Shown in pieces: positions 1-64,000 of a stretch of 64,000 nt of DNA. The stretch comes from an uncultured Tateyamaria sp. GTDB taxonomy: Bacteria > Pseudomonadota > Alphaproteobacteria > Rhodobacterales > Rhodobacteraceae. Position numbers and translations under genes: made by a program. Positions within the stretch are counted from its first letter, which is position 1. Each line of letters begins with the position of its first letter. The notes beneath the pieces are model-generated. The model was not told the DNA's origin and made no database searches. It saw only the letters and a program-made list of their open reading frames with translations. Location: positions 94,399 through 158,398 of the forward strand of contig NZ_CANNGP010000006.1 in assembly GCF_947504105.1 (NCBI RefSeq), read 5' to 3'.

Positions 1-861
1 CAGGGCGCTGCGATCAACCTGTGCCGATCCGCTGTCCAGCACGCCATCCACAGGCACCCGCGCCCCAGCAGCCAGCCACAGCGTATCACCTTCAGCCACA
101 TCATCGACAGGGACACTCACGCGCGTTTCGCCTTCGATGCGCGTTACCCGCAACGGCTCAAGCGCCGCCAAATCAGCAGCAGCCGAACGTGCGGCCTGAC
201 GCATACGCTTTTCCAGAACACGACCCGCAAGCAGAAAGAACGTCAGGGACAGGGCGGCATCGAAATACGCATGCTCTCCGCCTTGCGACGTTTCATAAAG
301 CGAAAGACCGCAGGCCAGAACGATGGCCAGCGCGATGGGCACGTCCATATTCAACCGCATACCGCGTAATGCAGACCAAGCCGAACGAAAGAACGGCTGT
401 GCACAGTAGATCGCGGCGGGCAATGAAATCGTGGCAGCGATCCAGTGGAAGAAATCGCGTGTGGCATCTGTCGCACCGGACCAGACGGCCACTGACAGCA
501 GCATGACATTCATCATTGCGAAGCCTGCGATGCCAAGGCGCAAAGTCAGGCCGTCATCCTGACTGGGGGCGCCAGCGTCACGCGCCTCATGTGCCTCGAA
601 CCCGACGCCGGTCAGCGCAGCGATCCACGGCGCAGGATCAATACCCGGTTCCGCCGTGATCGCCACACGCTTGCGGCTCAGGTTGACCCGCGCCGCTGTG
701 ATATCCGGGCGGGAGTTGAGCAGCCCTTCAACCGACCGGATACAGGCAATACAATGGATGCCTGGCAGGATCAGCTCATGAGTGGGTAGTCCCGCATCAC
801 GTCCCGCTGTCTCGGCAACGTCACCGGCCGCAACGCAACCCGGGCGGGATGCAATACTCAT
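1..861 (-). CDS. ccoI: Copper-translocating P-type ATPase CcoI/FixI, N-terminal part (cut by window edge)
   Basis: This reading frame is open to the left edge, so only about 287 N-terminal residues are visible. Translation from the ATG at 861 gives a heavy-metal-binding domain with a CIAC motif (GIHCIACIRS, near residue 40). It continues with membrane segments and the start of the actuator domain (EGDTLWLAAGARVPVDG). The phosphorylation and ATP-binding domains lie outside the window. Enzymes of this family export copper for assembly of cbb3 oxidase. The start overlaps the ccoH stop by 4 nt, as expected in a ccoGHI(S) operon. The identification rests on domain order and context and is strong. 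Confidence 0.9.
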   Translation of the reverse strand, partial: MSIASRPGCVAAGDVAETAGRDAGLPTHELILPGIHCIACIRSVEGLLNSRPDITAARVNLSRKRVAITAEPGIDPAPWIAALTGVGFEAHEARDAGAPSQDDGLTLRLGIAGFAMMNVMLLSVAVWSGATDATRDFFHWIAATISLPAAIYCAQPFFRSAWSALRGMRLNMDVPIALAIVLACGLSLYETSQGGEHAYFDAALSLTFFLLAGRVLEKRMRQAARSAAADLAALEPLRVTRIEGETRVSVPVDDVAEGDTLWLAAGARVPVDGVLDSGSAQVDRSAL

Positions 862-1316
862 TGCCACACTCGAAGGACAATGCGCTGCCGGAAGTCTGTC
901 CCATCATGAGCAACCGCGGCCAGACGCAGGTTCCAGTTTCCCGGCGCTAGTGTCGGGATATCCGCCACGAACTGAACGCCATCGTGCCGGAAATCTGGTG
1001 TGAGATCCTCGCCCACATGCGTCGCGCGGCCCAAGGTCGCCGATGTGATCGTCGGCACCACCGGCCCAATTGCATCGTCAATGTGCAGTGCCAGCACACC
1101 GTCCGCCACATCTGCATAGACCTTCCAGCCCAATGCTTCTTGCGCGGCGCGATCGCCATCAAACGCTTGGCTGACGACATAGGAATTCTTGGTCTCCAGC
1201 CCCGGAAAAGTGTGTACCGCCTGAAAGGCAAGTGTCAGGTTCACACTGATGATGATGGCAAAGGCTGATCCAAAGATAGCCAATACGTGCCAGCCGGTGA
1301 GTTCCTTGACCTGCAT
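858..1316 (-). CDS. ccoH: Cytochrome cbb3 oxidase assembly protein CcoH/FixH
   Basis: A 152-residue protein with one N-terminal membrane segment (about residues 9-30, HVLAIFGSAFAIIISVNLT) followed by a periplasmic beta-rich domain. The early motif NSYVVSQAF is usual in FixH. CcoH is needed for stable assembly of the cbb3 oxidase and co-occurs with CcoG and CcoI. It follows ccoG after 3 nt and overlaps ccoI by 4 nt, so the three are probably translationally coupled. Confidence 0.9.
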   Translation of the reverse strand: MQVKELTGWHVLAIFGSAFAIIISVNLTLAFQAVHTFPGLETKNSYVVSQAFDGDRAAQEALGWKVYADVADGVLALHIDDAIGPVVPTITSATLGRATHVGEDLTPDFRHDGVQFVADIPTLAPGNWNLRLAAVAHDGTDFRQRIVLRVWQ

Positions 1317-1319
1317 CTC

Positions 1320-2753
1320 TTAACCCTTTCCGTTGAAAATTGTGGTGACACCAGCCCGATCGTCAGTTTCGACGTCTTCGACCCACAGGCGCAAATCCGT
1401 GATCTCTCTGTCTGCAGCCGCATCTTGCGGGCGGGCGATGACATAGACGCGGGCCTGCATTGTTTCGTTCGCGGGGACGGTAACATGGTTGGGACTCTGA
1501 CCGTCGGTCTCGACATCAATGCGAAGGATGTCTTCGGACGTCAGCATAACGCGGAATGTTCGATCCTCGGCAGTCAGGTTGCGGATGCGGAGGGTATAGG
1601 TGTTGCGCACCGCTCCATCCGACAGTGTTACGAACTGCGGATTGCGCACTGGCTCGATCGTTAGGTCGATATCCGAGCGGATGAACAGTGCATAGACCAA
1701 CGCCACACCGATCAGCGACCACATCGCTGTATAAAGGATCGTACGGGGGCGCAGCACGTGCCGCCAGATCGGGCGCGGCTTGGCACCTTTGGTCTCGGCC
1801 TTTTCATCCGACAGGGCCAGATAGTCGATCAGCCCACGTGGCTTTCCGATACGCTCCATCACCTCATCGCAAGCGTCGATACACAGGGCACAGGTGATGC
1901 ACTCCATCTGCTGTCCGTCACGGATATCGATGCCCGCCGGACAAACGTTCACACACGCCATGCAATCTACGCAGTCACCAAGCTGATCGGCACCTTTAGC
2001 CTTGCGGTGCTTGCCCCGTGGCTCGCCCCGCCAGTGGCGATAGGCAACCGTCAGCGTGTCATTGTCCATCATCGCGGCCTGGATCCGCGGCCATGGGCAC
2101 ATGTAATTGCAGACCTGTTCGCGCATGAAGCCACCAAAGACAAAGGTGGTCGCTGTCAAGATCAGGATGGTGGAGTAGGCCACGAGCGGTGCACCGAAGG
2201 ACAGCAAATCGCGGGCCAAAGTCGGAGCATCGGCAAAATAGAAAACCCACGCCCCGCCGGTCGCCATCGCAATCAGGAACCATACCGCCCACTTGGTCAA
2301 GCGCAGGCGCACTTTGTTCAGCGACCAATCTGCGTTCCATAGACGGACGCGGGCGTTGCGATCGCCTTCAATCCAGCGTTCAACAAGAATGAAAAGGTCA
2401 GTCCAAACAGTTTGCGGACAGGTGTAGCCACACCAAACGCGACCCAAGGCAGAGGTGAACAGGAACAAGCCGAGCCCCGCCATAATCAACAGCCCCGCCA
2501 CAAAATAGAACTCGTGTGGCCAGATCTCGATCCATAGGAAGTAGAAACGCCGCCCCGCCAGATCAACAAGAACCGCCTGATCCGGCAGGTTCGGGCCGCG
2601 GTCCCAACGAATCCATGGGGTCAGGTAGTAGATCGCAAGCGTGACACCCATGATCCACCATTTGAGCGTGCGAAACTTACCCCTCACCCGCCGGGGAAAG
2701 ATCGGTTCACGCGGCACGTAAAGAGGCGGCGGAGAAGCCGGAGACTGTGTCAT
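1320..2753 (-). CDS. ccoG: Cytochrome c oxidase accessory protein CcoG (FixG/RdxA), polyferredoxin-type
   Basis: A membrane protein of 477 residues with several N-terminal hydrophobic segments. Two four-cysteine iron-sulfur motifs follow (CVDCMACVNVCP, then CITCALCIDACD), then a C-terminal immunoglobulin-like domain. This is the CcoG family, reported to act in copper handling during cbb3 biogenesis. The ATG at 2753 is chosen because AGGA lies about 8 nt upstream; a TTG at 2780 is in frame but has no better ribosome site. An FNR box lies 54 nt upstream, so ccoGHI probably has its own oxygen-regulated promoter separate from ccoNOQP. Confidence 0.93.
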   Translation of the reverse strand: MTQSPASPPPLYVPREPIFPRRVRGKFRTLKWWIMGVTLAIYYLTPWIRWDRGPNLPDQAVLVDLAGRRFYFLWIEIWPHEFYFVAGLLIMAGLGLFLFTSALGRVWCGYTCPQTVWTDLFILVERWIEGDRNARVRLWNADWSLNKVRLRLTKWAVWFLIAMATGGAWVFYFADAPTLARDLLSFGAPLVAYSTILILTATTFVFGGFMREQVCNYMCPWPRIQAAMMDNDTLTVAYRHWRGEPRGKHRKAKGADQLGDCVDCMACVNVCPAGIDIRDGQQMECITCALCIDACDEVMERIGKPRGLIDYLALSDEKAETKGAKPRPIWRHVLRPRTILYTAMWSLIGVALVYALFIRSDIDLTIEPVRNPQFVTLSDGAVRNTYTLRIRNLTAEDRTFRVMLTSEDILRIDVETDGQSPNHVTVPANETMQARVYVIARPQDAAADREITDLRLWVEDVETDDRAGVTTIFNGKG

Positions 2754-2760
2754 TGTCAAA

Positions 2761-2864
2761 TGTCCTGTTCGTATGTTCAAACTGCAGGGCCTGCACGGCC
2801 AGCACCTTGATCTGGATCAAGCACCAAGGGGAAATCCCGGTCCCAGCTTGGTACGAACAGGACA
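2761..2864. repeat. 13-bp inverted repeat flanking the ccoG FNR box
   Basis: TGTCCTGTTCGTA at 2761-2773 is the exact reverse complement of TACGAACAGGACA at 2852-2864. The midpoint (2812.5) falls within 1 bp of the centre of the FNR box at 2807-2820. Most of the left arm (CCTGTTCGTA, extended to CCTGTTCGTATGTT) also occurs downstream of the ccoN FNR box at 6423-6436. The function is unknown; it may bind a second regulator. Confidence 0.6.
2807..2820 (-). promoter_or_regulatory. FNR box upstream of ccoG
   Basis: TTGATCTGGATCAA matches the FNR/FnrL consensus TTGAT-N4-ATCAA perfectly. It lies 54 nt upstream of the ccoG ATG and downstream of the ccoP stop. If FnrL binds at -41.5, transcription would begin near 2772. 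The expected regulator, fnrL, is encoded at 6985-7725. Confidence 0.85.
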
Positions 2865-2938
2865 GAGACCGGGAGCGCCGCGTATCCCTCCTGGATGGGC
2901 CCGAGCCCGATACGCAGCATGGAGCGATACGGCGAGAG

Positions 2939-3811
2939 TTACTCGCCGCCGCCCAACTGGTGCAGATACAAGGTGACTGCCTTGATCTCTTCTTCGTCCA
3001 AACGCTGACCCCAAGCTGGCATCACGCCGAAGCGTGAATAGGTCACCGTCTCGATCAGGGTTTCGCGATCCCCGCCATAAAGCCAAATCGCATCGTTCAG
3101 AGTAGGCGCGCCTAGTTCCCGGATGCCTTCGCCGTTGTCGCCGTGACAAGCGGTGCACTGCTCTTGGAACCAAACCATGCCCTGTTCAGCCATGGCCGCA
3201 TCATGGTCCTGGCCCGATAAGGACAGGACGTACTCAACGGTTTGGTCGATCTCCTCGTCTGACATGATGTCGCCGAACGCAGGCATCTCAGACCACCGCG
3301 CATCTGGGTCGGTCTCGTTCCGAATACCGTGCCTCACGGTATACTCGATGTCTTCCAGCGTGCCGCCCCACAGCCAGGCATCATCCAGCAGGTTGGGATA
3401 GCCGGCCGCCTGAACGCCTGCGGCACCGGACCCATGGCATTGCGAGCAATGGGCAAGAAAGACCGAAGCGCCGCCTGCAACGCCAAACCGGTGCGCCGGA
3501 TCGTCAGGCGCAAGTGTCGCCAAATCCGCAGACGCCAGACGTTCCGTCAATTCCGCGTTCTGCGCATTCACTTCTGCAATCCGTTCAGCAACTTCGGCGC
3601 GGGTGGAGTATCCCAATACACCCGTCGTGGCCGAATTGATCAGCGGCCACGCAGGATAGGCAATCGTGTATGCCAACCCCCAGACAACCGTGCCGTAAAA
3701 GGTCCACAACCACCACCGCGGCAGCGGGTTGTTCAGTTCCTTGATGCCGTCCCATTCGTGACCTGTGGTATCGGTCCCGGTGACATCATCAATGTCTTGT
3801 TTGTCAGCCAT
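2939..3811 (-). CDS. ccoP: Cytochrome c oxidase cbb3-type subunit III, diheme CcoP/FixP
   Basis: A 290-residue protein. It has one N-terminal membrane segment (around residues 34-52, WLWTFYGTVVWGLAYTIAY) and two cytochrome c domains with heme motifs CSQCH (122-126) and CTACH (219-223). The opening region EWDGIKELNNPLPRWW is characteristic of the family. CcoP passes electrons from cytochrome c to the catalytic subunit. The ATG at 3811 (MADKQ) is preferred over an upstream in-frame codon, and it overlaps the ccoQ end by 8 nt. The gene is intact, unlike ccoN upstream. Confidence 0.95.
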   Translation of the reverse strand: MADKQDIDDVTGTDTTGHEWDGIKELNNPLPRWWLWTFYGTVVWGLAYTIAYPAWPLINSATTGVLGYSTRAEVAERIAEVNAQNAELTERLASADLATLAPDDPAHRFGVAGGASVFLAHCSQCHGSGAAGVQAAGYPNLLDDAWLWGGTLEDIEYTVRHGIRNETDPDARWSEMPAFGDIMSDEEIDQTVEYVLSLSGQDHDAAMAEQGMVWFQEQCTACHGDNGEGIRELGAPTLNDAIWLYGGDRETLIETVTYSRFGVMPAWGQRLDEEEIKAVTLYLHQLGGGE

Positions 3812-4004
3812 CTTGGTCGGCCTCCGGTTCTTGCGCTGCCAGATGCGCATCAGTGTCGTTTCTCAGTGGAATACCGGCCGCCTCTTCATTGGCCGCACGC
3901 GCCGAGGGACGGAAGGCCCAAAGGCAGGCGGTGATGTAGAAGATCACCATCGCCAGAAGCACCCAGCTATCAGCCAACTCTCGCAGGAAGGAATACGTGT
4001 CCAT
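3804..4004 (-). CDS. ccoQ: Cytochrome c oxidase cbb3-type subunit IV CcoQ/FixQ
   Basis: A small 66-residue protein with one membrane helix (LADSWVLLAMVIFYITACLWAF) and a charged C-terminal tail, the standard shape of CcoQ, which stabilises the oxidase. The ATG at 4004 has a strong AGGAGG ribosome site 5 nt upstream. It sits between ccoO and ccoP and overlaps ccoP by 8 nt. Confidence 0.92.
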   Translation of the reverse strand: MDTYSFLRELADSWVLLAMVIFYITACLWAFRPSARAANEEAAGIPLRNDTDAHLAAQEPEADQDG

Positions 4005-4013
4005 CAAAACCTC

Positions 4014-4739
4014 CTATCGGCTCGGATCGGGCGTAAAGGTCGAGAAATCGACCAAGGTGCCCAGCATCTGCAGGTAAGCAATCAGCGCATCCATCTCGGT
4101 CAGTTCAGGCTGGCCGTCAAAGTTGGATACGACCGCGCCGGGGTAGCGCTCGACCAAACCATCCCAATCGCCGTCGGGATCGGCCTGAACCCGAAAATCG
4201 TCGGCAGCGGCTGCGACCATCTCATCGGTATAGGGCACGCCCACAAAGCGGTGGGTCTTAACCAGATCCTCGATATGCTCGCCGTCTATCACCGCATCCG
4301 CGAGGAAGGCGTATTTCGGCATGATCGATTCAGGCACAACCGATTGCGGGTCCATCAGGTGATCGACGTGCCAGGCATCCGAATACCTGCCGCCGACACG
4401 GGCCAAATCGGGTCCGGTCCGCTTCGATCCCCATTGATGTGGATGATCGTACATCGATTCAGCCGCCAGGGAGTAGTGCCCGTAGCGTTCAACCTCGTCC
4501 CGCATGGGGCGGATCATCTGGCTGTGGCAGACGTAGCACCCCTCGCGCACGTAGATGTCGCGCCCCGCCAGTTCGAGCGGACTGTAGGGCCGCACGCCTT
4601 CCACCTCCTCAATCGTGTTTTCGAGGTAGAAGAGCGGCGTGATCTCCACGATGCCGCCGACCGAGACAGTGAGCAGCGAAAAGACGAACAAAAGCGTCGG
4701 GCTGCGTTCCAGAACCTGGTGTCGCTTGAGAAAAGCCAT
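4014..4739 (-). CDS. ccoO: Cytochrome c oxidase cbb3-type subunit II, monoheme CcoO/FixO
   Basis: A 241-residue membrane-anchored monoheme cytochrome c. The N-terminal helix covers roughly residues 14-32, and the heme motif CYVCH is at 68-72 within [22 protein letters not shown], a family hallmark. The ATG at 4739 (MAFLKRH) has GGGAGA just upstream; the longer in-frame extension has no support. It lies 13 nt after ccoN and before ccoQ, in the canonical NOQP order. The reading frame is intact. Confidence 0.95.
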
Positions 4740-4752
4740 GTTTCGGTCTCCC

Positions 4753-6377
4753 TTATGCGGCTTGTGCAGGTTGAGCGGCAGCAATAGGCACCGCAGGCGG
4801 GGCCACCCGGACAGGTTGCCCACCCCGAATGGTCATCCACATGTTCCAGACCATGATGCAGGCACCGGTCAGGTACAGAACCCCACCCAATCCGCGCACC
4901 ACATACATCGGGAACTTCGCGCTCACAGTGTCGGCGAACGAGTTCACCAGGAACCCTTGGGCATCAACTTCGCGCCACATCAGGCCCTCCATGATGCCGG
5001 TCACCCACATGGATGCCGCGTAAAGCACGATACCAATAGTCGCGAGCCAGAAGTGCCAGTCGATAGCAGCCATGGAATACATCTGCTTGCCGCCCCACAG
5101 GCGCGGCGTCAGGAAGTAGAGCGCGCCAAAGGTGATCATGCCATTCCAGCCCAGCGCGCCGGAATGCACGTGCCCGATGGTCCAGTCGGTATAGTGGCTG
5201 AGCGAGTTGACCGCCTTGATGGACATCATCGGTCCTTCGAAGGTGGACATGCCGTAGAAGGCCAGCGAAATCACCATCATCCGAATGATCGGATCAGTCC
5301 GCAGCTTGTCCCATGCGCCTTGTAGCGTCATCAGGCCGTTGATCATGCCCCCCAGCTCGGCATCCACAGGATGATTGAGAACACCATGCCAAGGGTCGAC
5401 GCCCAGTCAGGCAAAGCGGTGTAGTGCAAGTGGTGCGGACCCGCCCAGATATACAGGAAGATCAGCGCCCAGAAGTGGATGATCGACAGCTTGTAGCTAT
5501 AGACAGGACGGCCCGCCTGCTTGGGCACGAAGTAGTACATCATGCCCAGGAACCCGGCAGTCAGGAAGAAGCCCACTGCGTTGTGGCCATACCACCACTG
5601 CGTCATGGCATCCTGTACGCCCGAGAACACCTGCACGGACTTGGAGCCCAGCAGCGAGACCGGAATGCTCAGGTTGTTGACGATGTGCAGCATCGCCACG
5701 GTGATGATGAAGGCCAAGAGGAACCAGTTGGCGACGTAAATATGTTTCTCTTGCCGCTTGAAGATCGTGCCCATGTAGACAGCGAGGAAAGCGACCCAGA
5801 CCAATGTCAGCCAGATGTCCACATACCATTCAGGTTCGGCATATTCCTTGGATTGCGTCGCCCCCAGCAGGTACCCGGTGGCCGCCATCACGATGAAAAG
5901 CTGATAACCCCAGAATACGAACCAGGCGAGGTTGCCGCCCCAAAGCCGCGCGCCGCAGGTGCGTTGAACAATGTAGAAAGACGACATGATCAGGGCGTTG
6001 CCGCCAAAAGCAAAAATCACTGCAGAAGTATGCAGTGGGCGCAAACGTCCGAAATTGGTAAAAGGTTGACCCCAATCAAAATTCAGCCCCGGAAAAGCAA
6101 GCTGGAAGGCGATGAAAACCCCCGCCAGAAATCCGACGACACCCCAGAAGCCAGTGGCGATTACACCCGCTCGGACAACATTATCCATGTAACCGGTGTC
6201 ATCAACGACAGCGCGCGTTTCGCCGACATGGCGTAGTTACCAAATAAACATGCCTGCAGCGATCAACATGATCAGCGCGGCATGCAGTTTATAGGCCAGA
6301 TCGTGGCCCCAATCCGCTGCAATTGCAGCGACCAGAGCAACCAGACCCAGCAAGATCAATTTAACATAGTCCCACAT
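4753..6377 (-). pseudogene. ccoN: Cytochrome c oxidase cbb3-type catalytic subunit I CcoN, with a nonsense codon and a frameshift
   Basis: The true start is the ATG at 6377 (MWDYVKLILLGLV, with AAGGA upstream). That frame hits TAA at 6237-6239 after 46 codons (MFIW-stop-LR). The same frame then continues through [21 protein letters not shown] to MPSWG, where it stops at 5343. The protein resumes in another frame as [13 protein letters not shown] and runs to 4753. Adding one G to the six-G run (5348-5353, minus strand) restores the usual WGGMINGL join and a protein of about 541 residues. CcoN is the heme-copper catalytic subunit, so as sequenced no full-length oxidase could be made. A shorter product from the ATG at 6188 would still be truncated at 5343. 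Either a real pseudogene or an erroneous sequence; ccoO, ccoQ and ccoP are intact. Confidence 0.88.
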
Positions 6378-6422
6378 GGTTCGTCCTTCGCGGTTGCGTG
6401 CTGTCCCCGCGGGGACAACAGA

Positions 6423-6436
6423 CCTGTTCGTATGTT
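6423..6436 (-). promoter_or_regulatory. Motif shared by the ccoN and ccoG promoter regions
   Basis: CCTGTTCGTATGTT on the plus strand occurs here and at 2764-2777, on the downstream side of the FNR box in both promoters (31 and 29 nt from the box). It coincides with the predicted transcription start if FnrL binds at -41.5. It was not seen near the other two FNR boxes. Role unknown. Confidence 0.5.
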
Positions 6437-6467
6437 GGCTGATTAGATGCGCCCGCGTCGGGCCGCG

Positions 6468-6481
6468 TTGATCTGGATCAA
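6468..6481 (-). promoter_or_regulatory. FNR box upstream of ccoN
   Basis: TTGATCTGGATCAA, a perfect FNR consensus, lies 91 nt upstream of the ccoN start codon at 6377 and is identical to the ccoG box. With the box centred at -41.5, a -10-like TAATCA falls at 6440-6445 on the minus strand. It should drive ccoNOQP under low oxygen. Confidence 0.87.
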
Positions 6482-6492
6482 GAGAGGCCGAT

Positions 6493-6900
6493 TTACCGAA
6501 TTACATGCACCGCACACTTCGCGTGACGCGTGACCCACGCTGCTGTCGACCCCAGCAGGATATCGGACAAAGCAGGCTGGTGGGACGCAATGACGATCAG
6601 ATCGACACCGTTTTGTTCGGCGTAGTCGGTGATACTGCGGCCGGTTGCGCCTTCGATCACGGCGCTTTGTCCGTTTGGCAACTCACTGGCCATCATCTTC
6701 AACCGCGTTGCAATCCGCTCCCGATTGCCCGCCACCGTATCCGCCGGCACGTATTCAGCGGCGTACATGGGCAACTGTTCCATCACGTGCAGCAACGTTA
6801 TGCGCGCAGCTTCAGATGCAAGATGCTTGGCGACGGCCACAGCCTGCGGGTGATCGCGCCCCTCGCCGAACAAAACGGGGATCAGGATGTTGGAATACAT
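6493..6900 (-). CDS. Universal stress protein (UspA family) under an FNR box
   Basis: A 135-residue single-domain UspA-fold protein beginning MYSNILIPVLFGEG and ending with ILLGSTAAWVTRHAKCAVHVIR. The ATG at 6900 has AAGGAGGG upstream; the frame extends further but without support. The usual ATP-binding loop, G-x2-G-x9-G(S/T), is altered: the first two glycines are replaced (IASHQPALSDILLGST), so nucleotide binding is uncertain. It lies between fnrL and ccoN, with an FNR box 61 nt upstream, which suggests induction at low oxygen. Stress proteins beside fnr are common in related bacteria. Confidence 0.88.
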   Translation of the reverse strand: MYSNILIPVLFGEGRDHPQAVAVAKHLASEAARITLLHVMEQLPMYAAEYVPADTVAGNRERIATRLKMMASELPNGQSAVIEGATGRSITDYAEQNGVDLIVIASHQPALSDILLGSTAAWVTRHAKCAVHVIR

Positions 6901-6932
6901 ATGCAAGCCCTCCTTTGGCCTTTCGGTCAGAA

Positions 6933-6974
6933 GGGATAGCAATGGCCACGCGTGACCGCGTTGATTTGGATCAA
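6933..6974 (-). promoter_or_regulatory. FNR-dependent promoter of the universal stress protein gene
   Basis: TTGATTTGGATCAA at 6961-6974 fits the FNR consensus. A TATCCC hexamer at 6933-6938 on the minus strand falls at the -10 position if the box is centred at -41.5. The promoter sits between the fnrL stop and the stress-protein start. Confidence 0.75.
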
Positions 6975-6984
6975 GCCAAGGTTG

Positions 6985-7725
6985 TCAGATCAACGGTCCG
7001 CCATCAGAATCGTCACCGCTTTCCAGCAGCAGAGTCTCAAGATCAGGGATGCGCACGTTCCGGTTGCCATCAAGCGCGATAACACCATCTTTGCGTAAGC
7101 CGGTAAACTGGCGGCTGACAGTCTCAATGGTGAGACCCAGAAAATTTGCCATCGCCTCGCGGCTTATCGGCAATTCGATACGCGATGTATCGCCCAAAAC
7201 CTGTCCATCCGGATGCACGGTGCGCTTTGCAATCAGCATCAGGAAACTGGCAATTTTCTCGCGTGCAGTCTTGCGGCCCAGCAAGAGCATCCAATCGCGC
7301 GCTGCATCCAATTCATCCAGCGCCATTTCAAGCAGTCGCTCCTGAACATGCGGAATGCGGGTTAGAAGTGCCTCAAACGGTTTGCGCTGAAAGCAACACA
7401 ATGTCACATCGGTGACCGCCGTGACATCGTATTGCAGCGTGTCCCGCCCGGGCCGCCCTATAAAGTCCGACGGCAGCAGAAGCCCTACCAGCTGCGTACG
7501 CCCATCCTCGATCGCGCGCTCCAATGTGGCAGTGCCAGCGACAACCGACGCCACCACGTCCAGTGCGTCTCCGCGCATGGCGATGGTCTGGCCCGCGGCG
7601 TATGTCTTGTAAAACTTGATCTGGTTGAGCTGTTCCAGTTCGTCATCATCACAACGTGCGCAAACAGCCCGATGACGGATGGGGCAGCTGGCGCAATTTT
7701 CCACGACAGGAAGCACCTTGTTCAT
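6985..7725 (-). CDS. fnrL: Oxygen-sensing transcriptional regulator FnrL (Crp/Fnr family)
   Basis: A 246-residue Crp/Fnr regulator. Cysteines at 11, 14, 22 and 25 plus C110/C111 provide the ligands expected for an oxygen-labile [4Fe-4S] cluster. A cyclic-nucleotide-type sensor domain follows, then a winged helix with the FNR recognition motif ETVSR in SREAMANFLGLTIETVSRQF. The ATG at 7725 has GGAGGG 6-7 nt upstream; a TTG one codon earlier is less likely. FnrL activates cbb3 oxidase and heme genes under low oxygen. All four FNR boxes here flank its likely targets, and one sits upstream of fnrL itself, suggesting autoregulation. Confidence 0.95.
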   Translation of the reverse strand: MNKVLPVVENCASCPIRHRAVCARCDDDELEQLNQIKFYKTYAAGQTIAMRGDALDVVASVVAGTATLERAIEDGRTQLVGLLLPSDFIGRPGRDTLQYDVTAVTDVTLCCFQRKPFEALLTRIPHVQERLLEMALDELDAARDWMLLLGRKTAREKIASFLMLIAKRTVHPDGQVLGDTSRIELPISREAMANFLGLTIETVSRQFTGLRKDGVIALDGNRNVRIPDLETLLLESGDDSDGGPLI

Positions 7726-7736
7726 CAAACCCTCCG

Positions 7737-7750
7737 TTGATCTGTGTCAA
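7737..7750. promoter_or_regulatory. FNR box between fnrL and hemN
   Basis: TTGATCTGTGTCAA matches the looser FNR consensus TTGAY-N4-RTCAA with one change from the perfect half-site. It lies in the 59-nt divergent region, 12 nt from the fnrL start and 35 nt from the hemN start. It is close enough to repress fnrL or act on hemN. The direction of its effect cannot be read from sequence. Confidence 0.7.
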
Positions 7751-7784
7751 TGCGCAGCAATGACAGACCACTCATTTTGAGAGC

Positions 7785-9137
7785 ATGAAACACGTTTCTG
7801 ACCTCCGCCGTCATGGGCTTTTTAATGCCAAGGTGCCACGCTTTACCAGCTACCCGCCTGCCAATTGGTTCAGCGATGCTGTTGGTGAGGAATGCGTGCG
7901 CGCCTGGCAATCCACTGCACCTGAGGATGCAGAGATTTCGCTCTATGTCCACATTCCGTTTTGCCGCAGACTGTGCTGGTTTTGCGCCTGTCGGACCCAA
8001 GGAACACGGAGTGATGCCCCGCTGGCGCCATATATTGAGCGGATTTTAGCCGAAGCCCGATCCACTCGCGGTGCCTTTGGCGGCGCAGTACGCCCACGAC
8101 GGCTACATCTGGGTGGTGGAACACCGACAATCCTGTCTTCTACACTTCTCGATCGATTGTTGAGCGGCCTGAACGACATTTGGGGGCTCGGTAAACTTGA
8201 AGAGTTTTCAGTTGAAGTGGACCCAACGGATGTAGGGCCAAAGCGGCTAGCTATGTTGAAAGAACACGGGCTGTCCCGGGCCAGCCTGGGCATTCAGGAC
8301 TTCGATCCGAAGGTGCAAAAAGCAATTGGCCGCGAACAATCGCGCGACCTGACCGCCGACGTCGTGAAACAGCTGCACGATCTTGGCGTAGACGCCCTTA
8401 ACTTCGATCTGCTGTATGGCTTGCCTTTTCAGACGGAGAAGACGCTTGCAACCACGCTGGATGCTGCACTGGAAATGCACCCAAGACGTATCGCACTCTT
8501 TGGTTATGCTCACGTGCCGTGGATGTCCAAGCGTCAGTCATTGATCCCAAGCGATGCCCTACCGAAAGCCGAACAGAGATTGGTGTTGTTCAACCTCGCG
8601 CGCCGGACGCTTCTGGGACAAGGATACGTGCAGATTGGCATCGACCACTTTGCACGTACCGACGATACGCTGGCCCGTGCTTTCTTCGACAAGTGCCTGA
8701 CCCGCTCGTTCCAAGGGTACACAGATGACAAAGCACCTTACCTGATCGGGTTGGGCGCTTCGGCTATTTCCACATATCCGCAAGGATTTGCGCAGAACAT
8801 CCCGGTAACCGGCAAGTACGCGGCACAGGTGGAGGCGGGGCAATCCGCTTTGTGGCGCGGCTATGAACTGACCGGCATGGATCACTTGAAGGCTGACGTG
8901 GTTGAGCAGCTGATGTGCTATCACACCGCAACCCTATCCAACGCGCAATTGACGGATCAAACTGTCCTGACCGCCATTCTGCACATCGTGGAACGGTTTG
9001 GCGACGCCGTGACGTGGGATGGCAAGACGCTCAGCATTGCGCGGTGGGCACATCCACTGGTGCGGATGATCGCAGGCACTATGACGACCGACCAGAACGA
9101 GCAGTCCGACAATCGGACCTACAGCGCAGCAATCTGA
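7785..9137 (+). CDS. hemN: Oxygen-independent coproporphyrinogen III oxidase HemN
   Basis: A 450-residue radical SAM enzyme. The cluster motif CxxxCxxC is present as C60, C64 and C67 (IPFCRRLCWFCAC), followed by the SAM-binding LHLGGGTPT and the HemN signatures YVHIPFC and LNFDLLYGLPFQT. It decarboxylates coproporphyrinogen III to protoporphyrinogen IX without oxygen, supplying heme when oxygen is scarce. It is divergent from fnrL across an FNR box, a common arrangement in Rhodobacteraceae. Length and the N-terminal region (FNAKVPRFTSYPPANWF) fit genuine HemN rather than HemW. Confidence 0.95.
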   Translation: MKHVSDLRRHGLFNAKVPRFTSYPPANWFSDAVGEECVRAWQSTAPEDAEISLYVHIPFCRRLCWFCACRTQGTRSDAPLAPYIERILAEARSTRGAFGGAVRPRRLHLGGGTPTILSSTLLDRLLSGLNDIWGLGKLEEFSVEVDPTDVGPKRLAMLKEHGLSRASLGIQDFDPKVQKAIGREQSRDLTADVVKQLHDLGVDALNFDLLYGLPFQTEKTLATTLDAALEMHPRRIALFGYAHVPWMSKRQSLIPSDALPKAEQRLVLFNLARRTLLGQGYVQIGIDHFARTDDTLARAFFDKCLTRSFQGYTDDKAPYLIGLGASAISTYPQGFAQNIPVTGKYAAQVEAGQSALWRGYELTGMDHLKADVVEQLMCYHTATLSNAQLTDQTVLTAILHIVERFGDAVTWDGKTLSIARWAHPLVRMIAGTMTTDQNEQSDNRTYSAAI

Positions 9138-9140
9138 CCG

Positions 9141-10136
9141 TTAGTCGAACACCAAGACCTGCGGCCCACCCGCTTCGTACGAAGCCTGAGCTGCGTCCGC
9201 CATCACCTGTGCCTTGTAGCCGTCAATGCCGCTTGGATTCGGTGTTGTACCCGATATCAGCACATCGACGAAGTGCTGCATTTCCGCAGTATACGCAGCC
9301 GCATATCGTTCAAGAAAGAACGGTTCAGTCGGGGCCCGGGTAAAGCCTTGGGCATCCGACACTTCAACAGTCGAGGTCAGGACATTGTCAGCCCGCAGCA
9401 TCCCCTTTTCCCCATGCACTTCGATCCGCTGATCATAGCCATAGGTCGCGCGGCGCGAGTTCGATATCTGGCAAAGCTTGCCGGAGGCCGTCCGCAGCGA
9501 CGCCATCGCCGTATCCACATCACCGGCCTCCCCAATCTCTGGATCCACAAGGCAGGAGCCGTGCGCAAAAATTTCAACCGGGTCTTCGCCCAGCAGGAAC
9601 CGCGCCATGTCGAGGTCATGAATCATCATGTCGCGGAACAGACCTCCGGACGTCTTGATGTAGCCGATGGGCGGCGGAGATGGATCGCGCGACAGGATCG
9701 TCACCATCTCCACCCTGCCGACACGCCCGTCGTCGATCCGGCCCTTGAGCGTGCGGAAATTTGGATCAAACCGGCGGTTGAAGGCGATAAAGAACGGCAC
9801 GTCATGCTGATCCACCACCGCGAGACAATCGCGGATGCGCGCAGCACTCAGGTCGATGGGTTTTTCGCAAAAAATCGCTTTGCCCGACCGCGCAGCTCCG
9901 TGGATCAGGTCGTAATGTGTGGTTGTCGGTGTACCGATAACAACTGCATCAATGTCAGACGCCGCGAGGATATCCTCGACGTCCATCACCTTGGCCCCGG
10001 TCCGGGCTGCCAGCATTTGTGCCGCCTCCGGCATGGCATCTGCAACGGCGGCAACTTGGGCGCCCTCGATCCCGACCAGGCTGCGGGCATGCACCTGCCC
10101 AATTCTGCCGCACCCCAGAAGTGCAATGTTGATCAT
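9141..10136 (-). CDS. iolG: Inositol 2-dehydrogenase IolG (Gfo/Idh/MocA family)
   Basis: A 331-residue NAD-dependent oxidoreductase. It has the nucleotide-binding GCGRIGQVHA at the N-terminus, the family EKP motif (FCEKPIDL, near residue 95) and the catalytic-helix motif MIHDLDMARF. It is expected to oxidise myo-inositol to 2-keto-myo-inositol (scyllo-inosose), the first step of the iol pathway. It is the last gene of the minus-strand iol operon, 3 nt after the aldolase gene. The substrate could be another inositol stereoisomer, but the operon makes inositol very likely. Confidence 0.88.
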   Translation of the reverse strand: MINIALLGCGRIGQVHARSLVGIEGAQVAAVADAMPEAAQMLAARTGAKVMDVEDILAASDIDAVVIGTPTTTHYDLIHGAARSGKAIFCEKPIDLSAARIRDCLAVVDQHDVPFFIAFNRRFDPNFRTLKGRIDDGRVGRVEMVTILSRDPSPPPIGYIKTSGGLFRDMMIHDLDMARFLLGEDPVEIFAHGSCLVDPEIGEAGDVDTAMASLRTASGKLCQISNSRRATYGYDQRIEVHGEKGMLRADNVLTSTVEVSDAQGFTRAPTEPFFLERYAAAYTAEMQHFVDVLISGTTPNPSGIDGYKAQVMADAAQASYEAGGPQVLVFD

Positions 10137-10139
10137 GGG

Positions 10140-10967
10140 CTAGCCTTTCATTGTTCGAAGGACTGTACGGGTGGCCGCGACCACAGGATCGTGCGTGTCC
10201 CGAAGTATCTGGACGCGATCGAAGCGATCCGGATCGCAATTGACCGCATTGCGCAGAGCATGACCAAAGGCCTGCCGCAGCTCGGTTCCGATGTTGAACT
10301 TGCAGATGTTCGTGCCCGCCGCCAGCGACCGCCGTTGCGCTGCCGGAACGCCGGACCCGCCATGGATCACGAGCGGAACATCGGTCAATGCTTGAATAGC
10401 GGCAATGCGGTCACCGTCCAATCCACCCGACTGATCCGTCTGCAAATGCACGTTGCCAACAGAAATCGCCATGGCGTCAACACCTGTCTCTGCAGCGAAC
10501 CGCGCTGCCTCTACAGGGTCGGTTCCTGCGGACGCCTCGCCATTATCGTAGCCCACAAAACCTATCTCGCCCTCGCAAGAGATGCCCGCCTTGTGCGCCA
10601 TCTCGGCAATGGCCGCTGTCTCGGCAATGTTTTCGTCCAGCGGCTTGCGCGACCCGTCAAACATCAGGGATGTGAAGCCGCTGTCCAAAGCCTCCTTGCA
10701 TTCATCGAAGGTGTAACCGTGATCCAGATGCGCCACGATCGGCACACTTGCCTCATCGGCCAGATGACGGAACATCTTTCCCAGTATGCGCAGCGGGGTA
10801 TGCGCCCGGCAGGATGGCCCTGCTTGCAGGATCACGGGACAGCCTTCGGCCTCGGCCGCCGCAACGTAGGCACGCATGTCTTCCCAACCCAGCGTCACCA
10901 GACCGGCAACGGCATATCCTTGGGCCTTGGCCGGGCCCAGCACCTCTGCCAGCGTCGCCAGGGTCAT
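10140..10967 (-). CDS. iolJ: Class II aldolase of fructose-bisphosphate aldolase type, IolJ-like
   Basis: A 275-residue class II aldolase with zinc-binding AHLDHGYTFDEC, then EGEIGFVG and HGGSG phosphate-site motifs. In an iol operon this family normally cleaves 2-deoxy-5-keto-D-gluconate 6-phosphate to malonate semialdehyde and dihydroxyacetone phosphate. It overlaps iolB by 4 nt and precedes iolG by 3 nt. The assignment to IolJ rather than a housekeeping aldolase comes from context. Confidence 0.82.
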   Translation of the reverse strand: MTLATLAEVLGPAKAQGYAVAGLVTLGWEDMRAYVAAAEAEGCPVILQAGPSCRAHTPLRILGKMFRHLADEASVPIVAHLDHGYTFDECKEALDSGFTSLMFDGSRKPLDENIAETAAIAEMAHKAGISCEGEIGFVGYDNGEASAGTDPVEAARFAAETGVDAMAISVGNVHLQTDQSGGLDGDRIAAIQALTDVPLVIHGGSGVPAAQRRSLAAGTNICKFNIGTELRQAFGHALRNAVNCDPDRFDRVQILRDTHDPVVAATRTVLRTMKG

Positions 10968-11818
10968 TTGAACTTCGCGATCATGTCCTTGATGCCCGGG
11001 ATCGTTTCGATTTGATAGGCGTGGGTGGGCTGAAAATACTGCACGAGGCTGCGCTGGCTAAGACCGCCGAGGATCGTGAAATAGTACATCTCGTATCCCG
11101 GCAGAACCGCGCAGGGGTGGTATCCGTTGTCGAGACAGATCGTGGACCCATCGACGATGTGGTAAGCGTCACCCGCCTTCCCATCGGCGCGCTGCAACAT
11201 CTGCACGCCAGAGCCGTGGTCGGGACGGAAGCGGAAATTGTAGGTTTCGTCGTGGCGGGTCTCTATGATTTCGCCGCCCTCGGAGCGGTCAGTGTCATGC
11301 TTATGGCTGGGAAAACCCGACCAACCGCCCTGCCCGACCGTGAACAGTTCCGAGACCAGCAAACGCCCCACCTTACCGTGGTACTTGGTGCCCAGGATGT
11401 GCTTGATCTTGCGGTGCGTCTTGGTGTCGTCAGATCCATATTGCACGAGATCCAATTCGTCCGACCGCACGGCAAAGGCGTCGAGCACCTTGTCGTATTT
11501 GGCACCGGCCACAAAAACTTCCGCCTCATCCGAGGTGCAAACCATCTCGGCCTTGGCGGCCGTCGGCACATAGACGCCCTCCGGCTCCCCGTCCCAGACG
11601 TCCATGCCCCGCCCGCCGATTCCACCGGCCTTGAGCCCTTCGACATTCACATCGACGGTGCCGGTTGCGGGCACGATGCAGGTCTCATAGCCAGGCACGG
11701 CATATTCGAACGCATCACCCTTTTTCAGCTTCACGATGTTGAAGTAGTTGAGCGGGACGGTCGCGTCATCGGCATCCACGATCGGTTTGTTCTGGTTGTC
11801 GTAAGGCGCGATATGCAT
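10964..11818 (-). CDS. iolB: 5-deoxy-glucuronate isomerase IolB
   Basis: A 284-residue cupin-fold protein. Typical IolB segments include LKKGDAFEYAVPGYETCIVPATGTVDV, GWSGFPSHKHD and HPCAVLPGYEMYYFTILGG, with histidines placed for metal binding. It isomerises 5-deoxy-glucuronate to 2-deoxy-5-keto-gluconate in inositol breakdown. It lies between iolC (15 nt gap) and the aldolase (4 nt overlap). Confidence 0.93.
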   Translation of the reverse strand: MHIAPYDNQNKPIVDADDATVPLNYFNIVKLKKGDAFEYAVPGYETCIVPATGTVDVNVEGLKAGGIGGRGMDVWDGEPEGVYVPTAAKAEMVCTSDEAEVFVAGAKYDKVLDAFAVRSDELDLVQYGSDDTKTHRKIKHILGTKYHGKVGRLLVSELFTVGQGGWSGFPSHKHDTDRSEGGEIIETRHDETYNFRFRPDHGSGVQMLQRADGKAGDAYHIVDGSTICLDNGYHPCAVLPGYEMYYFTILGGLSQRSLVQYFQPTHAYQIETIPGIKDMIAKFK

Positions 11819-11833
11819 CGGCGTGCCTCCTTT

Positions 11834-12814
11834 TTACGTTTGTGTCGGACCGGGATGACTGGTCAGGAAATCATCCAGCAGATCGGGTGTTGGCATGGCT
11901 GGTGCACAGCCTGGTTGTGAGACGGTGATCGAGGCGCAGGCCGAACCGCGCAGGATGGCGGCTTTCAGGTCCCGCGCATCGGCAATGGACGTCATCAAGC
12001 CCGCCATGAAAGCATCCCCTGCCCCGTTGGGTTTGACCGCGGTGACAGGGTAGATTCCGGTGCTGATCTCTTGCCCGTCCGCGTAAGTCACAGCACCCTT
12101 CTCGCCCATCTTGTATATGACGATCTCGGCTGTTGTTTCAGACAACATTTTGGCCTTTGCCTGCCCCATCTCCATGCCACCGGCCATAAAGCCGAACTCT
12201 TCGTCATTGCCAACGATCATGTCTGACGCCTCTGCCGCACGGCTCAGAATCTCGGCGGCGACCTGCGGCGACGGCCAGGAATAGGGGCGGTAATCCACGT
12301 CAAAGATGATCGGCAGTCCAGCCGCCTTGGCCAACTCGAACGCCCGGAACGTAGCAGCGCGTGAGGGTTCCGCAGCGAAGACCGTGCCTGCCGTGATGAG
12401 TGCGCCATACTTGGAATAATCAACGGCCTCGACATCATCGACCGTCATCTGAAAGTCGGCAGCACCATTGCGATAAATGACGTTCCGGTGCCCTTCCAAA
12501 ACACTTTCGTAGAAGGCCAGCGAGTTGCGGTATTCTCCGCCCACCCGGTTCACATGAGTGGTGTCTACGCCATAGTGCTGCAAACGGTTTGTGCAGTAAC
12601 TGCCCACTGAGTCATCGGACACGGACGTGACAAGCGCTGCCTTTCCGCCCAACTTGCAAATCCCGGCACCAATGTTCGCGGCTGATCCCCCTAGGTCCAC
12701 GGTCAGTCGTTCAGCATCCTCAGCCCGAACGCCCACGTCCGTAAAGAAATCGATTCCGGCACGGCCCACGATGACAAAATTATTGGCTCTTATGCCGTTC
12801 AGAAGCGCGCTCAC
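11834..12814 (-). CDS. iolC: 5-dehydro-2-deoxygluconokinase IolC (PfkB family)
   Basis: A 326-residue PfkB/ribokinase-family kinase with the C-terminal catalytic signature NGAGDAFMAGL (anion hole and base Asp) and the N-terminal glycine motif GGSAANIGAGICKLGG. It phosphorylates 2-deoxy-5-keto-gluconate in the iol pathway. Translation appears to start at a GTG (12814) with a GGAGGG site upstream, overlapping the stop of the dioxygenase-like gene by 4 nt, so the two are probably translationally coupled. Confidence 0.92.
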   Translation of the reverse strand: MSALLNGIRANNFVIVGRAGIDFFTDVGVRAEDAERLTVDLGGSAANIGAGICKLGGKAALVTSVSDDSVGSYCTNRLQHYGVDTTHVNRVGGEYRNSLAFYESVLEGHRNVIYRNGAADFQMTVDDVEAVDYSKYGALITAGTVFAAEPSRAATFRAFELAKAAGLPIIFDVDYRPYSWPSPQVAAEILSRAAEASDMIVGNDEEFGFMAGGMEMGQAKAKMLSETTAEIVIYKMGEKGAVTYADGQEISTGIYPVTAVKPNGAGDAFMAGLMTSIADARDLKAAILRGSACASITVSQPGCAPAMPTPDLLDDFLTSHPGPTQT

Positions 12815-13656
12815 TTGATACCCTCCGCATTTACCGCATCGGCATCATCAAGGGTTTCCGGGTACTTGTAGTTGAAGCCCAAGAGTTGCCGCATCTCGGG
12901 GCTTGCCGCATCCAGGAACGTTTTGGGCAATGCCCCCGGCATGTCTTCGAGCGGTTTGACGAATTTCGGGATGTAATTGATCAGGATCGCGTTGCGGTCG
13001 TGGTCGGCGTTGTTGGGCATAGCGCAATGCCACGCCGCACCAAAGAAAATCACGGTGTCGCCAGGCACTCCGGTCATGCGCGCGCAGTTGGCGTAGAAGT
13101 GATCGTGATCCTTTGCCGTGGGATAACGCATGTCCTTCTGCGTGCCAGGCAAGTACGCTGTCGCCCCGCTTTCTTCAGTGAAGGGATCCAGCGCAATGGT
13201 GACTTGCGCATTCATCGGAAAGCTGGCGTTCAGGCCCATGGGGTGCGTGGCCGGTTGGTGAAAATCCCAGTATGGAAAGTCGATATGCGGCTCTTGGCCC
13301 GGTCCGCCCGGCAGGATGCGGTTGGCGGCGATAGAACCCATGATGAATTCGGACCCCAGCCAGCGGCTCAAGGTCGCCATGATGACCGGGTGCGTGGCCA
13401 TCTTCGAGAACACAGCGCCCTTGGCCAACAGGTTCCAGACCCGGCGTTGCAGGTTGGCTTTACCCTCTTCCATCGCGGTGCCCTGGAAATGGGTGACCTT
13501 GTTTTCATCGCCGTCGGAGTGGGCCATGATGATCGCCCGCGCATCGGCAATCTGTTCTGGGGTAAACAACCCGGTGATGCGCACTGCACCGGGTCCGTTC
13601 AACATCTCGTCGCAAATCTTGATCGGGTCCGCAGAGTCAGCGGTGAAGGTCTGCAT
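12811..13656 (-). CDS. Phytanoyl-CoA dioxygenase (PhyH)-like Fe(II)/2-oxoglutarate oxygenase inside the iol operon
   Basis: A 281-residue protein of the PhyH type. The metal-binding facial triad is visible as HxD in EPHIDFPYWDF and a distal His in AAWHCAMPNN. An arginine in DHDRNAILINY is placed to hold 2-oxoglutarate. It is 3 nt after iolD and overlaps iolC by 4 nt, so it is firmly part of the inositol operon. No standard step of myo-inositol catabolism needs an oxygenase. It may oxidise an inositol derivative such as a methylated inositol, but this is inference. Confidence 0.85.
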   Translation of the reverse strand: MQTFTADSADPIKICDEMLNGPGAVRITGLFTPEQIADARAIIMAHSDGDENKVTHFQGTAMEEGKANLQRRVWNLLAKGAVFSKMATHPVIMATLSRWLGSEFIMGSIAANRILPGGPGQEPHIDFPYWDFHQPATHPMGLNASFPMNAQVTIALDPFTEESGATAYLPGTQKDMRYPTAKDHDHFYANCARMTGVPGDTVIFFGAAWHCAMPNNADHDRNAILINYIPKFVKPLEDMPGALPKTFLDAASPEMRQLLGFNYKYPETLDDADAVNAEGIK

Positions 13657-13659
13657 ACC

Positions 13660-15528
13660 TTAGACTCCCTTGCGCTGCCTGGCGCGCGTGGATTCCCAAT
13701 CCATATGAGCGGCAGCGACCTTCTCATTTTCGGTCACATGCGGCGTGCCAACTTCCCACCAGGCGTGACCCTCGGTCGTCCAGCCCTCATATGCGTCGAC
13801 TTTCATGCAGATGACGTAAGTCTTGTCGCTGGCCTTGGCCCGCTGGAACGCCTCGCCCAGCTCTGCCGGGTTCTTGACCGTTTCGACCGCCGCACCCATG
13901 CTTGCGGCATGGGCCTCGAAGTCCACGGCAAACGCCTCCGGGATCGTAGGCGCATCGCTGAGCAGGTTGTTGAAACTTTCATTGCCGGTGTTGTTCTGCA
14001 GCTTGTTGATGACAGCAAAGCCACCGTTATCAAGGACCAGAACGATCATCTTCTTGCGGCTCAGGACCGAGGAATAGATGTCCGAGTTCATCAACAGGTA
14101 AGACCCGTCACCACAGAACGTGATGGTGTCCTGACCGGGCTCTCGCTCAGCCTGAGCAATTCGCGCGCCCCAAGCGCCCGCAATCTCATAGCCCATGCAG
14201 GAAAAACCAAACTCGACATCCACCGTACCGATGTCGCGCGTGCGCCAATTGGCGGTTACCTCTGCAGGCAGCCCGCCCGCCGCAGCCACAACACGGTCGC
14301 GCGCATCACAAGCAGCATTCACAACGCCGATCGCCTGCGCATAAGAGTTGGGACGGTTGCCATATGCCACGTTGTCAGCGACATATTCAGCCCACTTGGC
14401 GCGTTCTGACTTTGCAAAATCAGTCCACTCGGTCGGTGCGGTATGGCTCATGAGCGCCGAACCAAGTGCATCAAGACCAAGTTTGGCATCGCCAACCACA
14501 GGCAGGGACCTATGCTTGCCCGCATCATGCCGGCCTGCGTTCAGGCCAATGATCTGCGCATCGGGTGCAAAAGCCGTCCATGAGCCGGTGGTAAAATCCT
14601 GCAAGCGACAGCCCACTGACAAGATAACGTCGGCCTTCTCCGCTATGGCGTTGGCGCTGTCCGAACCCGTGACCCCGATGGGACCACAGTTGAGCGGATG
14701 CGTTTCCAACATATTGGCGCGTCCCGCAATGGTTTCGACCACTGGGATACTATGTGCTTCGGCAAAGGCGGTCAGCTCTTCAACGGCCCGAGAGTATTGC
14801 ACCCCACCCCCGGCGATAATCATCGGGCGCTTGGCGCCTGTCAGCGCGGCGGCGGCGTCCGCCACCTCTACAGCATCCGGGAATTGTCGACGAATACGAT
14901 GCACTGTCTTTTGGAACATCGCTACCGGGTAGTCATAGGCCCACCCTTGAACGTCCTGTGGAAGACCGATGAAAGCAGGCCCGCCATCGGCGGGGTCCAG
15001 CATCGTCGCAATTGCATTAGGTAGCGATTGGATGATTTGCGCGGGATGAGTGATGCGATCCCAATAGCGTGTTACGGGTTTGAACGCGTCATTGACGCCA
15101 AAGGTCGGATCACCAAAATGCTCAAGCTGTTGCAAGACGGGGTCTGGCAACCGCGTGATGAACGTGTCGCCGCACAACATCAGCATCGGCAGGCGATTTG
15201 CATGTGCAAGGGCCGAGGCCGTGAGCAGGTTTGCAGTCCCTGGTCCGGCCGAAGCGGTACAAAACATGAAACGCTGGCGCAGCCACGTTTTTGCATATGC
15301 AGCCGCCGCAAATCCCATGCCTTGTTCATTCTGACCACGGTAGAGTGGCAGTTCGGCCTTGTGATCATAAAGCGCCTCGCCCAGGCACGTCACGTTGCCG
15401 TGCCCAAATATGCCGAAACCGCCGCCGCACAAGCGCCAGTCCTGTCCGTCGATCTCAATGTACTGCGCCGCAAGATAGCGGATAATCGCCTGAGCCGTTG
15501 TCAGACGCACTGTGTCGCTGCCCGCCAT
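13660..15528 (-). CDS. iolD: 3D-(3,5/4)-trihydroxycyclohexane-1,2-dione hydrolase IolD
   Basis: A 622-residue thiamine-diphosphate enzyme with an acetolactate-synthase-like architecture. N-terminal pyrimidine-binding, central, and C-terminal ThDP-binding domains are visible, the last marked by GDGSYLLMNSDIYS and the downstream DNGGF. It opens the ring of the dehydrated inosose to 5-deoxy-glucuronate. The ATG at 15528 is chosen for its GGAGG site and fit to the family; an in-frame 99-codon extension crosses the operator region and is rejected. It is the first gene of the minus-strand iol operon. Confidence 0.94.
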   Translation of the reverse strand: MAGSDTVRLTTAQAIIRYLAAQYIEIDGQDWRLCGGGFGIFGHGNVTCLGEALYDHKAELPLYRGQNEQGMGFAAAAYAKTWLRQRFMFCTASAGPGTANLLTASALAHANRLPMLMLCGDTFITRLPDPVLQQLEHFGDPTFGVNDAFKPVTRYWDRITHPAQIIQSLPNAIATMLDPADGGPAFIGLPQDVQGWAYDYPVAMFQKTVHRIRRQFPDAVEVADAAAALTGAKRPMIIAGGGVQYSRAVEELTAFAEAHSIPVVETIAGRANMLETHPLNCGPIGVTGSDSANAIAEKADVILSVGCRLQDFTTGSWTAFAPDAQIIGLNAGRHDAGKHRSLPVVGDAKLGLDALGSALMSHTAPTEWTDFAKSERAKWAEYVADNVAYGNRPNSYAQAIGVVNAACDARDRVVAAAGGLPAEVTANWRTRDIGTVDVEFGFSCMGYEIAGAWGARIAQAEREPGQDTITFCGDGSYLLMNSDIYSSVLSRKKMIVLVLDNGGFAVINKLQNNTGNESFNNLLSDAPTIPEAFAVDFEAHAASMGAAVETVKNPAELGEAFQRAKASDKTYVICMKVDAYEGWTTEGHAWWEVGTPHVTENEKVAAAHMDWESTRARQRKGV

Positions 15529-15606
15529 AAAATCCTCCCAAAGGCTTGCGCGAATTCTTTTTGACGATTCTGTATTGACCCGTCCGTTGCAATGACGATA
15601 CCGGTA

Positions 15607-15622
15607 TTGCAACCGGTTGCAA
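15607..15622. promoter_or_regulatory. Palindromic LacI-type operator between the divergent iol operons
   Basis: TTGCAACCGGTTGCAA is a perfect 16-bp palindrome in the 116-nt region between iolD and the plus-strand dehydrogenase gene. A near-identical copy (15 of 16) lies upstream of the inositol ABC transporter at 24771-24786. The likely binder is the LacI protein encoded at 20526-21527 within that transporter operon. A further TTGCAA half-site is at 15587-15592. Confidence 0.82.
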
Positions 15623-15644
15623 ACACTTTTTGGGAGGAGCCCGG

Positions 15645-16748
15645 ATGGCGGAGATCGGGATAGGTATCGTGGGCGGTGGCTATATGGGCAAGGCCCATGC
15701 AGTGGCATTTGGATCTGTGGCTGCCGTGTTCGATACGGCCCTGCGTCCGCGGCTCGAAATGGTGTGTGCAACATCGCGGGCTTCGGCTGAAAAGTACCGC
15801 ACCACCTATGGGTTTGCTCGCGCAACAGACAATTGGCGTGTTCTGGTCGCCGACCCCAAAGTCAACGCGATCGTGATTGCCTCTCCGCAGGATACGCACC
15901 GCGACATCGCCCTTGCGGCCTTCGCTGCTGGAAAGCCCGTCTTGTGCGAAAAACCGCTGGCCGAGACGCCGGATCACGCACGCGACATGGTCGCAGCAGC
16001 CAAAGCCGCAGGTGTCGCCAACATGATCGGTTTCAACTACGCCAAGACACCGGCCACCCAATACGCCCGCCAACTGGTGGCCGAAGGACGCATCGGACAG
16101 GTCACCTCGTTTCGCGGAGAGATGACCGAAGATTTCTATGCCGACCCCGACAGCCCAGGCACGTGGCGGGCACAAGGGGATGCCAACGGCTGCATGGGCG
16201 ATCTGGCTCCTCACCCCATCAACTGCGCGCAGGCGATCATGGGGTCCATCGAGGCGCTTTTTGCCCGGGTCGAGACCGTGCACAAGACACGGCTGGGTGT
16301 TAAAGTGACCAATGACGATCAGGCTTACCTGACGCTCCGCTTTTCCTCAGGCATCAATGGCAGCGTGTTCATCAGCCGCGTCGCGACGGGCCGCAAGATG
16401 GGTTATGCCTATGACATCTACGGCACCAAGGGCGCGATCCGATTTGATGGCGAGGATCAGAATGCGCTGTGGCTCTACACCGCCGAAGGGCCTGAGGCTG
16501 AGCGCGGCTTTCGCAAGATCCTGACCGGTCCCGCACATCCCGACTACCTGCCCTTCTGCCAGGGTCCCGGCCATGGCACCGGATACCAGGATCAGATCAT
16601 CATCGAGGCCAAGGACTTTCTGACCGCGATCAACACGGGTGATCCCGTGTGGCCCACGTTCGAGGAAGGCTTGCGCGTCAATCAAGTTGTGGCCGCGGCC
16701 CTTGCGTCTTCGCGTGCGGAGACATGGGTTAACGTGGCGGATTTCTGA
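15645..16748 (+). CDS. Gfo/Idh/MocA family oxidoreductase, inositol-type dehydrogenase
   Basis: A 367-residue NAD(P)-dependent dehydrogenase with GGGYMGKAHA at the N-terminus and the family EKP motif (LCEKPLAETPDHA). The ATG at 15645 has a strong GGGAGGAG site; an earlier in-frame codon lacks one. It is the first gene of the plus-strand iol operon and is followed 15 nt later by iolE. It is a distinct paralogue of IolG and may handle scyllo- or chiro-inositol, or a keto-inositol reduction. The substrate is not readable from sequence. Confidence 0.85.
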   Translation: MAEIGIGIVGGGYMGKAHAVAFGSVAAVFDTALRPRLEMVCATSRASAEKYRTTYGFARATDNWRVLVADPKVNAIVIASPQDTHRDIALAAFAAGKPVLCEKPLAETPDHARDMVAAAKAAGVANMIGFNYAKTPATQYARQLVAEGRIGQVTSFRGEMTEDFYADPDSPGTWRAQGDANGCMGDLAPHPINCAQAIMGSIEALFARVETVHKTRLGVKVTNDDQAYLTLRFSSGINGSVFISRVATGRKMGYAYDIYGTKGAIRFDGEDQNALWLYTAEGPEAERGFRKILTGPAHPDYLPFCQGPGHGTGYQDQIIIEAKDFLTAINTGDPVWPTFEEGLRVNQVVAAALASSRAETWVNVADF

Positions 16749-16763
16749 ACAAAGGCGAACACC

Positions 16764-17660
16764 ATGATCAAGATCGGCAATGCCCCCTGTTCCTGGGGCG
16801 TGGAATTTGCGGACGACCCACGCAACCCAGCTTGGCGCAAGGTCCTCCAGGAAAACGCAGATGCGGGCTATACGGGCATTGAGTTGGGTCCAGTGGGCTT
16901 TATGCCCGAAGACCCCGCGGTGCTGGGCGACGCGCTTGAAGAGTTTGGACAGGAACTAGTGGGCGGGGTCGTTTTCCGTCCCTTTCACGATCCGGACGCG
17001 TGGGATGATGTGATGGACGGGGCCGTGCGCACCTGCAAAGCGCTGAAAGCACACGGCGCGCAGCATCTTGTGCTGATTGACAGCATTTCCGGACGCCGCG
17101 CGCCAACTGCAGGCCGCGCTGCCGAGGCGGAACAGATGGACAAGGCAGAGTGGATCACCTTTCGCGAGCGCATTGCTACCATCGCCAAGATGGGTGCAGA
17201 AGAATACGGGCTGACTGTCGGCATGCACGCGCACGCCGCAGGCTTTATCGACTTCGAGCCGGAGCTTGAACGCTTGCTGGATGAGGTGGACGCGGGCATC
17301 ATGAAAATCTGCTTCGATACCGGGCACCACTCCTATGCTGGGTTCGATCCCGTGGCCTTCATGAAGCGTCACATCGGGCGGATCAGCTACATGCATTTCA
17401 AAGATATCGATCCCAAGGTCAAAGCAGATGTGATTGCCAAACGCACCGGTTTCTATGACGCCTGCGGTCAGGGCATCTTCTGTAACCTGGGGGATGGCGA
17501 CGTGGACTTCCCAGCTGTGCGCCAAGTACTGCTGGACAATGGATTTGATGGGTGGTGCACAGTGGAACAGGACTGCGATCCAGCTGGCGATACGTCACCT
17601 ATCGACGACGCGAAGCTGAACCGCGCGTATCTGCAATCCATCGGATTTAAAGGAGCCTAA
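16764..17660 (+). CDS. iolE: Myo-inosose-2 dehydratase IolE
   Basis: A 298-residue TIM-barrel protein of the xylose-isomerase-like family. Typical IolE stretches are NAPCSWGVEF at the N-terminus, GMHAHAAGFID, CFDTGHHSYAGFDP and MHFKDIDPKV. These supply the metal-binding Glu, Asp and His residues. It dehydrates 2-keto-myo-inositol to the trihydroxycyclohexane-dione that IolD hydrolyses. It is separated from its operon mates, 15 nt after one dehydrogenase gene and 3 nt before another. Confidence 0.93.
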   Translation: MIKIGNAPCSWGVEFADDPRNPAWRKVLQENADAGYTGIELGPVGFMPEDPAVLGDALEEFGQELVGGVVFRPFHDPDAWDDVMDGAVRTCKALKAHGAQHLVLIDSISGRRAPTAGRAAEAEQMDKAEWITFRERIATIAKMGAEEYGLTVGMHAHAAGFIDFEPELERLLDEVDAGIMKICFDTGHHSYAGFDPVAFMKRHIGRISYMHFKDIDPKVKADVIAKRTGFYDACGQGIFCNLGDGDVDFPAVRQVLLDNGFDGWCTVEQDCDPAGDTSPIDDAKLNRAYLQSIGFKGA

Positions 17661-17663
17661 ATC

Positions 17664-18818
17664 ATGGCAAAGCTACAATGGGGCATGATCGGCGGCGGTG
17701 AAGGCAGCCAGATCGGACCGGCCCACCGCCTAGGCGCAGGGCTGGACGGGTTGTTCGAATTTTCCGCCGGCGCGTTGGACCACCGCCCCGAAGAGGGTCG
17801 CGAGTATGGTCAGCGCATGGGCTTGGGAGACCGGGCGTACGGATCCTGGCAGGAGATGCTGGCGGGCGAGCAGAAGCGCGACGATCGGATTGATCTGATA
17901 ACTGTCGCCACGCCAAATTCGACGCATTTCCAAATTACCAAGGCCTTCCTCGAAGGCGGCTTTAACGTGCTCTGCGAAAAGCCCATGACCATGACCGTCG
18001 AAGAAGGGCAGGAGATCGTCGAGATCGCCCAGAAGACCGGCAACATCTGTGCGGTGAACTACGGCTATTCCGGTTATTCGCTCGTTCGTCACATGCGAGC
18101 GATGGTGGCGCGTGGGGACATCGGCAGGGTAAGGCTTGTCGTGGCTGAGTTCGCCCATGGCCACCACGCCGATGCGACAGATGCGGAAAACCCGCGTGTG
18201 CGCTGGCGCTATGACCCGGCACAGGCGGGCGTGTCGGCGCAGTTCGCCGATTGCGGCATCCATGCGCTTCACATGGCGTCATTCGTAACCGGGCAAGAGG
18301 TCGAAAAACTAAGCGCCGACACGGTGTCCTGCATCGACGTGCGCACATTGGAAGATGACGCGATGGTCAACTTCCGCATGGATGGCGGGGCCGTGGGTCG
18401 ACTGTGGACGTCGTCCGTCGCTATTGGTCGGCAACATGGGTTGGGCATTCAGGTCTTTGGCGAAACCGGCGGTTTGCGCTGGAGCCAAGAGCAGCCCAAC
18501 CAGCTTTATTATATGCCTTTGAACGAACGTTTGCAGGTAATCGAACGGGGCGAGGCGAACCTCTCGGCCGAAGCCGACCGCACGACTCGCGTGACCATCG
18601 GCCATGCCGAGGGGATGCCGCTGGCCTTTGCCAACATCTACACTGACTTGGCCGAAGCGATACACGCGCGGAAAGAGGGACGTTTGATGGACCCGGCGGC
18701 AAACCTCTACCCGCGCGCCGAGGACGGGTTGCGATCAATGGCTGCCGTGTTCGCAGTGGCCGAAAGTGGCAAACGGGACGGCGCTTGGCTAGATGCCCGA
18801 CCACCGATGTTTCAATAG
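17664..18818 (+). CDS. Second Gfo/Idh/MocA family oxidoreductase of the iol plus-strand operon
   Basis: A 384-residue dehydrogenase with GGGEGSQIGPAHR at the nucleotide-binding loop, LCEKPMTMTVEEG and a long C-terminal domain. GGGEGSQIG marks it as a subfamily apart from IolG and from the 15645 gene. It follows iolE by 3 nt. The three dehydrogenases in one regulon suggest use of several inositol isomers or an epimerising oxidation-reduction cycle. The specific reaction is unknown. Confidence 0.84.
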   Translation: MAKLQWGMIGGGEGSQIGPAHRLGAGLDGLFEFSAGALDHRPEEGREYGQRMGLGDRAYGSWQEMLAGEQKRDDRIDLITVATPNSTHFQITKAFLEGGFNVLCEKPMTMTVEEGQEIVEIAQKTGNICAVNYGYSGYSLVRHMRAMVARGDIGRVRLVVAEFAHGHHADATDAENPRVRWRYDPAQAGVSAQFADCGIHALHMASFVTGQEVEKLSADTVSCIDVRTLEDDAMVNFRMDGGAVGRLWTSSVAIGRQHGLGIQVFGETGGLRWSQEQPNQLYYMPLNERLQVIERGEANLSAEADRTTRVTIGHAEGMPLAFANIYTDLAEAIHARKEGRLMDPAANLYPRAEDGLRSMAAVFAVAESGKRDGAWLDARPPMFQ

Positions 18819-19024
18819 GCTGAATAACAGAAATGCCGCCACCCATGAGCAGCGGCAAGACGTTGTTCGCAATGGTAAGCTTTTGCCACCCATACACTTT
18901 GTGCCAAACATGGGACTGGCGATCCTTCGAGCGGAGCAATTTCATTCGATCTGACCCATGCTCCGAACCGATCGAAGGCCAGTCAGACAGGATTGCAACG
19001 GTAACCGATCCGTGTGCCGACGTC

Positions 19025-19678
19025 TCAACGGCGCAACTTCTCCTTTGTCCTGCGATAAAGGCGCCTGTTCGCATCAACAAATTGGCCAATAAATGGGGCG
19101 AAAAGGCGCTTTTCACGTCCACTGAGATAAAAGTAGCCACTGACAGCGCCGATGATTGCACCCAAACCGTTTACGATGAGGTCTCCCATCGTGTCGTCGA
19201 GGCCGCTTTTCTGCATGTTGAGACCAAAAATCGAGTCCATGGCATACTCGAAAATCTCCCAGATACTGCCGACTGTCACTGCAAGGCAGAAGGACAAAAA
19301 CGCAATGGCAACCGGAGGCGCAGCAAAGCGATCTCCTTCAAACAACATGAAGATGAACAAAAAGCCAATCAAGCCGAACCCAATGGCCGAGGATCCGTGC
19401 AGTGCAAGGTCCCACCACCAGACACGTTCATAAAAACCAAATGCCTCGCCCATAATAATGGAGCCACCGATAAAGAGTGTCGCGGCAAGCAGAAACGGAA
19501 CCGGCACGGAAATGGAATATCGGGAGGCCAGGAAAACGGGCGCGATGCTAAGCCCCAAGGTCAACAAAGCGACAAATGCCAGTTCCCAAAAGCCAACGAA
19601 AAGAGCGACAAAGGATGGCGCGAGCAGGATACTCCATAGGATCAACAAGATAGGGTTTTGGTATCTGAGCCGTTTCAA
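19025..19678 (-). CDS. DUF2238/YjdF-type integral membrane protein
   Basis: A 217-residue protein with about six hydrophobic segments and a conserved-looking core: WWWDLALHGSSAIGFGLIGF and IWEIFEYAMDSIFG...DDTMGDLIVNGLGA. This pattern resembles the DUF2238/YjdF membrane family, whose function is not established. Translation appears to begin at TTG (19678), which has AAGGA 8 nt upstream; no ATG occurs early in frame. It diverges from the neighbouring phosphatase-fold gene and is not obviously tied to the inositol operons. Confidence 0.72.
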   Translation of the reverse strand: MKRLRYQNPILLILWSILLAPSFVALFVGFWELAFVALLTLGLSIAPVFLASRYSISVPVPFLLAATLFIGGSIIMGEAFGFYERVWWWDLALHGSSAIGFGLIGFLFIFMLFEGDRFAAPPVAIAFLSFCLAVTVGSIWEIFEYAMDSIFGLNMQKSGLDDTMGDLIVNGLGAIIGAVSGYFYLSGREKRLFAPFIGQFVDANRRLYRRTKEKLRR

Positions 19679-19719
19679 GGGCCTATTCCTTTTCGGAGAT
19701 CACTGCATACGTAAGTGTT

Positions 19720-20451
19720 ATGGCCCTGCTTAGAACCCCCCGGACATTGCGTTTTGCCAGCTATAACATTCGCAAGGCAAGAGGATTGGACGGCCGCAGG
19801 AATCCTGGACGAATTCTGGACGTTCTGAACGGATTACAGGCGGACGTCATCGCCTTGCAGGAAGCCGACAAACGACTGGGTGACAGACCCGCAGCCCTAC
19901 CGATGCGCATGATCGAGACGCAAACCGACTTTGAGATTTTGCCAACTGCAAAAAACGAAGTCAGCTTGGGCTGGCATGGGAATGCTGTTTTGCTGCGAAA
20001 GGGGGTTGAGGCGGGAGGCGTGCAACGGATCGACCTTCCCGGATTTGAGCCACGCGGTGCCGTCTATTTTGAAATTGACCTCGGCCCTTTGTCGGTTGCG
20101 GTCATGGGCGCTCATCTTGGTCTCATGCGCCGGCATCGGCGCCTTCAACTCGAAAGACTGGCGACGCATGTTCAAAGCGCTGACGATGCGATTATCCTTG
20201 GGGACTTCAACGAATGGTCCACCCGTCGAGGGCTTGAACCATTAACGCCAAGATTTACGGTACTCAGTCCCGGCCAGTCTTTCCACGCCGCTCGCCCAGT
20301 TGCAGCGTTGGATCGCATAGCGCATTCCGGTGCCATAATAATGACCGAGGCGGGTGTGGAGCAGGGAAAACTGGCACGGCAGGCGTCAGATCACCTACCA
20401 ATCTGGGCGGACTTGATGTTGCCAAGGCCATCCGTGGCTTTGAACACTTGA
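19720..20451 (+). CDS. Endonuclease/exonuclease/phosphatase (EEP) family protein
   Basis: A 243-residue EEP-fold protein with the usual active-site series: Asn in FASYNIRKARG, Glu in ALQEADKR, His in GAHLGLMRRH, Asp-x-Asn in GDFNEWS, and SDH in ASDHLPIWAD. Members hydrolyse phosphodiesters in DNA, lipids or small molecules; the substrate cannot be told here. There is no signal peptide, so it is probably cytoplasmic. The ribosome site is weak. It converges on the LacI gene at 20526. Confidence 0.83.
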   Translation: MALLRTPRTLRFASYNIRKARGLDGRRNPGRILDVLNGLQADVIALQEADKRLGDRPAALPMRMIETQTDFEILPTAKNEVSLGWHGNAVLLRKGVEAGGVQRIDLPGFEPRGAVYFEIDLGPLSVAVMGAHLGLMRRHRRLQLERLATHVQSADDAIILGDFNEWSTRRGLEPLTPRFTVLSPGQSFHAARPVAALDRIAHSGAIIMTEAGVEQGKLARQASDHLPIWADLMLPRPSVALNT

Positions 20452-20525
20452 GCAAGCAAACATCTTTGCCCCAAGTGTGATCGGACTGGCCTTAGGGCAA
20501 CCATTTCGACCGCCGATTGGTGCCC

Positions 20526-21527
20526 TTAGCGCATTACCGGGCGCAGGGTGCCGCGTTCCACAACATGACAATCAAAGGTCAGAGATTGGGCCACGGTTTC
20601 CTCGCCATCCAGCATCGCCTCGACCAGATCGACGGACGTGCGCACGATGTCGTCGATGGGGTTGTGGATCGTCGTTAGATCGATCAGTTCCCACGCTGCC
20701 ATTTCCATGTTGTTAAGCCCGAGGATTCCCACATCATCGGGGATCGACAGACCTGCATCCTTGATCGCCGACAATGCGCCAATGGACAGGACGTCATCAC
20801 CACAGAAATATGCCTCTTCCGGACCCATGCACAGAAGGCGGGCCATCTCGTTCCGGCCCGCATTAAAGGAATAGGCGGCAGCATAACTGACGGACAGGGA
20901 CATTTCCGGATGGCGTCCCAATTCTTCGACAAATCCGGTGTGTCGGTCGCGGGTAGATGTGGCGCTGAGCGGACCGGCCAGGAAGCCAACCTTTCGGTAT
21001 CCCCGTTTGATCAACTCACGCGCGGCAATACGCCCCGCTTCTATGTTGTCGATCCCCAAAACATTGATTTTGGGCGCGTCCGTCAGACGACCAAAGGAAT
21101 GAACGACACGCATCCCTGCCTCGTGAAAGCTTTCGGCAAAGCTGGCCGGGAGCGTGGATGAGGCCACGATAACCGCGTCGACCGAATACTGCTGCAAAAG
21201 CCGCACAGAATTCGAAGGATCCGTTTCATCCGACAGGTTGACCAGCAAAGGCCTTAAATCGCGCTTTTGCAGCTCGCGCGTGACCAGGTCAAAGACCTCG
21301 AGAAAGATCGGGTTGTGGAAGTTGTTTGAAATCACACCGACCAGTTTGGTCCGACCCGTCGTCAGGGACGAAGCTAATGCGTTGGGGCTGTAACCCAACT
21401 CGGCGGCGGCTTTTTCGACCTTTTCCCGCGTCTTACCACTGATTGAGGCACCCGGCGTGAAACAACGCGACACTGCAGAGCGGGAGACACCCGCCCGTTC
21501 AGCCACATCCTTGAGCGTCACGGCCAT
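20526..21527 (-). CDS. LacI family regulator of the inositol transporter and iol genes
   Basis: A 333-residue LacI/GalR protein. The N-terminal helix-turn-helix (VTLKDVAERAGVSRSAVSRCF) is followed by the hinge helix (NALASSLTTGR) and a periplasmic-binding-like sensor domain. It is the last gene of the inositol ABC operon, 3 nt after the 64-residue membrane protein gene. That position makes it the best candidate for binding TTGCAACCGGTTGCAA at 15607 and 24771. The inducer is probably inositol or an early catabolite (inference). Confidence 0.9.
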   Translation of the reverse strand: MAVTLKDVAERAGVSRSAVSRCFTPGASISGKTREKVEKAAAELGYSPNALASSLTTGRTKLVGVISNNFHNPIFLEVFDLVTRELQKRDLRPLLVNLSDETDPSNSVRLLQQYSVDAVIVASSTLPASFAESFHEAGMRVVHSFGRLTDAPKINVLGIDNIEAGRIAARELIKRGYRKVGFLAGPLSATSTRDRHTGFVEELGRHPEMSLSVSYAAAYSFNAGRNEMARLLCMGPEEAYFCGDDVLSIGALSAIKDAGLSIPDDVGILGLNNMEMAAWELIDLTTIHNPIDDIVRTSVDLVEAMLDGEETVAQSLTFDCHVVERGTLRPVMR

Positions 21528-21530
21528 GTG

Positions 21531-21725
21531 TCAGTTACCACCGTCGTATTTGGACCAATCGACCTTGCCGAATTGCCACAATGCCAACGCTGCCATGCCA
21601 AGAAATATGATGCCCCAGATCACCGCACCGGTGGCCAGTTCAAACAGGCCCCAGAACACACAAATCACTACGGTCAAGTGTCGCCGCCAGGCTTGTGCAA
21701 AGAACGGATGGTCAAGATTCAGCAT
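21531..21725 (-). CDS. Small 64-residue membrane protein in the inositol transporter operon
   Basis: An ATG-started 64-codon frame between the ABC ATPase gene (9 nt gap) and the LacI gene (3 nt gap). The product has two hydrophobic segments (LTVVICVFWGLFELATGAVIWGIIFLGMAALALW) between an aromatic/charged head and a DWSKYDGGN tail. Tight packing in the operon and the two-helix hairpin shape support a real gene. I do not recognise a family; it may be an accessory part of the transporter. Confidence 0.7.
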   Translation of the reverse strand: MLNLDHPFFAQAWRRHLTVVICVFWGLFELATGAVIWGIIFLGMAALALWQFGKVDWSKYDGGN

Positions 21726-21734
21726 CGCGTACCC

Positions 21735-22511
21735 TCAGGCCGCGTCCTCGTACCCTTCCTGCGTTTTGGCGCCGGTGATGTAGGCGACAACATCCTGCCC
21801 ATCGGTGTCTTCCTTGCGTAGGTTCGCGCAAATGCGTCCGCGCCGGAAGACCACGATCCGGTCCACCAAGTCAAACACCTGCCGCATATTATGGCTGACA
21901 AGGATCAGCGGCTCGCCAGCTTCTTTCAACGTACGGACGATGTTTTCAACCTGGGCAGTTTCCTGAACGCCCAATGCCGCGGTCGGTTCGTCCATGATGG
22001 TAAGGCGCGAGTGGAATGTCGCTGTCCGTGCGATCGCCACGCATTGCCGCTGGCCGCCCGACATGTTGCGGATCGTGTTGCGGATATTCGGGATCTTCAC
22101 AGCCGTCTTTTCCAGGCCGTCGATAGTGGCCTTTCGCATCGCCTTGTAATCGAGCAGGCGGAAGGGCCCGAGCCAATCAAACTTGGTCTTTTCACGGCCT
22201 AAAAACAGGTTGTCGGGTACATCCAGATCATCAGCAAGCGCCAGCGTTTGGAACACCGTTTCAATCCCCGCTTCGCGCGCATCCAGCGGGCCGCCGAAGC
22301 TCACCGGTTCACCATAGAAAAAGATGTCGCCACGTGTGCGCTGCTCAACTCCGGTGATCTGGCGGACAAAAGTAGATTTGCCCGCCCCGTTGTCCCCCAT
22401 GATCGCCACATGTTCACCCTTTTTGAGAGTGAAGTTGGCATCGTTCAGGGCGTGTACTCCACCGTAGTGTTTGGTCAGCCCCCGTGTTTCCAGAACAATA
22501 TCGTCGCTCAT
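21735..22511 (-). CDS. Sugar (inositol-type) ABC transporter ATP-binding protein
   Basis: A 258-residue single nucleotide-binding-domain ATPase with Walker A GDNGAGKST, signature MSGGQRQCVAIAR and Walker B LTIMDEPTAALG. The single-domain length is like FrcA, not the double-domain RbsA. The ATG at 22511 has GAGGGAG upstream and overlaps the permease end, where it is probably coupled. With the permease and binding protein it forms a ribose/inositol-type importer placed under the same operator as the iol genes. Confidence 0.9.
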   Translation of the reverse strand: MSDDIVLETRGLTKHYGGVHALNDANFTLKKGEHVAIMGDNGAGKSTFVRQITGVEQRTRGDIFFYGEPVSFGGPLDAREAGIETVFQTLALADDLDVPDNLFLGREKTKFDWLGPFRLLDYKAMRKATIDGLEKTAVKIPNIRNTIRNMSGGQRQCVAIARTATFHSRLTIMDEPTAALGVQETAQVENIVRTLKEAGEPLILVSHNMRQVFDLVDRIVVFRRGRICANLRKEDTDGQDVVAYITGAKTQEGYEDAA

Positions 22512-22522
22512 GGTGTGCTCCC

Positions 22523-23605
22523 TCAACTTCGCATGGCCGCGCGTTCCTGCCGGACCTTGTCCAACACGACCGCGCCAATGATGATCCCGCCCATCGCCAT
22601 CAACTGATAGAATGCGTCGAGCTTGATGTAGGTGAACCCGGACTGGATGACACCGAACACCATGGCGCCCAGCACAGTGCCAATGATCGACCCGCGCCCA
22701 CCCGTCAGGCTGACGCCACCGATCACAGCCATGGCAATCGCATAGAGTTCATAAAAGATACCCATGCCGGACTGCGCCGTCAGGTTCTTGGAACTCAGTA
22801 CGATGGCAGCAAATGCGGCGAGCATCGACGCAATCATATAGACCAGAACCTTGTGCCGCTTGACGTTGATGCCCGACATCCTTGCAGCATCCTCGTTTGA
22901 ACCGATGGCATAGGTGTGCTTGCCATAGACAGTGTACTTCAGGATGAAGTGGAACAGGATTGCCAGTGCGATGAACAGATAAACTGGCATCATGCCTTTG
23001 CCGATCAAAGAGTAACTTTCAGTGGGGAAAGACACCGGCTGCCCGCGTGTCCAGGCCTGTGCAATGCCACGGCAAATCAAGAACATACCCAATGTCGCGA
23101 TAAAGGGCGGGATGCGGGTGTACGCGATCAGACTGCCGTTTATGGCCCCTATGAACGCTCCAAAACTGAGCCCCACTATCAGGGGTATAATAAGCGGTAA
23201 GTCAAAGGCCCAATCACCAAACACCGCCTTGGGATTCGGACCGCCGTTAACCAGTTCGGTTTGAGCAAATGACATGACGATCATCGCCGTGGCCCCCACA
23301 AGAGGGCCGGAACTGAGGTCGATACCACCAGAGATGATGACCTGCGTCACGCCCAGCGCTATAATACCAATGATGGCGACTTGCAGGATAATAATGCGCA
23401 ACCGCGCCTCGTTGAAGATGCTGTCAAACCTGTCACGCGTGTCAAACAGGAAGCTTTGACCTTTCATATATGGAAGCAATTGGCCTGCTGCCTCGAACGC
23501 GAAAATGATCAGGATCAGCGCGAAAAATATATTGAGCTCATTCGGCCAAGCGCGCTTTCTGGCGTCAAATGTCAGCCCGCCGGTGCCCTGCGTTGCGTCG
23601 GCCAT
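22523..23605 (-). CDS. Sugar (inositol-type) ABC transporter permease
   Basis: A 360-residue permease of the RbsC/FrcB type with about ten hydrophobic segments. Family motifs include GIIALGVTQVIISGGIDLSSGPLVG and the cytoplasmic loop KHTYAIGSNEDAARMSGINV that contacts the ATPase. The homodimer would form the membrane channel. It starts 102 nt after the binding-protein gene, with a strong stem-loop in between. Confidence 0.92.
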   Translation of the reverse strand: MADATQGTGGLTFDARKRAWPNELNIFFALILIIFAFEAAGQLLPYMKGQSFLFDTRDRFDSIFNEARLRIIILQVAIIGIIALGVTQVIISGGIDLSSGPLVGATAMIVMSFAQTELVNGGPNPKAVFGDWAFDLPLIIPLIVGLSFGAFIGAINGSLIAYTRIPPFIATLGMFLICRGIAQAWTRGQPVSFPTESYSLIGKGMMPVYLFIALAILFHFILKYTVYGKHTYAIGSNEDAARMSGINVKRHKVLVYMIASMLAAFAAIVLSSKNLTAQSGMGIFYELYAIAMAVIGGVSLTGGRGSIIGTVLGAMVFGVIQSGFTYIKLDAFYQLMAMGGIIIGAVVLDKVRQERAAMRS

Positions 23606-23664
23606 GGGTGCCTCCCAGTTGAGCGGTCCGTTGGGCCGCTTCTTGTTTTCAGTGTGAATTTGGT

Positions 23665-23688
23665 CAGGCGGCGCACATGCGCCGCCTG
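23665..23688 (-). repeat. Intercistronic stem-loop after the inositol binding-protein gene
   Basis: CAGGCGGCGC-ACAT-GCGCCGCCTG forms a perfect 10-bp stem with a 4-nt loop, 20 nt after the binding-protein stop and 60 nt before the permease start. No T-run follows in the direction of transcription. It probably protects the upstream message from 3' decay or partly attenuates transcription. Confidence 0.8.
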
Positions 23689-23707
23689 TCTTGTCTGTTC
23701 ACGTGGC

Positions 23708-24646
23708 CTAGTTCAGAAACTCAGCAACGTTATCCGGTGTCACCAGTTTGAACGGAATGAACACGGTCTTATCCACATCTTCCCCGGCTGCCAACTGAAG
23801 CGCCGTGTCGATGGATCCGGCGCCCTGACCTGCAAGATCCTGGAACACGGTCACATCCATGTCGCCCGCCTGCATTGAGACCAGAGCGTCGGGTGTCGCA
23901 TCAACGCCACCAACTTCGACGTCATCCATCGAAATGCCGGAAGACTTCATGGCTTGGATCGCACCAATTGCCATTTCGTCGTTGTTGGCGAACACCGCAT
24001 CGAACGGCTCACCCGATGAAATCCAGTTGGTCATGAGGTCTTGCGCCTGGTCACGCGACCAGTTGGCGGTCTGCTTGTCGATCAACGTGATGAAGTTACA
24101 CATGTCCATGCCCAACACGTCTTCGACATCCTTGGAGCGCTGGACAGCCGCTTGGTTCGACAGTTGCCCCATCAGCATGTACGCAGTCGCGCCACCTGAC
24201 TTGCCTGCTGCGCGCAGGTTCTTGCAGATTTCAAAGGCTTTGAGTGTTCCGGACTCGATCTCGTTCGAGGCGACAAAAGCCTGACCTTCCGGCAGCGTGT
24301 CCATGTTGATCGGCTGACGGTTCACATAGACCATCGGCACTCCGGCCGCGGCAGCGGCCTGGCTCATAGCTTCGGTCGCGTTGGTGTCAACGGCATTCAC
24401 GACGATCGCGTCGACGCCGCTGGCGATGAAGTTGTTGATCTGGTCCAGCTGACGCGCAACGTCGTCTTGTGCGTCCTCCATGATCAGCTCAACACCATCC
24501 AGCGTTTCAATGTGGTCCGTCATGCCGTTACGCATAATCGTCAGACCATTGTCATCAAAACGGGCGACAGATACGCCAATGGTTTCGGCCATCGCAGTAC
24601 CACCCATCAGGGTAGCCAGTGCGCTTGCCACAAGAATTTTCTTCAT
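23708..24646 (-). CDS. Periplasmic sugar-binding protein of an inositol-type ABC transporter
   Basis: A 312-residue binding protein of the ribose/inositol class with a cleaved signal peptide (MKKILVASALATLMGGTAMAE). Class I features include VDAIVVNAVDTNATEA, MVYVNRQP and DAVFANNDEMAIGAIQAMK. The ATG at 24646 has GGGAGGA upstream. Its promoter region holds the same operator as the iol genes, so inositol is the likely ligand. It heads the operon binding protein, permease, ATPase, small protein, LacI. Confidence 0.9.
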   Translation of the reverse strand: MKKILVASALATLMGGTAMAETIGVSVARFDDNGLTIMRNGMTDHIETLDGVELIMEDAQDDVARQLDQINNFIASGVDAIVVNAVDTNATEAMSQAAAAAGVPMVYVNRQPINMDTLPEGQAFVASNEIESGTLKAFEICKNLRAAGKSGGATAYMLMGQLSNQAAVQRSKDVEDVLGMDMCNFITLIDKQTANWSRDQAQDLMTNWISSGEPFDAVFANNDEMAIGAIQAMKSSGISMDDVEVGGVDATPDALVSMQAGDMDVTVFQDLAGQGAGSIDTALQLAAGEDVDKTVFIPFKLVTPDNVAEFLN

Positions 24647-24770
24647 GGTTTCCTCCCTACTGGCGTGTCCGGTCCACGCCACTTTTTACCGGACCACCCA
24701 CCGCGCTCAGTCTCTATTCAAACCGAGTCTCGGCTGGCGACGACGGTGATGATATGCGAGTCGCCGCATT

Positions 24771-24786
24771 TTGCAACCGGTTGCAT
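24771..24786. promoter_or_regulatory. Inositol-regulon operator upstream of the ABC transporter
   Basis: TTGCAACCGGTTGCAT matches the 15607-15622 palindrome at 15 of 16 positions. It lies 125 nt upstream of the binding-protein start. Two copies in front of functionally linked operons are good evidence for a shared regulator. Confidence 0.82.
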
Positions 24787-24992
24787 TCAAAAATCCACAC
24801 GCGCAACTCTGCCCATTCCAGAACACGTTGACAGTACCGTCAGTTATGCGCGCTGAGTGCGGACTACCGGAAGAACGTATTGGATCGCTGTTCGTTGACG
24901 TGATCAATCATTGCGGCGGCCATATGAGACGCCTACCCGGTTCCAGGTTGTATGTGCATGCGCGTATTTGGACGGGACCGCTGCTTCGAATG

Positions 24993-25006
24993 TTTGCGCG
25001 CGCAAA
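24993..25006 (+). promoter_or_regulatory. Operator-like palindrome upstream of the polyol LacI gene
   Basis: TTTGCGCGCGCAAA is a perfect 14-bp palindrome 70 nt upstream of the LacI start at 25077. It differs from the palindrome before the polyol operon (26141-26154) only by the symmetric G/A and C/T change. This suggests autoregulation by this LacI. Confidence 0.72.
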
Positions 25007-25076
25007 TTTTTTTGCCTATCGTTTGTCCGGTATTGGCCTGACTTCTCGTTTGTTTGGCCAGAGGACGGAGCACAAG

Positions 25077-26108
25077 ATGAGCGAACGCAAGATCAGGAAC
25101 ATGGAGGAGTTCGCCTCGGTCAGCGGCATTTCCCGTCCGACAGTATCCAAGTATTTCAACGACCCGGCCAGTGTCCGCGCGTCCACACGTGCGCGGATCG
25201 AAGCAGCGATCGAACAATACGATTACCGCCCGAACATCTATGCGATGAACCAAAACCGACAACTGACGAAGAACATCGGCGTTGTTGTACCCTATCTTGC
25301 CGATCCATTCTTTGGCGAGATTGTGCGCGTGATCGAAAGGCGTTGCATCGAGGCGGGGTTTTCTCCGTCATTGTTCAGCTCGCATGGTGAACCGGAGCAG
25401 GAACGGGATATCCTTGATACGTTGCGGTCATTAAAGCCCGCAGGTGTGTTATTGGCACCCCTGGGGCGACTGTCCAACAAGTCCGCGATCGAAGCCTTTT
25501 GCCGTGATGTGCCAACGGTTTTGTTTGATAGCAATATTGAAGGTATGGGCGAAGCCTTTGTCGGATCAGACAATTACAGCTTCGTGTCACAGACAGTAGA
25601 GTATTTGAGTCGCACAGGCGAACCACCGTGTTTCTTTGAAATGAAGCACCCGGCCAACCCAAACGCGAACAAACGTCGTCGCGCTTATCTGGATATGATG
25701 GAACGACTGCAGCTTGAGCCACACGTGATGCAAGTCGATGGTACGGGCTGGGCCTTTGAAGAGATCGGGCGCAACGGCGCACATGATATTCTTAGCAGAA
25801 AAGCCTTACCGACCCATACGGTTTTGTGCAGCAATGATCGGTTGGCCATTGGCTTTCTCTCAGCTTGTTTTGAGGCTGGGTACAAGGTCGGACGCGGCAC
25901 CGATCATGACCTGCGCGTTGCCTCGCATGATGACCATCCGTTTTCACGCTACACCTGCCCGGCCCTGACAACCGCCGCGCATAATTACGCCAGTGTTTCG
26001 GGCCACGCGGTAGAAACGTTGTTTCGCCTGATCGAATCGGGCGGAAGGTTTCAAACCCGCGAGGAAACTCTGTTCGCTGCACATTTGATTATGCGAGACT
26101 CGGCCTAA
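25077..26108 (+). CDS. LacI family regulator of the polyol (smo/mtl) operon
   Basis: A 343-residue LacI/GalR regulator. It starts MSERKIRNMEEFASVSGISRPTVSKYFND, a helix-turn-helix with the usual PTVSKY recognition helix, followed by a sensor domain (IGVVVPYLADPFFGEIVRVIE). The upstream in-frame extension has no start support; the ATG at 25077 is preceded by GGACGGAG. It lies directly before the polyol transporter operon, and matching palindromes flank it on both sides, so it probably controls itself and smoEFGK. Confidence 0.9.
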   Translation: MSERKIRNMEEFASVSGISRPTVSKYFNDPASVRASTRARIEAAIEQYDYRPNIYAMNQNRQLTKNIGVVVPYLADPFFGEIVRVIERRCIEAGFSPSLFSSHGEPEQERDILDTLRSLKPAGVLLAPLGRLSNKSAIEAFCRDVPTVLFDSNIEGMGEAFVGSDNYSFVSQTVEYLSRTGEPPCFFEMKHPANPNANKRRRAYLDMMERLQLEPHVMQVDGTGWAFEEIGRNGAHDILSRKALPTHTVLCSNDRLAIGFLSACFEAGYKVGRGTDHDLRVASHDDHPFSRYTCPALTTAAHNYASVSGHAVETLFRLIESGGRFQTREETLFAAHLIMRDSA

Positions 26109-26140
26109 AGCATTCCACTGGCCTGATTTCTTGAATTTTC

Positions 26141-26154
26141 TTTACGCGCGTAAA
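26141..26154 (+). promoter_or_regulatory. Operator-like palindrome upstream of the polyol transporter operon
   Basis: TTTACGCGCGTAAA is a perfect 14-bp palindrome 72 nt upstream of the binding-protein start at 26227. It matches the consensus TTTRCGCGCGYAAA shared with 24993-25006. Confidence 0.74.
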
Positions 26155-26226
26155 AAATAAATTGACGCGGCGACAAATCTGCGGGTAGCGTTTGGCTTGT
26201 CACATCCAATAATAGGGAGGAGTCGG

Positions 26227-27522
26227 ATGTACTTGAAGAACGCACTTCGTGCGGCGACAGCATTGTCGCTTGTCACGGCAACGAGCGCGCTGGCAGACGG
26301 CCATGCGAAATCGCTCACCATCGCGATCGTGAACAACGGTCACATGATCAACATGCAGAAAGTCGCGGAAGCATACACCGAAGAAACCGGTGTCGCGCTT
26401 GAGTGGGTTTCACTGGAAGAAGGTGTGCTGCGCGAGCAGGTCACGTCCGACACTGCCACAGGCGGCGGCCAGTACGACATCATCAACATCGGCATGCAGG
26501 AAGCACCCATCTGGGGTCAGGCTGGCTGGATCGAACCACTGGACTTCAGCGCAGAGTACGATGTCGACGACATCCTACCCGCAATGCGCGAAGGTCTGAG
26601 CTATGACGGTCAGCTGTATGCTGCACCGTTCTATGGCGAAAGCTCGATGGTTATGTATCGCAAAGACCTGGCCGATGCGGCTGGTGTCTCGATTGCTGAC
26701 AACGACAGTTGGGACAATGTCAAAGCAGCAGCTGCTGCGATGCATGACCCCGACAACGGTGTTTACGGTGCCTGCCTGCGCGGTAAGCCAGGTTGGGGCG
26801 ACAACGCAGCCTTCATCACGACGGTTGCCAACTCGTTCGGCGCACGCTGGTTCGACGCTGACTACAAACCGCAACTGGACTCGCCAGAGTGGAACGCCGC
26901 TGTCAGCTTCTATGTGGACCTGCTCAGCAGCTATGGCCCTCCCGGTTCGGAAGGCAACTCGTTCAACGAGATCCTCGCCCTTTACAACGAAGACAAGTGC
27001 GGTCTTTGGATCGACGCTACAATCGCGGCTTCGTTCTTGGACAACCCGAATGTTGCATACGCTCAGTCGCCAAATGCCGGTAACCCGGTTGGTGCGAACT
27101 GGCTGTGGGCATGGGCGATGGCTGTACCTGCCGGAACTGAAAATGCAGAAGAGGCAAAAGCCTTCATCGAGTGGGCAACATCCAAAGACTACGTGAAAGC
27201 AGTCGGTAACCACCCTGACTTTGGCTGGGGCAAAGTCCCAACAGGTCAGCGTGCATCGACCTATGCGATCCCTGAGTTCCAGGCTGTTGCAAAGTTCGCG
27301 TCCGCCGAGATGGCTGCAATCGACTCCGCAGCCCCCGGTGCAACTGATCTGAAGCCCTACGTTGGCGTCCAGTTCGTTGCGATCCCGGAATTCCCGGAAA
27401 TCGGAAGCGCGTTCGGCCAAGAGATGTCGGCCGCACTGTCGGGTGCCAAATCGGTCGAAGACGCACTGGCCGCAGCACAGGAAGTTGCTGACTCGGTTAT
27501 GCGCGAGGCAGGCTACTACTAA
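26227..27522 (+). CDS. smoE: Sorbitol/mannitol ABC transporter substrate-binding protein SmoE
   Basis: A 431-residue extracellular solute-binding protein of family 1 with a signal peptide ending near ALADGHA. Regions typical of the polyol-binding group include YDIINIGMQEAPIWGQAGWIEPL, YAAPFYGESSMVMYRKDL and NEDKCGLWIDATIAASFL. The ATG at 26227 has GGGAGGAG upstream. It is followed by two permeases, an ATPase, a sorbitol-dehydrogenase-like SDR and mannitol dehydrogenase, which fixes the substrate class as sugar alcohols. Confidence 0.92.
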   Translation: MYLKNALRAATALSLVTATSALADGHAKSLTIAIVNNGHMINMQKVAEAYTEETGVALEWVSLEEGVLREQVTSDTATGGGQYDIINIGMQEAPIWGQAGWIEPLDFSAEYDVDDILPAMREGLSYDGQLYAAPFYGESSMVMYRKDLADAAGVSIADNDSWDNVKAAAAAMHDPDNGVYGACLRGKPGWGDNAAFITTVANSFGARWFDADYKPQLDSPEWNAAVSFYVDLLSSYGPPGSEGNSFNEILALYNEDKCGLWIDATIAASFLDNPNVAYAQSPNAGNPVGANWLWAWAMAVPAGTENAEEAKAFIEWATSKDYVKAVGNHPDFGWGKVPTGQRASTYAIPEFQAVAKFASAEMAAIDSAAPGATDLKPYVGVQFVAIPEFPEIGSAFGQEMSAALSGAKSVEDALAAAQEVADSVMREAGYY

Positions 27523-27541
27523 GGCCCGCGCGCCAAGACCA

Positions 27542-27566
27542 GAAGGCCCGGTGTATCCGGGCCTTC
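27542..27566 (+). repeat. Intercistronic stem-loop after smoE
   Basis: GAAGGCCCGG-TGTAT-CCGGGCCTTC is a perfect 10-bp stem with a 5-nt loop, 20 nt after the smoE stop. It is followed by a C-run, not a T-run. It lies 124 nt before smoF and probably favours high smoE expression relative to the permeases. Confidence 0.82.
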
Positions 27567-27689
27567 GCCCCCCCACAAAGGGTCATCGGAGACCTTGCCC
27601 GGTCGGGCTAAACTTCCGAAACTGAAACCACAAGATCTTTGAAACCACCGCACGAGGCGAGCACTTCAACTCGCCAAGGCAGGAGAGTC

Positions 27690-28628
27690 ATGTCTAACAG
27701 AACGCTCCCACGATTGCTTCAGACACCAGCTGTCATAATGCTCCTGATCTGGATGCTGATCCCTCTGAGCTTGACGCTTTACTTTTCGTTCATCCGCTAC
27801 GTGCTGAACAACCTGCGTCGCCCGGAATGGACAACGCCAAGCTTCAGTAACTGGCGAGGCTTCGGCAACTACGAATTTGTTCTGAATTCCAAAGACTTCC
27901 TGTTTGCCATTCAGAATAGCCTGCTCATCGTTGGCAGTATTCTGTTTTTGACCGTGATCCTAGGCGTGCTGATTGCCGTGATGATCAACAAGGCCTTTCC
28001 CGGACAAGGGATCGTTCGGGTCCTTCTGATCTCGCCCTTCTTCGTGATGCCCGCCGTGAACGCGGTGCTATGGGTCAACATGATCCTTGATCCGGTGCTG
28101 GGCCTTCAGGGGCTGGCGGTCGCGGGTATCAATGATCTGATTGGGTCGTTGCAAAGCGCCCCGGGTGTCGGATGGTTCTTCTCACTCTGGCCGGAGGTCA
28201 AACCGATCTCGTTCCGGGCCACGCAGACATCAGCCTATGCCGTCATCATAATGGTGACCTGGCAGTGGACACCCTTTGCGGTCCTCATCTTCATGACCTC
28301 GCTGCAATCCGAGGATCAACAGCAGAAAGAGGCCGCTGTGTTGGATGGCGCAGGCACGTTCTCTCAATTCCGCTTTCTCACCCTACCTCACCTTGGCCGC
28401 CCCATCGCGATCGTGGTGATGATCCAGGCAATCTTCCATCTCTCGCTTTATGCCGAGATCGAGATTGTCAGCCGCGGCAATGGCAACAAGAACCTGCCCT
28501 ACCTGATCGGTGAGTTCGCCAACAACAACATCGGTGCCGCCAGCGCCACCGGCATCTTTGCCGTCATCCTCGCCAACATCGTTGCCATCTTCCTGCTGCG
28601 GATGATCGGCAAGACACTGATGGAGTAA
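27690..28628 (+). CDS. smoF: Polyol ABC transporter permease SmoF
   Basis: A 312-residue inner-membrane permease of the MalF type with about six hydrophobic segments and the EAA-like loop QQKEAAVLDGAGTFSQFRFLTLPHL that docks on the ATPase. The ATG at 27690 has AGGAGAG upstream; the 17-codon in-frame extension is unsupported. It pairs with SmoG, which starts 4 nt after its stop. Confidence 0.92.
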   Translation: MSNRTLPRLLQTPAVIMLLIWMLIPLSLTLYFSFIRYVLNNLRRPEWTTPSFSNWRGFGNYEFVLNSKDFLFAIQNSLLIVGSILFLTVILGVLIAVMINKAFPGQGIVRVLLISPFFVMPAVNAVLWVNMILDPVLGLQGLAVAGINDLIGSLQSAPGVGWFFSLWPEVKPISFRATQTSAYAVIIMVTWQWTPFAVLIFMTSLQSEDQQQKEAAVLDGAGTFSQFRFLTLPHLGRPIAIVVMIQAIFHLSLYAEIEIVSRGNGNKNLPYLIGEFANNNIGAASATGIFAVILANIVAIFLLRMIGKTLME

Positions 28629-28632
28629 ACAA

Positions 28633-29466
28633 ATGGCCATCGTTGCAACCACCACCAAATTCAGCGTTTACGGGCGGCCAGTTCTGGCATGGATCGTGGG
28701 CCTTTTGTTCTTCTTCCCGATCTTCTGGCTCGTTCTGACCAGCTTCAAGACGGATGCAGACGCAGTGAAACCCGAGTTCCTGTTGTTCTTCACACCGACG
28801 CTCGACAACTACCTGAACATGACAGAGAATTACGACTATTGGCGCTTTGCGACCAACTCGATCATCACGTCTGTCTTCGCCACCATCTTTGCACTCGCTG
28901 TGGGTATTCCCAGCGCTTACGCGATGGCTTTCAACCCATCCCGCGCCACCAAGGACGTGCTGATGTGGATGCTATCCACCAAGATGTTGCCAGCGGCGGC
29001 GGTGCTTTATCCAATGACATTCATCACCAAAAGCATCGGTCTCTTTGACACCCATTTCATGGTCATCGTGGTCCTCATGCTGATCAACCTGCCAATCGTA
29101 ATCTGGATGTTGTTCACCTACTTCAAGGAAATCCCCAAGGACATCATCGAAGCGGGCCAAATGGACGGCGTGAACACATGGGGCGAGGTCAAGGAAATCT
29201 TGATCCCGCTGGCCTGGGGCGGCATCGCTTCAACTGCCCTGCTTTGCTTCATCTTCTGCTGGAACGAGGCGTATTGGACAGTTCGCCTGACCACCACCGA
29301 AGCCGCGACACTGTCCAAACTTATCGAAGGCAACCGCGCACCCGAGGGGCTGTTCTTTGGCCGCTTGTCCGCCGTGTCTGCCGCTGCCGTTGGGCCCATC
29401 GTTGTGCTCGGCTGGTTCTGTCAAAAACAATTGGTCCAGGGCCTGACCTTTGGCGCCGTGAAATAG
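28633..29466 (+). CDS. smoG: Polyol ABC transporter permease SmoG
   Basis: A 277-residue MalG-type permease with about six membrane segments and the EAA loop DIIEAGQMDGVNTWGEVKEILIPL. It is expected to form a heterodimeric channel with SmoF. It sits between smoF (4 nt gap) and the ATPase gene (9 nt gap). Confidence 0.92.
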   Translation: MAIVATTTKFSVYGRPVLAWIVGLLFFFPIFWLVLTSFKTDADAVKPEFLLFFTPTLDNYLNMTENYDYWRFATNSIITSVFATIFALAVGIPSAYAMAFNPSRATKDVLMWMLSTKMLPAAAVLYPMTFITKSIGLFDTHFMVIVVLMLINLPIVIWMLFTYFKEIPKDIIEAGQMDGVNTWGEVKEILIPLAWGGIASTALLCFIFCWNEAYWTVRLTTTEAATLSKLIEGNRAPEGLFFGRLSAVSAAAVGPIVVLGWFCQKQLVQGLTFGAVK

Positions 29467-29475
29467 GATAGACTT

Positions 29476-30480
29476 ATGGGACGTATCGTACTGGAAAACG
29501 TGACCAAGAGCTTTGGTGACGCACAGGTCATTCCTCCACTGGATCTGACCATCGAGGATGGCGAGTTTGCGGTCTTTGTCGGTCCATCGGGCTGTGGCAA
29601 GTCCACCCTTCTGCGTCTGATCGCCGGGTTGGAAGAAACCACATCGGGTAGAATTGTCATCGACGACAACGACGCAACGCAAGTGCCGCCCTCCAAGCGC
29701 GGACTGGCCATGGTGTTCCAATCCTACGCGCTCTACCCGCACATGTCGGTGCGTAAGAACATCGCCTTTCCCCTGCGGATGGCAAAGATGGATCAAGCCG
29801 CCATTGACACCAAGGTGGAAGCAGCAGCCAAGATCCTGAATCTGGCCGATTATCTTGAGCAAAAGCCCGGCCAACTGTCCGGTGGTCAGCGTCAGCGCGT
29901 GGCCATTGGGCGCGCCATCGTGCGCGAACCCGCGGCCTTCCTGTTTGACGAACCGCTGTCCAACCTGGACGCTGCACTGCGCGTGGGCATGCGGCTCGAA
30001 ATCTCCGAACTGCACAACCGTCTGAACACCACGATGATCTACGTGACTCATGACCAGGTCGAAGCCATGACCATGGCTGACAAGATCGTCGTGCTGCGCG
30101 CAGGCAATATCGAACAGGTGGGCTCGCCGCTTGATCTCTATCATACCCCGCGCAACATCTTTGTGGCGGGCTTCATCGGGTCGCCCAAGATGAACATTAT
30201 CGACGGCCCCGAAGCGGAAAAGCAGGGCGCGACGTCCATTGGCTTCCGTCCCGAACACACGGATGTCAGCACCACCGAAGGCATGTGGAAAGGCCGGGTC
30301 GGCGTGGCCGAGCATCTGGGCTCAGACACGTTCATCCATGTACACGACACGGGCCTTGCCGACATGATCACGGTCCGCATCACCGGCGACATCGCCGTGA
30401 CCCATGGCGATGACATCTACCTGACGCCGCAGATGGACAAGCTGCACAAGTTCGATGCTGACGGATTGCGCATGGCATGA
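29476..30480 (+). CDS. smoK: Polyol ABC transporter ATP-binding protein SmoK (UgpC/MalK type)
   Basis: A 334-residue ATPase with Walker [11 protein letters not shown]-loop [10 protein letters not shown], signature [13 protein letters not shown], Walker [12 protein letters not shown] and H-loop [12 protein letters not shown]-terminal OB-type regulatory domain follows (GFRPEHTDV). It energises the SmoF/SmoG channel. Its stop overlaps the next start by 4 nt (ATGA). Confidence 0.93.
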
Positions 30481-31250
30481 CCCGATTGGCAGGTAAATCA
30501 GCATTGATCACTGGGGCCGCGCGCGGCATCGGCCGCGCCTTTGCCGAAGCATACCTGCGCGAGGGCGCACGTGTGGTCATCGCCGACATCGACACCGAGC
30601 GGGCGGCTGAAGCGGCCTCCCAACTGGGCGATGACGCATTTTCCGTACACTTGGATGTGACGGATCAGGCCAGCATCGATGCAGGTCTTGCCGCTGCGAT
30701 CGAACACGTCGGAGCTATCGATATTTTGATCAACAACGCGGCCATCTTCTCCGCCGCTCCGATCACGGAAATCAAGCGCGACGACTATCAACGCGTGTTC
30801 GATATCAACGTCGCGGGCACCTTATTCACTCTACAGGCCGTAGCGCGCCACATGATCGACACGGGGACCAAAGGTGCGATCATCAACATGGCAAGCCAGG
30901 CCGGACGCCGGGGGGAGCCCTTGGTCGCGGTTTATTGCGCGACCAAGGCCGCCGTTATCTCTCTGACACAGTCTGCAGGGCTGAACCTGATCCAGCACGG
31001 TATCAACGTGAACGCAATCGCACCGGGTGTGGTGGATGGTGAGCACTGGGATGGTGTCGACGCATTCTTTGCCAAACACGAGGGCAAAGCCCCGGGGCAA
31101 AAGAAGAAAGAAGTGGGCGAAGCCGTCCCATACGGTCGCATGGGGATAGCTGATGATCTTACGGGCATGGCTGTGTTCCTCGCCAGCGACGAGGCCGAAT
31201 ACATCGTCGCACAATGCTATAATGTTGATGGCGGACAATGGATGAGCTGA
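30477..31250 (+). CDS. smoS: Short-chain dehydrogenase, sorbitol dehydrogenase SmoS-like
   Basis: A 257-residue classical SDR with the NAD-binding GAARGIG, the NNAA motif ([10 protein letters not shown]) and the catalytic Ser-Tyr-Lys set in [23 protein letters not shown]. In this operon it most likely oxidises D-sorbitol to fructose, or galactitol to tagatose. It overlaps smoK by 4 nt and mtlK by 1 nt. Confidence 0.87.
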
Positions 31251-32752
31251 TGGCAGATGGTTCCGGAAAACGACCCGCCGTGCCCCTTTCGGACGCGGTG
31301 CTCGCAACACTACCCGACAGTGTCATGCGCCCTACTTATGACCGGTCGACTTTGCACCCCGGCATCGTGCATATCGGCGTCGGCAATTTCCACCGTGGCC
31401 ATCAGGCATGGTATCTGCACCGGCTCATGCAAGCGGGATTGGCCCACGATTGGGCGATCATTGGCGCGGGCGTCCGCAAAGGTGATGCCCTCATGCGTGA
31501 AAAGCTGCTGGCTCAGGACTGCCTGACCACATTGGTCGAACTCGATCCCAGCGGCACTTCAGCCGAGATTGTCGGATCAATGATCGGCTTTCTACCGGTC
31601 GAACAGGACAACGCCAGTCTGATTGCAACGATGTCCAGAGATGACATCCGGATCGTCGCCTTGACCGTGACCGAAGGCGGCTACTACGTGGATCCCAAGA
31701 CCGGCGGACTGGACCTGTCGCATCACGATATCCAACATGACATTGCCCACCCGGACACACCTGTCACGGCTTTCGGAGCGATAGTGGCGGCGCTGTCAAA
31801 GCGAAAAGCGGCGGGGCTTGGCCCCTTTACAAGCCAAAGCTGTGACAACCTTCAGGGGAACGGCGACATTCTTCGGAAGATCGTTGTTTCACTGGCCCAG
31901 GCCACTGACCCGGAGTTAGCGCGCTGGATCGAAACGCATGCAACGTTCCCAAATTCGATGGTGGATTGCATCGTGCCAGCCACTGGCCCTGACGAAATCG
32001 CGCTTGCCGCACAGTTCGGTATCACCGACGCAGCGCCAGTGACGCATGAAAACTTCCGTCAGTGGGTGATCGAAGATGCGTTCTGTGCGGGCCGTCCTGA
32101 CTGGGACAAAGCGGGTGCCATCGTCACGGATCAAGTTCACTCTTACGAGGCGATGAAAATCCGTATCCTCAACGCGGGCCATCAGGTGCTGGCCAATGCG
32201 GGTGAGTTGCTGGGGCTGCCGACAATTGCCGATTGCATGACGCACGCGACTTTGCGCGCGTTTTTCCGCAAGGTCCAAATGGACGAGATCGTACCTTATG
32301 TGGCTGAAGTCCCAGGGTTTACCCCAGCAGCCTATGTCGACCTGATCGAAACCCGATTTGCAAATGCTGCCATCCGCGACACAACACGCCGCGTGGCATT
32401 TGACGGCTCTTCTCGCCACACCGGCTTTGTGCTGCCAATCCTACGCGACGCCATCGATGCACAAGGCTCCATCGCCGGTCTCAGCCTTGTTGAAGCCCTG
32501 TGGGCCCGCATGTGCGAAGGGACACGCGAGGATGGAAGTACTATCGAAAGCAATGATCCCCAGTGGGAGACGCTCACCATCGCTGCGCAAAAGGCAAAGT
32601 CGGATCCGCGGGCATGGCTGACGCAAAACCAGTACTATCAGGAATTGGCTGACATACCCGCGTTTGCCCGGCAATTTGAAACCTGGTTGCGCCTGATCTG
32701 GTCTGACGGTGTGGATGCTGCGCTTTGCGCATATACTACGCAAAGCGCTTAA
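31250..32752 (+). CDS. mtlK: Mannitol 2-dehydrogenase MtlK
   Basis: A protein of about 500 residues of the polyol-specific long-chain dehydrogenase family. The nucleotide-binding region is HIGVGNFHRGHQAWYL and the catalytic K-x4-N-x2-H motif appears as KIRILNAGH. It converts D-mannitol to fructose. The ATG at 31250 sits in a TGATG overlap with the SDR stop; an ATG at 31238 in the same frame is the alternative. No fructokinase is present, so fructose must be phosphorylated by an enzyme encoded elsewhere. Confidence 0.92.
   Translation: MADGSGKRPAVPLSDAVLATLPDSVMRPTYDRSTLHPGIVHIGVGNFHRGHQAWYLHRLMQAGLAHDWAIIGAGVRKGDALMREKLLAQDCLTTLVELDPSGTSAEIVGSMIGFLPVEQDNASLIATMSRDDIRIVALTVTEGGYYVDPKTGGLDLSHHDIQHDIAHPDTPVTAFGAIVAALSKRKAAGLGPFTSQSCDNLQGNGDILRKIVVSLAQATDPELARWIETHATFPNSMVDCIVPATGPDEIALAAQFGITDAAPVTHENFRQWVIEDAFCAGRPDWDKAGAIVTDQVHSYEAMKIRILNAGHQVLANAGELLGLPTIADCMTHATLRAFFRKVQMDEIVPYVAEVPGFTPAAYVDLIETRFANAAIRDTTRRVAFDGSSRHTGFVLPILRDAIDAQGSIAGLSLVEALWARMCEGTREDGSTIESNDPQWETLTIAAQKAKSDPRAWLTQNQYYQELADIPAFARQFETWLRLIWSDGVDAALCAYTTQSA
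32720..32748. terminator. Stem-loop overlapping the end of mtlK, between convergent operons
   Basis: GCGCTTTGCG at 32720-32729 pairs with CGCAAAGCGC at 32739-32748 (10-bp perfect stem, 9-nt loop). The stem lies within the last mtlK codons. The downstream operon converges from the other strand and ends at 32760, so the hairpin may serve as a bidirectional barrier. No T-run is present. Confidence 0.55.
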
Positions 32753-32759
32753 CGCGCTC

Positions 32760-33884
32760 CTACTTGAGCAACGCTTGCGCAGCTTCTGCCGTGAGTGGTT
32801 CTGGCCGTGCACACGTGGTGTTGAGCGTGATCATTTCACCCTGTTCCCCGGCTTGCAGAATGGATGTCATCACATCGACTGCATGCAACGCGAGTTCCAA
32901 TGAACAGCGATGTGGTCGATCATCATTCATCGCCGCCGCCATCTCGGCCAGCCCGGCGGTGCGGTAGTTGGCTTTCGCCGCACCGTTGTTCTCCTGATTG
33001 GGAATGCCAAACGGATGTTCATCCGTTGCAAGCGCTGACGCTTCGCCGTTTGCGTCCACGATTTCAACATCTCCTGAAAACCAATTGGGATCAGGCAGGA
33101 ACATGCTGCCAGATGTTCCATAGAGCTCCATGTGCCCATGCCGGTGTGCCCATACATCCCACGAGGTCGACAAGGTGATCGTGGCACCCGCCTCAAACTC
33201 GAGCAGGGCATGGATGTTGGTTGGCGTCTTGACCGGGATCACTTCGCCGCGTCGCGGTTCGGATAGAATGGTGCGTGTGTCTGTAGGGGTTGTGGCCAAG
33301 GCTCCAACCCGGCGGACAGGACCAAGCAACTGGATCAGGTTCGTCACATAATACGGACCAATGTCCAACATCGGTCCAGCGCCCGGTAGGAAGAAAAAGT
33401 CCGGGTTCGGGTGCCAGTGTTCCATCCCGTGGCTCATGACATGCGCCGTGCCTGCGACCACATCCCCGATCTGGCCCGCGTCCAGCGCAGCGCGCGCCGC
33501 CTGATGTGCACCGCCCAAAAAAGTGTCCGGTGCAGATCCAACCCGCAGGTTCCGGGCTGAGGCCAATGTGCGTAGTTCTTCACCCTGTGCCTGTGTCAGC
33601 ACGATCGGTTTTTCGGAATACGCATGCTTGCCCGCCTGCAGGATCGCACGTGTCACTTCAAAATGCGCATCGGGGATTGTGAGGTTCACCACAATGTCGA
33701 TGTCATCTGCGGCCAGAAGCTCTTCCACCGTGTGCGCCCGTACGCCAAACGCTTGCGCCTGCGCATTGGCTGTTTCCATGTTGAGGTCAGCCACAGCCCG
33801 CACCTCCAGCCCTTTGAACAAAGGCGCAAGTGTCAGATACGCGGTTGAAATGTTGCCACAGCCAATAATGCCGATGCCTTGCAT
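32760..33884 (-). CDS. Gfo/Idh/MocA family oxidoreductase of the beta-mannoside operon
   Basis: A 374-residue NAD(P)-dependent dehydrogenase with GCGNISTAYL at the nucleotide-binding loop, the motif YSEKPIVLTQ in place of the usual CEKP, and the C-terminal segment GPMLDIGPYYVTNLIQLLG. It is the last gene of a seven-gene minus-strand operon with an ABC transporter, a GH2 enzyme and a TIM-barrel isomerase. It may oxidise a hexose or glycoside at C3 or C1. The exact substrate is unknown. Confidence 0.83.
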   Translation of the reverse strand: MQGIGIIGCGNISTAYLTLAPLFKGLEVRAVADLNMETANAQAQAFGVRAHTVEELLAADDIDIVVNLTIPDAHFEVTRAILQAGKHAYSEKPIVLTQAQGEELRTLASARNLRVGSAPDTFLGGAHQAARAALDAGQIGDVVAGTAHVMSHGMEHWHPNPDFFFLPGAGPMLDIGPYYVTNLIQLLGPVRRVGALATTPTDTRTILSEPRRGEVIPVKTPTNIHALLEFEAGATITLSTSWDVWAHRHGHMELYGTSGSMFLPDPNWFSGDVEIVDANGEASALATDEHPFGIPNQENNGAAKANYRTAGLAEMAAAMNDDRPHRCSLELALHAVDVMTSILQAGEQGEMITLNTTCARPEPLTAEAAQALLK

Positions 33885-33895
33885 GGAAGCCTCCC

Positions 33896-34651
33896 TTAAA
33901 ATGTCTGCGTTGCGTCAAATGCGCGTTGCGCAAAACGGCGATGATCGCTTGGGTTGTCGTGCTCCGTTACGAAGTACCGCGTGCCCGCTGTCCGAAGTGA
34001 TTGGAAGAGCGAGGGCCATTCCATGGTCCCATGGCCCACGTCTGCCCAACCATCCTCATCCTTGGCCTCGCCGGTCGGCGCGATGTCCTTGAGATGTGCA
34101 ATCGCGATGCGTGATCCGTACTTCGCGATGGGTGCCATCGGATCGGCACCTGCCCGCACAGCCCAAGCCACGTCATATTCGAACATCACGTCCGCCGCGC
34201 TGTCGAGGATCAAGTCCATCGGCATGGCTCCTTCAACCAACGGTACAAATTCAAAATCGTGGTTGTGATAGGCAAGTTTCAAACCAAACTTCGACAACTC
34301 CTCCGCCACCGCAGCCAACCGTTTACCGTAGGCGCGCCACCCGTCAGCCGACGTCGGGCGATCATCCGGCTGAATGTATGGTATGACAATTGTTTCGACG
34401 CCGAAGCGTGCCGCGAGTTGTGCCACGGCAGCGGAGTCGCTTTCAAACATGTCCAGACCGACATGACAACTGGGCATGGTCAGCCCGTTGTCTTTCAGGC
34501 CGCGCTCCAGCGCATCAACACCCACACTGTCCGCCAGCAGGGCACTGTATCCTTCGACATGAGAGTATCCAATCTCGGCCAGCATCTTGAGCGTATCCTC
34601 AAGCGGCGGAAACAGGCGGGAACTGTAGAGCTGATAAGACAATGCGGTCAT
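33896..34651 (-). CDS. Sugar phosphate isomerase/epimerase family TIM-barrel protein
   Basis: A 251-residue xylose-isomerase-like TIM barrel with KLAYHNHDFEFVPL, MFEYDVAWAVRAGADP and IAHLKDI, giving the metal-binding Glu, His and Asp positions of the AP2EC family. Members include isomerases, epimerases and 3-keto-sugar lyases. It lies 11 nt upstream of the dehydrogenase gene and 12 nt after the GH2 gene. The pair of this fold with a Gfo/Idh/MocA enzyme is frequent in sugar catabolic operons. Confidence 0.83.
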   Translation of the reverse strand: MTALSYQLYSSRLFPPLEDTLKMLAEIGYSHVEGYSALLADSVGVDALERGLKDNGLTMPSCHVGLDMFESDSAAVAQLAARFGVETIVIPYIQPDDRPTSADGWRAYGKRLAAVAEELSKFGLKLAYHNHDFEFVPLVEGAMPMDLILDSAADVMFEYDVAWAVRAGADPMAPIAKYGSRIAIAHLKDIAPTGEAKDEDGWADVGHGTMEWPSLFQSLRTAGTRYFVTEHDNPSDHRRFAQRAFDATQTF

Positions 34652-34663
34652 GTCAGTAGCCTT

Positions 34664-37054
34664 TCATATGTCATAAGTAGCGGAATGAAGATCACGGATG
34701 GTGAACCCAGCGGTGACGGTCGGATTGGCAGGGGTGAAATGCACGGTCACCGGTCGGTCCGGCAGCAGATCAAAAGCGTTGTCGCTGAAACGCCCCGGTT
34801 GATCCGCCTCGATCGCAACAAACAAGGCAAGTCGGGTCGAGGTCAGCGTGATACTGCAATAACCGTCTTGCTTGGAAATGTCAGACGAGATGCTGGCAGG
34901 TTCCAACGCGTATGCTTTGTAAGGGCGGGTTGCGAAGTGGTCTGACTGACTTGACCCCTCATCCGTGACCCAATCAAACACCAGTATTTCGTCATCACCC
35001 AGAGCGCTCTGCGGAACTGTCAATGCAGGCATTGCAGCATCTGTGCCTGCGGTGACGGATGTCATACCAACGCTTCGCATCTTACCATTCACCGACACGG
35101 CAAAGGCTTCAACCTCGACCTGCACCGTTTCCGGTCGGTCGTTCACAACATGCAATGCCACACCGTTCATAGTCGGCACGGCCGAGACAATCACATCAGA
35201 GTAGAAACGGCGCGCAACATGGTGCAGTAGCTTCCAACCGCCACCATGGTCCAGACTGGACCAAGAGCATACAGGCCAAGTGTCATTCAACTGCCAGTAC
35301 AACGCGCCCATGCAATGCGGCTTAAGACTGCGCCAATGGGTGACGGCCGTCTTGATCGCAAGCGCCTGTTGCACTTGGCTGAGATAAACAAAATTCTCGA
35401 ACCCGATGGGAAAGCGGAAATAGCGGAACATCGTTTCGGCAATCCGCGCATTTCCACCTGCATTCTTTTGGTGGCTCTCGATCACCGGGGCGGCAATGTT
35501 GAAATCCGCCGGGGCGGCAAAGTGCCTAATCACATCCATCGACGGATAGGATTGAAACCCAAATTCAGAACAGAAGCGCGGCGACACATCACGGTAGTGG
35601 TCAAAATCACGACCCTCGTGCCAGACAGACCAGAAGTGCATGTCGCCTGACCGATCATCATGCCATGCATCGCCAAAACTCATTGGCCCGGGAGATGGGC
35701 TGGATGGCCACCAGATGGCGTGCGGTGCCGTTTCTTTCAGTGCAGTCTCAATTGTTCTGTTCAACCGATCGTAGGCAACAAGATAGCGATCACGATCCTT
35801 GCGACTCTCCTCGTACCAGTTCAGCGCACCTAGCAACTCGTTGTCCCCACACCAAAGCGCGATGCACGCATGGTGGTTCAAGCGCGCCACCTGTTCGCGG
35901 ACTTCGGCATCGACCTCGGTCAGAAATGTATCCGTGGCGGGATAAAGATGGCAGGCAAACATGAAGTCATGCCAAACCAGCAAACCCATCTCGTCGCACA
36001 AGTCATAGAACCAATCCGGCTCGTATCTGCCTCCACCCCACATCCGGATCATGTTCATATTTGCGTCGACCGCCGATTGAAGCAGATCACGGCAAACCTC
36101 GGGGGTGATCCCCGATCCAAGAGCATCTGCCGGGATCCAGTTTGCCCCCTTCATGAAAACAGGGTGACCGTTCACATGTAGGACAAAGCCGGTCCCCGAC
36201 TCGTCCATGGGCGTGACAAGCTGGATGTTCCGCAAACCTATGCGGCGGGTGGCGGTTAGATTTCGAACCTTAACATTCAGAATATGCAAGGTCTGACCAC
36301 CTAGCCCGGCGGGCGCCCAAAGCTCTGGCCCATCCAGATAGAGCGACACAGTCGCCCTGTCCGACAAGACAGGGGCAGAGACATCGATCCCACACACAGA
36401 TACACGTGCGTCTGTGCCATCCTCAACGCCTTCTGTGTGAATGGCGGCCGTGAGTGTAACGCCCATGGCGTCATGGTCTTGTTCAATAACGATGTCCGCG
36501 ATGCGGGGGCCGTGCGGCTGCAACAGGATGTCGCCGTACAAGCCAAACGGAGAAAGCGCGATGTTCCAGTCCCAACCAAAATCACATTCCGGTTTGCGCA
36601 GCATGTTGCCGTGTGGGATCGGGCAATTCTCAGCCTGAAACGGCACTGGAAATGGCTGCGCGTCCGCAAGGCTCTTGGCCGCGCGCGGCGCTGAACGAAA
36701 ATGTAGAGTGAGCACGTTTTCACCCAAGATCAGCGCATCCGAAACGTCCACACGATGCGTACGGAACATACTGCTGGCTTGCAGCACGGTCTGACCGTTC
36801 AAAGACACATCGACCACAGTGTCCAACATCGACAGAACAAGTGTTAAATTGCGGCCCTTCGTCCGGAAGGTTCGGGTCAGCAGCCAATCCCGGTCCGCAA
36901 TCCAGCGTAGATCATATTCATTCTGGCCCCAGTAAGGATCAGGAATAACACCAGCATTCCGCAATGCACTGATCCCATCGCCGGGCAATGTCATTGGCGC
37001 AGTGAATTGACCCGTCTCGTCCGACAGGTGCCAGAGGCCGCTGAGGTCAAGCAT
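34664..37054 (-). CDS. Glycoside hydrolase family 2, beta-mannosidase type
   Basis: A protein of about 796 residues with the GH2 layout: N-terminal jelly-roll, immunoglobulin-like domain, catalytic TIM barrel and C-terminal beta domains. The acid/base Glu lies in ALWCGDNELLG (about residue 406) and the nucleophile Glu in RFCSEFGFQSYPS (about 497), the arrangement seen in beta-mannosidases. There is no signal peptide, so it should act in the cytoplasm on oligosaccharides brought in by the adjacent ABC transporter. The ATG at 37054 is preferred to a TTG one codon earlier. Confidence 0.88.
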   Translation of the reverse strand: MLDLSGLWHLSDETGQFTAPMTLPGDGISALRNAGVIPDPYWGQNEYDLRWIADRDWLLTRTFRTKGRNLTLVLSMLDTVVDVSLNGQTVLQASSMFRTHRVDVSDALILGENVLTLHFRSAPRAAKSLADAQPFPVPFQAENCPIPHGNMLRKPECDFGWDWNIALSPFGLYGDILLQPHGPRIADIVIEQDHDAMGVTLTAAIHTEGVEDGTDARVSVCGIDVSAPVLSDRATVSLYLDGPELWAPAGLGGQTLHILNVKVRNLTATRRIGLRNIQLVTPMDESGTGFVLHVNGHPVFMKGANWIPADALGSGITPEVCRDLLQSAVDANMNMIRMWGGGRYEPDWFYDLCDEMGLLVWHDFMFACHLYPATDTFLTEVDAEVREQVARLNHHACIALWCGDNELLGALNWYEESRKDRDRYLVAYDRLNRTIETALKETAPHAIWWPSSPSPGPMSFGDAWHDDRSGDMHFWSVWHEGRDFDHYRDVSPRFCSEFGFQSYPSMDVIRHFAAPADFNIAAPVIESHQKNAGGNARIAETMFRYFRFPIGFENFVYLSQVQQALAIKTAVTHWRSLKPHCMGALYWQLNDTWPVCSWSSLDHGGGWKLLHHVARRFYSDVIVSAVPTMNGVALHVVNDRPETVQVEVEAFAVSVNGKMRSVGMTSVTAGTDAAMPALTVPQSALGDDEILVFDWVTDEGSSQSDHFATRPYKAYALEPASISSDISKQDGYCSITLTSTRLALFVAIEADQPGRFSDNAFDLLPDRPVTVHFTPANPTVTAGFTIRDLHSATYDI

Positions 37055-37060
37055 CAAGCG

Positions 37061-38134
37061 TCAGAGCCTTTCCTCGGTCGTCTTGTCGAACAGTGAGGCA
37101 CGCGAAGGATCGAAACCAATCAAAATACGGTCGCCCGTGGAAACAGCCGCTTGGCCATCCATCCGAATACGCAACGGGACACCCGCCAGCGTCGCCCATG
37201 CCAATGTGTCCGACCCCATTGGTTCGACGATGTCCACAGTCACCTCGTTCGTCACCGGTAGATTTTTCGCCGCGCTGCCCGACAAGATGTGTTCGGGCCT
37301 TATTCCCAACCAGGCCGGACCAGCGGTCGCCGCGCCCCGGAAGGCATAACCCGCCAATGAAAACCGCTCTCCACCGGTGGAGAATGCATCTTGCTCGATC
37401 AAGCCTTCGAAGAAGTTGATCTCTGGGCTGCCGATGAACCCGGCTACGTACTTGTTCCGAGGACGGTTATAGATTTCAGTCGGCGTATCCAGCTGCTGGA
37501 TAATCCCGCCTTTCATAATGGCAATCCGATCGGCAAGCGTCATCGCCTCGACCTGATCATGGGTCACGTAGATCATCGTGTTCTTGAGGTTGTGATGCAG
37601 GCGCTTGATCTCGACCCGCAGGTCAGCACGCAGCTTTGCATCCAGGTTCGACAACGGTTCATCGAACAAGAACACATCCACATCCCGGACCAAGGCCCGC
37701 CCGATGGCGACACGCTGCCGCTGTCCGCCTGACAGGGCAGCAGGCTTGCGATGCAACAACGGTTCGATCTGAAGGATTTCTGCAGCCCGCGCCACGCGCT
37801 TCTTAATCTCGGCCTTGCCCATCCGCGCGTTCTTGAGACCGAAGGACAGGTTCCCCTCAACCGTCATTTGCGGGTACAGCGCATAGGATTGAAACACCAT
37901 GCCGATACCCCGGCCTGACGGCTCCTCCCACGTGACATTCCGGTCATTGATGTGGATTTCTCCGTCCGAGACATCCAACAATCCTGCGATGCAGTTCAGC
38001 AATGTAGATTTACCGCACCCCGAAGCGCCCAAAAGGACCAGAAACTCGCCCTCCGGGATGTCGATGTTCAGATTGTCCAGCACGGTCAGTGCACCGAATT
38101 TCAAGGTCAGGTCTTTGACAAGTACGGAAGTCAT
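37061..38134 (-). CDS. Oligosaccharide ABC transporter ATP-binding protein (UgpC/MsmK type)
   Basis: A 357-residue ATPase with Walker A GASGCGKST, Q-loop [10 protein letters not shown], signature [13 protein letters not shown], Walker [12 protein letters not shown] and H-loop [12 protein letters not shown]-terminal regulatory domain follows (GIRPEHIL). It lies 6 nt upstream of the GH2 gene and 3 nt after a permease gene, and powers the importer encoded upstream. Confidence 0.92.
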   Translation of the reverse strand: MTSVLVKDLTLKFGALTVLDNLNIDIPEGEFLVLLGASGCGKSTLLNCIAGLLDVSDGEIHINDRNVTWEEPSGRGIGMVFQSYALYPQMTVEGNLSFGLKNARMGKAEIKKRVARAAEILQIEPLLHRKPAALSGGQRQRVAIGRALVRDVDVFLFDEPLSNLDAKLRADLRVEIKRLHHNLKNTMIYVTHDQVEAMTLADRIAIMKGGIIQQLDTPTEIYNRPRNKYVAGFIGSPEINFFEGLIEQDAFSTGGERFSLAGYAFRGAATAGPAWLGIRPEHILSGSAAKNLPVTNEVTVDIVEPMGSDTLAWATLAGVPLRIRMDGQAAVSTGDRILIGFDPSRASLFDKTTEERL

Positions 38135-38137
38135 GGG

Positions 38138-39028
38138 TCAGCCTTTCACCGCGCCCGCGGCGATGCCCCGAACAAACAGTTTGCCAGAGGCGAAGTAGAT
38201 GATGAGAGGGACAAGGCCGGTCAGCAGCGTGGCGGCCATGTTTACATTGTATTCTTTGACGCCCTGCACCGAGTTGACGATGTTGTTTAGTTGCACGGTC
38301 ATCGGGTAGTCGGCCGGCTTGGTATAAATCACGCCGAACAGGAAATCGTTCCAGATGCCCGTGACCTGCAGGATGATCGCCACCACGAAGATGGGCAGCG
38401 ACATGGGCAGCATGATCCGGAAATAAATTCCCCAGAACCCGGCCCCGTCGACCCGCGCCGCCTTGAACAATTCTTCGGGCACCGAGGTAAAATAGTTGCG
38501 GAACAGGAGTGTCAGAATGGGCATGCCGAACACCGTGTGCACCAGCACCAGCCCCCAGATGCTTCCGTACAGCCCAAGCTCTCGCAGGATAATCACCAGT
38601 GGGTACAACATCACCTGATAGGGAATGAACGCGCCCACGATCAGGATGGTGAAGAACACCTCGGACCCTTTGAACTTCCAGTTCGCCAGCGCGTAACCAT
38701 TCACGGATGCAATTGCGATGGACAGGATCACAGACGGGATCAGGATCTGGACCGAATTCCAGAAGCCCCGGCTTAACCCTTCGCAGTTGATCCCGGTACA
38801 AGCCTCGGACCATGCCTTGACCCAAGGCTGGTACGTCACCTCGACCGGCGGGGCAAAGATGTTGCCAATGCGTATTTCGGGCATGCCTTTGAGCGATGTA
38901 ACGATCATCACGTAAAGTGGCAGGGCATAGTAGGCCGCAATAACGATCAGGGTGCCATACAGCATGACGTTGGCGCGGGAAAATCGGCGACGGGGCTTGG
39001 GGCCGCGTGGAGTAATTGCATCAGCCAC
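38138..39028 (-). CDS. Oligosaccharide ABC transporter permease (MalG type)
   Basis: A permease of about 296 residues with six hydrophobic segments and the EAA loop ELFKAARVDGAGFWGIYFRIMLP. The GTG at 39028 is chosen because a G-rich ribosome site (GGGGGGAAG) precedes it and it overlaps the upstream stop by 8 nt. A TTG at 39049 is the in-frame alternative. It pairs with the MalF-type permease encoded just upstream. Confidence 0.9.
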   Translation of the reverse strand: MADAITPRGPKPRRRFSRANVMLYGTLIVIAAYYALPLYVMIVTSLKGMPEIRIGNIFAPPVEVTYQPWVKAWSEACTGINCEGLSRGFWNSVQILIPSVILSIAIASVNGYALANWKFKGSEVFFTILIVGAFIPYQVMLYPLVIILRELGLYGSIWGLVLVHTVFGMPILTLLFRNYFTSVPEELFKAARVDGAGFWGIYFRIMLPMSLPIFVVAIILQVTGIWNDFLFGVIYTKPADYPMTVQLNNIVNSVQGVKEYNVNMAATLLTGLVPLIIYFASGKLFVRGIAAGAVKG

Positions 39029-39926
39029 GTTTCTTCCCCCCAAACTCAAGGTAGGCCCATGGGATCAGAATTATGATCACACTCACCAGCATCATGGTGG
39101 ACGCCGCAAAACCTTGGCCAAGGTTTTGGGCGCGGAACATATAGTTGATAACGTACTTGGCAGGCACCTCTGACGCGATGCCTGGCCCGCCATTTGTTTG
39201 CGCTACAACAAGGTCGTATATCTTGATGATGCCTGATGCGATCAGAACCAACGCCGTCACAAAAACTGGCCGCATCATTGGAATGATCACACGGAGGTAG
39301 GTCTTTACAGTCCCGATCCCGTCGACCCGCGCGGCTTTCCAGATGTCTTCATCAATACCGCGCAGACCGGCGAGCATGATTACCATGATCAGGCCGGTGC
39401 CTTGCCAAAGGCCAGCAATCAGGATCCCGTAGATCACGATATCGGGGTCGTTCAGCGGGTTGAAGGTGAAGCTTTCCCAACCCAGCGATCGCACCACATT
39501 CTGCACACCCAAATCGGGGTTCAGGATCCACTGCCATGCCAGACCGGTGACCACGAAACTCAATGCGAAAGGATACAGGAAGATGGTGCGAAACACGTTC
39601 TCGCCCCGGATCTTGCGATCCAGCAAAGCGGCAAGCGTGAAACCGATCACCAGCGTGAAAATCATTGAAAAGAAGCCATACACGGCAAGATTCTCGATCG
39701 AGATCAACCAACGGCGCGTGCCCCAGAGCCGCTCATACTGGTCGAGCCCGACAAAATTCAGTTTGGGCAATAACTTGGAAGATGTGAACGAATAGAGCAC
39801 CGTCCATGCAGTGCCACCGACAAAGACGACGAGCGCCGTCAGAACCATCGGCACCGAAGCGATTTTGGCCGACAGGTTGCGGAACAGCCCCGAAGGCTTC
39901 CGCGATGAGGATTGCGAAGAAGACAT
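39021..39926 (-). CDS. Oligosaccharide ABC transporter permease (MalF type)
   Basis: A 301-residue permease with six hydrophobic segments and the EAA loop DIWKAARVDGIGTVKTYLRVIIPMM. It follows the binding-protein gene after a 78-nt gap that contains a long stem-loop, and it overlaps the next permease gene. Confidence 0.91.
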   Translation of the reverse strand: MSSSQSSSRKPSGLFRNLSAKIASVPMVLTALVVFVGGTAWTVLYSFTSSKLLPKLNFVGLDQYERLWGTRRWLISIENLAVYGFFSMIFTLVIGFTLAALLDRKIRGENVFRTIFLYPFALSFVVTGLAWQWILNPDLGVQNVVRSLGWESFTFNPLNDPDIVIYGILIAGLWQGTGLIMVIMLAGLRGIDEDIWKAARVDGIGTVKTYLRVIIPMMRPVFVTALVLIASGIIKIYDLVVAQTNGGPGIASEVPAKYVINYMFRAQNLGQGFAASTMMLVSVIIILIPWAYLEFGGKKRG

Positions 39927-39955
39927 GACCGACCCTGTTCACATGCCGCACTGCA

Positions 39956-39985
39956 CCTGCCCGATGCAGCATGGCATCAGGCAGG
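39956..39985 (-). repeat. Intercistronic stem-loop after the oligosaccharide binding-protein gene
   Basis: Arms at 39956-39967 and 39974-39985 pair over 12 bp with a 6-nt loop. The only imperfect position becomes a G-U pair in the transcribed (minus) RNA. It begins 20 nt after the binding-protein stop and ends 30 nt before the permease start. No T-run follows. Confidence 0.78.
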
Positions 39986-40004
39986 CAGCTGGGAGGCGCG
40001 TCTA

Positions 40005-41231
40005 TTATTCAGCAGACGCGATGATGTCGGCGTAGCGCGCTTGGCCATCAGCCGCCGACATGTCGGAGGTCCAGAACTCGGCCATCAGATCCTCGATCTG
40101 CGTTTGCGTGTCGGCCGTCAGGTTCATGTCACCCGAGGGCAGCACGTTGCCCGCCGCAAGGATGTTTAAACCCTTTTGCATGCAGTCATTTGCCGCGGAC
40201 AGATCGATATCACCCCGGACCGGAAGCGATCCTTTCTTGAGGTTGAACGCCACCTGCGTTTCAGGTGCGATCAGGGTCGAGGCCAGCGCCATCTGCGCCT
40301 CTTTGGTCGCCTCATCGTCGATAACGGGGAAGTAGAACGCGTCGCCACCGGTATCGAGGATTTCGTTCACACCAAGACCGGGCAGGCAGGTATAATCCTC
40401 GCCTGCGACCTGGCCAGCCATCTGGAATTCACCCTGCGCCCAGTCGCCCATGATCTGACCGCCCGCCTGATCGGTGATGACGAGGTTCGTTGCCAGGTTC
40501 CAGTCCTGCACGTTCGAATCGCGCGCCAGCTCGCGCGCTTTGGCGACCGCTTCGAAGACCGCTGCGTATTCAGGGCCCTTGGCGGTGTCGACATCTCGCT
40601 CGACCGACACTTTGCGCCAGGCATCAACGCCCGCAATCGCTAGGGTTAGCGTGCCGAAGGCAAGGTTCTGCTGCCAGCCCTGCTGCCCCATGGCAAGCGG
40701 CGTGATCCCTGCCTCTTCCAGTTTGGGGGCGGCTGCCACAAATTCGTTCCAGTTGGCCGGCACTGGAAGTCCCGCCTTTTCGAAGGCACCGTGGCTCAAC
40801 CAGATCCACTGCGCCGAATGGATGTTCACGGGCACGCAGTAAATGCGCCCCTCAAAGGTACAGGCGTCCAGCAACGAGGACGGGTTCACCAGATCCTTCC
40901 AGCCTTCAGCTTCGGCTAGCTCTGTCAGATCGGTCATCAGACCGGCCTCAATCAACTCTTCGGCTTGACGACCGTGGTTCAGTTGTGTGGCCCCCATCGG
41001 GTCGCCGCCCAGAATACGGCTGATGATAATTGGGCGTGCTGTGCCACCCGATCCGGCGATTGCACCATCAACCCATGTGTTGCCGGTTGCGTCGAACGCC
41101 TCGGCGAACTCGGCAACGGCCGCGGCCTCACCCCCTGAAGTCCACCAATGCGTCACCTCAAGCTCACCCGCGTGGGCCATGGACGCAGTACACAGCGCCG
41201 CAGATGCCATCAGTTTCGAAAATTTTCTCAT
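40005..41231 (-). CDS. Extracellular solute-binding protein of an oligosaccharide ABC transporter
   Basis: A 408-residue family 1 binding protein with a signal peptide (MRKFSKLMASAALCTASMAHA) and the sugar-group features LEVTHWWTSGGEAAAVAEFAEAF and GGQIMGDWAQGEF. A ribosome site, GGGAGGA, precedes the ATG at 41231. It heads the operon with two permeases, an ATPase, GH2 beta-mannosidase, isomerase and dehydrogenase, so a manno-oligosaccharide or related beta-glycoside is the likely ligand. Confidence 0.9.
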   Translation of the reverse strand: MRKFSKLMASAALCTASMAHAGELEVTHWWTSGGEAAAVAEFAEAFDATGNTWVDGAIAGSGGTARPIIISRILGGDPMGATQLNHGRQAEELIEAGLMTDLTELAEAEGWKDLVNPSSLLDACTFEGRIYCVPVNIHSAQWIWLSHGAFEKAGLPVPANWNEFVAAAPKLEEAGITPLAMGQQGWQQNLAFGTLTLAIAGVDAWRKVSVERDVDTAKGPEYAAVFEAVAKARELARDSNVQDWNLATNLVITDQAGGQIMGDWAQGEFQMAGQVAGEDYTCLPGLGVNEILDTGGDAFYFPVIDDEATKEAQMALASTLIAPETQVAFNLKKGSLPVRGDIDLSAANDCMQKGLNILAAGNVLPSGDMNLTADTQTQIEDLMAEFWTSDMSAADGQARYADIIASAE

Positions 41232-41250
41232 ATCGAGTCCTCCCTGACTT

Positions 41251-41284
41251 CTAAATCGTTATAGTAATTGCTACAACGATTTAG
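41251..41284. promoter_or_regulatory. 34-bp quasi-palindrome operator region between the oligosaccharide operon and its LacI gene
   Basis: The arms CTAAATCGTT (41251-41260) and AACGATTTAG (41275-41284) are exact reverse complements. The centre TAGTAATTGCTA is also nearly symmetric, so 15 of 17 base pairs match over 34 bp. It lies 20 nt upstream of the binding-protein start, and the LacI gene diverges 135 nt away. It is probably one LacI operator (centre) inside a larger dyad, or two overlapping sites. Confidence 0.75.
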
Positions 41285-41418
41285 ATTTTTCGATCAAGCT
41301 AGAATTTTGCCATGGCTCGAATTAATCATCGACGAACAGGTAACGGATTGATTCCGCTGCCAATCAACGTGGGGCGACAAAGGTCGGTTCCGCGTTTGCG
41401 CACCGGAAAGGGGCCGAA

Positions 41419-42471
41419 ATGACCAAGTCAGGGACATCGGACACACCCGAAAAAATCTCCCTTGCCCCGGGTGAACGGCCCACGCTCAAAACCATCGCGC
41501 GGCTGTCCGGCCTCGCGGTGCCAACCGTGTCACGGGCACTGGCCGACGCGCCTGACATACGCAAGAATACCAAGGAACGCGTGCGCGATATCGCAAAACA
41601 GATAGGGTATCGCCCAAACCGCGCGGGCGTCCGCCTGCGCACCGGGCGCACCAATGTGATCAGCATCGTAATGTCCACCGAACACGACATGATGAATCAC
41701 ACGGCGCGCCTGATTTCATCGGTCGCATCCGCCTTGCGTGGCACCCAATACCACATGATCATCACCCCCTATTTTCCGGACGAAGACCCGATGGTCCCGA
41801 TCCGCTACATCGTGGAAACAGGCAGCGCAGACGGGCTGATCATCAACCAGATCGAACCGCATGATCCGCGCGTGGACTACCTGATGGACCACAAGTTCCC
41901 GTTTGTCACCCATGGCCGGACCGGAGCATGTGAGCGCCACGCTTACTTCGATTACGACAACACCAGCTATGGGGCATTGGCGGTCAAGGCATTGGCCGGA
42001 CGTGGCCGCAAGCACATCGCTATGCTGGCCCCACCCAAAAACCAGACATATGCACAAAACATGATCGACGGGGCCACCCGCACCGCGGCTGAATTTGGCG
42101 TGCGCTTTTCAGTGATCGAAGGCGCGAATGCGCATCAGGACAACCCGGTGATCGAACAAGCCATGATCCCGATCTTTAAACAGCCCGACAGGCCCGACGG
42201 ACTTATCGCGCCAAGCATTGGTGGCTGCGTGACCATGATCTCGACCGTCGAGCGGATGGGGTTTGTACTGGAACAGGACTTTGACGTTGTGGCCAAGGAA
42301 GCCATTACGTTCCTGCGACGCTTCCGATCGGGCATTCTGGTGGTCGAGGAAGATATCGACCAGGCAGGCAATTTTCTGGCACGCGCGTTGATGCACCGGA
42401 TCAATGCTCCGACGGAACCGCCTATGCAGGAACTTGACCGCCCTGACGACACTGCATTTCGCGCTGACTGA
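41419..42471 (+). CDS. LacI family regulator of the oligosaccharide/beta-mannoside operon
   Basis: A 350-residue LacI/GalR regulator. An N-terminal helix-turn-helix (TLKTIARLSGLAVPTVSRALAD) and hinge (RAGVRLRTGRTN) are followed by a sensor domain resembling sugar-binding proteins. It is divergent from the oligosaccharide transporter operon across a 34-bp dyad. It ends 2 nt before the convergent M56 peptidase gene. Confidence 0.9.
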   Translation: MTKSGTSDTPEKISLAPGERPTLKTIARLSGLAVPTVSRALADAPDIRKNTKERVRDIAKQIGYRPNRAGVRLRTGRTNVISIVMSTEHDMMNHTARLISSVASALRGTQYHMIITPYFPDEDPMVPIRYIVETGSADGLIINQIEPHDPRVDYLMDHKFPFVTHGRTGACERHAYFDYDNTSYGALAVKALAGRGRKHIAMLAPPKNQTYAQNMIDGATRTAAEFGVRFSVIEGANAHQDNPVIEQAMIPIFKQPDRPDGLIAPSIGGCVTMISTVERMGFVLEQDFDVVAKEAITFLRRFRSGILVVEEDIDQAGNFLARALMHRINAPTEPPMQELDRPDDTAFRAD

Positions 42472-42473
42472 AA

Positions 42474-43619
42474 TCAGTTACGGATGCGCCCAAAGGTGGA
42501 GAGACGATTGATCTCGTCCAATCGCTCAAGGTTCACGACGGTCGACAGCATCAGCCGGTCTTGGCTCCAGTCTCCGGGGCGCTGAATTGCGATGGCCGTC
42601 AGCATGATGGCCCCGATCAGTGGCAGTATAGTCGCTAGGAACAGCAGACGTGGGCGGCGTAACCGGCGCATATCCAGCAGCGACGTGATCCGACGCTCAA
42701 GAAATGTCATGCGTCCATCACGCAGCGCTGACCGATCTGCTGTAACCAGTGTAACTTTTGGCACGGCAACGACAAACATACGGTCACGTCTGAGTGTCTG
42801 CTGACACACCGACAGCAGCGTATCGCAATACGCACGCACATCAATGCGCCCCCGGGTCAACACCTCGGCATCACAAGCAAGTTCCCGAAGGTTTTCAACC
42901 TGCCGCTTCCACGCGTGATAGGCCGGGTTGAGGAAAAAGAACGGCTTGAGCGCCTCCAACACGATCTCCCATTCGATGTCACCCTGACGCAAGTGCTGCA
43001 GCTCGTGTGCCAGTGTCACACTCAACTCCTTGGGTTGACCAAGCATGTGCGATGGAATGACAACGTAGTAGTACCAAGTTCCACGTGTTGAAAACGGCAC
43101 CAGCGTCTTGTCGGACAAGCGCAGTCTGACGCGCCCGAACCTGCGCCACGCATAGCTTGCGGACACGATGCGGAACAAACAGAACATCGAAAAGACCAAA
43201 CGCCCTGTACCAACAATCAGACCAACGAAGAACGCGGCGATCACGGTCCAAGCCACCCATCCGGCGGCATTGGTTACATTACTCAGGAACGTGTCCCGCA
43301 TATTCACGAGCTTTTCGAACTCGGTCGCCTGCATACTGAACCCACCATTAAGGTAGTAGGCAACCACCATATCCGACAGGTTGAGGTTCACAGCCTTGGC
43401 GTAGCCGTTCGACTGCAGGGTCGTAAACAGAACAATTAGGAACGGTGAAAATACGATGGCTAGGAAAACACTGTTCAGAAGTCGCAATTGCGTTTCGTAG
43501 CTATGCGTCAAACCCAATCGGTAGAAAAGGAAGCGTGCAGCGTACCAAAGGCCGTAGGCCACAACAAAGAGAATATTGGCATTGATGAATGCGTCGAGCA
43601 GCGCGTCACCCGGAATCAT
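42474..43619 (-). CDS. M56 family (BlaR1/MecR1-like) membrane metallopeptidase without a penicillin-sensor domain
   Basis: A 381-residue membrane protein with about four hydrophobic segments and the zinc-protease motif HELQH at residues 205-209, the core of BlaR1/MecR1-type sensors. It lacks the C-terminal penicillin-binding domain of true BlaR1, which is about 600 residues long, and ends soon after a last membrane segment. Its gene starts 14 nt inside the BlaI-like repressor gene, so the two are coupled. It probably cleaves or inactivates that repressor in response to an unknown signal. Confidence 0.85.
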   Translation of the reverse strand: MIPGDALLDAFINANILFVVAYGLWYAARFLFYRLGLTHSYETQLRLLNSVFLAIVFSPFLIVLFTTLQSNGYAKAVNLNLSDMVVAYYLNGGFSMQATEFEKLVNMRDTFLSNVTNAAGWVAWTVIAAFFVGLIVGTGRLVFSMFCLFRIVSASYAWRRFGRVRLRLSDKTLVPFSTRGTWYYYVVIPSHMLGQPKELSVTLAHELQHLRQGDIEWEIVLEALKPFFFLNPAYHAWKRQVENLRELACDAEVLTRGRIDVRAYCDTLLSVCQQTLRRDRMFVVAVPKVTLVTADRSALRDGRMTFLERRITSLLDMRRLRRPRLLFLATILPLIGAIMLTAIAIQRPGDWSQDRLMLSTVVNLERLDEINRLSTFGRIRN

Positions 43620-44001
43620 TTTTCAACCTCCGATCCACAAGCGCCCGGATTTGCCCCAATGCTTCCTCTGTCAGTGCATCATCGTTGACCAGCCTTGCGA
43701 CCAAAGACGCAGGTGTATCGTCAAACAACTTCATCGACAGATCCTTGAGTGAGCGAGTCTGGTACGCATCCTTGCCCAGCGTCGGCTTGAAGACATGGCG
43801 CTTGCCATCCTTGCGGCTGGTGACAAATTCCTTTTGCTCCAGAATGCGTAGGATGGTCGCAGCCGAGGTATAGGCAAGGTTTCGACCTTCTGGCAGTTGG
43901 TCCAGAACATCCCGTACGGTGCCCTCGCCCAGGTCCCACAGTTCGGTCATGAACTCCAGTTCAACCTCGGTCAGCAGTTCGCTTTTCTTTTTTTGTCTCA
44001 T
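43606..44001 (-). CDS. BlaI/MecI/CopY family transcriptional repressor
   Basis: A 131-residue winged-helix repressor. The N-terminal part (LTEVELEFMTELWDLGEGTVRDVLDQLP) and the wing region (AATILRILEQKEFVTSRKDGKRHVFKP) fit the BlaI family. It overlaps the M56 peptidase gene by 14 nt, the usual blaI-blaR1 layout. No beta-lactamase, penicillin-binding protein or copper gene is nearby, so the regulated target is unknown. It may repress its own operon or distant genes. Confidence 0.87.
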   Translation of the reverse strand: MRQKKKSELLTEVELEFMTELWDLGEGTVRDVLDQLPEGRNLAYTSAATILRILEQKEFVTSRKDGKRHVFKPTLGKDAYQTRSLKDLSMKLFDDTPASLVARLVNDDALTEEALGQIRALVDRRLKNDSG

Positions 44002-44081
44002 GCCGTCCTATCCAAGACGTATCGCTCACTCGTTATGCCGGGTGAGTAAATACGAAAACTTCTCTGTCACAAAACGCTTTC

Positions 44082-44480
44082 TCACACCTTCCAGAAACAG
44101 AAGACGCCCCACACCATGGCAAGGCCAAGCGGAATCCACAGCGGTTGGCCCATCAGCCCAAGCCACAACAGAAAGATATATGCCGATCCCAAAAGAGAGA
44201 TGAACAGCCGATCACCCAGCGTCGTCGTCAGCCCAAGAATACCGCGCCGCTCGATCCCGTCGCGGTACTTGACCACCTCAAGCACGCCGATGATCGCGAT
44301 GGCGCCAAAGATGCCGCAGAACAGTGTAAAGGTCGCAGGTGTCCACGCCATCCAGAACGCCGGCCACAGCGGATCGGTCCAGGAAAACCCCTTTTCTTCT
44401 TGCTGGTTGGCAACATTGCCCCAACCCTGCGCGACAGCCGGCGTCGGAAGCAGCGCAGCAAGATACATCAGTCGTTTCAT
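44082..44480 (-). CDS. glpU: DUF2160 membrane protein, glycerol transporter accessory subunit GlpU
   Basis: A 132-residue membrane protein with three hydrophobic segments after an N-terminal signal-like helix. It contains the characteristic WTDPLWPAFWMAWTPATFTLFCGIFG. Proteins of this family occur at the end of glycerol ABC operons (glpSTPQUV) in rhizobia, where the gene is called glpU; its exact role is unclear. The ATG at 44480 shares one base with the glpQ stop (TGATG) and has GGGAGGG upstream. Confidence 0.83.
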   Translation of the reverse strand: MKRLMYLAALLPTPAVAQGWGNVANQQEEKGFSWTDPLWPAFWMAWTPATFTLFCGIFGAIAIIGVLEVVKYRDGIERRGILGLTTTLGDRLFISLLGSAYIFLLWLGLMGQPLWIPLGLAMVWGVFCFWKV

Positions 44481-45277
44481 CACACCCTCCCCAGGGCAAA
44501 GCCCTTGGCGATGTAGTTGCGGACAAAGTAGATCACGATGGCACCCGGGATGATCGTCAACGTCCCGGCAGCAGCCAGCAGGCCCAGCTCATACCCCGCG
44601 GACGACGCCGTCTTGGTCATTTCCGCAGCAATGGGTTTGGCCTGCACCGCCGTCAATGTCTTGGCGAGCAGAAGCTCAACCCAAGAGAACATGAAGCAGA
44701 AGAACGCGGCCACCCCGACCCCAGCCTTGATTGTCGGCAGGAAAATCACGATGAAAAACCGGGGGAAGGAATAGCCATCAACATAGGCCGTTTCATCCAA
44801 CTCCTTTGGCACTCCGCCCATGAACCCCTCCAAAATCCACACAGCTAGCGGGATGTTGAACAGGCAATGCGCCAGCGCCACCGCGATATGCGTGTCGAAC
44901 AGCCCGACAGAGGAATATAACTGGAAGAACGGCAATGCGAACACCGCAGCCGGGGCCATGCGGTTGGTCAGCAGCCAAAGGAACAGCTGCTTGTCGCCAA
45001 GGAACCGGTAGCGCGAGAACGCGTATGCCGCGGGCAACGCCACCGCGACCGAAATCACCGTGTTCATTGACACATAGATGATCGAGTTGATGTAGCCCCA
45101 GTACCAGCTCGGGTCGGTGAAGATGACCTTGTAGTTGTCGAGCGTGAACGTCTGGGGAAACAGGCTGAAGCCCGACAGGATCTCGTTCGTCGTCTTGAAC
45201 GACATCGCCACCAGCCAATAGATCGGTAGCATCAGGAACGCGATGTAGAGGATGGGGATAAGCGAGCGTTTCTTCAT
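44480..45277 (-). CDS. glpQ: Glycerol ABC transporter permease GlpQ
   Basis: A 265-residue MalG-type permease with six hydrophobic segments and the EAA-like loop ELDETAYVDGYSFPRFFIVIFLP. It overlaps glpP by 4 nt and glpU by 1 nt. Operon content (binding protein of about 580 residues, two ATPases, DUF2160) matches the Rhizobium glycerol system. Confidence 0.87.
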   Translation of the reverse strand: MKKRSLIPILYIAFLMLPIYWLVAMSFKTTNEILSGFSLFPQTFTLDNYKVIFTDPSWYWGYINSIIYVSMNTVISVAVALPAAYAFSRYRFLGDKQLFLWLLTNRMAPAAVFALPFFQLYSSVGLFDTHIAVALAHCLFNIPLAVWILEGFMGGVPKELDETAYVDGYSFPRFFIVIFLPTIKAGVGVAAFFCFMFSWVELLLAKTLTAVQAKPIAAEMTKTASSAGYELGLLAAAGTLTIIPGAIVIYFVRNYIAKGFALGRV

Positions 45278-46137
45278 TGCGCGTCATCCTTGGTCATGAG
45301 GGTGTAGAACAACCACGACACCAACAGCGTGATCGCGAAGTAGATCAAGCTCATCGCCGCGGCGGGGCCAAGGTCAAACTGTCCAAGAGCAATCTTTACA
45401 AGGTCAATGGACAAAAGCGTGGTCGAGTTTCCGGGCCCTCCGCCAGTCAGGACAAATGGCTCTGTGTAGATGTTGAAGCTGTCCATGAAGCGCAGCAGGA
45501 TCGCGATCGTCAGAACTGTTTTCATCTTCGGCAACTGGATGTAGCGGAACACTTTCCATGGGGATGCCCCATCAATCTTGGCCGCCTGATAATAGGCATC
45601 CGGGATCGACACGAGGCCCGCATAGCTCAGCAACACCACCAATGACGTCCAGTGCCACACATCCATGACAATGATTGTCACCCACGCAGCAAAGGGGTTC
45701 TGGGTCATGTCATAAGCAATGCCCAGCACATCATTCATGAAATAGCCGAGCAACCCGATCTTCGGCAGGGTAAAGATGTTCCACATCGCCCCCACCACGT
45801 TCCACGGGATCAGCATGGGCAGCGCCATAAGCACAAGGCACACGGGCACCCACATACCTTTCTTCGGCATGGACAGGGCGATGATGATACCCAACGGGAT
45901 CTCGATGATCAGGATCAGAAAGGTGAACAGGAATTGCCGTCCAAGGGCCGCCTGAAAGCGGTCGGATCGTAGGATCTGCTCGAACCAATCAAGCCCCTGC
46001 CAGAAAAACACGTTGTTCCCGAATGTCTCCTGCACCGAATAATTGACCACCGTCATGATCGGCACCAGCGCGTTGAACGCGACCAGAAACAGGACCGGCA
46101 GAACAAAGAACCACGCCTTTTGATTTTCGGTCTTCAT
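45274..46137 (-). CDS. glpP: Glycerol ABC transporter permease GlpP
   Basis: A 287-residue MalF-type permease with six hydrophobic segments and the loop DAYYQAAKIDGASPWKVFRYIQLP. The ATG at 46137 overlaps the glpT stop by 4 nt, favouring it over an in-frame start 8 codons earlier. It pairs with GlpQ. Confidence 0.87.
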   Translation of the reverse strand: MKTENQKAWFFVLPVLFLVAFNALVPIMTVVNYSVQETFGNNVFFWQGLDWFEQILRSDRFQAALGRQFLFTFLILIIEIPLGIIIALSMPKKGMWVPVCLVLMALPMLIPWNVVGAMWNIFTLPKIGLLGYFMNDVLGIAYDMTQNPFAAWVTIIVMDVWHWTSLVVLLSYAGLVSIPDAYYQAAKIDGASPWKVFRYIQLPKMKTVLTIAILLRFMDSFNIYTEPFVLTGGGPGNSTTLLSIDLVKIALGQFDLGPAAAMSLIYFAITLLVSWLFYTLMTKDDAQ

Positions 46138-47207
46138 GTCTGTGCCTCCGTCGACAACCACCCGTCGCGATACAGACGCGTATGGTCAGGCCGGAAGGCG
46201 AGATGTATTTCTGAACCCTGCTCCGGCAATTCACCCTCCACGATGGCTTTGACAGCCGTGTCGCCCACCATCGCTTCGACAACGGCATGGCGGCCCACGT
46301 CCGACACCTTGTGCACACGGGCAGGCAGGCCCGCATCGGCAAGCGACACAAACTCGGGGCGCACGCCAATTTGCGTCATCCCCCCCTGCCCGGTCACTGC
46401 GCCTTCCAGCGCGACTTGGCGTCCCTGAAACCGCACCGCGCCATCACTTTCTTCGGCGGGCAGCACGTTCATGCCGGGTGACCCGATGAAGTGGCCCACA
46501 AACGTATGCTGCGGCCGCTCGAACAACTCGACCGGGGTGCCGATCTGAACGATCTCACCGTCCTGCATCACCACAACCTGATCGGCAAAGGTCAGCGCCT
46601 CGGTCTGGTCATGGGTCACATAGATCATCGTCGCGCGCACCCGCTGGTGCAGCTCTTTCAGCTTCGACCGCAGTTTCCATTTCAGATGCGGGTCGATCAC
46701 TGTCAGAGGCTCGTCAAACATGACGACGTTCACGTCATCACGGACCAGGCCACGCCCCATGGAAATCTTTTGCTTGTTGTCAGGGCTGAGGTGTGACGCT
46801 CGGATGTCGAGCATCTCCTCGACCTCCAGCATCTGCGCGATCTCTGCCACACGCTCCGCAATGCGTCCTTCATCCACCCCGCGATTGCGCAAAGGAAAGG
46901 CAAGGTTGTCCCGCACCGTCATCGTGTCGTAGATCACCGGGAACTGGAACACCTGCGCGATGTTGCGTTGATCCGGCGGCAGGTCCGTCACATCCCTATC
47001 ATCGAACAGGATGCGACCCTCGGACGGGGTGAGCAGGCCCGAAATGATATTCAGCAGCGTGGACTTCCCGCAACCCGATGGTCCCAGCAACGCATATGCA
47101 CCGCCGTCCTGCCAATCGAGGTCGATTTCCTTGAGCGCATAGTCCGCCGGTCCGCTTGGGGAAGGCAGATAGGAATGGCGCAGGTTCGAAAGCGTAATCT
47201 TTGCCAT
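46134..47207 (-). CDS. glpT: Glycerol ABC transporter ATP-binding protein GlpT, with a degenerate signature motif
   Basis: A 357-residue ATPase with a normal Walker A (GPSGCGKST), Walker B (VVMFDEP) and H-loop (YVTHDQTEA). The signature reads LSPDNKQKISMGR instead of LSGGQ, and the D-loop is TVID. The ATG at 47207 starts MAKITLSNLRHSY; an 81-codon in-frame extension into the intergenic stem-loop is rejected. It should form a heterodimer with GlpS, in which only one ATP site has a full set of motifs. Confidence 0.87.
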   Translation of the reverse strand: MAKITLSNLRHSYLPSPSGPADYALKEIDLDWQDGGAYALLGPSGCGKSTLLNIISGLLTPSEGRILFDDRDVTDLPPDQRNIAQVFQFPVIYDTMTVRDNLAFPLRNRGVDEGRIAERVAEIAQMLEVEEMLDIRASHLSPDNKQKISMGRGLVRDDVNVVMFDEPLTVIDPHLKWKLRSKLKELHQRVRATMIYVTHDQTEALTFADQVVVMQDGEIVQIGTPVELFERPQHTFVGHFIGSPGMNVLPAEESDGAVRFQGRQVALEGAVTGQGGMTQIGVRPEFVSLADAGLPARVHKVSDVGRHAVVEAMVGDTAVKAIVEGELPEQGSEIHLAFRPDHTRLYRDGWLSTEAQT

Positions 47208-47240
47208 TACAGAGCATCCAGTTCTTGGCACAAATAGGTG

Positions 47241-47285
47241 TCGCCTTTCGCGTTCGAGCGAACAGCGAGAGGCAGCGAAAGGCGA
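47241..47285 (-). repeat. Intercistronic stem-loop between glpS and glpT
   Basis: TCGCCTTTCGC (47241-47251) pairs exactly with GCGAAAGGCGA (47275-47285) over 11 bp. The loop contains a smaller stem, GTTCG-AG-CGAAC. It lies 22 nt after the glpS stop in a 100-nt gap and is not followed by a T-run. It may tune expression of the two ATPases. Confidence 0.7.
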
Positions 47286-47307
47286 AGCATTTTGAATTGG
47301 ATGCGCG

Positions 47308-48372
47308 TCACGCCACGAGCCTCCCATCTTCTGCAAAGTAGAAGGCCTGAGATGCATCCATGTAGAACTCATGCCGCTCCCCCACTTCGTAGGGGTGCAC
47401 GCCATGAGCCAAAGAAACCCATCCGTCATCGCCAATCTGAAAATGCGCACTGGATTCTGACCCGGACAATTCGGTCACCAGAACAGTGCCATCCAACTTA
47501 ACATAATCTGTCCCCGCGGGGACAGGCGTCACGTGGTGGGGCCGGATGGCAAGCGTATAGACCCCGTCGGCGATTTCCGCCGCTGGCCCAGAAAGCGCCC
47601 AGCTTGCCCCTGTCTCCATCTGAGCGGTCCCGCCTGACTTGGTGATCCGCGCGGCATTGATGGGCGGATCGGAAAAGACCCGTGCCGCCGTCAGATTGTC
47701 CGGCTTGCGATAGATATGAGCCGTCGTGCCAAACTGGGTGACGACACCATCGTCCATCAGCGCCGTCTTGCCCCCCAGCAACAGCGCCTCTTCTGGCTCG
47801 GACGTGGCATATACCACAACCGCACCGCGACCGGCGAACAACTCCGGCAGTTGCTCCCGCAGTTCTTCGCGCAGCTTGTAGTCGAGATTGGCGAGGGGTT
47901 CATCGAGGAACACCGCCCGACTTTCCTTAGCGATTGCGCGGGCCAGCGCGCACCGTTGCTGCTGGCCACCCGACAATTCCTGCGGGCGACGGTGCAGCAT
48001 CGGACGCAATTGCAGGATGTCAGCTGCTTCTTCGACCCGCCCCTGAATTTCGGACTTCGCCATGCCTGCAACCCGCAGCGGGGAGGCGATGTTATCGAAA
48101 ACCGTCATATGCGGATAGTTCACGAAAAACTGGTGCACGAGGCTGATGTTGCGTTTCTGCGTCGACAGTCGCGACACGTTCTGTCCGTCCATCCAGACCT
48201 CGCCATCGGCCAGTGGATCGAGGCCAGCCATCAGCTTGATCAAAGATGTTTTGCCCGATGCGGTCTGCCCCAGCAGGACATTAAAATGTCCAGGCTCCAT
48301 CACCAGCGATGTGGGCTTGATATGGGTGATGCCGCGCACGCGCTTGGTGGCGTCTTTCAGCTCGAGTGTCAT
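47308..48372 (-). CDS. glpS: Glycerol ABC transporter ATP-binding protein GlpS, with an altered H-loop
   Basis: A 354-residue ATPase. Walker A is GQTASGKTS, the signature is normal (LSGGQQQRCALAR) and Walker B is VFLDEPLANLD. The H-loop reads YATSEPEEALLLG, with Ser where His is expected. The ATG at 48372 (MTLELKDATKR) fits the family. It is the first ATPase gene after the binding-protein gene glpV. Confidence 0.87.
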   Translation of the reverse strand: MTLELKDATKRVRGITHIKPTSLVMEPGHFNVLLGQTASGKTSLIKLMAGLDPLADGEVWMDGQNVSRLSTQKRNISLVHQFFVNYPHMTVFDNIASPLRVAGMAKSEIQGRVEEAADILQLRPMLHRRPQELSGGQQQRCALARAIAKESRAVFLDEPLANLDYKLREELREQLPELFAGRGAVVVYATSEPEEALLLGGKTALMDDGVVTQFGTTAHIYRKPDNLTAARVFSDPPINAARITKSGGTAQMETGASWALSGPAAEIADGVYTLAIRPHHVTPVPAGTDYVKLDGTVLVTELSGSESSAHFQIGDDGWVSLAHGVHPYEVGERHEFYMDASQAFYFAEDGRLVA

Positions 48373-48394
48373 TGTTCCTACCCGCGAAGAATGA

Positions 48395-48422
48395 GGTCGA
48401 AGCACGCGCGCGTGCTTCGACC
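48395..48422 (-). repeat. 28-bp perfect palindrome (stem-loop) between glpV and glpS
   Basis: GGTCGAAGCACG (48395-48406) and CGTGCTTCGACC (48411-48422) flank a CGCG centre, giving a fully self-complementary 28-bp sequence. It lies 44 nt after the glpV stop and 22 nt before the glpS start. The downstream sequence lacks a T-run. Probably an mRNA-stabilising or attenuating hairpin. Confidence 0.8.
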
Positions 48423-48465
48423 AGGTGTCAGCCCCCCATGTTGGGAAAGGGGACCGACGGGGAGT

Positions 48466-50199
48466 TTACTGCTGCCAGCGGGCAACCAGGTCGTCGTAGT
48501 TCACGGTCTCGCCTTGCGGCTTCTCGTTCTCTAGCTTCGGCTTGGCGCCGCCGTTGGCGAACCAGTATTCGGCGTCCTGCTCTTCGTTCAGACGTGGGCC
48601 ACAGCCGCCATAGACACCGGCCGCTTCGTCCGCCTGCTGCATCCGGGCCATGGTGATGTCCATCTCCTCGGCCAGACGATCCATCGCCTGCTGCGGTGTG
48701 AAGGCACCCGAGTTCACATCACCGATCTGCTGCCACCAGATCTGGGCCAGCTTCGGATAGTCAGGCACGTTGATGCCGGTCGGCGACCATGCAACGCGGT
48801 CAGGCGAGCGGTAGAATTCCACCAGACCACCCAGCTTGGGCGCACGTTCAGTGAACGACTCGTGGTTGACCGAGCTGTCGCGGATGAAGGTCAGACCCAC
48901 ATGGGACTTCTTCACGTCGACCGTCTTGGACGTCACGAACTGGGCATAGAGCCAAGCCGCCTGTGCGCGCTCGGAAGGCGTGGATTTGAGGAAGGTCCAC
49001 GACCCCACATCCTGATAGCCAACCTTCTGCCCTTCGGTCCAGTATGGGCCATGCGGGCTGGGCGCCATCCGCCACAGCGGGTTGCCCTCGTCATCCACGG
49101 TGTTGTTGCCTTCGGACTTCGGCTTGACCATATCGGCGGTAAAGGCGGTGTACCAGAAGATCTGCTGCGCCACGTTGCCTTGTGCCAATGCGGGCAGCGA
49201 CTGGTAGAAGTCATAGGATGCCGCACCGGGTGGTGCGTAGTTGCGCAGCCATTCATCCCATTTACGGATCGCGTAAACCGCCGCAGGACCGTTGGCCGCA
49301 CCACCACGGGTCACACTTGCGCCCGCCGGGTTGCACGAACCGGCTTCCATGCGGATGCCCCATTCGTCAATTGGCACACCGTTTGGCTCACCTACCGAAC
49401 CGGTGCCTGCCATGGAAAGCCACGCATCGGTCATGCGCCAACCAAGGTCGGGCGCACGCTTGCCATAGTCCATGTGGCCGTAGATCGCCACGCCGTCGAT
49501 TTCCTTGACGTCGTTCGAGAAGAACTCGGCGATGTCTTCGTAGGCCGACCAGTTGACCGGCACGCCCAGCTCATAGCCGTACTTGGCTTGGAACGCCGCC
49601 TTGTTGTCTTCGTCATCGAACCAGTCCTTGCGGAACCAGTAGAGGTTCGCGAACTGCTGATCCGGCAACTGGTACAGGTTACCATCGGGACCAGTGGTAA
49701 ACTGGATACCCATGAAGTCTTCCAGGTCCAGCGTCGGGCTGGTTGTGCCCGCCCAGTCGCCCGCCATCTGCTCGGTCAGGTTATAGGCCAGCTGCAGGCG
49801 CGAGTGCGTCCCGATCAGGTCGGAGTCGTTGACATAGCCGTCATAGAGGTTCCGCTGGGTCTGCATCTGCGTTTGAACAGCCTGCACAACCTCGCCCTCA
49901 CCAAGGATCTGATGGTTCACCTTGATGCCGGTGATTTCCTCGAACGCCTTGGTCAGCACCTCGGACTCGTAGCCGTGGGTCGGAATACCCTCGGACAGCA
50001 CGTTGATTTCCATGCCCGAGAAGGGTTCAGCCGCCTGGATAAACCACTCCATCTCCGACATCTGCTCATCCTTGCTGAGCGTGGATGGCTGGAATTCCTG
50101 ATCAATCCATTTCTGGGCTGCCGCCGTATCGGCAAAAGCAGTCCCATGCCCCGCAATGACTGCAGCTACAGCCGTCGCGGAGAGAAGATACTTGCGCAT
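48466..50199 (-). CDS. glpV: Glycerol ABC transporter substrate-binding protein GlpV
   Basis: A 577-residue binding protein, unusually long for the class, with a signal peptide ending near GHGTAFA. Stretches such as WIDQEFQPSTLSKDEQMSEMEWFIQAA, YWFRKDWFDD and GGCGPRLNEEQDAEYWF fit the GlpV group of rhizobial glycerol transporters. The ATG at 50199 has GGGAGGA upstream. A good sigma-70-type promoter lies 50-80 nt upstream. No glycerol kinase or glycerol-3-phosphate dehydrogenase gene is in the window. Confidence 0.88.
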   Translation of the reverse strand: MRKYLLSATAVAAVIAGHGTAFADTAAAQKWIDQEFQPSTLSKDEQMSEMEWFIQAAEPFSGMEINVLSEGIPTHGYESEVLTKAFEEITGIKVNHQILGEGEVVQAVQTQMQTQRNLYDGYVNDSDLIGTHSRLQLAYNLTEQMAGDWAGTTSPTLDLEDFMGIQFTTGPDGNLYQLPDQQFANLYWFRKDWFDDEDNKAAFQAKYGYELGVPVNWSAYEDIAEFFSNDVKEIDGVAIYGHMDYGKRAPDLGWRMTDAWLSMAGTGSVGEPNGVPIDEWGIRMEAGSCNPAGASVTRGGAANGPAAVYAIRKWDEWLRNYAPPGAASYDFYQSLPALAQGNVAQQIFWYTAFTADMVKPKSEGNNTVDDEGNPLWRMAPSPHGPYWTEGQKVGYQDVGSWTFLKSTPSERAQAAWLYAQFVTSKTVDVKKSHVGLTFIRDSSVNHESFTERAPKLGGLVEFYRSPDRVAWSPTGINVPDYPKLAQIWWQQIGDVNSGAFTPQQAMDRLAEEMDITMARMQQADEAAGVYGGCGPRLNEEQDAEYWFANGGAKPKLENEKPQGETVNYDDLVARWQQ

Positions 50200-50249
50200 C
50201 TTGTGTCCTCCCAAATTTCTATGTGAGCCGGATTTCGCCGACTGTGCTT

Positions 50250-50279
50250 ACGATAGGCGCAAAGTAAATTTTCTGTCAA
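50250..50279 (-). promoter_or_regulatory. Predicted sigma-70-type promoter of the glycerol transporter operon
   Basis: On the minus strand, TTGACA (50274-50279) and TATCGT (50250-50255) are separated by 18 nt, ahead of glpV. The A/T-rich sequence just upstream includes AACTAAAAAGTT at 50279-50290, a small dyad that could be an operator. Confidence 0.55.
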
Positions 50280-50659
50280 ACTAAAAAGTTAGTAGAAATA
50301 AAACATTTATAATCAATACCTTAAAGTCATCAAAGCCCTTTGAAACACTTCTATGGGCCACATTCTTTGACGACCTGAATCATTCAAGCGTGACGAGGAT
50401 CAACCACGACTGCGGCAGAAAAAGGCGACATCTGTTTTTAATTCCAAGACCGCCCCAGGCAGTCTGGTGAACGATACGCCTGGTCAGTCGAACCTGTATA
50501 CACCGCATATCGAACAAAGCACTGCTTCCTCCCAGCGATATTGTTTTGCACTGGACGCGCCCTTGCTGACCGTGGTCCATGGCCATTACGCGCGGTGTGG
50601 TTTTCATCTGATCCCCCTGCGTTCGAGCCACTGACGAACAGAACACCGGAGCCCTTTAG
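50280..50659. other. 380-nt intergenic region between glpV and the alcohol dehydrogenase gene
   Basis: No convincing gene was found. The left part is A/T-rich (upstream of the glpV promoter) and the right part resembles ordinary sequence before the dehydrogenase start. A long frame antisense to the dehydrogenase and ending here is a shadow. Confidence 0.6.
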
Positions 50660-51751
50660 ATGACGCTTCCCAAAACAATGAACGCAATGGTCACGATGGG
50701 TCACGGCGATCTGGATCAAATGGTCTGGCACGCCGAATGGCCGCGCCCGGACCCTGCTAAAGGCGAGGTTCTGGTCAAAGTTGGTGCCTGCGGGTTGAAC
50801 AACACCGACGTGAACACCCGCTCCGGCTGGTATTCCAAAACCGTAACCGAGGCGACGACAGGCGGCGCGTTTGAAGAGGTCGGCGAAGAGGACCCAAGTT
50901 GGGGCGGCGCCCCCATCAGTTTTCCCCGCGTTCAGGGCGCGGATGTGTGCGGCACCATCGTTGCCGTAGGCGATGGCATTGATCCGGCGCGCATTGGGGA
51001 ACGGGTGATCACCGACAACTGGCTGCGTGACCCAACGGACCTGAGCAACAAGAACAAAACGGGTTACTTCGGATCGGAACGCGATGGCGGCTTTGCCGAG
51101 TACACAACCATGCCCGCGCGCAACGCCGTGGCCGTCAAATCCGATCTGTCGGATGCCGAATTGGCGACATTCTCGTGCTCCTATTCCACGGCAGAGGGCA
51201 TGCTGACCCGGGCGCGTGTAACAGATCAGGACACTGTATTGATCCCCGGAGCGTCGGGTGGCGTTGGCGGCGCCTTGGTGCAGCTTGCCAAGCGGCGTGG
51301 CGCGCGCGTCATTGCCTTGGCGTCCGAGGCCAAGCATGCCGATGTTAACGCTTTGGGTGCCGATGTGGTGCTGCCCCGCGCGCCGACGAACCTGAAGACC
51401 GCTTTGAGCGGCGAAAAGGTCACCGTACTGGCGGATGTTGTTGGGGGGGCGTACTGGCCCACCATGATCGACGTGCTGGAGTGCGGAGGCCGCTATACAT
51501 GTTCCGGTGCCATCGCTGGCCCCATTGTCGAGATGGATCTGCGCACATTCTACCTGCGGGACCTGACGTTCACAGGTTCCACCGTCATTGATCTTGAGGT
51601 CATGCCAAACCTTGTCCGGTACATCGAACAGGGCGAAATCCAACCCGCTCTGGCAGCCACTTACCCCTTGTCCGAGTTGCACGCCGCGCAAACGGCATTC
51701 ATCGCCAAACAGCACACCGGAAACACCGTTGTCGTGCCCTGGCGACAGTAA
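50660..51751 (+). CDS. MDR-family alcohol dehydrogenase / quinone oxidoreductase-like protein
   Basis: A 363-residue medium-chain dehydrogenase/reductase. It has the N-terminal GroES-like domain (GEVLVKVGACGLNNTDVNTRSGW) and a nucleotide-binding domain with GASGGVGGALVQLAKRRG. An insertion around residues 55-80 carries charged residues. Catalytic zinc ligands of classical alcohol dehydrogenases are not evident in full, so it may act on quinones or enals. The ATG at 50660 has a CGGAG site. It lies between glycerol and urea uptake operons; a link to either is not shown. Confidence 0.83.
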   Translation: MTLPKTMNAMVTMGHGDLDQMVWHAEWPRPDPAKGEVLVKVGACGLNNTDVNTRSGWYSKTVTEATTGGAFEEVGEEDPSWGGAPISFPRVQGADVCGTIVAVGDGIDPARIGERVITDNWLRDPTDLSNKNKTGYFGSERDGGFAEYTTMPARNAVAVKSDLSDAELATFSCSYSTAEGMLTRARVTDQDTVLIPGASGGVGGALVQLAKRRGARVIALASEAKHADVNALGADVVLPRAPTNLKTALSGEKVTVLADVVGGAYWPTMIDVLECGGRYTCSGAIAGPIVEMDLRTFYLRDLTFTGSTVIDLEVMPNLVRYIEQGEIQPALAATYPLSELHAAQTAFIAKQHTGNTVVVPWRQ

Positions 51752-51778
51752 AACGCAGGCATCCCAGTGAGATTGATT

Positions 51779-52486
51779 TTAGACCGAGACAGCCTTCAGC
51801 AAATCTGAACGTTCAATGTCGGCGCGCCGTCCTTCCAGCTTAACCACTCCGCGCTCAAGCACCGTGAACCTGTCGCCAAGATCAAAGGCAAAATCGAAAT
51901 ACTGTTCGACCAGCACAATGGCCATCTGCCCCCGCTCCCGCAGGGTCGAGATGACCTCGCCGATCTGCTTGATGATGTTGGGCTGAATACCTTCGGTCGG
52001 CTCATCCAGCAGCAGAAGCTTGGGTTCGGTGACCAGTGCACGGGCGATGGCAAGCTGCTGTTGCTGGCCGCCCGACAGGTCTCCACCACGACGATGCAGA
52101 AAATCTTTCAGGATCGGGAACAAGTCAAAAATCTCGTCTGGAATTCTGTGTTTGCTACGTGGCAGGCAGGCAAAACCGGTCTCAAGGTTTTCCTGCACAG
52201 TCAGGAACGGAAAAATCTCCCGCCCCTGCGGCACGTAGGCGACGCCCTTCTGAGCAAGGGCGTGGGCACTGGATTTACCGATCTCTTCGGCGTCGAGCCG
52301 GTACATACCATCGCTGCGAACATGTGTACCCGAGATGGCCTTGAGCAGGCTGGTCTTGCCGACACCGTTGGTGCCCATCACGCATGTGACCTCACCCCGC
52401 CGCGCCGTCAGGTCGATGCCACGCAGAATTTCGCTACCGCCGTAGTGCAGGGTCAGCCCTTCGATTTCGAGCAGGTTATCGGCCAA
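51779..52486 (-). CDS. urtE: Urea ABC transporter ATP-binding protein UrtE
   Basis: An ATPase of about 235 residues with Walker A GTNGVGKTS, signature LSGGQQQQLAIAR, Walker B LLLLDEPTEGIQP and H-loop-region LVEQYFDFAFD. Translation most likely starts at TTG (52486), which has GAGG upstream and overlaps urtD by 11 nt; no ATG is near. The longer in-frame reading into urtD is rejected. It is the last urt gene; urease genes are not in the window. Confidence 0.9.
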   Translation of the reverse strand: MADNLLEIEGLTLHYGGSEILRGIDLTARRGEVTCVMGTNGVGKTSLLKAISGTHVRSDGMYRLDAEEIGKSSAHALAQKGVAYVPQGREIFPFLTVQENLETGFACLPRSKHRIPDEIFDLFPILKDFLHRRGGDLSGGQQQQLAIARALVTEPKLLLLDEPTEGIQPNIIKQIGEVISTLRERGQMAIVLVEQYFDFAFDLGDRFTVLERGVVKLEGRRADIERSDLLKAVSV

Positions 52487-53215
52487 GGTACACCTCGATG
52501 ACGGCTTCGTTGGATGTGACGTGATCAATCGATCCTTCGGCCAGAACCGAACCTTCGTGCAGCACGGTGACTTTGCAATCGAGGCGGCGGACAAACTCCA
52601 TGTCGTGCTCGACCACCACAACCGCGCGGGTTTTGGCCGCCTCGACCAGAATTTCGGTTGTGTGTTCGCGTTCCGCCGGAGTCATACCCGCTGCCGGTTC
52701 ATCGACCAGAAGCAGGCGTGGTTCCTGTGCAAGCAGCATGCCAATCTCCAGCCACTGTTTCTGACCATGGCTCAATTCGCCCGCCTTGCGGGCGAGTGCA
52801 GCGACCAGTCCGATCTCACCGGCCAAGTCTTCGACCCGGTCCTGATCTGCACGTGACGCGCGGAAGTTCAGAACGGCAAAGGGGATCGTTTCTTTTTCAA
52901 CGCCAGCATCAGGTTTTCGGCAACCGTCTGGTCTTCGAACACCGTTGGGCGCTGGAACTTCCGCCCGACCCCCGCCTGCGCGATCTGGCTTTCTGACATC
53001 GACAGAAGCGATTGCGATTTTTCGCCCCACAGCACGCGCCCCTCGTCGGGTCGCGTCTTTCCCGTCACAATGTCCATGAAAGTGGTTTTACCTGCGCCGT
53101 TTGGCCCGATGACCGCGCGCATCTCGGCCTCGCCAATCTGGAACGTCAGATTGTTGATCGCTTTGAACCCATCGAATGAGACGGACACACCGGACACTTC
53201 AAGAAGTGTGCTCAT
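52476..53215 (-). pseudogene. urtD: Urea ABC transporter ATP-binding protein UrtD, with a one-base frameshift
   Basis: The frame starting at 53215 covers Walker A (GPNGAGKTT) and runs to ENLMLALKKKRSPLPF, then stops at 52868. The rest of UrtD (PFAVLNFRASRADQDRVEDLAGEIG, signature LSHGQKQWLEIGM, Walker B LLLVDEPAAGMTP) is in another frame and ends at 52476. Adding one C to the four-C run (52881-52884 on the plus strand, G-run) restores KKKRSPFAVLNF and a 246-residue protein, the normal UrtD size. All other motifs are intact, which suggests a recent event or a sequencing error. Confidence 0.88.
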
Positions 53216-54480
53216 GTCTCGGCCTCCTTTTCGCGTAACGCGCCCGCGTCGGGGCCAAGGTCAGCGCCGTGGCGGCTGGGTGATCTTTTGCTCGCAATAA
53301 AATCAAACAGTCCACCTAGCCCTTTGGGCGCGAACAGAGTGACCACGACGAATGACAGTCCCAACAGGACTGTCCACCAGTTGACCCATTGGATCGTATA
53401 GAATCCAAGGTTGATGTCTGGTGCCTGACCGCCCGTGAAGTAGGTCGACAGGAGCGAAACGAAAGCCGCGCCAATCACCGCACCGTACAGCCGACCACGC
53501 CCGCCGATAGCGACCCAGACCGCAAGATATATGGAGGCGATCGGCGCAATCTCGGCCGGGTTGATGATCCCTGCCTGTGGGTAATAGAGCGCGCCGGCAA
53601 TGCCTGCGATGACCGCGGTGAGCGTGAAGATAAAAAGTTTGTATGCTTCGACAGGGTAGCCAAGGAACCGCACGCGGCTCTCGTCGTCGCGGATCGCACG
53701 AACGACCGAGCCGAACTTGCCCGACACCACCCAGACACACAGCAGGTAGCCCAGCCCAAGCGCCAGTGCCGATGCCCAGAAGAACCAGATCGACACGGTG
53801 GATTGCGGCACATCGCCCAGCCCCGGCAGGTTCTGCAGTCCGGACAGTCCGTTATTGCCGCGCAACCCGCTGTCATTCTGGAACAGGTACAGCGACAGCG
53901 CGAGGGTCATCGCCTGCGTCAGGATCGACAGGTAAACACCTGTGACCCGACTGCGAAACGCGAGCCAGCCAAAGACCAAAGCCAGCAGCCCGGGTACCAG
54001 CACCACGGCCGCCAATTGTAAGGGCAGCGAATGGGCCACAGCCCAGATGGGCGGGAACTCGGAAGCGCCCACAACACCAAAGATTTGCGCTGCGATCCCG
54101 TCCGAGATTTCCTGGGTCGTTGGTGGCAATGGAGCGGCTGACAGGCTTTGTACTACGATGATTTCGGTACGGGCGTACATCAACCACATACCGATGGCGT
54201 AGCCACCGATACCGAAGAACGCCATGTGCCCGAGGCTCAGGATGCCGCAATAGCCCCAGACCAAATCCATAGCGAGCGCGACAAGGCATAGGCAGAGTGT
54301 CTTACCGAGTGTCTTGACGAAGCTGGTCGAGATCACTCCGATGCCAAACCCTTCGGCCAGCACCGTCACGCCCAGAGTGAACAAGGCAAGGCAAGCCAGG
54401 AAAATCAGGACCGACGGGTTGTTCACCAGCAGAAACGTTGGCTTGCGTGCGGGCGCGGTATCAAGTGCGACGTTTATCAT
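53212..54480 (-). CDS. urtC: Urea ABC transporter permease UrtC
   Basis: A 422-residue branched-chain-amino-acid-type (LivM) permease with about ten hydrophobic segments. It contains the family stretch DLVWGYCGILSLGHMAFFGIGGYAIGMWLM and the loop VVRAIRDDESRVRFLGYPVEAYKL that docks on the ATPases. The ATG at 54480 follows urtB by 3 nt, and the stop overlaps urtD by 4 nt. Confidence 0.93.
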   Translation of the reverse strand: MINVALDTAPARKPTFLLVNNPSVLIFLACLALFTLGVTVLAEGFGIGVISTSFVKTLGKTLCLCLVALAMDLVWGYCGILSLGHMAFFGIGGYAIGMWLMYARTEIIVVQSLSAAPLPPTTQEISDGIAAQIFGVVGASEFPPIWAVAHSLPLQLAAVVLVPGLLALVFGWLAFRSRVTGVYLSILTQAMTLALSLYLFQNDSGLRGNNGLSGLQNLPGLGDVPQSTVSIWFFWASALALGLGYLLCVWVVSGKFGSVVRAIRDDESRVRFLGYPVEAYKLFIFTLTAVIAGIAGALYYPQAGIINPAEIAPIASIYLAVWVAIGGRGRLYGAVIGAAFVSLLSTYFTGGQAPDINLGFYTIQWVNWWTVLLGLSFVVVTLFAPKGLGGLFDFIASKRSPSRHGADLGPDAGALREKEAET

Positions 54481-54483
54481 GGC

Positions 54484-56457
54484 TCAGGCCTCCGCCGCGC
54501 GACCTTTGAGGGCGATGATGCCCTTGGGTCGGAACTGAATGAACAGTATAATGAACAGGATCATGTAGGTCTGGGCCGCAAGGGTGTTGGACGGGTTCAA
54601 CCATTCGATCCCCTTTTGCATCGTGCCCACCATCGTGGCGCCCAGCAGCGTGCCCCAGATGTTGCCAACACCACCAACCACAACGGTCATGAAGGACTGC
54701 ACGATGTAGTCGCTGCCCATTTCCGACGTGACCTTGGCATAGAGGCCGATAGCAACACCGGCGATCCCAGCAATGCCGGAGCCAAAGCCAAAGGTTAGCA
54801 TGTTGATCCGATCCGGGTTGATGCCCATGGAGGCCGCCATGCGTGGGTTCTGGGTGACAGCGCGCACTTCCAGACCCAACCGGGTGCGGTTCATCACGAT
54901 CAGGAATAGGGCCAGAAACAGGAGTGCCAGAACAAAGATAGCAATGCGGATATAGCTGATCGACACAATGTCGTTGAACACCAGTGACCCGTCCAGCCAG
55001 CCGGGTGCGGTCAAGGGCCGGGCCTGCGTGCCAAAGATGTTCTTGGCCAGCTGCTGAAGCGCGATCGAGATACCAAAGGTCGCCAGCAGCGTCTCAAGCG
55101 GGCGGTGATAGAGCCACCGGATCACCAACCGCTCCATCGCGACCCCCGCGCCAAAGGTCACTGCAAAGGCCAACGGGATGGCGACCATGATACTGAGCGT
55201 GTAGTCCGGGATAAAGAGCTGGACCACATAGCCGGTATAGGCGCCCATCATGATAAACTCGCCATGGGCCATGTTGATCACGCCCATGACGCCAAAGGTG
55301 ATGGCAAGGCCGATGGCTGCAAGGAAATAGATCGACGCCAGCGACAGCGCGTCTAGCCCCAGGTCGATTGTCTGGTTCAAGGCGACCTTGTTCTCGATCC
55401 CGGACAGCACCGCCTGTGCGGCAAGTGCAACGGTCGGCGCGGCGGCGGAATACCGTTCAAAAAACACATAGGCATCTACCGTCTGTGTCACATCGGTGAC
55501 CGTTGCTGCATTTTCGACAAGACCCTGCCGCACCAATTCGTCATAGGCAGCGTCACGCCTCACTTCGGTATTCAGTGATGCAACCTGAATTCCGCCGACG
55601 GAGGTGCCATCTATGTTAGCAATCAACGCAGCCTTTTGAGCAGCGCGCGAAATGAGCGGGGGCGCCAGCTCCTTGGCGACAAGGATTCCATAGGCCTCAG
55701 CCTCGCTAAGCACCTCTGAACCGGGCATCACCTGCCTTGCCACATCGGCATCGTTCGGCAGGTCCGTACCGGCATCCATCATTGTAACGACAAGTGGATT
55801 GAGAGCCGCGCGCACATCGACACCCAGATCACCCTCAAAGCTCTGGATTGCGGCAACGCGCTCCGCGTCATCCTCTGCAAAGCGGATGGTCAGAATCCGT
55901 TCAAGGCGATCGATGCGTGCGCTCAAGCGCGGGTTCTCTTCGGTGTCTCGCACAGCGCGCAAGGCGGCAAGGTGGCTTTCATCCGCATCGCGTTCGATGG
56001 CGATCAGGGCCGCGGCGCGCGCGGCCGGGTTGGGATCGTTCAACTGGAACCGGACAAGTGCTGCGCCGATCAAGCCGCGAATGCCGCTATTGGGTTTGAG
56101 TTGCTTGAATCCCTTGTCCTCGAATTCTCCCAATTCTGTACCGTCGGCAAAATCGAAGGCACGGATGGTGCGGCGGTCAATCTCTTCAGCGTAGATGAAC
56201 AGACCGGTGTCCTTGTCGAACCACATCTCCTTGGCCCGCCAGCGTTCCAGAACCGCCTGCGCCTCGGGCAAACCACTGTCAGCGAGCGCATCGATGGCAG
56301 GACCGATGGTGCGGCGTGAGCTTTTCGCAATGATCTCACCATGCTCTTGCAGCAGGCGTTGAATGGGCGCATCGGCGTCCTGCGCAGCCAATGGGGCTGC
56401 AAACGCGATCAACAGCACCGACAAAAGCGCGGCGCAGAACTGGCGGAAAACCGGCAT
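54484..56457 (-). CDS. urtB: Urea ABC transporter permease UrtB, with a long N-terminal periplasmic domain
   Basis: A 657-residue protein. A signal peptide (MPVFRQFCAALLSVLLIAFAAPLAAQ) leads into a periplasmic region of about 330 residues with helical, HEAT-like character. LivH-type membrane segments follow (AIGLAITFGVMGVINMAHGEFIMMGAYTGYV and RAVTQNPRMAASMGINPDRIN). The extended N-terminus is usual in proteobacterial UrtB. The ATG at 56457 has AAGGA upstream; a 14-codon in-frame extension overlaps the stem-loop and is unlikely. Confidence 0.92.
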   Translation of the reverse strand: MPVFRQFCAALLSVLLIAFAAPLAAQDADAPIQRLLQEHGEIIAKSSRRTIGPAIDALADSGLPEAQAVLERWRAKEMWFDKDTGLFIYAEEIDRRTIRAFDFADGTELGEFEDKGFKQLKPNSGIRGLIGAALVRFQLNDPNPAARAAALIAIERDADESHLAALRAVRDTEENPRLSARIDRLERILTIRFAEDDAERVAAIQSFEGDLGVDVRAALNPLVVTMMDAGTDLPNDADVARQVMPGSEVLSEAEAYGILVAKELAPPLISRAAQKAALIANIDGTSVGGIQVASLNTEVRRDAAYDELVRQGLVENAATVTDVTQTVDAYVFFERYSAAAPTVALAAQAVLSGIENKVALNQTIDLGLDALSLASIYFLAAIGLAITFGVMGVINMAHGEFIMMGAYTGYVVQLFIPDYTLSIMVAIPLAFAVTFGAGVAMERLVIRWLYHRPLETLLATFGISIALQQLAKNIFGTQARPLTAPGWLDGSLVFNDIVSISYIRIAIFVLALLFLALFLIVMNRTRLGLEVRAVTQNPRMAASMGINPDRINMLTFGFGSGIAGIAGVAIGLYAKVTSEMGSDYIVQSFMTVVVGGVGNIWGTLLGATMVGTMQKGIEWLNPSNTLAAQTYMILFIILFIQFRPKGIIALKGRAAEA

Positions 56458-56481
56458 CCAATTGTTATCCTTGAAGAAGTG

Positions 56482-56505
56482 TCGGGGGCAGTTGCCCACC
56501 CCCGA
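56482..56505 (-). repeat. Intercistronic stem-loop between urtA and urtB
   Basis: TCGGGGG (56482-56488) and CCCCCGA (56499-56505) pair over 7 bp, with a 10-nt loop that can add further G-C pairs. It lies 10 nt after the urtA stop and 25 nt before the urtB start, without a T-run. Confidence 0.68.
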
Positions 56506-56514
56506 AAGGTCAGA

Positions 56515-57792
56515 TCAGTAGTTGGACTTGATCTGCACGCAGGTGGATGTGTCGGTGTTGTACATCTCGCAGCCCAGCTCTTTCCAATCCGAAACCAGGA
56601 CGGCCGATTCCGGCAGGAAGTCGGTCCAGGCGTCGCCCGGCACTTCTTCGGTCTGGCTGATGATGTCGAACTGGCCGTCTTCCAGGATCTCACCAATCAG
56701 GACCGGCTTGGCCAGGTGATGGTTCGGCAGCATGACCGCGGTCCCGCCTGTGAGGTTCGGGAACTCCTGACCATACATCGCGGTGCGCACGGCATCCACG
56801 TCGGTGGTTCCTGCCGCAGTCGCCGCGTTCACCCACATGTTGAAGCCGATGTAGTGGGCTTCCATCGGGTCGTTGGTCACACGCTCGTCACCCATGCGGG
56901 CTTTCCACGCGTCGATCCAAGCCTCATTTGCTTCGGTGTCTGCCGACTGGAAGTAGTTCCACGCCGCGAGGTGACCGACGAGGTTGGACGTGTCGAGACC
57001 CGACAGTTCCTCTTCACCCACCGAGAACGCGACGACAGGAATGTCATCCGCCGAGATACCCGCAGCCGCCAGTTCCTTGTAGAAGCCGACATTGGCATCG
57101 CCGTTGATGGTCGAGATCACGCCAACTTTCTTGCCGTCCGCGCCCAGCGCGACAACGTCCGCAACAATCTTGGACCAGTCGGAGTGGCCAAAGGGCGTGT
57201 AGTTCACAAAGATGTCTTCAGCGGCAATGCCTTTTTGCTGAAGGTATGACTCAAGGATGTTGTTCGTTGTGCGCGGGTACACATAGTCGGTCCCCAACAG
57301 TGCAAATTTCTCGACTTCCAGCTCTTCAAGGAAATAGTCGGTGGCCGGGATGGCTTGCTGGTTCGGCGCGGCGCCCGTGTAGAACACGTTTTTCGAGCTT
57401 TCCTCGCCCTCGTATTGCACGGGGTAGAACAGCAGACCGTTCAACTCTTCGATCACCGGCAGAACGGACTTACGGCTGACGGACGTCCAGTTGCCAAAGA
57501 TCACGTCAACATCATGCACCGTCAGCAGTTCACGGGCCTTTTCGGCAAACAGCGGCCAGTCGGATGCCGGGTCAACCACGACGGCTTCAAGCTGACAGCC
57601 CAGCACGCCGCCAGCGGCATTTTGCTGCTCAACGAGCATTTCCATGGTGTCCTTCAGCGTCGTTTCCGAGATCGCCATTGTCCCAGACAGCGAGTGCAGA
57701 ACGCCCACTTTTATGGGGCAATCCTGCGCAACAGCTGGCAGAGCCGCCAAGGTTGTCAGTGTCGCCGTTGTTGCGAGTAGTTTCTTGTACAT
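56515..57792 (-). CDS. urtA: Urea ABC transporter substrate-binding protein UrtA
   Basis: A 425-residue Leu/Ile/Val-type binding protein with a signal peptide (MYKKLLATTATLTTLAALPAVAQ). Characteristic UrtA stretches are IKVGVLHSLSGTMAISE, VIEELNGLLFYPVQYEGEESSKNVFYTGAAPNQQ and EKFALLGTDYVYPRTTN. The ATG at 57792 has AAAGGGA at a good distance; other in-frame ATGs upstream fit worse. It heads urtABCDE and captures urea in the periplasm. Confidence 0.94.
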   Translation of the reverse strand: MYKKLLATTATLTTLAALPAVAQDCPIKVGVLHSLSGTMAISETTLKDTMEMLVEQQNAAGGVLGCQLEAVVVDPASDWPLFAEKARELLTVHDVDVIFGNWTSVSRKSVLPVIEELNGLLFYPVQYEGEESSKNVFYTGAAPNQQAIPATDYFLEELEVEKFALLGTDYVYPRTTNNILESYLQQKGIAAEDIFVNYTPFGHSDWSKIVADVVALGADGKKVGVISTINGDANVGFYKELAAAGISADDIPVVAFSVGEEELSGLDTSNLVGHLAAWNYFQSADTEANEAWIDAWKARMGDERVTNDPMEAHYIGFNMWVNAATAAGTTDVDAVRTAMYGQEFPNLTGGTAVMLPNHHLAKPVLIGEILEDGQFDIISQTEEVPGDAWTDFLPESAVLVSDWKELGCEMYNTDTSTCVQIKSNY

Positions 57793-58379
57793 TGCCATTC
57801 CCTTTGCGTGTCGCGCAGGGACGTTGTGTTCCGAATACAAAACACCCATATGACCCCCCACGCATATGATGCGGAGTGCGGTGGTGTTTTGGTTTCCTAG
57901 GCCGACACCATCGCGCGTTTGCAGGCTCTGAAGCCCGCGCCAAGTGGTAGCTTCATGACTGCGTAGTGCACGCTGCTTGGCCCAAAAAATGGGCTCGCAT
58001 CAGGTTGTCTGCGTAATTTTTGGACGGAATGGGCGATTTCGCCAAAAAGATAGGCAGATGAATCCATCGGCGGCGCACAAAGGGCGCCACATCCGCATAG
58101 AAGCAATGTCTTCACCACGACCAACGCTCAGAACATCGCTCTTTCAGGGACGTCCGGCTGTGTATGTACGCGGTGTGACTAAACGTTCCCGTCCGACATG
58201 CAACTGAGTAGATGGCATCCTCAATATGGTGAAATACGCGTCAATCCAACAGATGCTCATCCAAAGCCGTTCAAGCATCACGTTCGGTAATCCTGTGTGC
58301 CTGTTGACGGCCAAGATGCCGTCCGTTGAGCAGGTTATCGCAAGTTTCCCAACGATTCCGGTTGCCTGTACCTATCGGA
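57793..58379. other. 587-nt region between divergent urtA and mnhA, no gene seen
   Basis: No protein or RNA gene was recognised. Short stems occur, for example GCCCA-AAAAA-TGGGC (57980-57994). The region should hold the promoters of both the urea transporter and the antiporter operon. No convincing sigma-54 or NtrC-type element was found. Confidence 0.55.
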
Positions 58380-61310
58380 ATGCCATCTATCTTGAAGGAT
58401 AGATTCGCATTAACTCTACTGGGCCTGACCTTGTCACTCTTCTTTATCGTTGCACTACCCTTCCTGGGCGCGCTTCTTCCCGGACTAATGAATGCTGCGG
58501 GCCGGGCGGCTTGCGCTGGCGTGACATTCACGGTCTCCTTGGCTGCGTTTATCGGTTTGCTAACGAACTTGCCGCAGGTTCTGCGCGGTGAATTGGTCAC
58601 TGCGCGCGTGAACTGGATGCCGGAGCTGGGCCTGAACTTCACGTTGATGCTGGATGGGTTGGGCTTTTTCTTTGCGCTTTTGATCTTGGGCATTGGCCTT
58701 TTGATTATCGCCTACGCGCGCCACTACCTCAGCCGCGACGACAACATGGGCGAGTTTTTCACCTATCTACTATTGTTCCAAGGCGCGATGGTCGGGATCG
58801 TTCTGAGCGACAACATCCTGCTTTTACTGGTATTTTGGGAATTGACATCGCTGTCGTCCTTCCTACTGATCGGCTACTGGAAACACCTGCCCGAAGGCCG
58901 ACAAGGCGCGCGGATGGCGCTGACCGTGACCGGTATGGGTGGGCTTGCCATGATCGCTGGCATGCTGATCCTGGGCCAGATCGCGGGCAGCTATGATCTG
59001 AGCGTCATCCTACAAAACCGGGAGCTGATCCAGGCCGACCCGCTGTACCTCCCGGCCCTGATCCTGATCTTGCTAGGTTGCTTCACCAAGTCCGCTCAGT
59101 TCCCGTTCCACTTCTGGCTGCCACATGCAATGGCCGCGCCTACGCCCGTCTCGGCCTATCTGCACTCTGCCACAATGGTGAAAGCGGGCATCTTCTTGAT
59201 GGCCCGCATGTGGCCGGTTCTGTCGGGCACGCCCGAATGGTTTGCCATTGTCACGACTGCCGGGCTTGTGACGATGGTCCTAGGTGCGGTGATCGCGCTG
59301 TTCAAACATGACTTGAAGGCATTGCTCGCCTTCTCGACCGTCAGCCATCTTGGGCTGATCACCATGCTGTTGGGCACAGGCACCGCGTTCGGCGCCATGG
59401 CAGCAGTGTTCCACATCCTGAACCACGCCACGTTCAAGGCCGCTCTCTTCATGTCTGCAGGCATCGTCGATCACGAGGCACACACCCGCGACATCCGGCG
59501 GTTAGGTGGGCTGCGGACACTCATGCCATTGACCTTTGTCATCGCAACACTCGCCGCGCTCTCCATGGCAGGCATTCCACTGCTGAACGGGTTCCTGTCG
59601 AAAGAGATGATGCTGGAAGAAGCCACGCACACGGTGCTATTCGATAGCCCGTGGTTGGTGCCTGTACTTGCAACGGTCGGTTCACTCTTTTCTGCAGCGT
59701 ATTGCTTCCGACTGATCGGTCATACCTTCCTTGGAAAGGTCCGTGACGATTATCCTTCGAAGCCCCACGACCCAAACCCCGGCATGTGGCTGCCTCCGGC
59801 TATTCTCGTTGTTCTGGTTGTCCTGATCGGGGTTGCTCCATTTCTAGCTGAACCCTTCGTCAAGATCGTGACAGGCTCCCTTTTGGGTGAAGCTGCAGAG
59901 GTACCTAAAGCGTATTTCAAGATCTGGCACGGCCTCGTTCCGGCGCTCTTTATGTCCATTGCCGCGGTTGCAGGTGGTCTGGTCCTGATGCTTGCCTTCA
60001 AACCACTGTCAAACATATGGGAAACGGCCCCGCGTCCTGAAGCCAAGGTCATTTTCGAAGGGATTGTCGAAACCGCAGCCGCGCTGGCGCGGGGTTTCAC
60101 ATTTGGCCTGCATAATGGTGCTTTCAGCCGGTACGCAATGATTTCCTTCGTGGTGATCGTTGCCGTTGGCTACCACGCCTGGACTAGCGGTACGATTGGT
60201 GATGCAACCCGCGTCGTGCAGGCCGCTGGTCCCGTCCCCATCGCTGGGTGGACCATGCTAGTGGCGGCGACCGGCGCGCTTGTGTTCATGCACCGCAACA
60301 GGTTCCTGGCCCTGATCCTGATCGGGATCGTAGGGCTGATGGTATCCATCGGCTTTGTTTACCTGAGCGCACCTGACCTCGCCATGACCCAGTTCACGGT
60401 CGAGGTGGTGACGATCATCCTGCTTTTGCTGGCGCTGAACTTTCTGCCAAACACGACACCATCCGAAAGCACGGTACTGCGCCGCGCGCGCGATACTGGC
60501 GTTGCGATTGCTGGCGGGCTTGCCGCCTTCGCGTTGGCCTATCACTACATGCTGCGCGACGCCGTTTCGACGCCCATTTCCGAATTCCACTTGGCTAATT
60601 CGTACAAGGGTGGTGGCGGGACCAACGTTGTGAACGTCATCCTTGTCGACTTCCGGGGCTTCGATACCTATGGCGAGATCATCGTGCTCGGGATCGCCGC
60701 GCTTTTGATCTATGCACTGACTGAAACGCTGCTGCGCGGTCCCGTACGCGCACGGCTCCTGAACCGCATTCCTGACCAGCCGCGCGCGGGCGACATGCAT
60801 CCGATGATGATGGTCGTGTTAACCCGGGTAATCATGCCCGTGGTCCTGATGGTGGGTTTCTACATCTTCCTGCGCGGACACAACGAACCCGGAGGTGGTT
60901 TCATTGCGGGCCTTGTCGTATCCATCGGCGTTGTCATGCAATACATGGCAAGTGGCTTCACATGGACCTCGGCCCGATTGAAGTACCCCTACCACGGTGT
61001 AATCGGTGCTGGCGTTCTGGTGGCTGGCTTCACCGGCATCGGGTCGTGGTTCGTAACCAAACCCTTCCTGACTTCGGACTTCACCTATGTCCGCATTCCC
61101 CCGTTCGACAAATTCGAGCTGGCCACAGCCGCCTTGTTCGACGTTGGCGTGTTCTTGGCCGTTGTCGGGGCGGTCACGCTGTCGCTCGAAAGCTTCTCGC
61201 GGCTGGCGCGGCGTGCAAATGCGGACGAAACCGAACACCCAATGGACATCAATCCGGCGCGTGCCGAAGGATCATCTGATCCAATCGAGCCTGTGAAGGA
61301 GGGTGGCTGA
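58380..61310 (+). CDS. mnhA: Na+(K+)/H+ antiporter subunit A/B fusion (MnhA-MnhB, PhaAB)
   Basis: A protein of about 976 residues. The first three quarters match the NuoL-like MnhA subunit (LLLVFWELTSLSSFLLIGYW, FPFHFWLPHAMAAPTPVSAYLHSATMVKAGIFL). The C-terminal quarter matches MnhB (FYIFLRGHNEPGGGFIAGLVVSIGVVMQYMASG). Such AB fusions are the rule in alphaproteobacterial Mrp/Pha antiporters. The ATG at 58380 fits the family N-terminus but has a weak ribosome site; an in-frame codon at 58326 is the alternative. First gene of the operon. Confidence 0.92.
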   Translation: MPSILKDRFALTLLGLTLSLFFIVALPFLGALLPGLMNAAGRAACAGVTFTVSLAAFIGLLTNLPQVLRGELVTARVNWMPELGLNFTLMLDGLGFFFALLILGIGLLIIAYARHYLSRDDNMGEFFTYLLLFQGAMVGIVLSDNILLLLVFWELTSLSSFLLIGYWKHLPEGRQGARMALTVTGMGGLAMIAGMLILGQIAGSYDLSVILQNRELIQADPLYLPALILILLGCFTKSAQFPFHFWLPHAMAAPTPVSAYLHSATMVKAGIFLMARMWPVLSGTPEWFAIVTTAGLVTMVLGAVIALFKHDLKALLAFSTVSHLGLITMLLGTGTAFGAMAAVFHILNHATFKAALFMSAGIVDHEAHTRDIRRLGGLRTLMPLTFVIATLAALSMAGIPLLNGFLSKEMMLEEATHTVLFDSPWLVPVLATVGSLFSAAYCFRLIGHTFLGKVRDDYPSKPHDPNPGMWLPPAILVVLVVLIGVAPFLAEPFVKIVTGSLLGEAAEVPKAYFKIWHGLVPALFMSIAAVAGGLVLMLAFKPLSNIWETAPRPEAKVIFEGIVETAAALARGFTFGLHNGAFSRYAMISFVVIVAVGYHAWTSGTIGDATRVVQAAGPVPIAGWTMLVAATGALVFMHRNRFLALILIGIVGLMVSIGFVYLSAPDLAMTQFTVEVVTIILLLLALNFLPNTTPSESTVLRRARDTGVAIAGGLAAFALAYHYMLRDAVSTPISEFHLANSYKGGGGTNVVNVILVDFRGFDTYGEIIVLGIAALLIYALTETLLRGPVRARLLNRIPDQPRAGDMHPMMMVVLTRVIMPVVLMVGFYIFLRGHNEPGGGFIAGLVVSIGVVMQYMASGFTWTSARLKYPYHGVIGAGVLVAGFTGIGSWFVTKPFLTSDFTYVRIPPFDKFELATAALFDVGVFLAVVGAVTLSLESFSRLARRANADETEHPMDINPARAEGSSDPIEPVKEGG

Positions 61311-61311
61311 C

Positions 61312-61662
61312 ATGGAATTGCTTGTTGCCTCCGCCATTGGCGTGATGACCGCCGGTGGTATCTACCTCGTGCTGCGGCTCAGAACTTTTCCGGTGATCCT
61401 CGGTATCTCGCTTTTGACCTATGCTGTGAACGTATTCCTGTTCTCGTCCGGGCGGCTGACCATTGGTGCGCCTCCGGTGCTGAGTGATGACGTGACCACA
61501 TACACCGACCCGTTGCCGCAGGCGCTGGTTCTGACCGCGATCGTGATCTCGTTCGGGATGACGGCCGTGGCCGTGATGATCGGGCTTGGTGCCTTCCTTG
61601 GGTCTGACGACGATCATATCGATGATCAGCCGGAGCCGCGCGAGACGGAGGGCCAGCCATGA
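61312..61662 (+). CDS. mnhC: Na+(K+)/H+ antiporter subunit C (MnhC)
   Basis: A 116-residue NuoK-like membrane protein with three hydrophobic segments, including GIYLVLRLRTFPVILGISLLTYAVNVFLF and TDPLPQALVLTAIVISFGMTAVAV. Its start is 2 nt after the mnhA stop and it overlaps mnhD by 4 nt. Confidence 0.92.
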   Translation: MELLVASAIGVMTAGGIYLVLRLRTFPVILGISLLTYAVNVFLFSSGRLTIGAPPVLSDDVTTYTDPLPQALVLTAIVISFGMTAVAVMIGLGAFLGSDDDHIDDQPEPRETEGQP

Positions 61663-63203
61663 CCCACTGGATCGTTGCCCCCATCATCCTGCCCGCTCTT
61701 CTGGCCCCGCTGATCGTCCTGGCGGCGCGATATCACATAGGTATTCAGCGGGTCTTTTCCGTCGCTGGTGTAGTTGCGCTGATCGGCCTTGCCGCTGGCC
61801 TTGCTTGGCAAGTCTCTGATGGGTCGGTCATCTACTATCGTTTGGGCGACTGGGCGGCTCCGTTTGGCATTGTCGTCGTGGGCGATCGACTGTCGACGCT
61901 GATGATCCTTCTCACATCAGTCCTCGCGCTTTTTGTGCTTTTGTATGCGATCGGATCAGGTTGGGATGATCGCGGACGCCACTTCCACGCGCTTTTCCAG
62001 TTCCAGTTAATGGGGATACTCGGCGCTTTCTTGACAGGTGACCTATTCAACCTGTTCGTTTTCTTTGAGGTCCTGCTGATCGCCTCCTATGGCTTGATGA
62101 TCCATGCAGGCGGCGATGCACGGCTGCGCGCGGGCATACAATACGTATTGTTCAACTTGATCGGATCGACGCTGTTCCTTTTCGCGCTTGGCGCCATCTA
62201 TGCCGAAACGGGAACGCTCAACATGGCGGACTTGGCAGAGCGCGTACAATTGATCGCGCCGGAAGAGACTGTGGGCATCCGCGTGGCCGCCGTTCTGTTG
62301 CTGCTGGTCTTTGCCATCAAGGCCGCGTTGGTACCGCTGCACTTCTGGCTTCCTTCAAGCTATGCAGAGGCCCCCGCGCCGGTTGCTGCATTCTTCGCCA
62401 TAATGACCAAGGTTGGCGCTTATGCCATCATCCGGGTCTACACGATGATCTTCCCTCCCGATCTAGAGGTAACGTCGGGCCTGCATGACGTGTGGCTCTT
62501 GCCCGCGGCACTGGTATCGCTGGCAATCGGGATGGTCGGCGTGCTCGCTGCGCGCAAGCTCGACCGGCTTGTCGCGTTCTCGGTCATTGGTTCGATGGGG
62601 ATGGTCATTATCGCGATCTCGCTGTTCAGCCCGGCCGGTATTGCCGCGGCACTTTATTACATCGTGCATTCGACATTTGCCGGCGCTGTCCTGTTCCTTG
62701 TCTCGGACCTTGTCCGAACCGGTCGTGGGAATGTCGATTTGACAACGCAAGCCCCGATGATTGGTGCAGTTCTCACAGCTGGCATGTTCTTTGCCGGGGC
62801 CATCGCAATGGCGGGCCTGCCACCGCTCTCCGGCTTTCTTGGCAAGCTACTGGTTTTAGAGGCAGCATTTGAAAGTGACTTGATGGTTTGGATCTGGGTC
62901 ATTGTGCTGTCGTCCAGCCTGATCAGCATCCTGGGTTTTGCCCGAGCGGGAAGCATCGTGTTCTGGAAGGCGCACGGCGTTGGACCAAGCGAAGAACCCG
63001 TTGCAGACATAGAGAGCCCGGCCACACTTTCATACGTCGCCGTTGGCGGGTTGTTCACGCTGCTGACCCTGCACACCGTGTTCGCCGGACAAGTGCATGG
63101 CTATACGACCAGCATCGCCACGCAACTCTTTGCACCTGATGCATATATCTCTACCGTGTTGGATACACCCGGCAAGCTGAGTAAACCACAGGATGGCCAT
63201 TGA
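61659..63203 (+). CDS. mnhD: Na+(K+)/H+ antiporter subunit D (MnhD)
   Basis: A 514-residue NuoN-like membrane protein with about 14 hydrophobic segments. Key stretches are LFVFFEVLLIASYGLMIHAG and KAALVPLHFWLPSSYAEAPAPVAAFFAIMTKVGAYAI, carrying the conserved Lys and Glu of the ion pathway. It overlaps both neighbours and is likely translationally coupled. Confidence 0.94.
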   Translation: MTHWIVAPIILPALLAPLIVLAARYHIGIQRVFSVAGVVALIGLAAGLAWQVSDGSVIYYRLGDWAAPFGIVVVGDRLSTLMILLTSVLALFVLLYAIGSGWDDRGRHFHALFQFQLMGILGAFLTGDLFNLFVFFEVLLIASYGLMIHAGGDARLRAGIQYVLFNLIGSTLFLFALGAIYAETGTLNMADLAERVQLIAPEETVGIRVAAVLLLLVFAIKAALVPLHFWLPSSYAEAPAPVAAFFAIMTKVGAYAIIRVYTMIFPPDLEVTSGLHDVWLLPAALVSLAIGMVGVLAARKLDRLVAFSVIGSMGMVIIAISLFSPAGIAAALYYIVHSTFAGAVLFLVSDLVRTGRGNVDLTTQAPMIGAVLTAGMFFAGAIAMAGLPPLSGFLGKLLVLEAAFESDLMVWIWVIVLSSSLISILGFARAGSIVFWKAHGVGPSEEPVADIESPATLSYVAVGGLFTLLTLHTVFAGQVHGYTTSIATQLFAPDAYISTVLDTPGKLSKPQDGH

Positions 63204-63705
63204 TATGGGACGCGCCTTTCGCTGGATTCTGCCCCACCCGTCGCTGACACTGGTTCTGACCCTTGTTTGGATACTGCTTCAAAACGAAATAAGTTCTGGG
63301 ATGGTCGTATTCGGTATCATCCTTGGTATCATTATCCCACGCATCACCGCGATCTGGTGGCCGGGCACGCCCACAGGGTTTCGACTTGGCAGGATGATCA
63401 CCTATTCACTGCTCGTCATTCGCGACATCATTGTCGCAAACATCGAAGTGGCGTGGATCGTTCTTACGGTCCCGAACGACAAGCTGAAACCAGCTTGGGT
63501 CTCCGTGCCTCTGGATCTGAAGCAGCCAGAAGCGATCACCGTTCTGGCGGGCACGATCACCCTGACGCCCGGGACAGTGTCTGCCGATCTGTCGAACGAA
63601 GGGCGCTGCCTGTTGGTGCACATCCTGCACACCGACGACCCCGATGCAGTGCGGGATGAGATTAAGGACAGATACGAGCGCCGTTTGAAGGAGATCTTCG
63701 CATGA
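63193..63705 (+). CDS. mnhE: Na+(K+)/H+ antiporter subunit E (MnhE)
   Basis: A 170-residue protein starting with two hydrophobic segments (LTLVLTLVWILLQNEISSGMVVFGIILGIIIP) and a cytoplasmic domain containing LAGTITLTPGTVSADLSNEGRCLLVHIL, the MnhE hallmark. The ATG at 63193 overlaps mnhD by 11 nt; the ATG at 63205 is equally possible. Confidence 0.92.
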   Translation: MAIDMGRAFRWILPHPSLTLVLTLVWILLQNEISSGMVVFGIILGIIIPRITAIWWPGTPTGFRLGRMITYSLLVIRDIIVANIEVAWIVLTVPNDKLKPAWVSVPLDLKQPEAITVLAGTITLTPGTVSADLSNEGRCLLVHILHTDDPDAVRDEIKDRYERRLKEIFA

Positions 63706-63989
63706 CACTCGCAACCAGCTTGTTTGAAATTGCGCTGTCAATTGCCTTGGTGGTACTTGCCGTCGGCCAAGTGCTGTCGATGGTGCGACTTGTGATTGGT
63801 CCGACGGGCGGCGACCGGGTTCTGGCGCTGGACACGATGGTCATCAACGCCCTTGGCCTGGTTGTGGTGGTTGGCATCCACCAAGGGGTCGGCGTGTATT
63901 TCGAGGTGGCCCTTTTGGTTGCCATGCTAGGCTTTGTATCGACGGTAGCGCTGGCCCGTTTCGTGCTGCGGGGGGACATCATCGAATGA
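63702..63989 (+). CDS. mnhF: Na+(K+)/H+ antiporter subunit F (MnhF)
   Basis: A 95-residue protein with three hydrophobic segments and the family stretch VRLVIGPTGGDRVLALDTMVINALGLVVVVG. It overlaps mnhE by 4 nt and mnhG by 4 nt. Confidence 0.92.
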   Translation: MTLATSLFEIALSIALVVLAVGQVLSMVRLVIGPTGGDRVLALDTMVINALGLVVVVGIHQGVGVYFEVALLVAMLGFVSTVALARFVLRGDIIE

Positions 63990-64000
63990 TGCTGGAAAGC
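63986..64000 (+). CDS. mnhG: Start of the antiporter subunit G gene (MnhG), cut by window edge
   Basis: An ATG overlaps the mnhF stop by 4 nt (ATGA) and opens a frame, MMLES, that runs out of the window. Position after mnhF is where mnhG lies in this operon type. Only five codons are visible, so the call rests on context. Confidence 0.5.

Follow-up and report, generated by a model that had tools for sequence, protein, structure and literature searches.

Rhodobacterales encode their cbb3 oxidase in an operon with the gene order ccoNOQP-GHIS (FixNOQP), and Pseudomonas species include genomes with two cbb3 oxidases. A natural lesion in a cbb3 subunit gene is described for Neisseria meningitidis, where a CAG to TAG change is reported to shorten CcoP (PMC2924362). 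According to the same paper, aerobic growth was no different between the strains compared, and nitrite consumption was affected; the truncation marks the species and the enzyme works (PMC2924362).

The window analyzed here is a stretch of 64,000 nucleotides from the draft genome of an uncultured Tateyamaria sp. (G000; 4.76 Mb in 214 contigs). It contains a cbb3 operon (cbb3-1) that resembles the Rhodobacterales type in its gene order, its FNR-like boxes, its NCBIfam equivalog matches for CcoO, CcoP and CcoG and its ligand motifs, but differs in that CcoN is divided into three pieces by a stop codon and a frameshift. As in the Pseudomonas genomes, two ccoNOQP-type sets are present, although one of them has a broken CcoN here. 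The locus shares with the Neisseria case (PMC2924362) a stop created by one base change in a cbb3 subunit gene of a natural lineage; unlike that case, it concerns one genome and includes a CcoN frameshift. The features of ccoN are as follows.

6237-6377, minus strand: 5' piece of ccoN, 46 codons ending at TAA; an N-terminal extension, hydrophobic by eye
6237-6239, minus strand: in-frame TAA at codon 47, a place where all 17 genus loci fetched have an open frame
6227-6258, minus strand: divergent patch of 32 nt with 10 differences from G003, including the stop
5343-6188, minus strand: middle piece, from the in-frame ATG at 6188 to a TGA; bears three of the four ligand motifs sought
5348-5353, minus strand: run of six G with a one-base loss; the frame-shifting site
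5343-5346, minus strand: ATGA overlap, read from the sequence, in which the middle piece stops and the 3' piece may start
4753-5367, minus strand: 3' piece, open up to the normal stop; GHVHSGALG motif

Direct reading of ccoN (4753-6377, minus strand) showed two interruptions that leave three pieces. From the ATG at 6377, 46 codons are followed by the in-frame TAA, just where the first-pass annotation had seen it. Downstream of the TAA, the frame is open until the six-G run, where it shifts: the first frame terminates at TGA 5343-5345, and the second, past the run, reaches the normal stop at 4753. In an alignment with G003, the nearest species compared, the stop corresponds to a sense codon and the G-run is shorter by one base in G000. 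The first-pass annotation was right about this one-base loss but had put it near residue 325, while its actual position is codon 342-344. No full-length match to TIGR00780 (CcoN) was obtained; the two large pieces match it separately with 482.9 and 316.5 bits, against a cut-off of 583.15. The heme and copper ligand motifs sought are all present, three in the middle piece and GHVHSGALG in the 3' piece. The interruption of ccoN at two places is confirmed, and it is ordinary in kind. As in a pseudogene, the lesions disrupt the frame and have no counterpart in relatives.

The rest of the operon had been described as intact in its partner subunits, assembly factors and FNR boxes. This description stands, with ccoQ, ccoH, ccoI and ccoS named by position:

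4014-4739, minus strand: ccoO, open; TIGR00781, 365.6 bits (cut-off 200.65)
3804-4004, minus strand: ccoQ-like small ORF, open; named by position
2939-3850, minus strand: ccoP, open; TIGR00782, 365.6 bits (cut-off 179.95)
1320-2780, minus strand: ccoG, open; TIGR02745, 547.2 bits (cut-off 316.7)
858-1316, minus strand: ccoH-like ORF, open; named by position, without NCBIfam match
6468-6481, unstranded: FNR-like box upstream of ccoN
2807-2820, 6961-6974 and 7737-7750: further FNR-like boxes
6066-6079: FNR-like box within the ccoN coding region

Putative ccoI and ccoS, assigned by position and reading, are also open, at the window edge and beyond. The five FNR-like boxes (one inside ccoN) lie in the first 12 kb of the window and were found with the FNR consensus. 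The partner genes are still undecayed.

The two lesions do not weigh equally. The piece that begins at ATG 6188 aligns, by its residue 4, with residue 13 of 3mk7 and residue 7 of 8smr, and it aligns with 9g6b from residue 14 of that chain; in 9g83 and 6xkw, the match starts at residues 69 and 63. The N-terminal extension is thus missing from three of the five matched solved CcoN chains (3mk7, 9g6b and 8smr, which are of the Pseudomonas type) and present in the other two. The match of this ATG 6188 piece to the NCBIfam ccoN model, which has 474 positions, begins at model position 6. Because the piece aligns near the N-terminus of three solved chains, the first 63 residues of CcoN are an extension that some CcoN lack. 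The stop lies in this extension, with an in-frame ATG near the start of those chains, and therefore only the frameshift must inactivate CcoN. The TAA alone would not prove loss of CcoN, and the frameshift would. The gene had been called broken twice; there are indeed two lesions, but double damage was overstated, since the stop sits in a part missing from some CcoN. The residues at the column of the stop are varied in 96 open relatives, threonine, glutamine and leucine being the commonest. By eye, no evident Shine-Dalgarno-like sequence precedes ATG 6188. The literature search returned no paper on a CcoN N-terminal extension.

The proposed comparison with the closest strains supported the observation. 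In a search of 19 other species of the genus, ccoN is open across both lesion sites in 17, and both lesions are missing from all 17 loci fetched. G019 gave no ccoN match in this search, and G017 carries a decayed remnant whose ccoN is no longer usable: fragments of fnrL, ccoN, ccoP, ccoG and ccoH lie near a frame-shifted hemN (L210 8549-11928, contig C12 of G017), with no ccoO match in the remnant. The cbb3-1 locus resembles this remnant in lying beside hemN, with the fnrL fragment as a further likeness, and in having an unusable ccoN; it differs in that nothing but fragments is left of ccoN, ccoP, ccoG and ccoH in G017, whereas G000 has two point lesions. In a family sample of 246 genomes (completeness of at least 95), 228 have a ccoN match; among the matches listed, those with one internal stop all reach at least query residue 534 of 541. 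Among the paper titles listed on cbb3, pseudogenes and Roseobacter, none reported a broken ccoN in this group.

The first-pass annotation had also suggested, as one option, that another ccoN exists. A genome-wide search bore this out in the form of a complete second cbb3 operon, ccoN2-O-Q-P-I-S, on contig C16 (L122 98-5903 and L121 17130-18120); its CcoN2 is not a duplicate but a paralogue in its own operon, 63% identical to ccoN1 over a 281-aa piece. The genes on C16 are, in listed order:

ccoN2: 540 aa; TIGR00780, 646.2 bits, above cut-off; ligand motifs kept
ccoO2: 312.1 bits, above cut-off
ccoQ-like small ORF: without family match
ccoP2: 260.5 bits, above cut-off
small ORF: listed after ccoP2
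heavy-metal P-type ATPase: 402.4 bits, above cut-off
ccoS: 62.5 bits, above cut-off

An Rrf2-family regulator adjoins this operon, its best match being NsrR, below the cut-off of that family. A 132-aa ORF beside the operon is truncated-hemoglobin-like by eye and has no NCBIfam match, and the operon is close to a contig end that carries a transposase-like ORF. The 26.6 kb of C16 that were read contain no strict FNR-like box by the same consensus. The idea of yet another, hidden ccoN was rejected: the COX1 (PF00115) search of the assembly gave five matches, corresponding to four genes including the broken ccoN, the CcoN protein of G003 gave three matches, and the 281-aa piece matched itself and CcoN2. 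The genome also encodes two aa3-like oxidases, one above the CtaD cut-off and one just below. A second CcoN is likewise present in G003, G008 and the family member G021, whose first ccoN is open; therefore, a backup permits loss of ccoN1 and does not force it.

We compared about 796 kb with G003 (730 aligned ORFs here, 729 in G003) and reviewed the flagged lesions by eye. The scan covered ORFs of at least 80 aa, aligned over at least 60% and with at least 12 substitutions, and considered stops away from either end, large deletions being ignored. Raw flags amounted to nine rows in 6 of 730 ORFs here and six rows in 5 of 729 for G003, and a gross frameshift excess in this assembly was rejected on these similar counts. 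On review, three rows of one ORF were dropped for this genome (an extension before a dehydrogenase-like start, common to G003), as were all six rows of G003 (two small shadow ORFs, two extensions that precede the likely start and one shared extension flagged twice). This left broken ORFs in 5 of 730 here versus 0 of 729 in G003, where a possible truncation at one shadow ORF falls outside the scan. At that site, the facing frame has at least 1566 aa in G000 (C6 78289-82986) versus 506 aa in contig C2 of G003, where it may have been truncated or rearranged. The four broken ORFs other than ccoN are:

52479-53215 of the window, minus strand: urtD, frameshift near 52880, one C missing relative to G003 and G012
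C1, near 284079: FAD-dependent-oxidoreductase-like gene (named from sequence reading), one-base frameshift
C1, near 42942: LysE-like transporter (named from sequence reading), one base more, in the last fifth
C2, near 121908: Nudix-like gene (named from sequence reading), in-frame stop

The urtD gene encodes the ATP-binding protein of a urea ABC transporter; its 3' part matches TIGR03411, and both flanks of the lesion are conserved. The stop in the Nudix-like gene, which is open in G003, lies directly 3' of a catalytic-helix-like motif. All four one-base frameshifts that remained after review, three losses and one gain, are in or beside short homopolymers. The only ORF of the five with two lesions is ccoN. 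With only four further lesions across 742 kb of aligned coding sequence as background, we calculate a chance of about 0.01 for a double hit in any of the 730 genes, which makes it a fair remark that a substitution plus an indel is hard to get from a single slip. Shorter control comparisons flagged 0 of 82, 1 of 118 and 0 of 49 ORFs, the flagged one consisting of two parts that lie in different frames and are separated by about 207 extra nt. In the reverse direction, the same shadow ORF gave one flag in 84, 119 and 49 ORFs.

The dN/dS values against G003 are 0.076, 0.035 and 0.044 for the three ccoN pieces, far from the value near 1 given by relaxed selection in a pseudogene. All three pieces are under strong purifying selection. 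Values so far below 1 would mean that the break is too recent to show or that ccoN is not a pseudogene; because they are low in all three pieces, any break would be very recent. Changes on the G000 side comprise 5 amino-acid and 30 synonymous ones, with four more sites ambiguous, compared to 1 and 15 on the G003 side. The low dN/dS, together with 5 G000-specific amino-acid against 30 synonymous changes, would place any loss at the branch tip. By our own arithmetic, if ccoN normally evolves at about 4% of the neutral amino-acid rate, roughly 4 of the 5 changes would be expected even with no relaxation, and under this assumption no more than about a tenth of the branch can have been unconstrained. 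Near residue 430, one of the changes, R to G, falls in a column that is 98% conserved in 96 CcoN proteins. Such odd changes occur in 1 of 17 genus relatives and number 0.96 on average, with a maximum of 11, across all 96 proteins; the R to G change is therefore unremarkable outside the genus and gives very weak support for loss.

The patch of 32 nt that holds the stop lies between a tract of 381 nt identical to G003 (6259-6639) and 43 identical nt (hand count). Another identical tract, of 414 nt, is found at 47972-48385, while average divergence is 12-14%. Each of the five contigs scanned has long tracts of identity, far above the expectation under uniform divergence, a naive yardstick, suggesting frequent recombination between the two lineages. 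The TAA may have been brought in by a recombination event.

We give about an even chance to the reading that ccoN1 has truly lost its function, very recently and in this one strain. Two mutations, a nonsense change within the N-terminal extension and the loss of one base from a short G-run, would have cut the catalytic subunit into three, and the cbb3-1 operon with its FNR-like box would probably still be transcribed but unable to assemble an oxidase. The loss would probably be tolerable because a complete second cbb3 operon and two aa3-like oxidases are present. Both lesions can be read in the sequence, and none of the 17 genus loci fetched has either; one of the two is a substitution and not a homopolymer slip, a double hit in one gene is unlikely at the background rate, and operon loss occurs in the genus, as the G017 fragments beside hemN and the lack of a match in G019 indicate. 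An assembly or base-calling error, by which at least the G-run loss and perhaps the stop would be absent from the living strain and ccoN1 would be normal, is a less probable but serious alternative. It explains the open partner genes and the constrained ccoN pieces equally well, and it fits a draft of 214 contigs with five broken ORFs after review, none in G003, and with every one-base frameshift at a short homopolymer, including that of urtD in the same window. However, natural one-base indels favour homopolymers too, the lesion rate is not extreme next to the controls and the similar raw flags, the TAA is a substitution within a coding-like patch, the Nudix-like gene has another nonsense change, and two errors in one gene are unlikely. 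The second operon alone does not make ccoN1 dispensable, as G003 and G008 keep theirs open. The evidence leans to a real event without settling it, with an assembly error close behind.

The stop might also be real and harmless, if a restart at ATG 6188 gave a short CcoN of Pseudomonas length and the frameshift were an error or the halves were made separately via the ATGA overlap. The chain alignments and the model match near the ATG are consistent with this, as are the 43 nt up to the ATG identical to G003 and the unchanged aerobic growth reported with shortened CcoP (PMC2924362). The missing Shine-Dalgarno-like sequence and an extension open in all 17 genus loci argue against a restart, and with the break lying inside SWGGM, a helix would probably be disrupted at this motif; we hold a restart improbable. 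A fully working split gene, with a 46-residue N-terminal helix peptide, the core from ATG 6188 and the last third made via the ATGA overlap, is the least credible reading; if true, a heme-copper oxidase would have a catalytic subunit put together from two or three chains. Slippage in the G-run could toggle ccoN1, one G having been lost from a seven-G run like that of G003, but phase variation leaves the TAA unexplained. Seven Gs occur only in G003 and G008; the run is interrupted by another base in the other 15 of 17 genus relatives, the longest stretch being four, so that it is not a tract kept in relatives, as in a contingency gene, and we consider phase variation very unlikely.

Two cautions follow: CcoN may survive a stop that falls in its extension, and in a draft genome a metabolic loss should not be claimed from a homopolymer frameshift until reads confirm it. 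Should the lesions prove genuine, the loss of ccoN1 would be the first step towards giving up a high-affinity oxidase with a second set still in place, and with G017 as a late stage of the same loss, it would form a small natural series within the genus.
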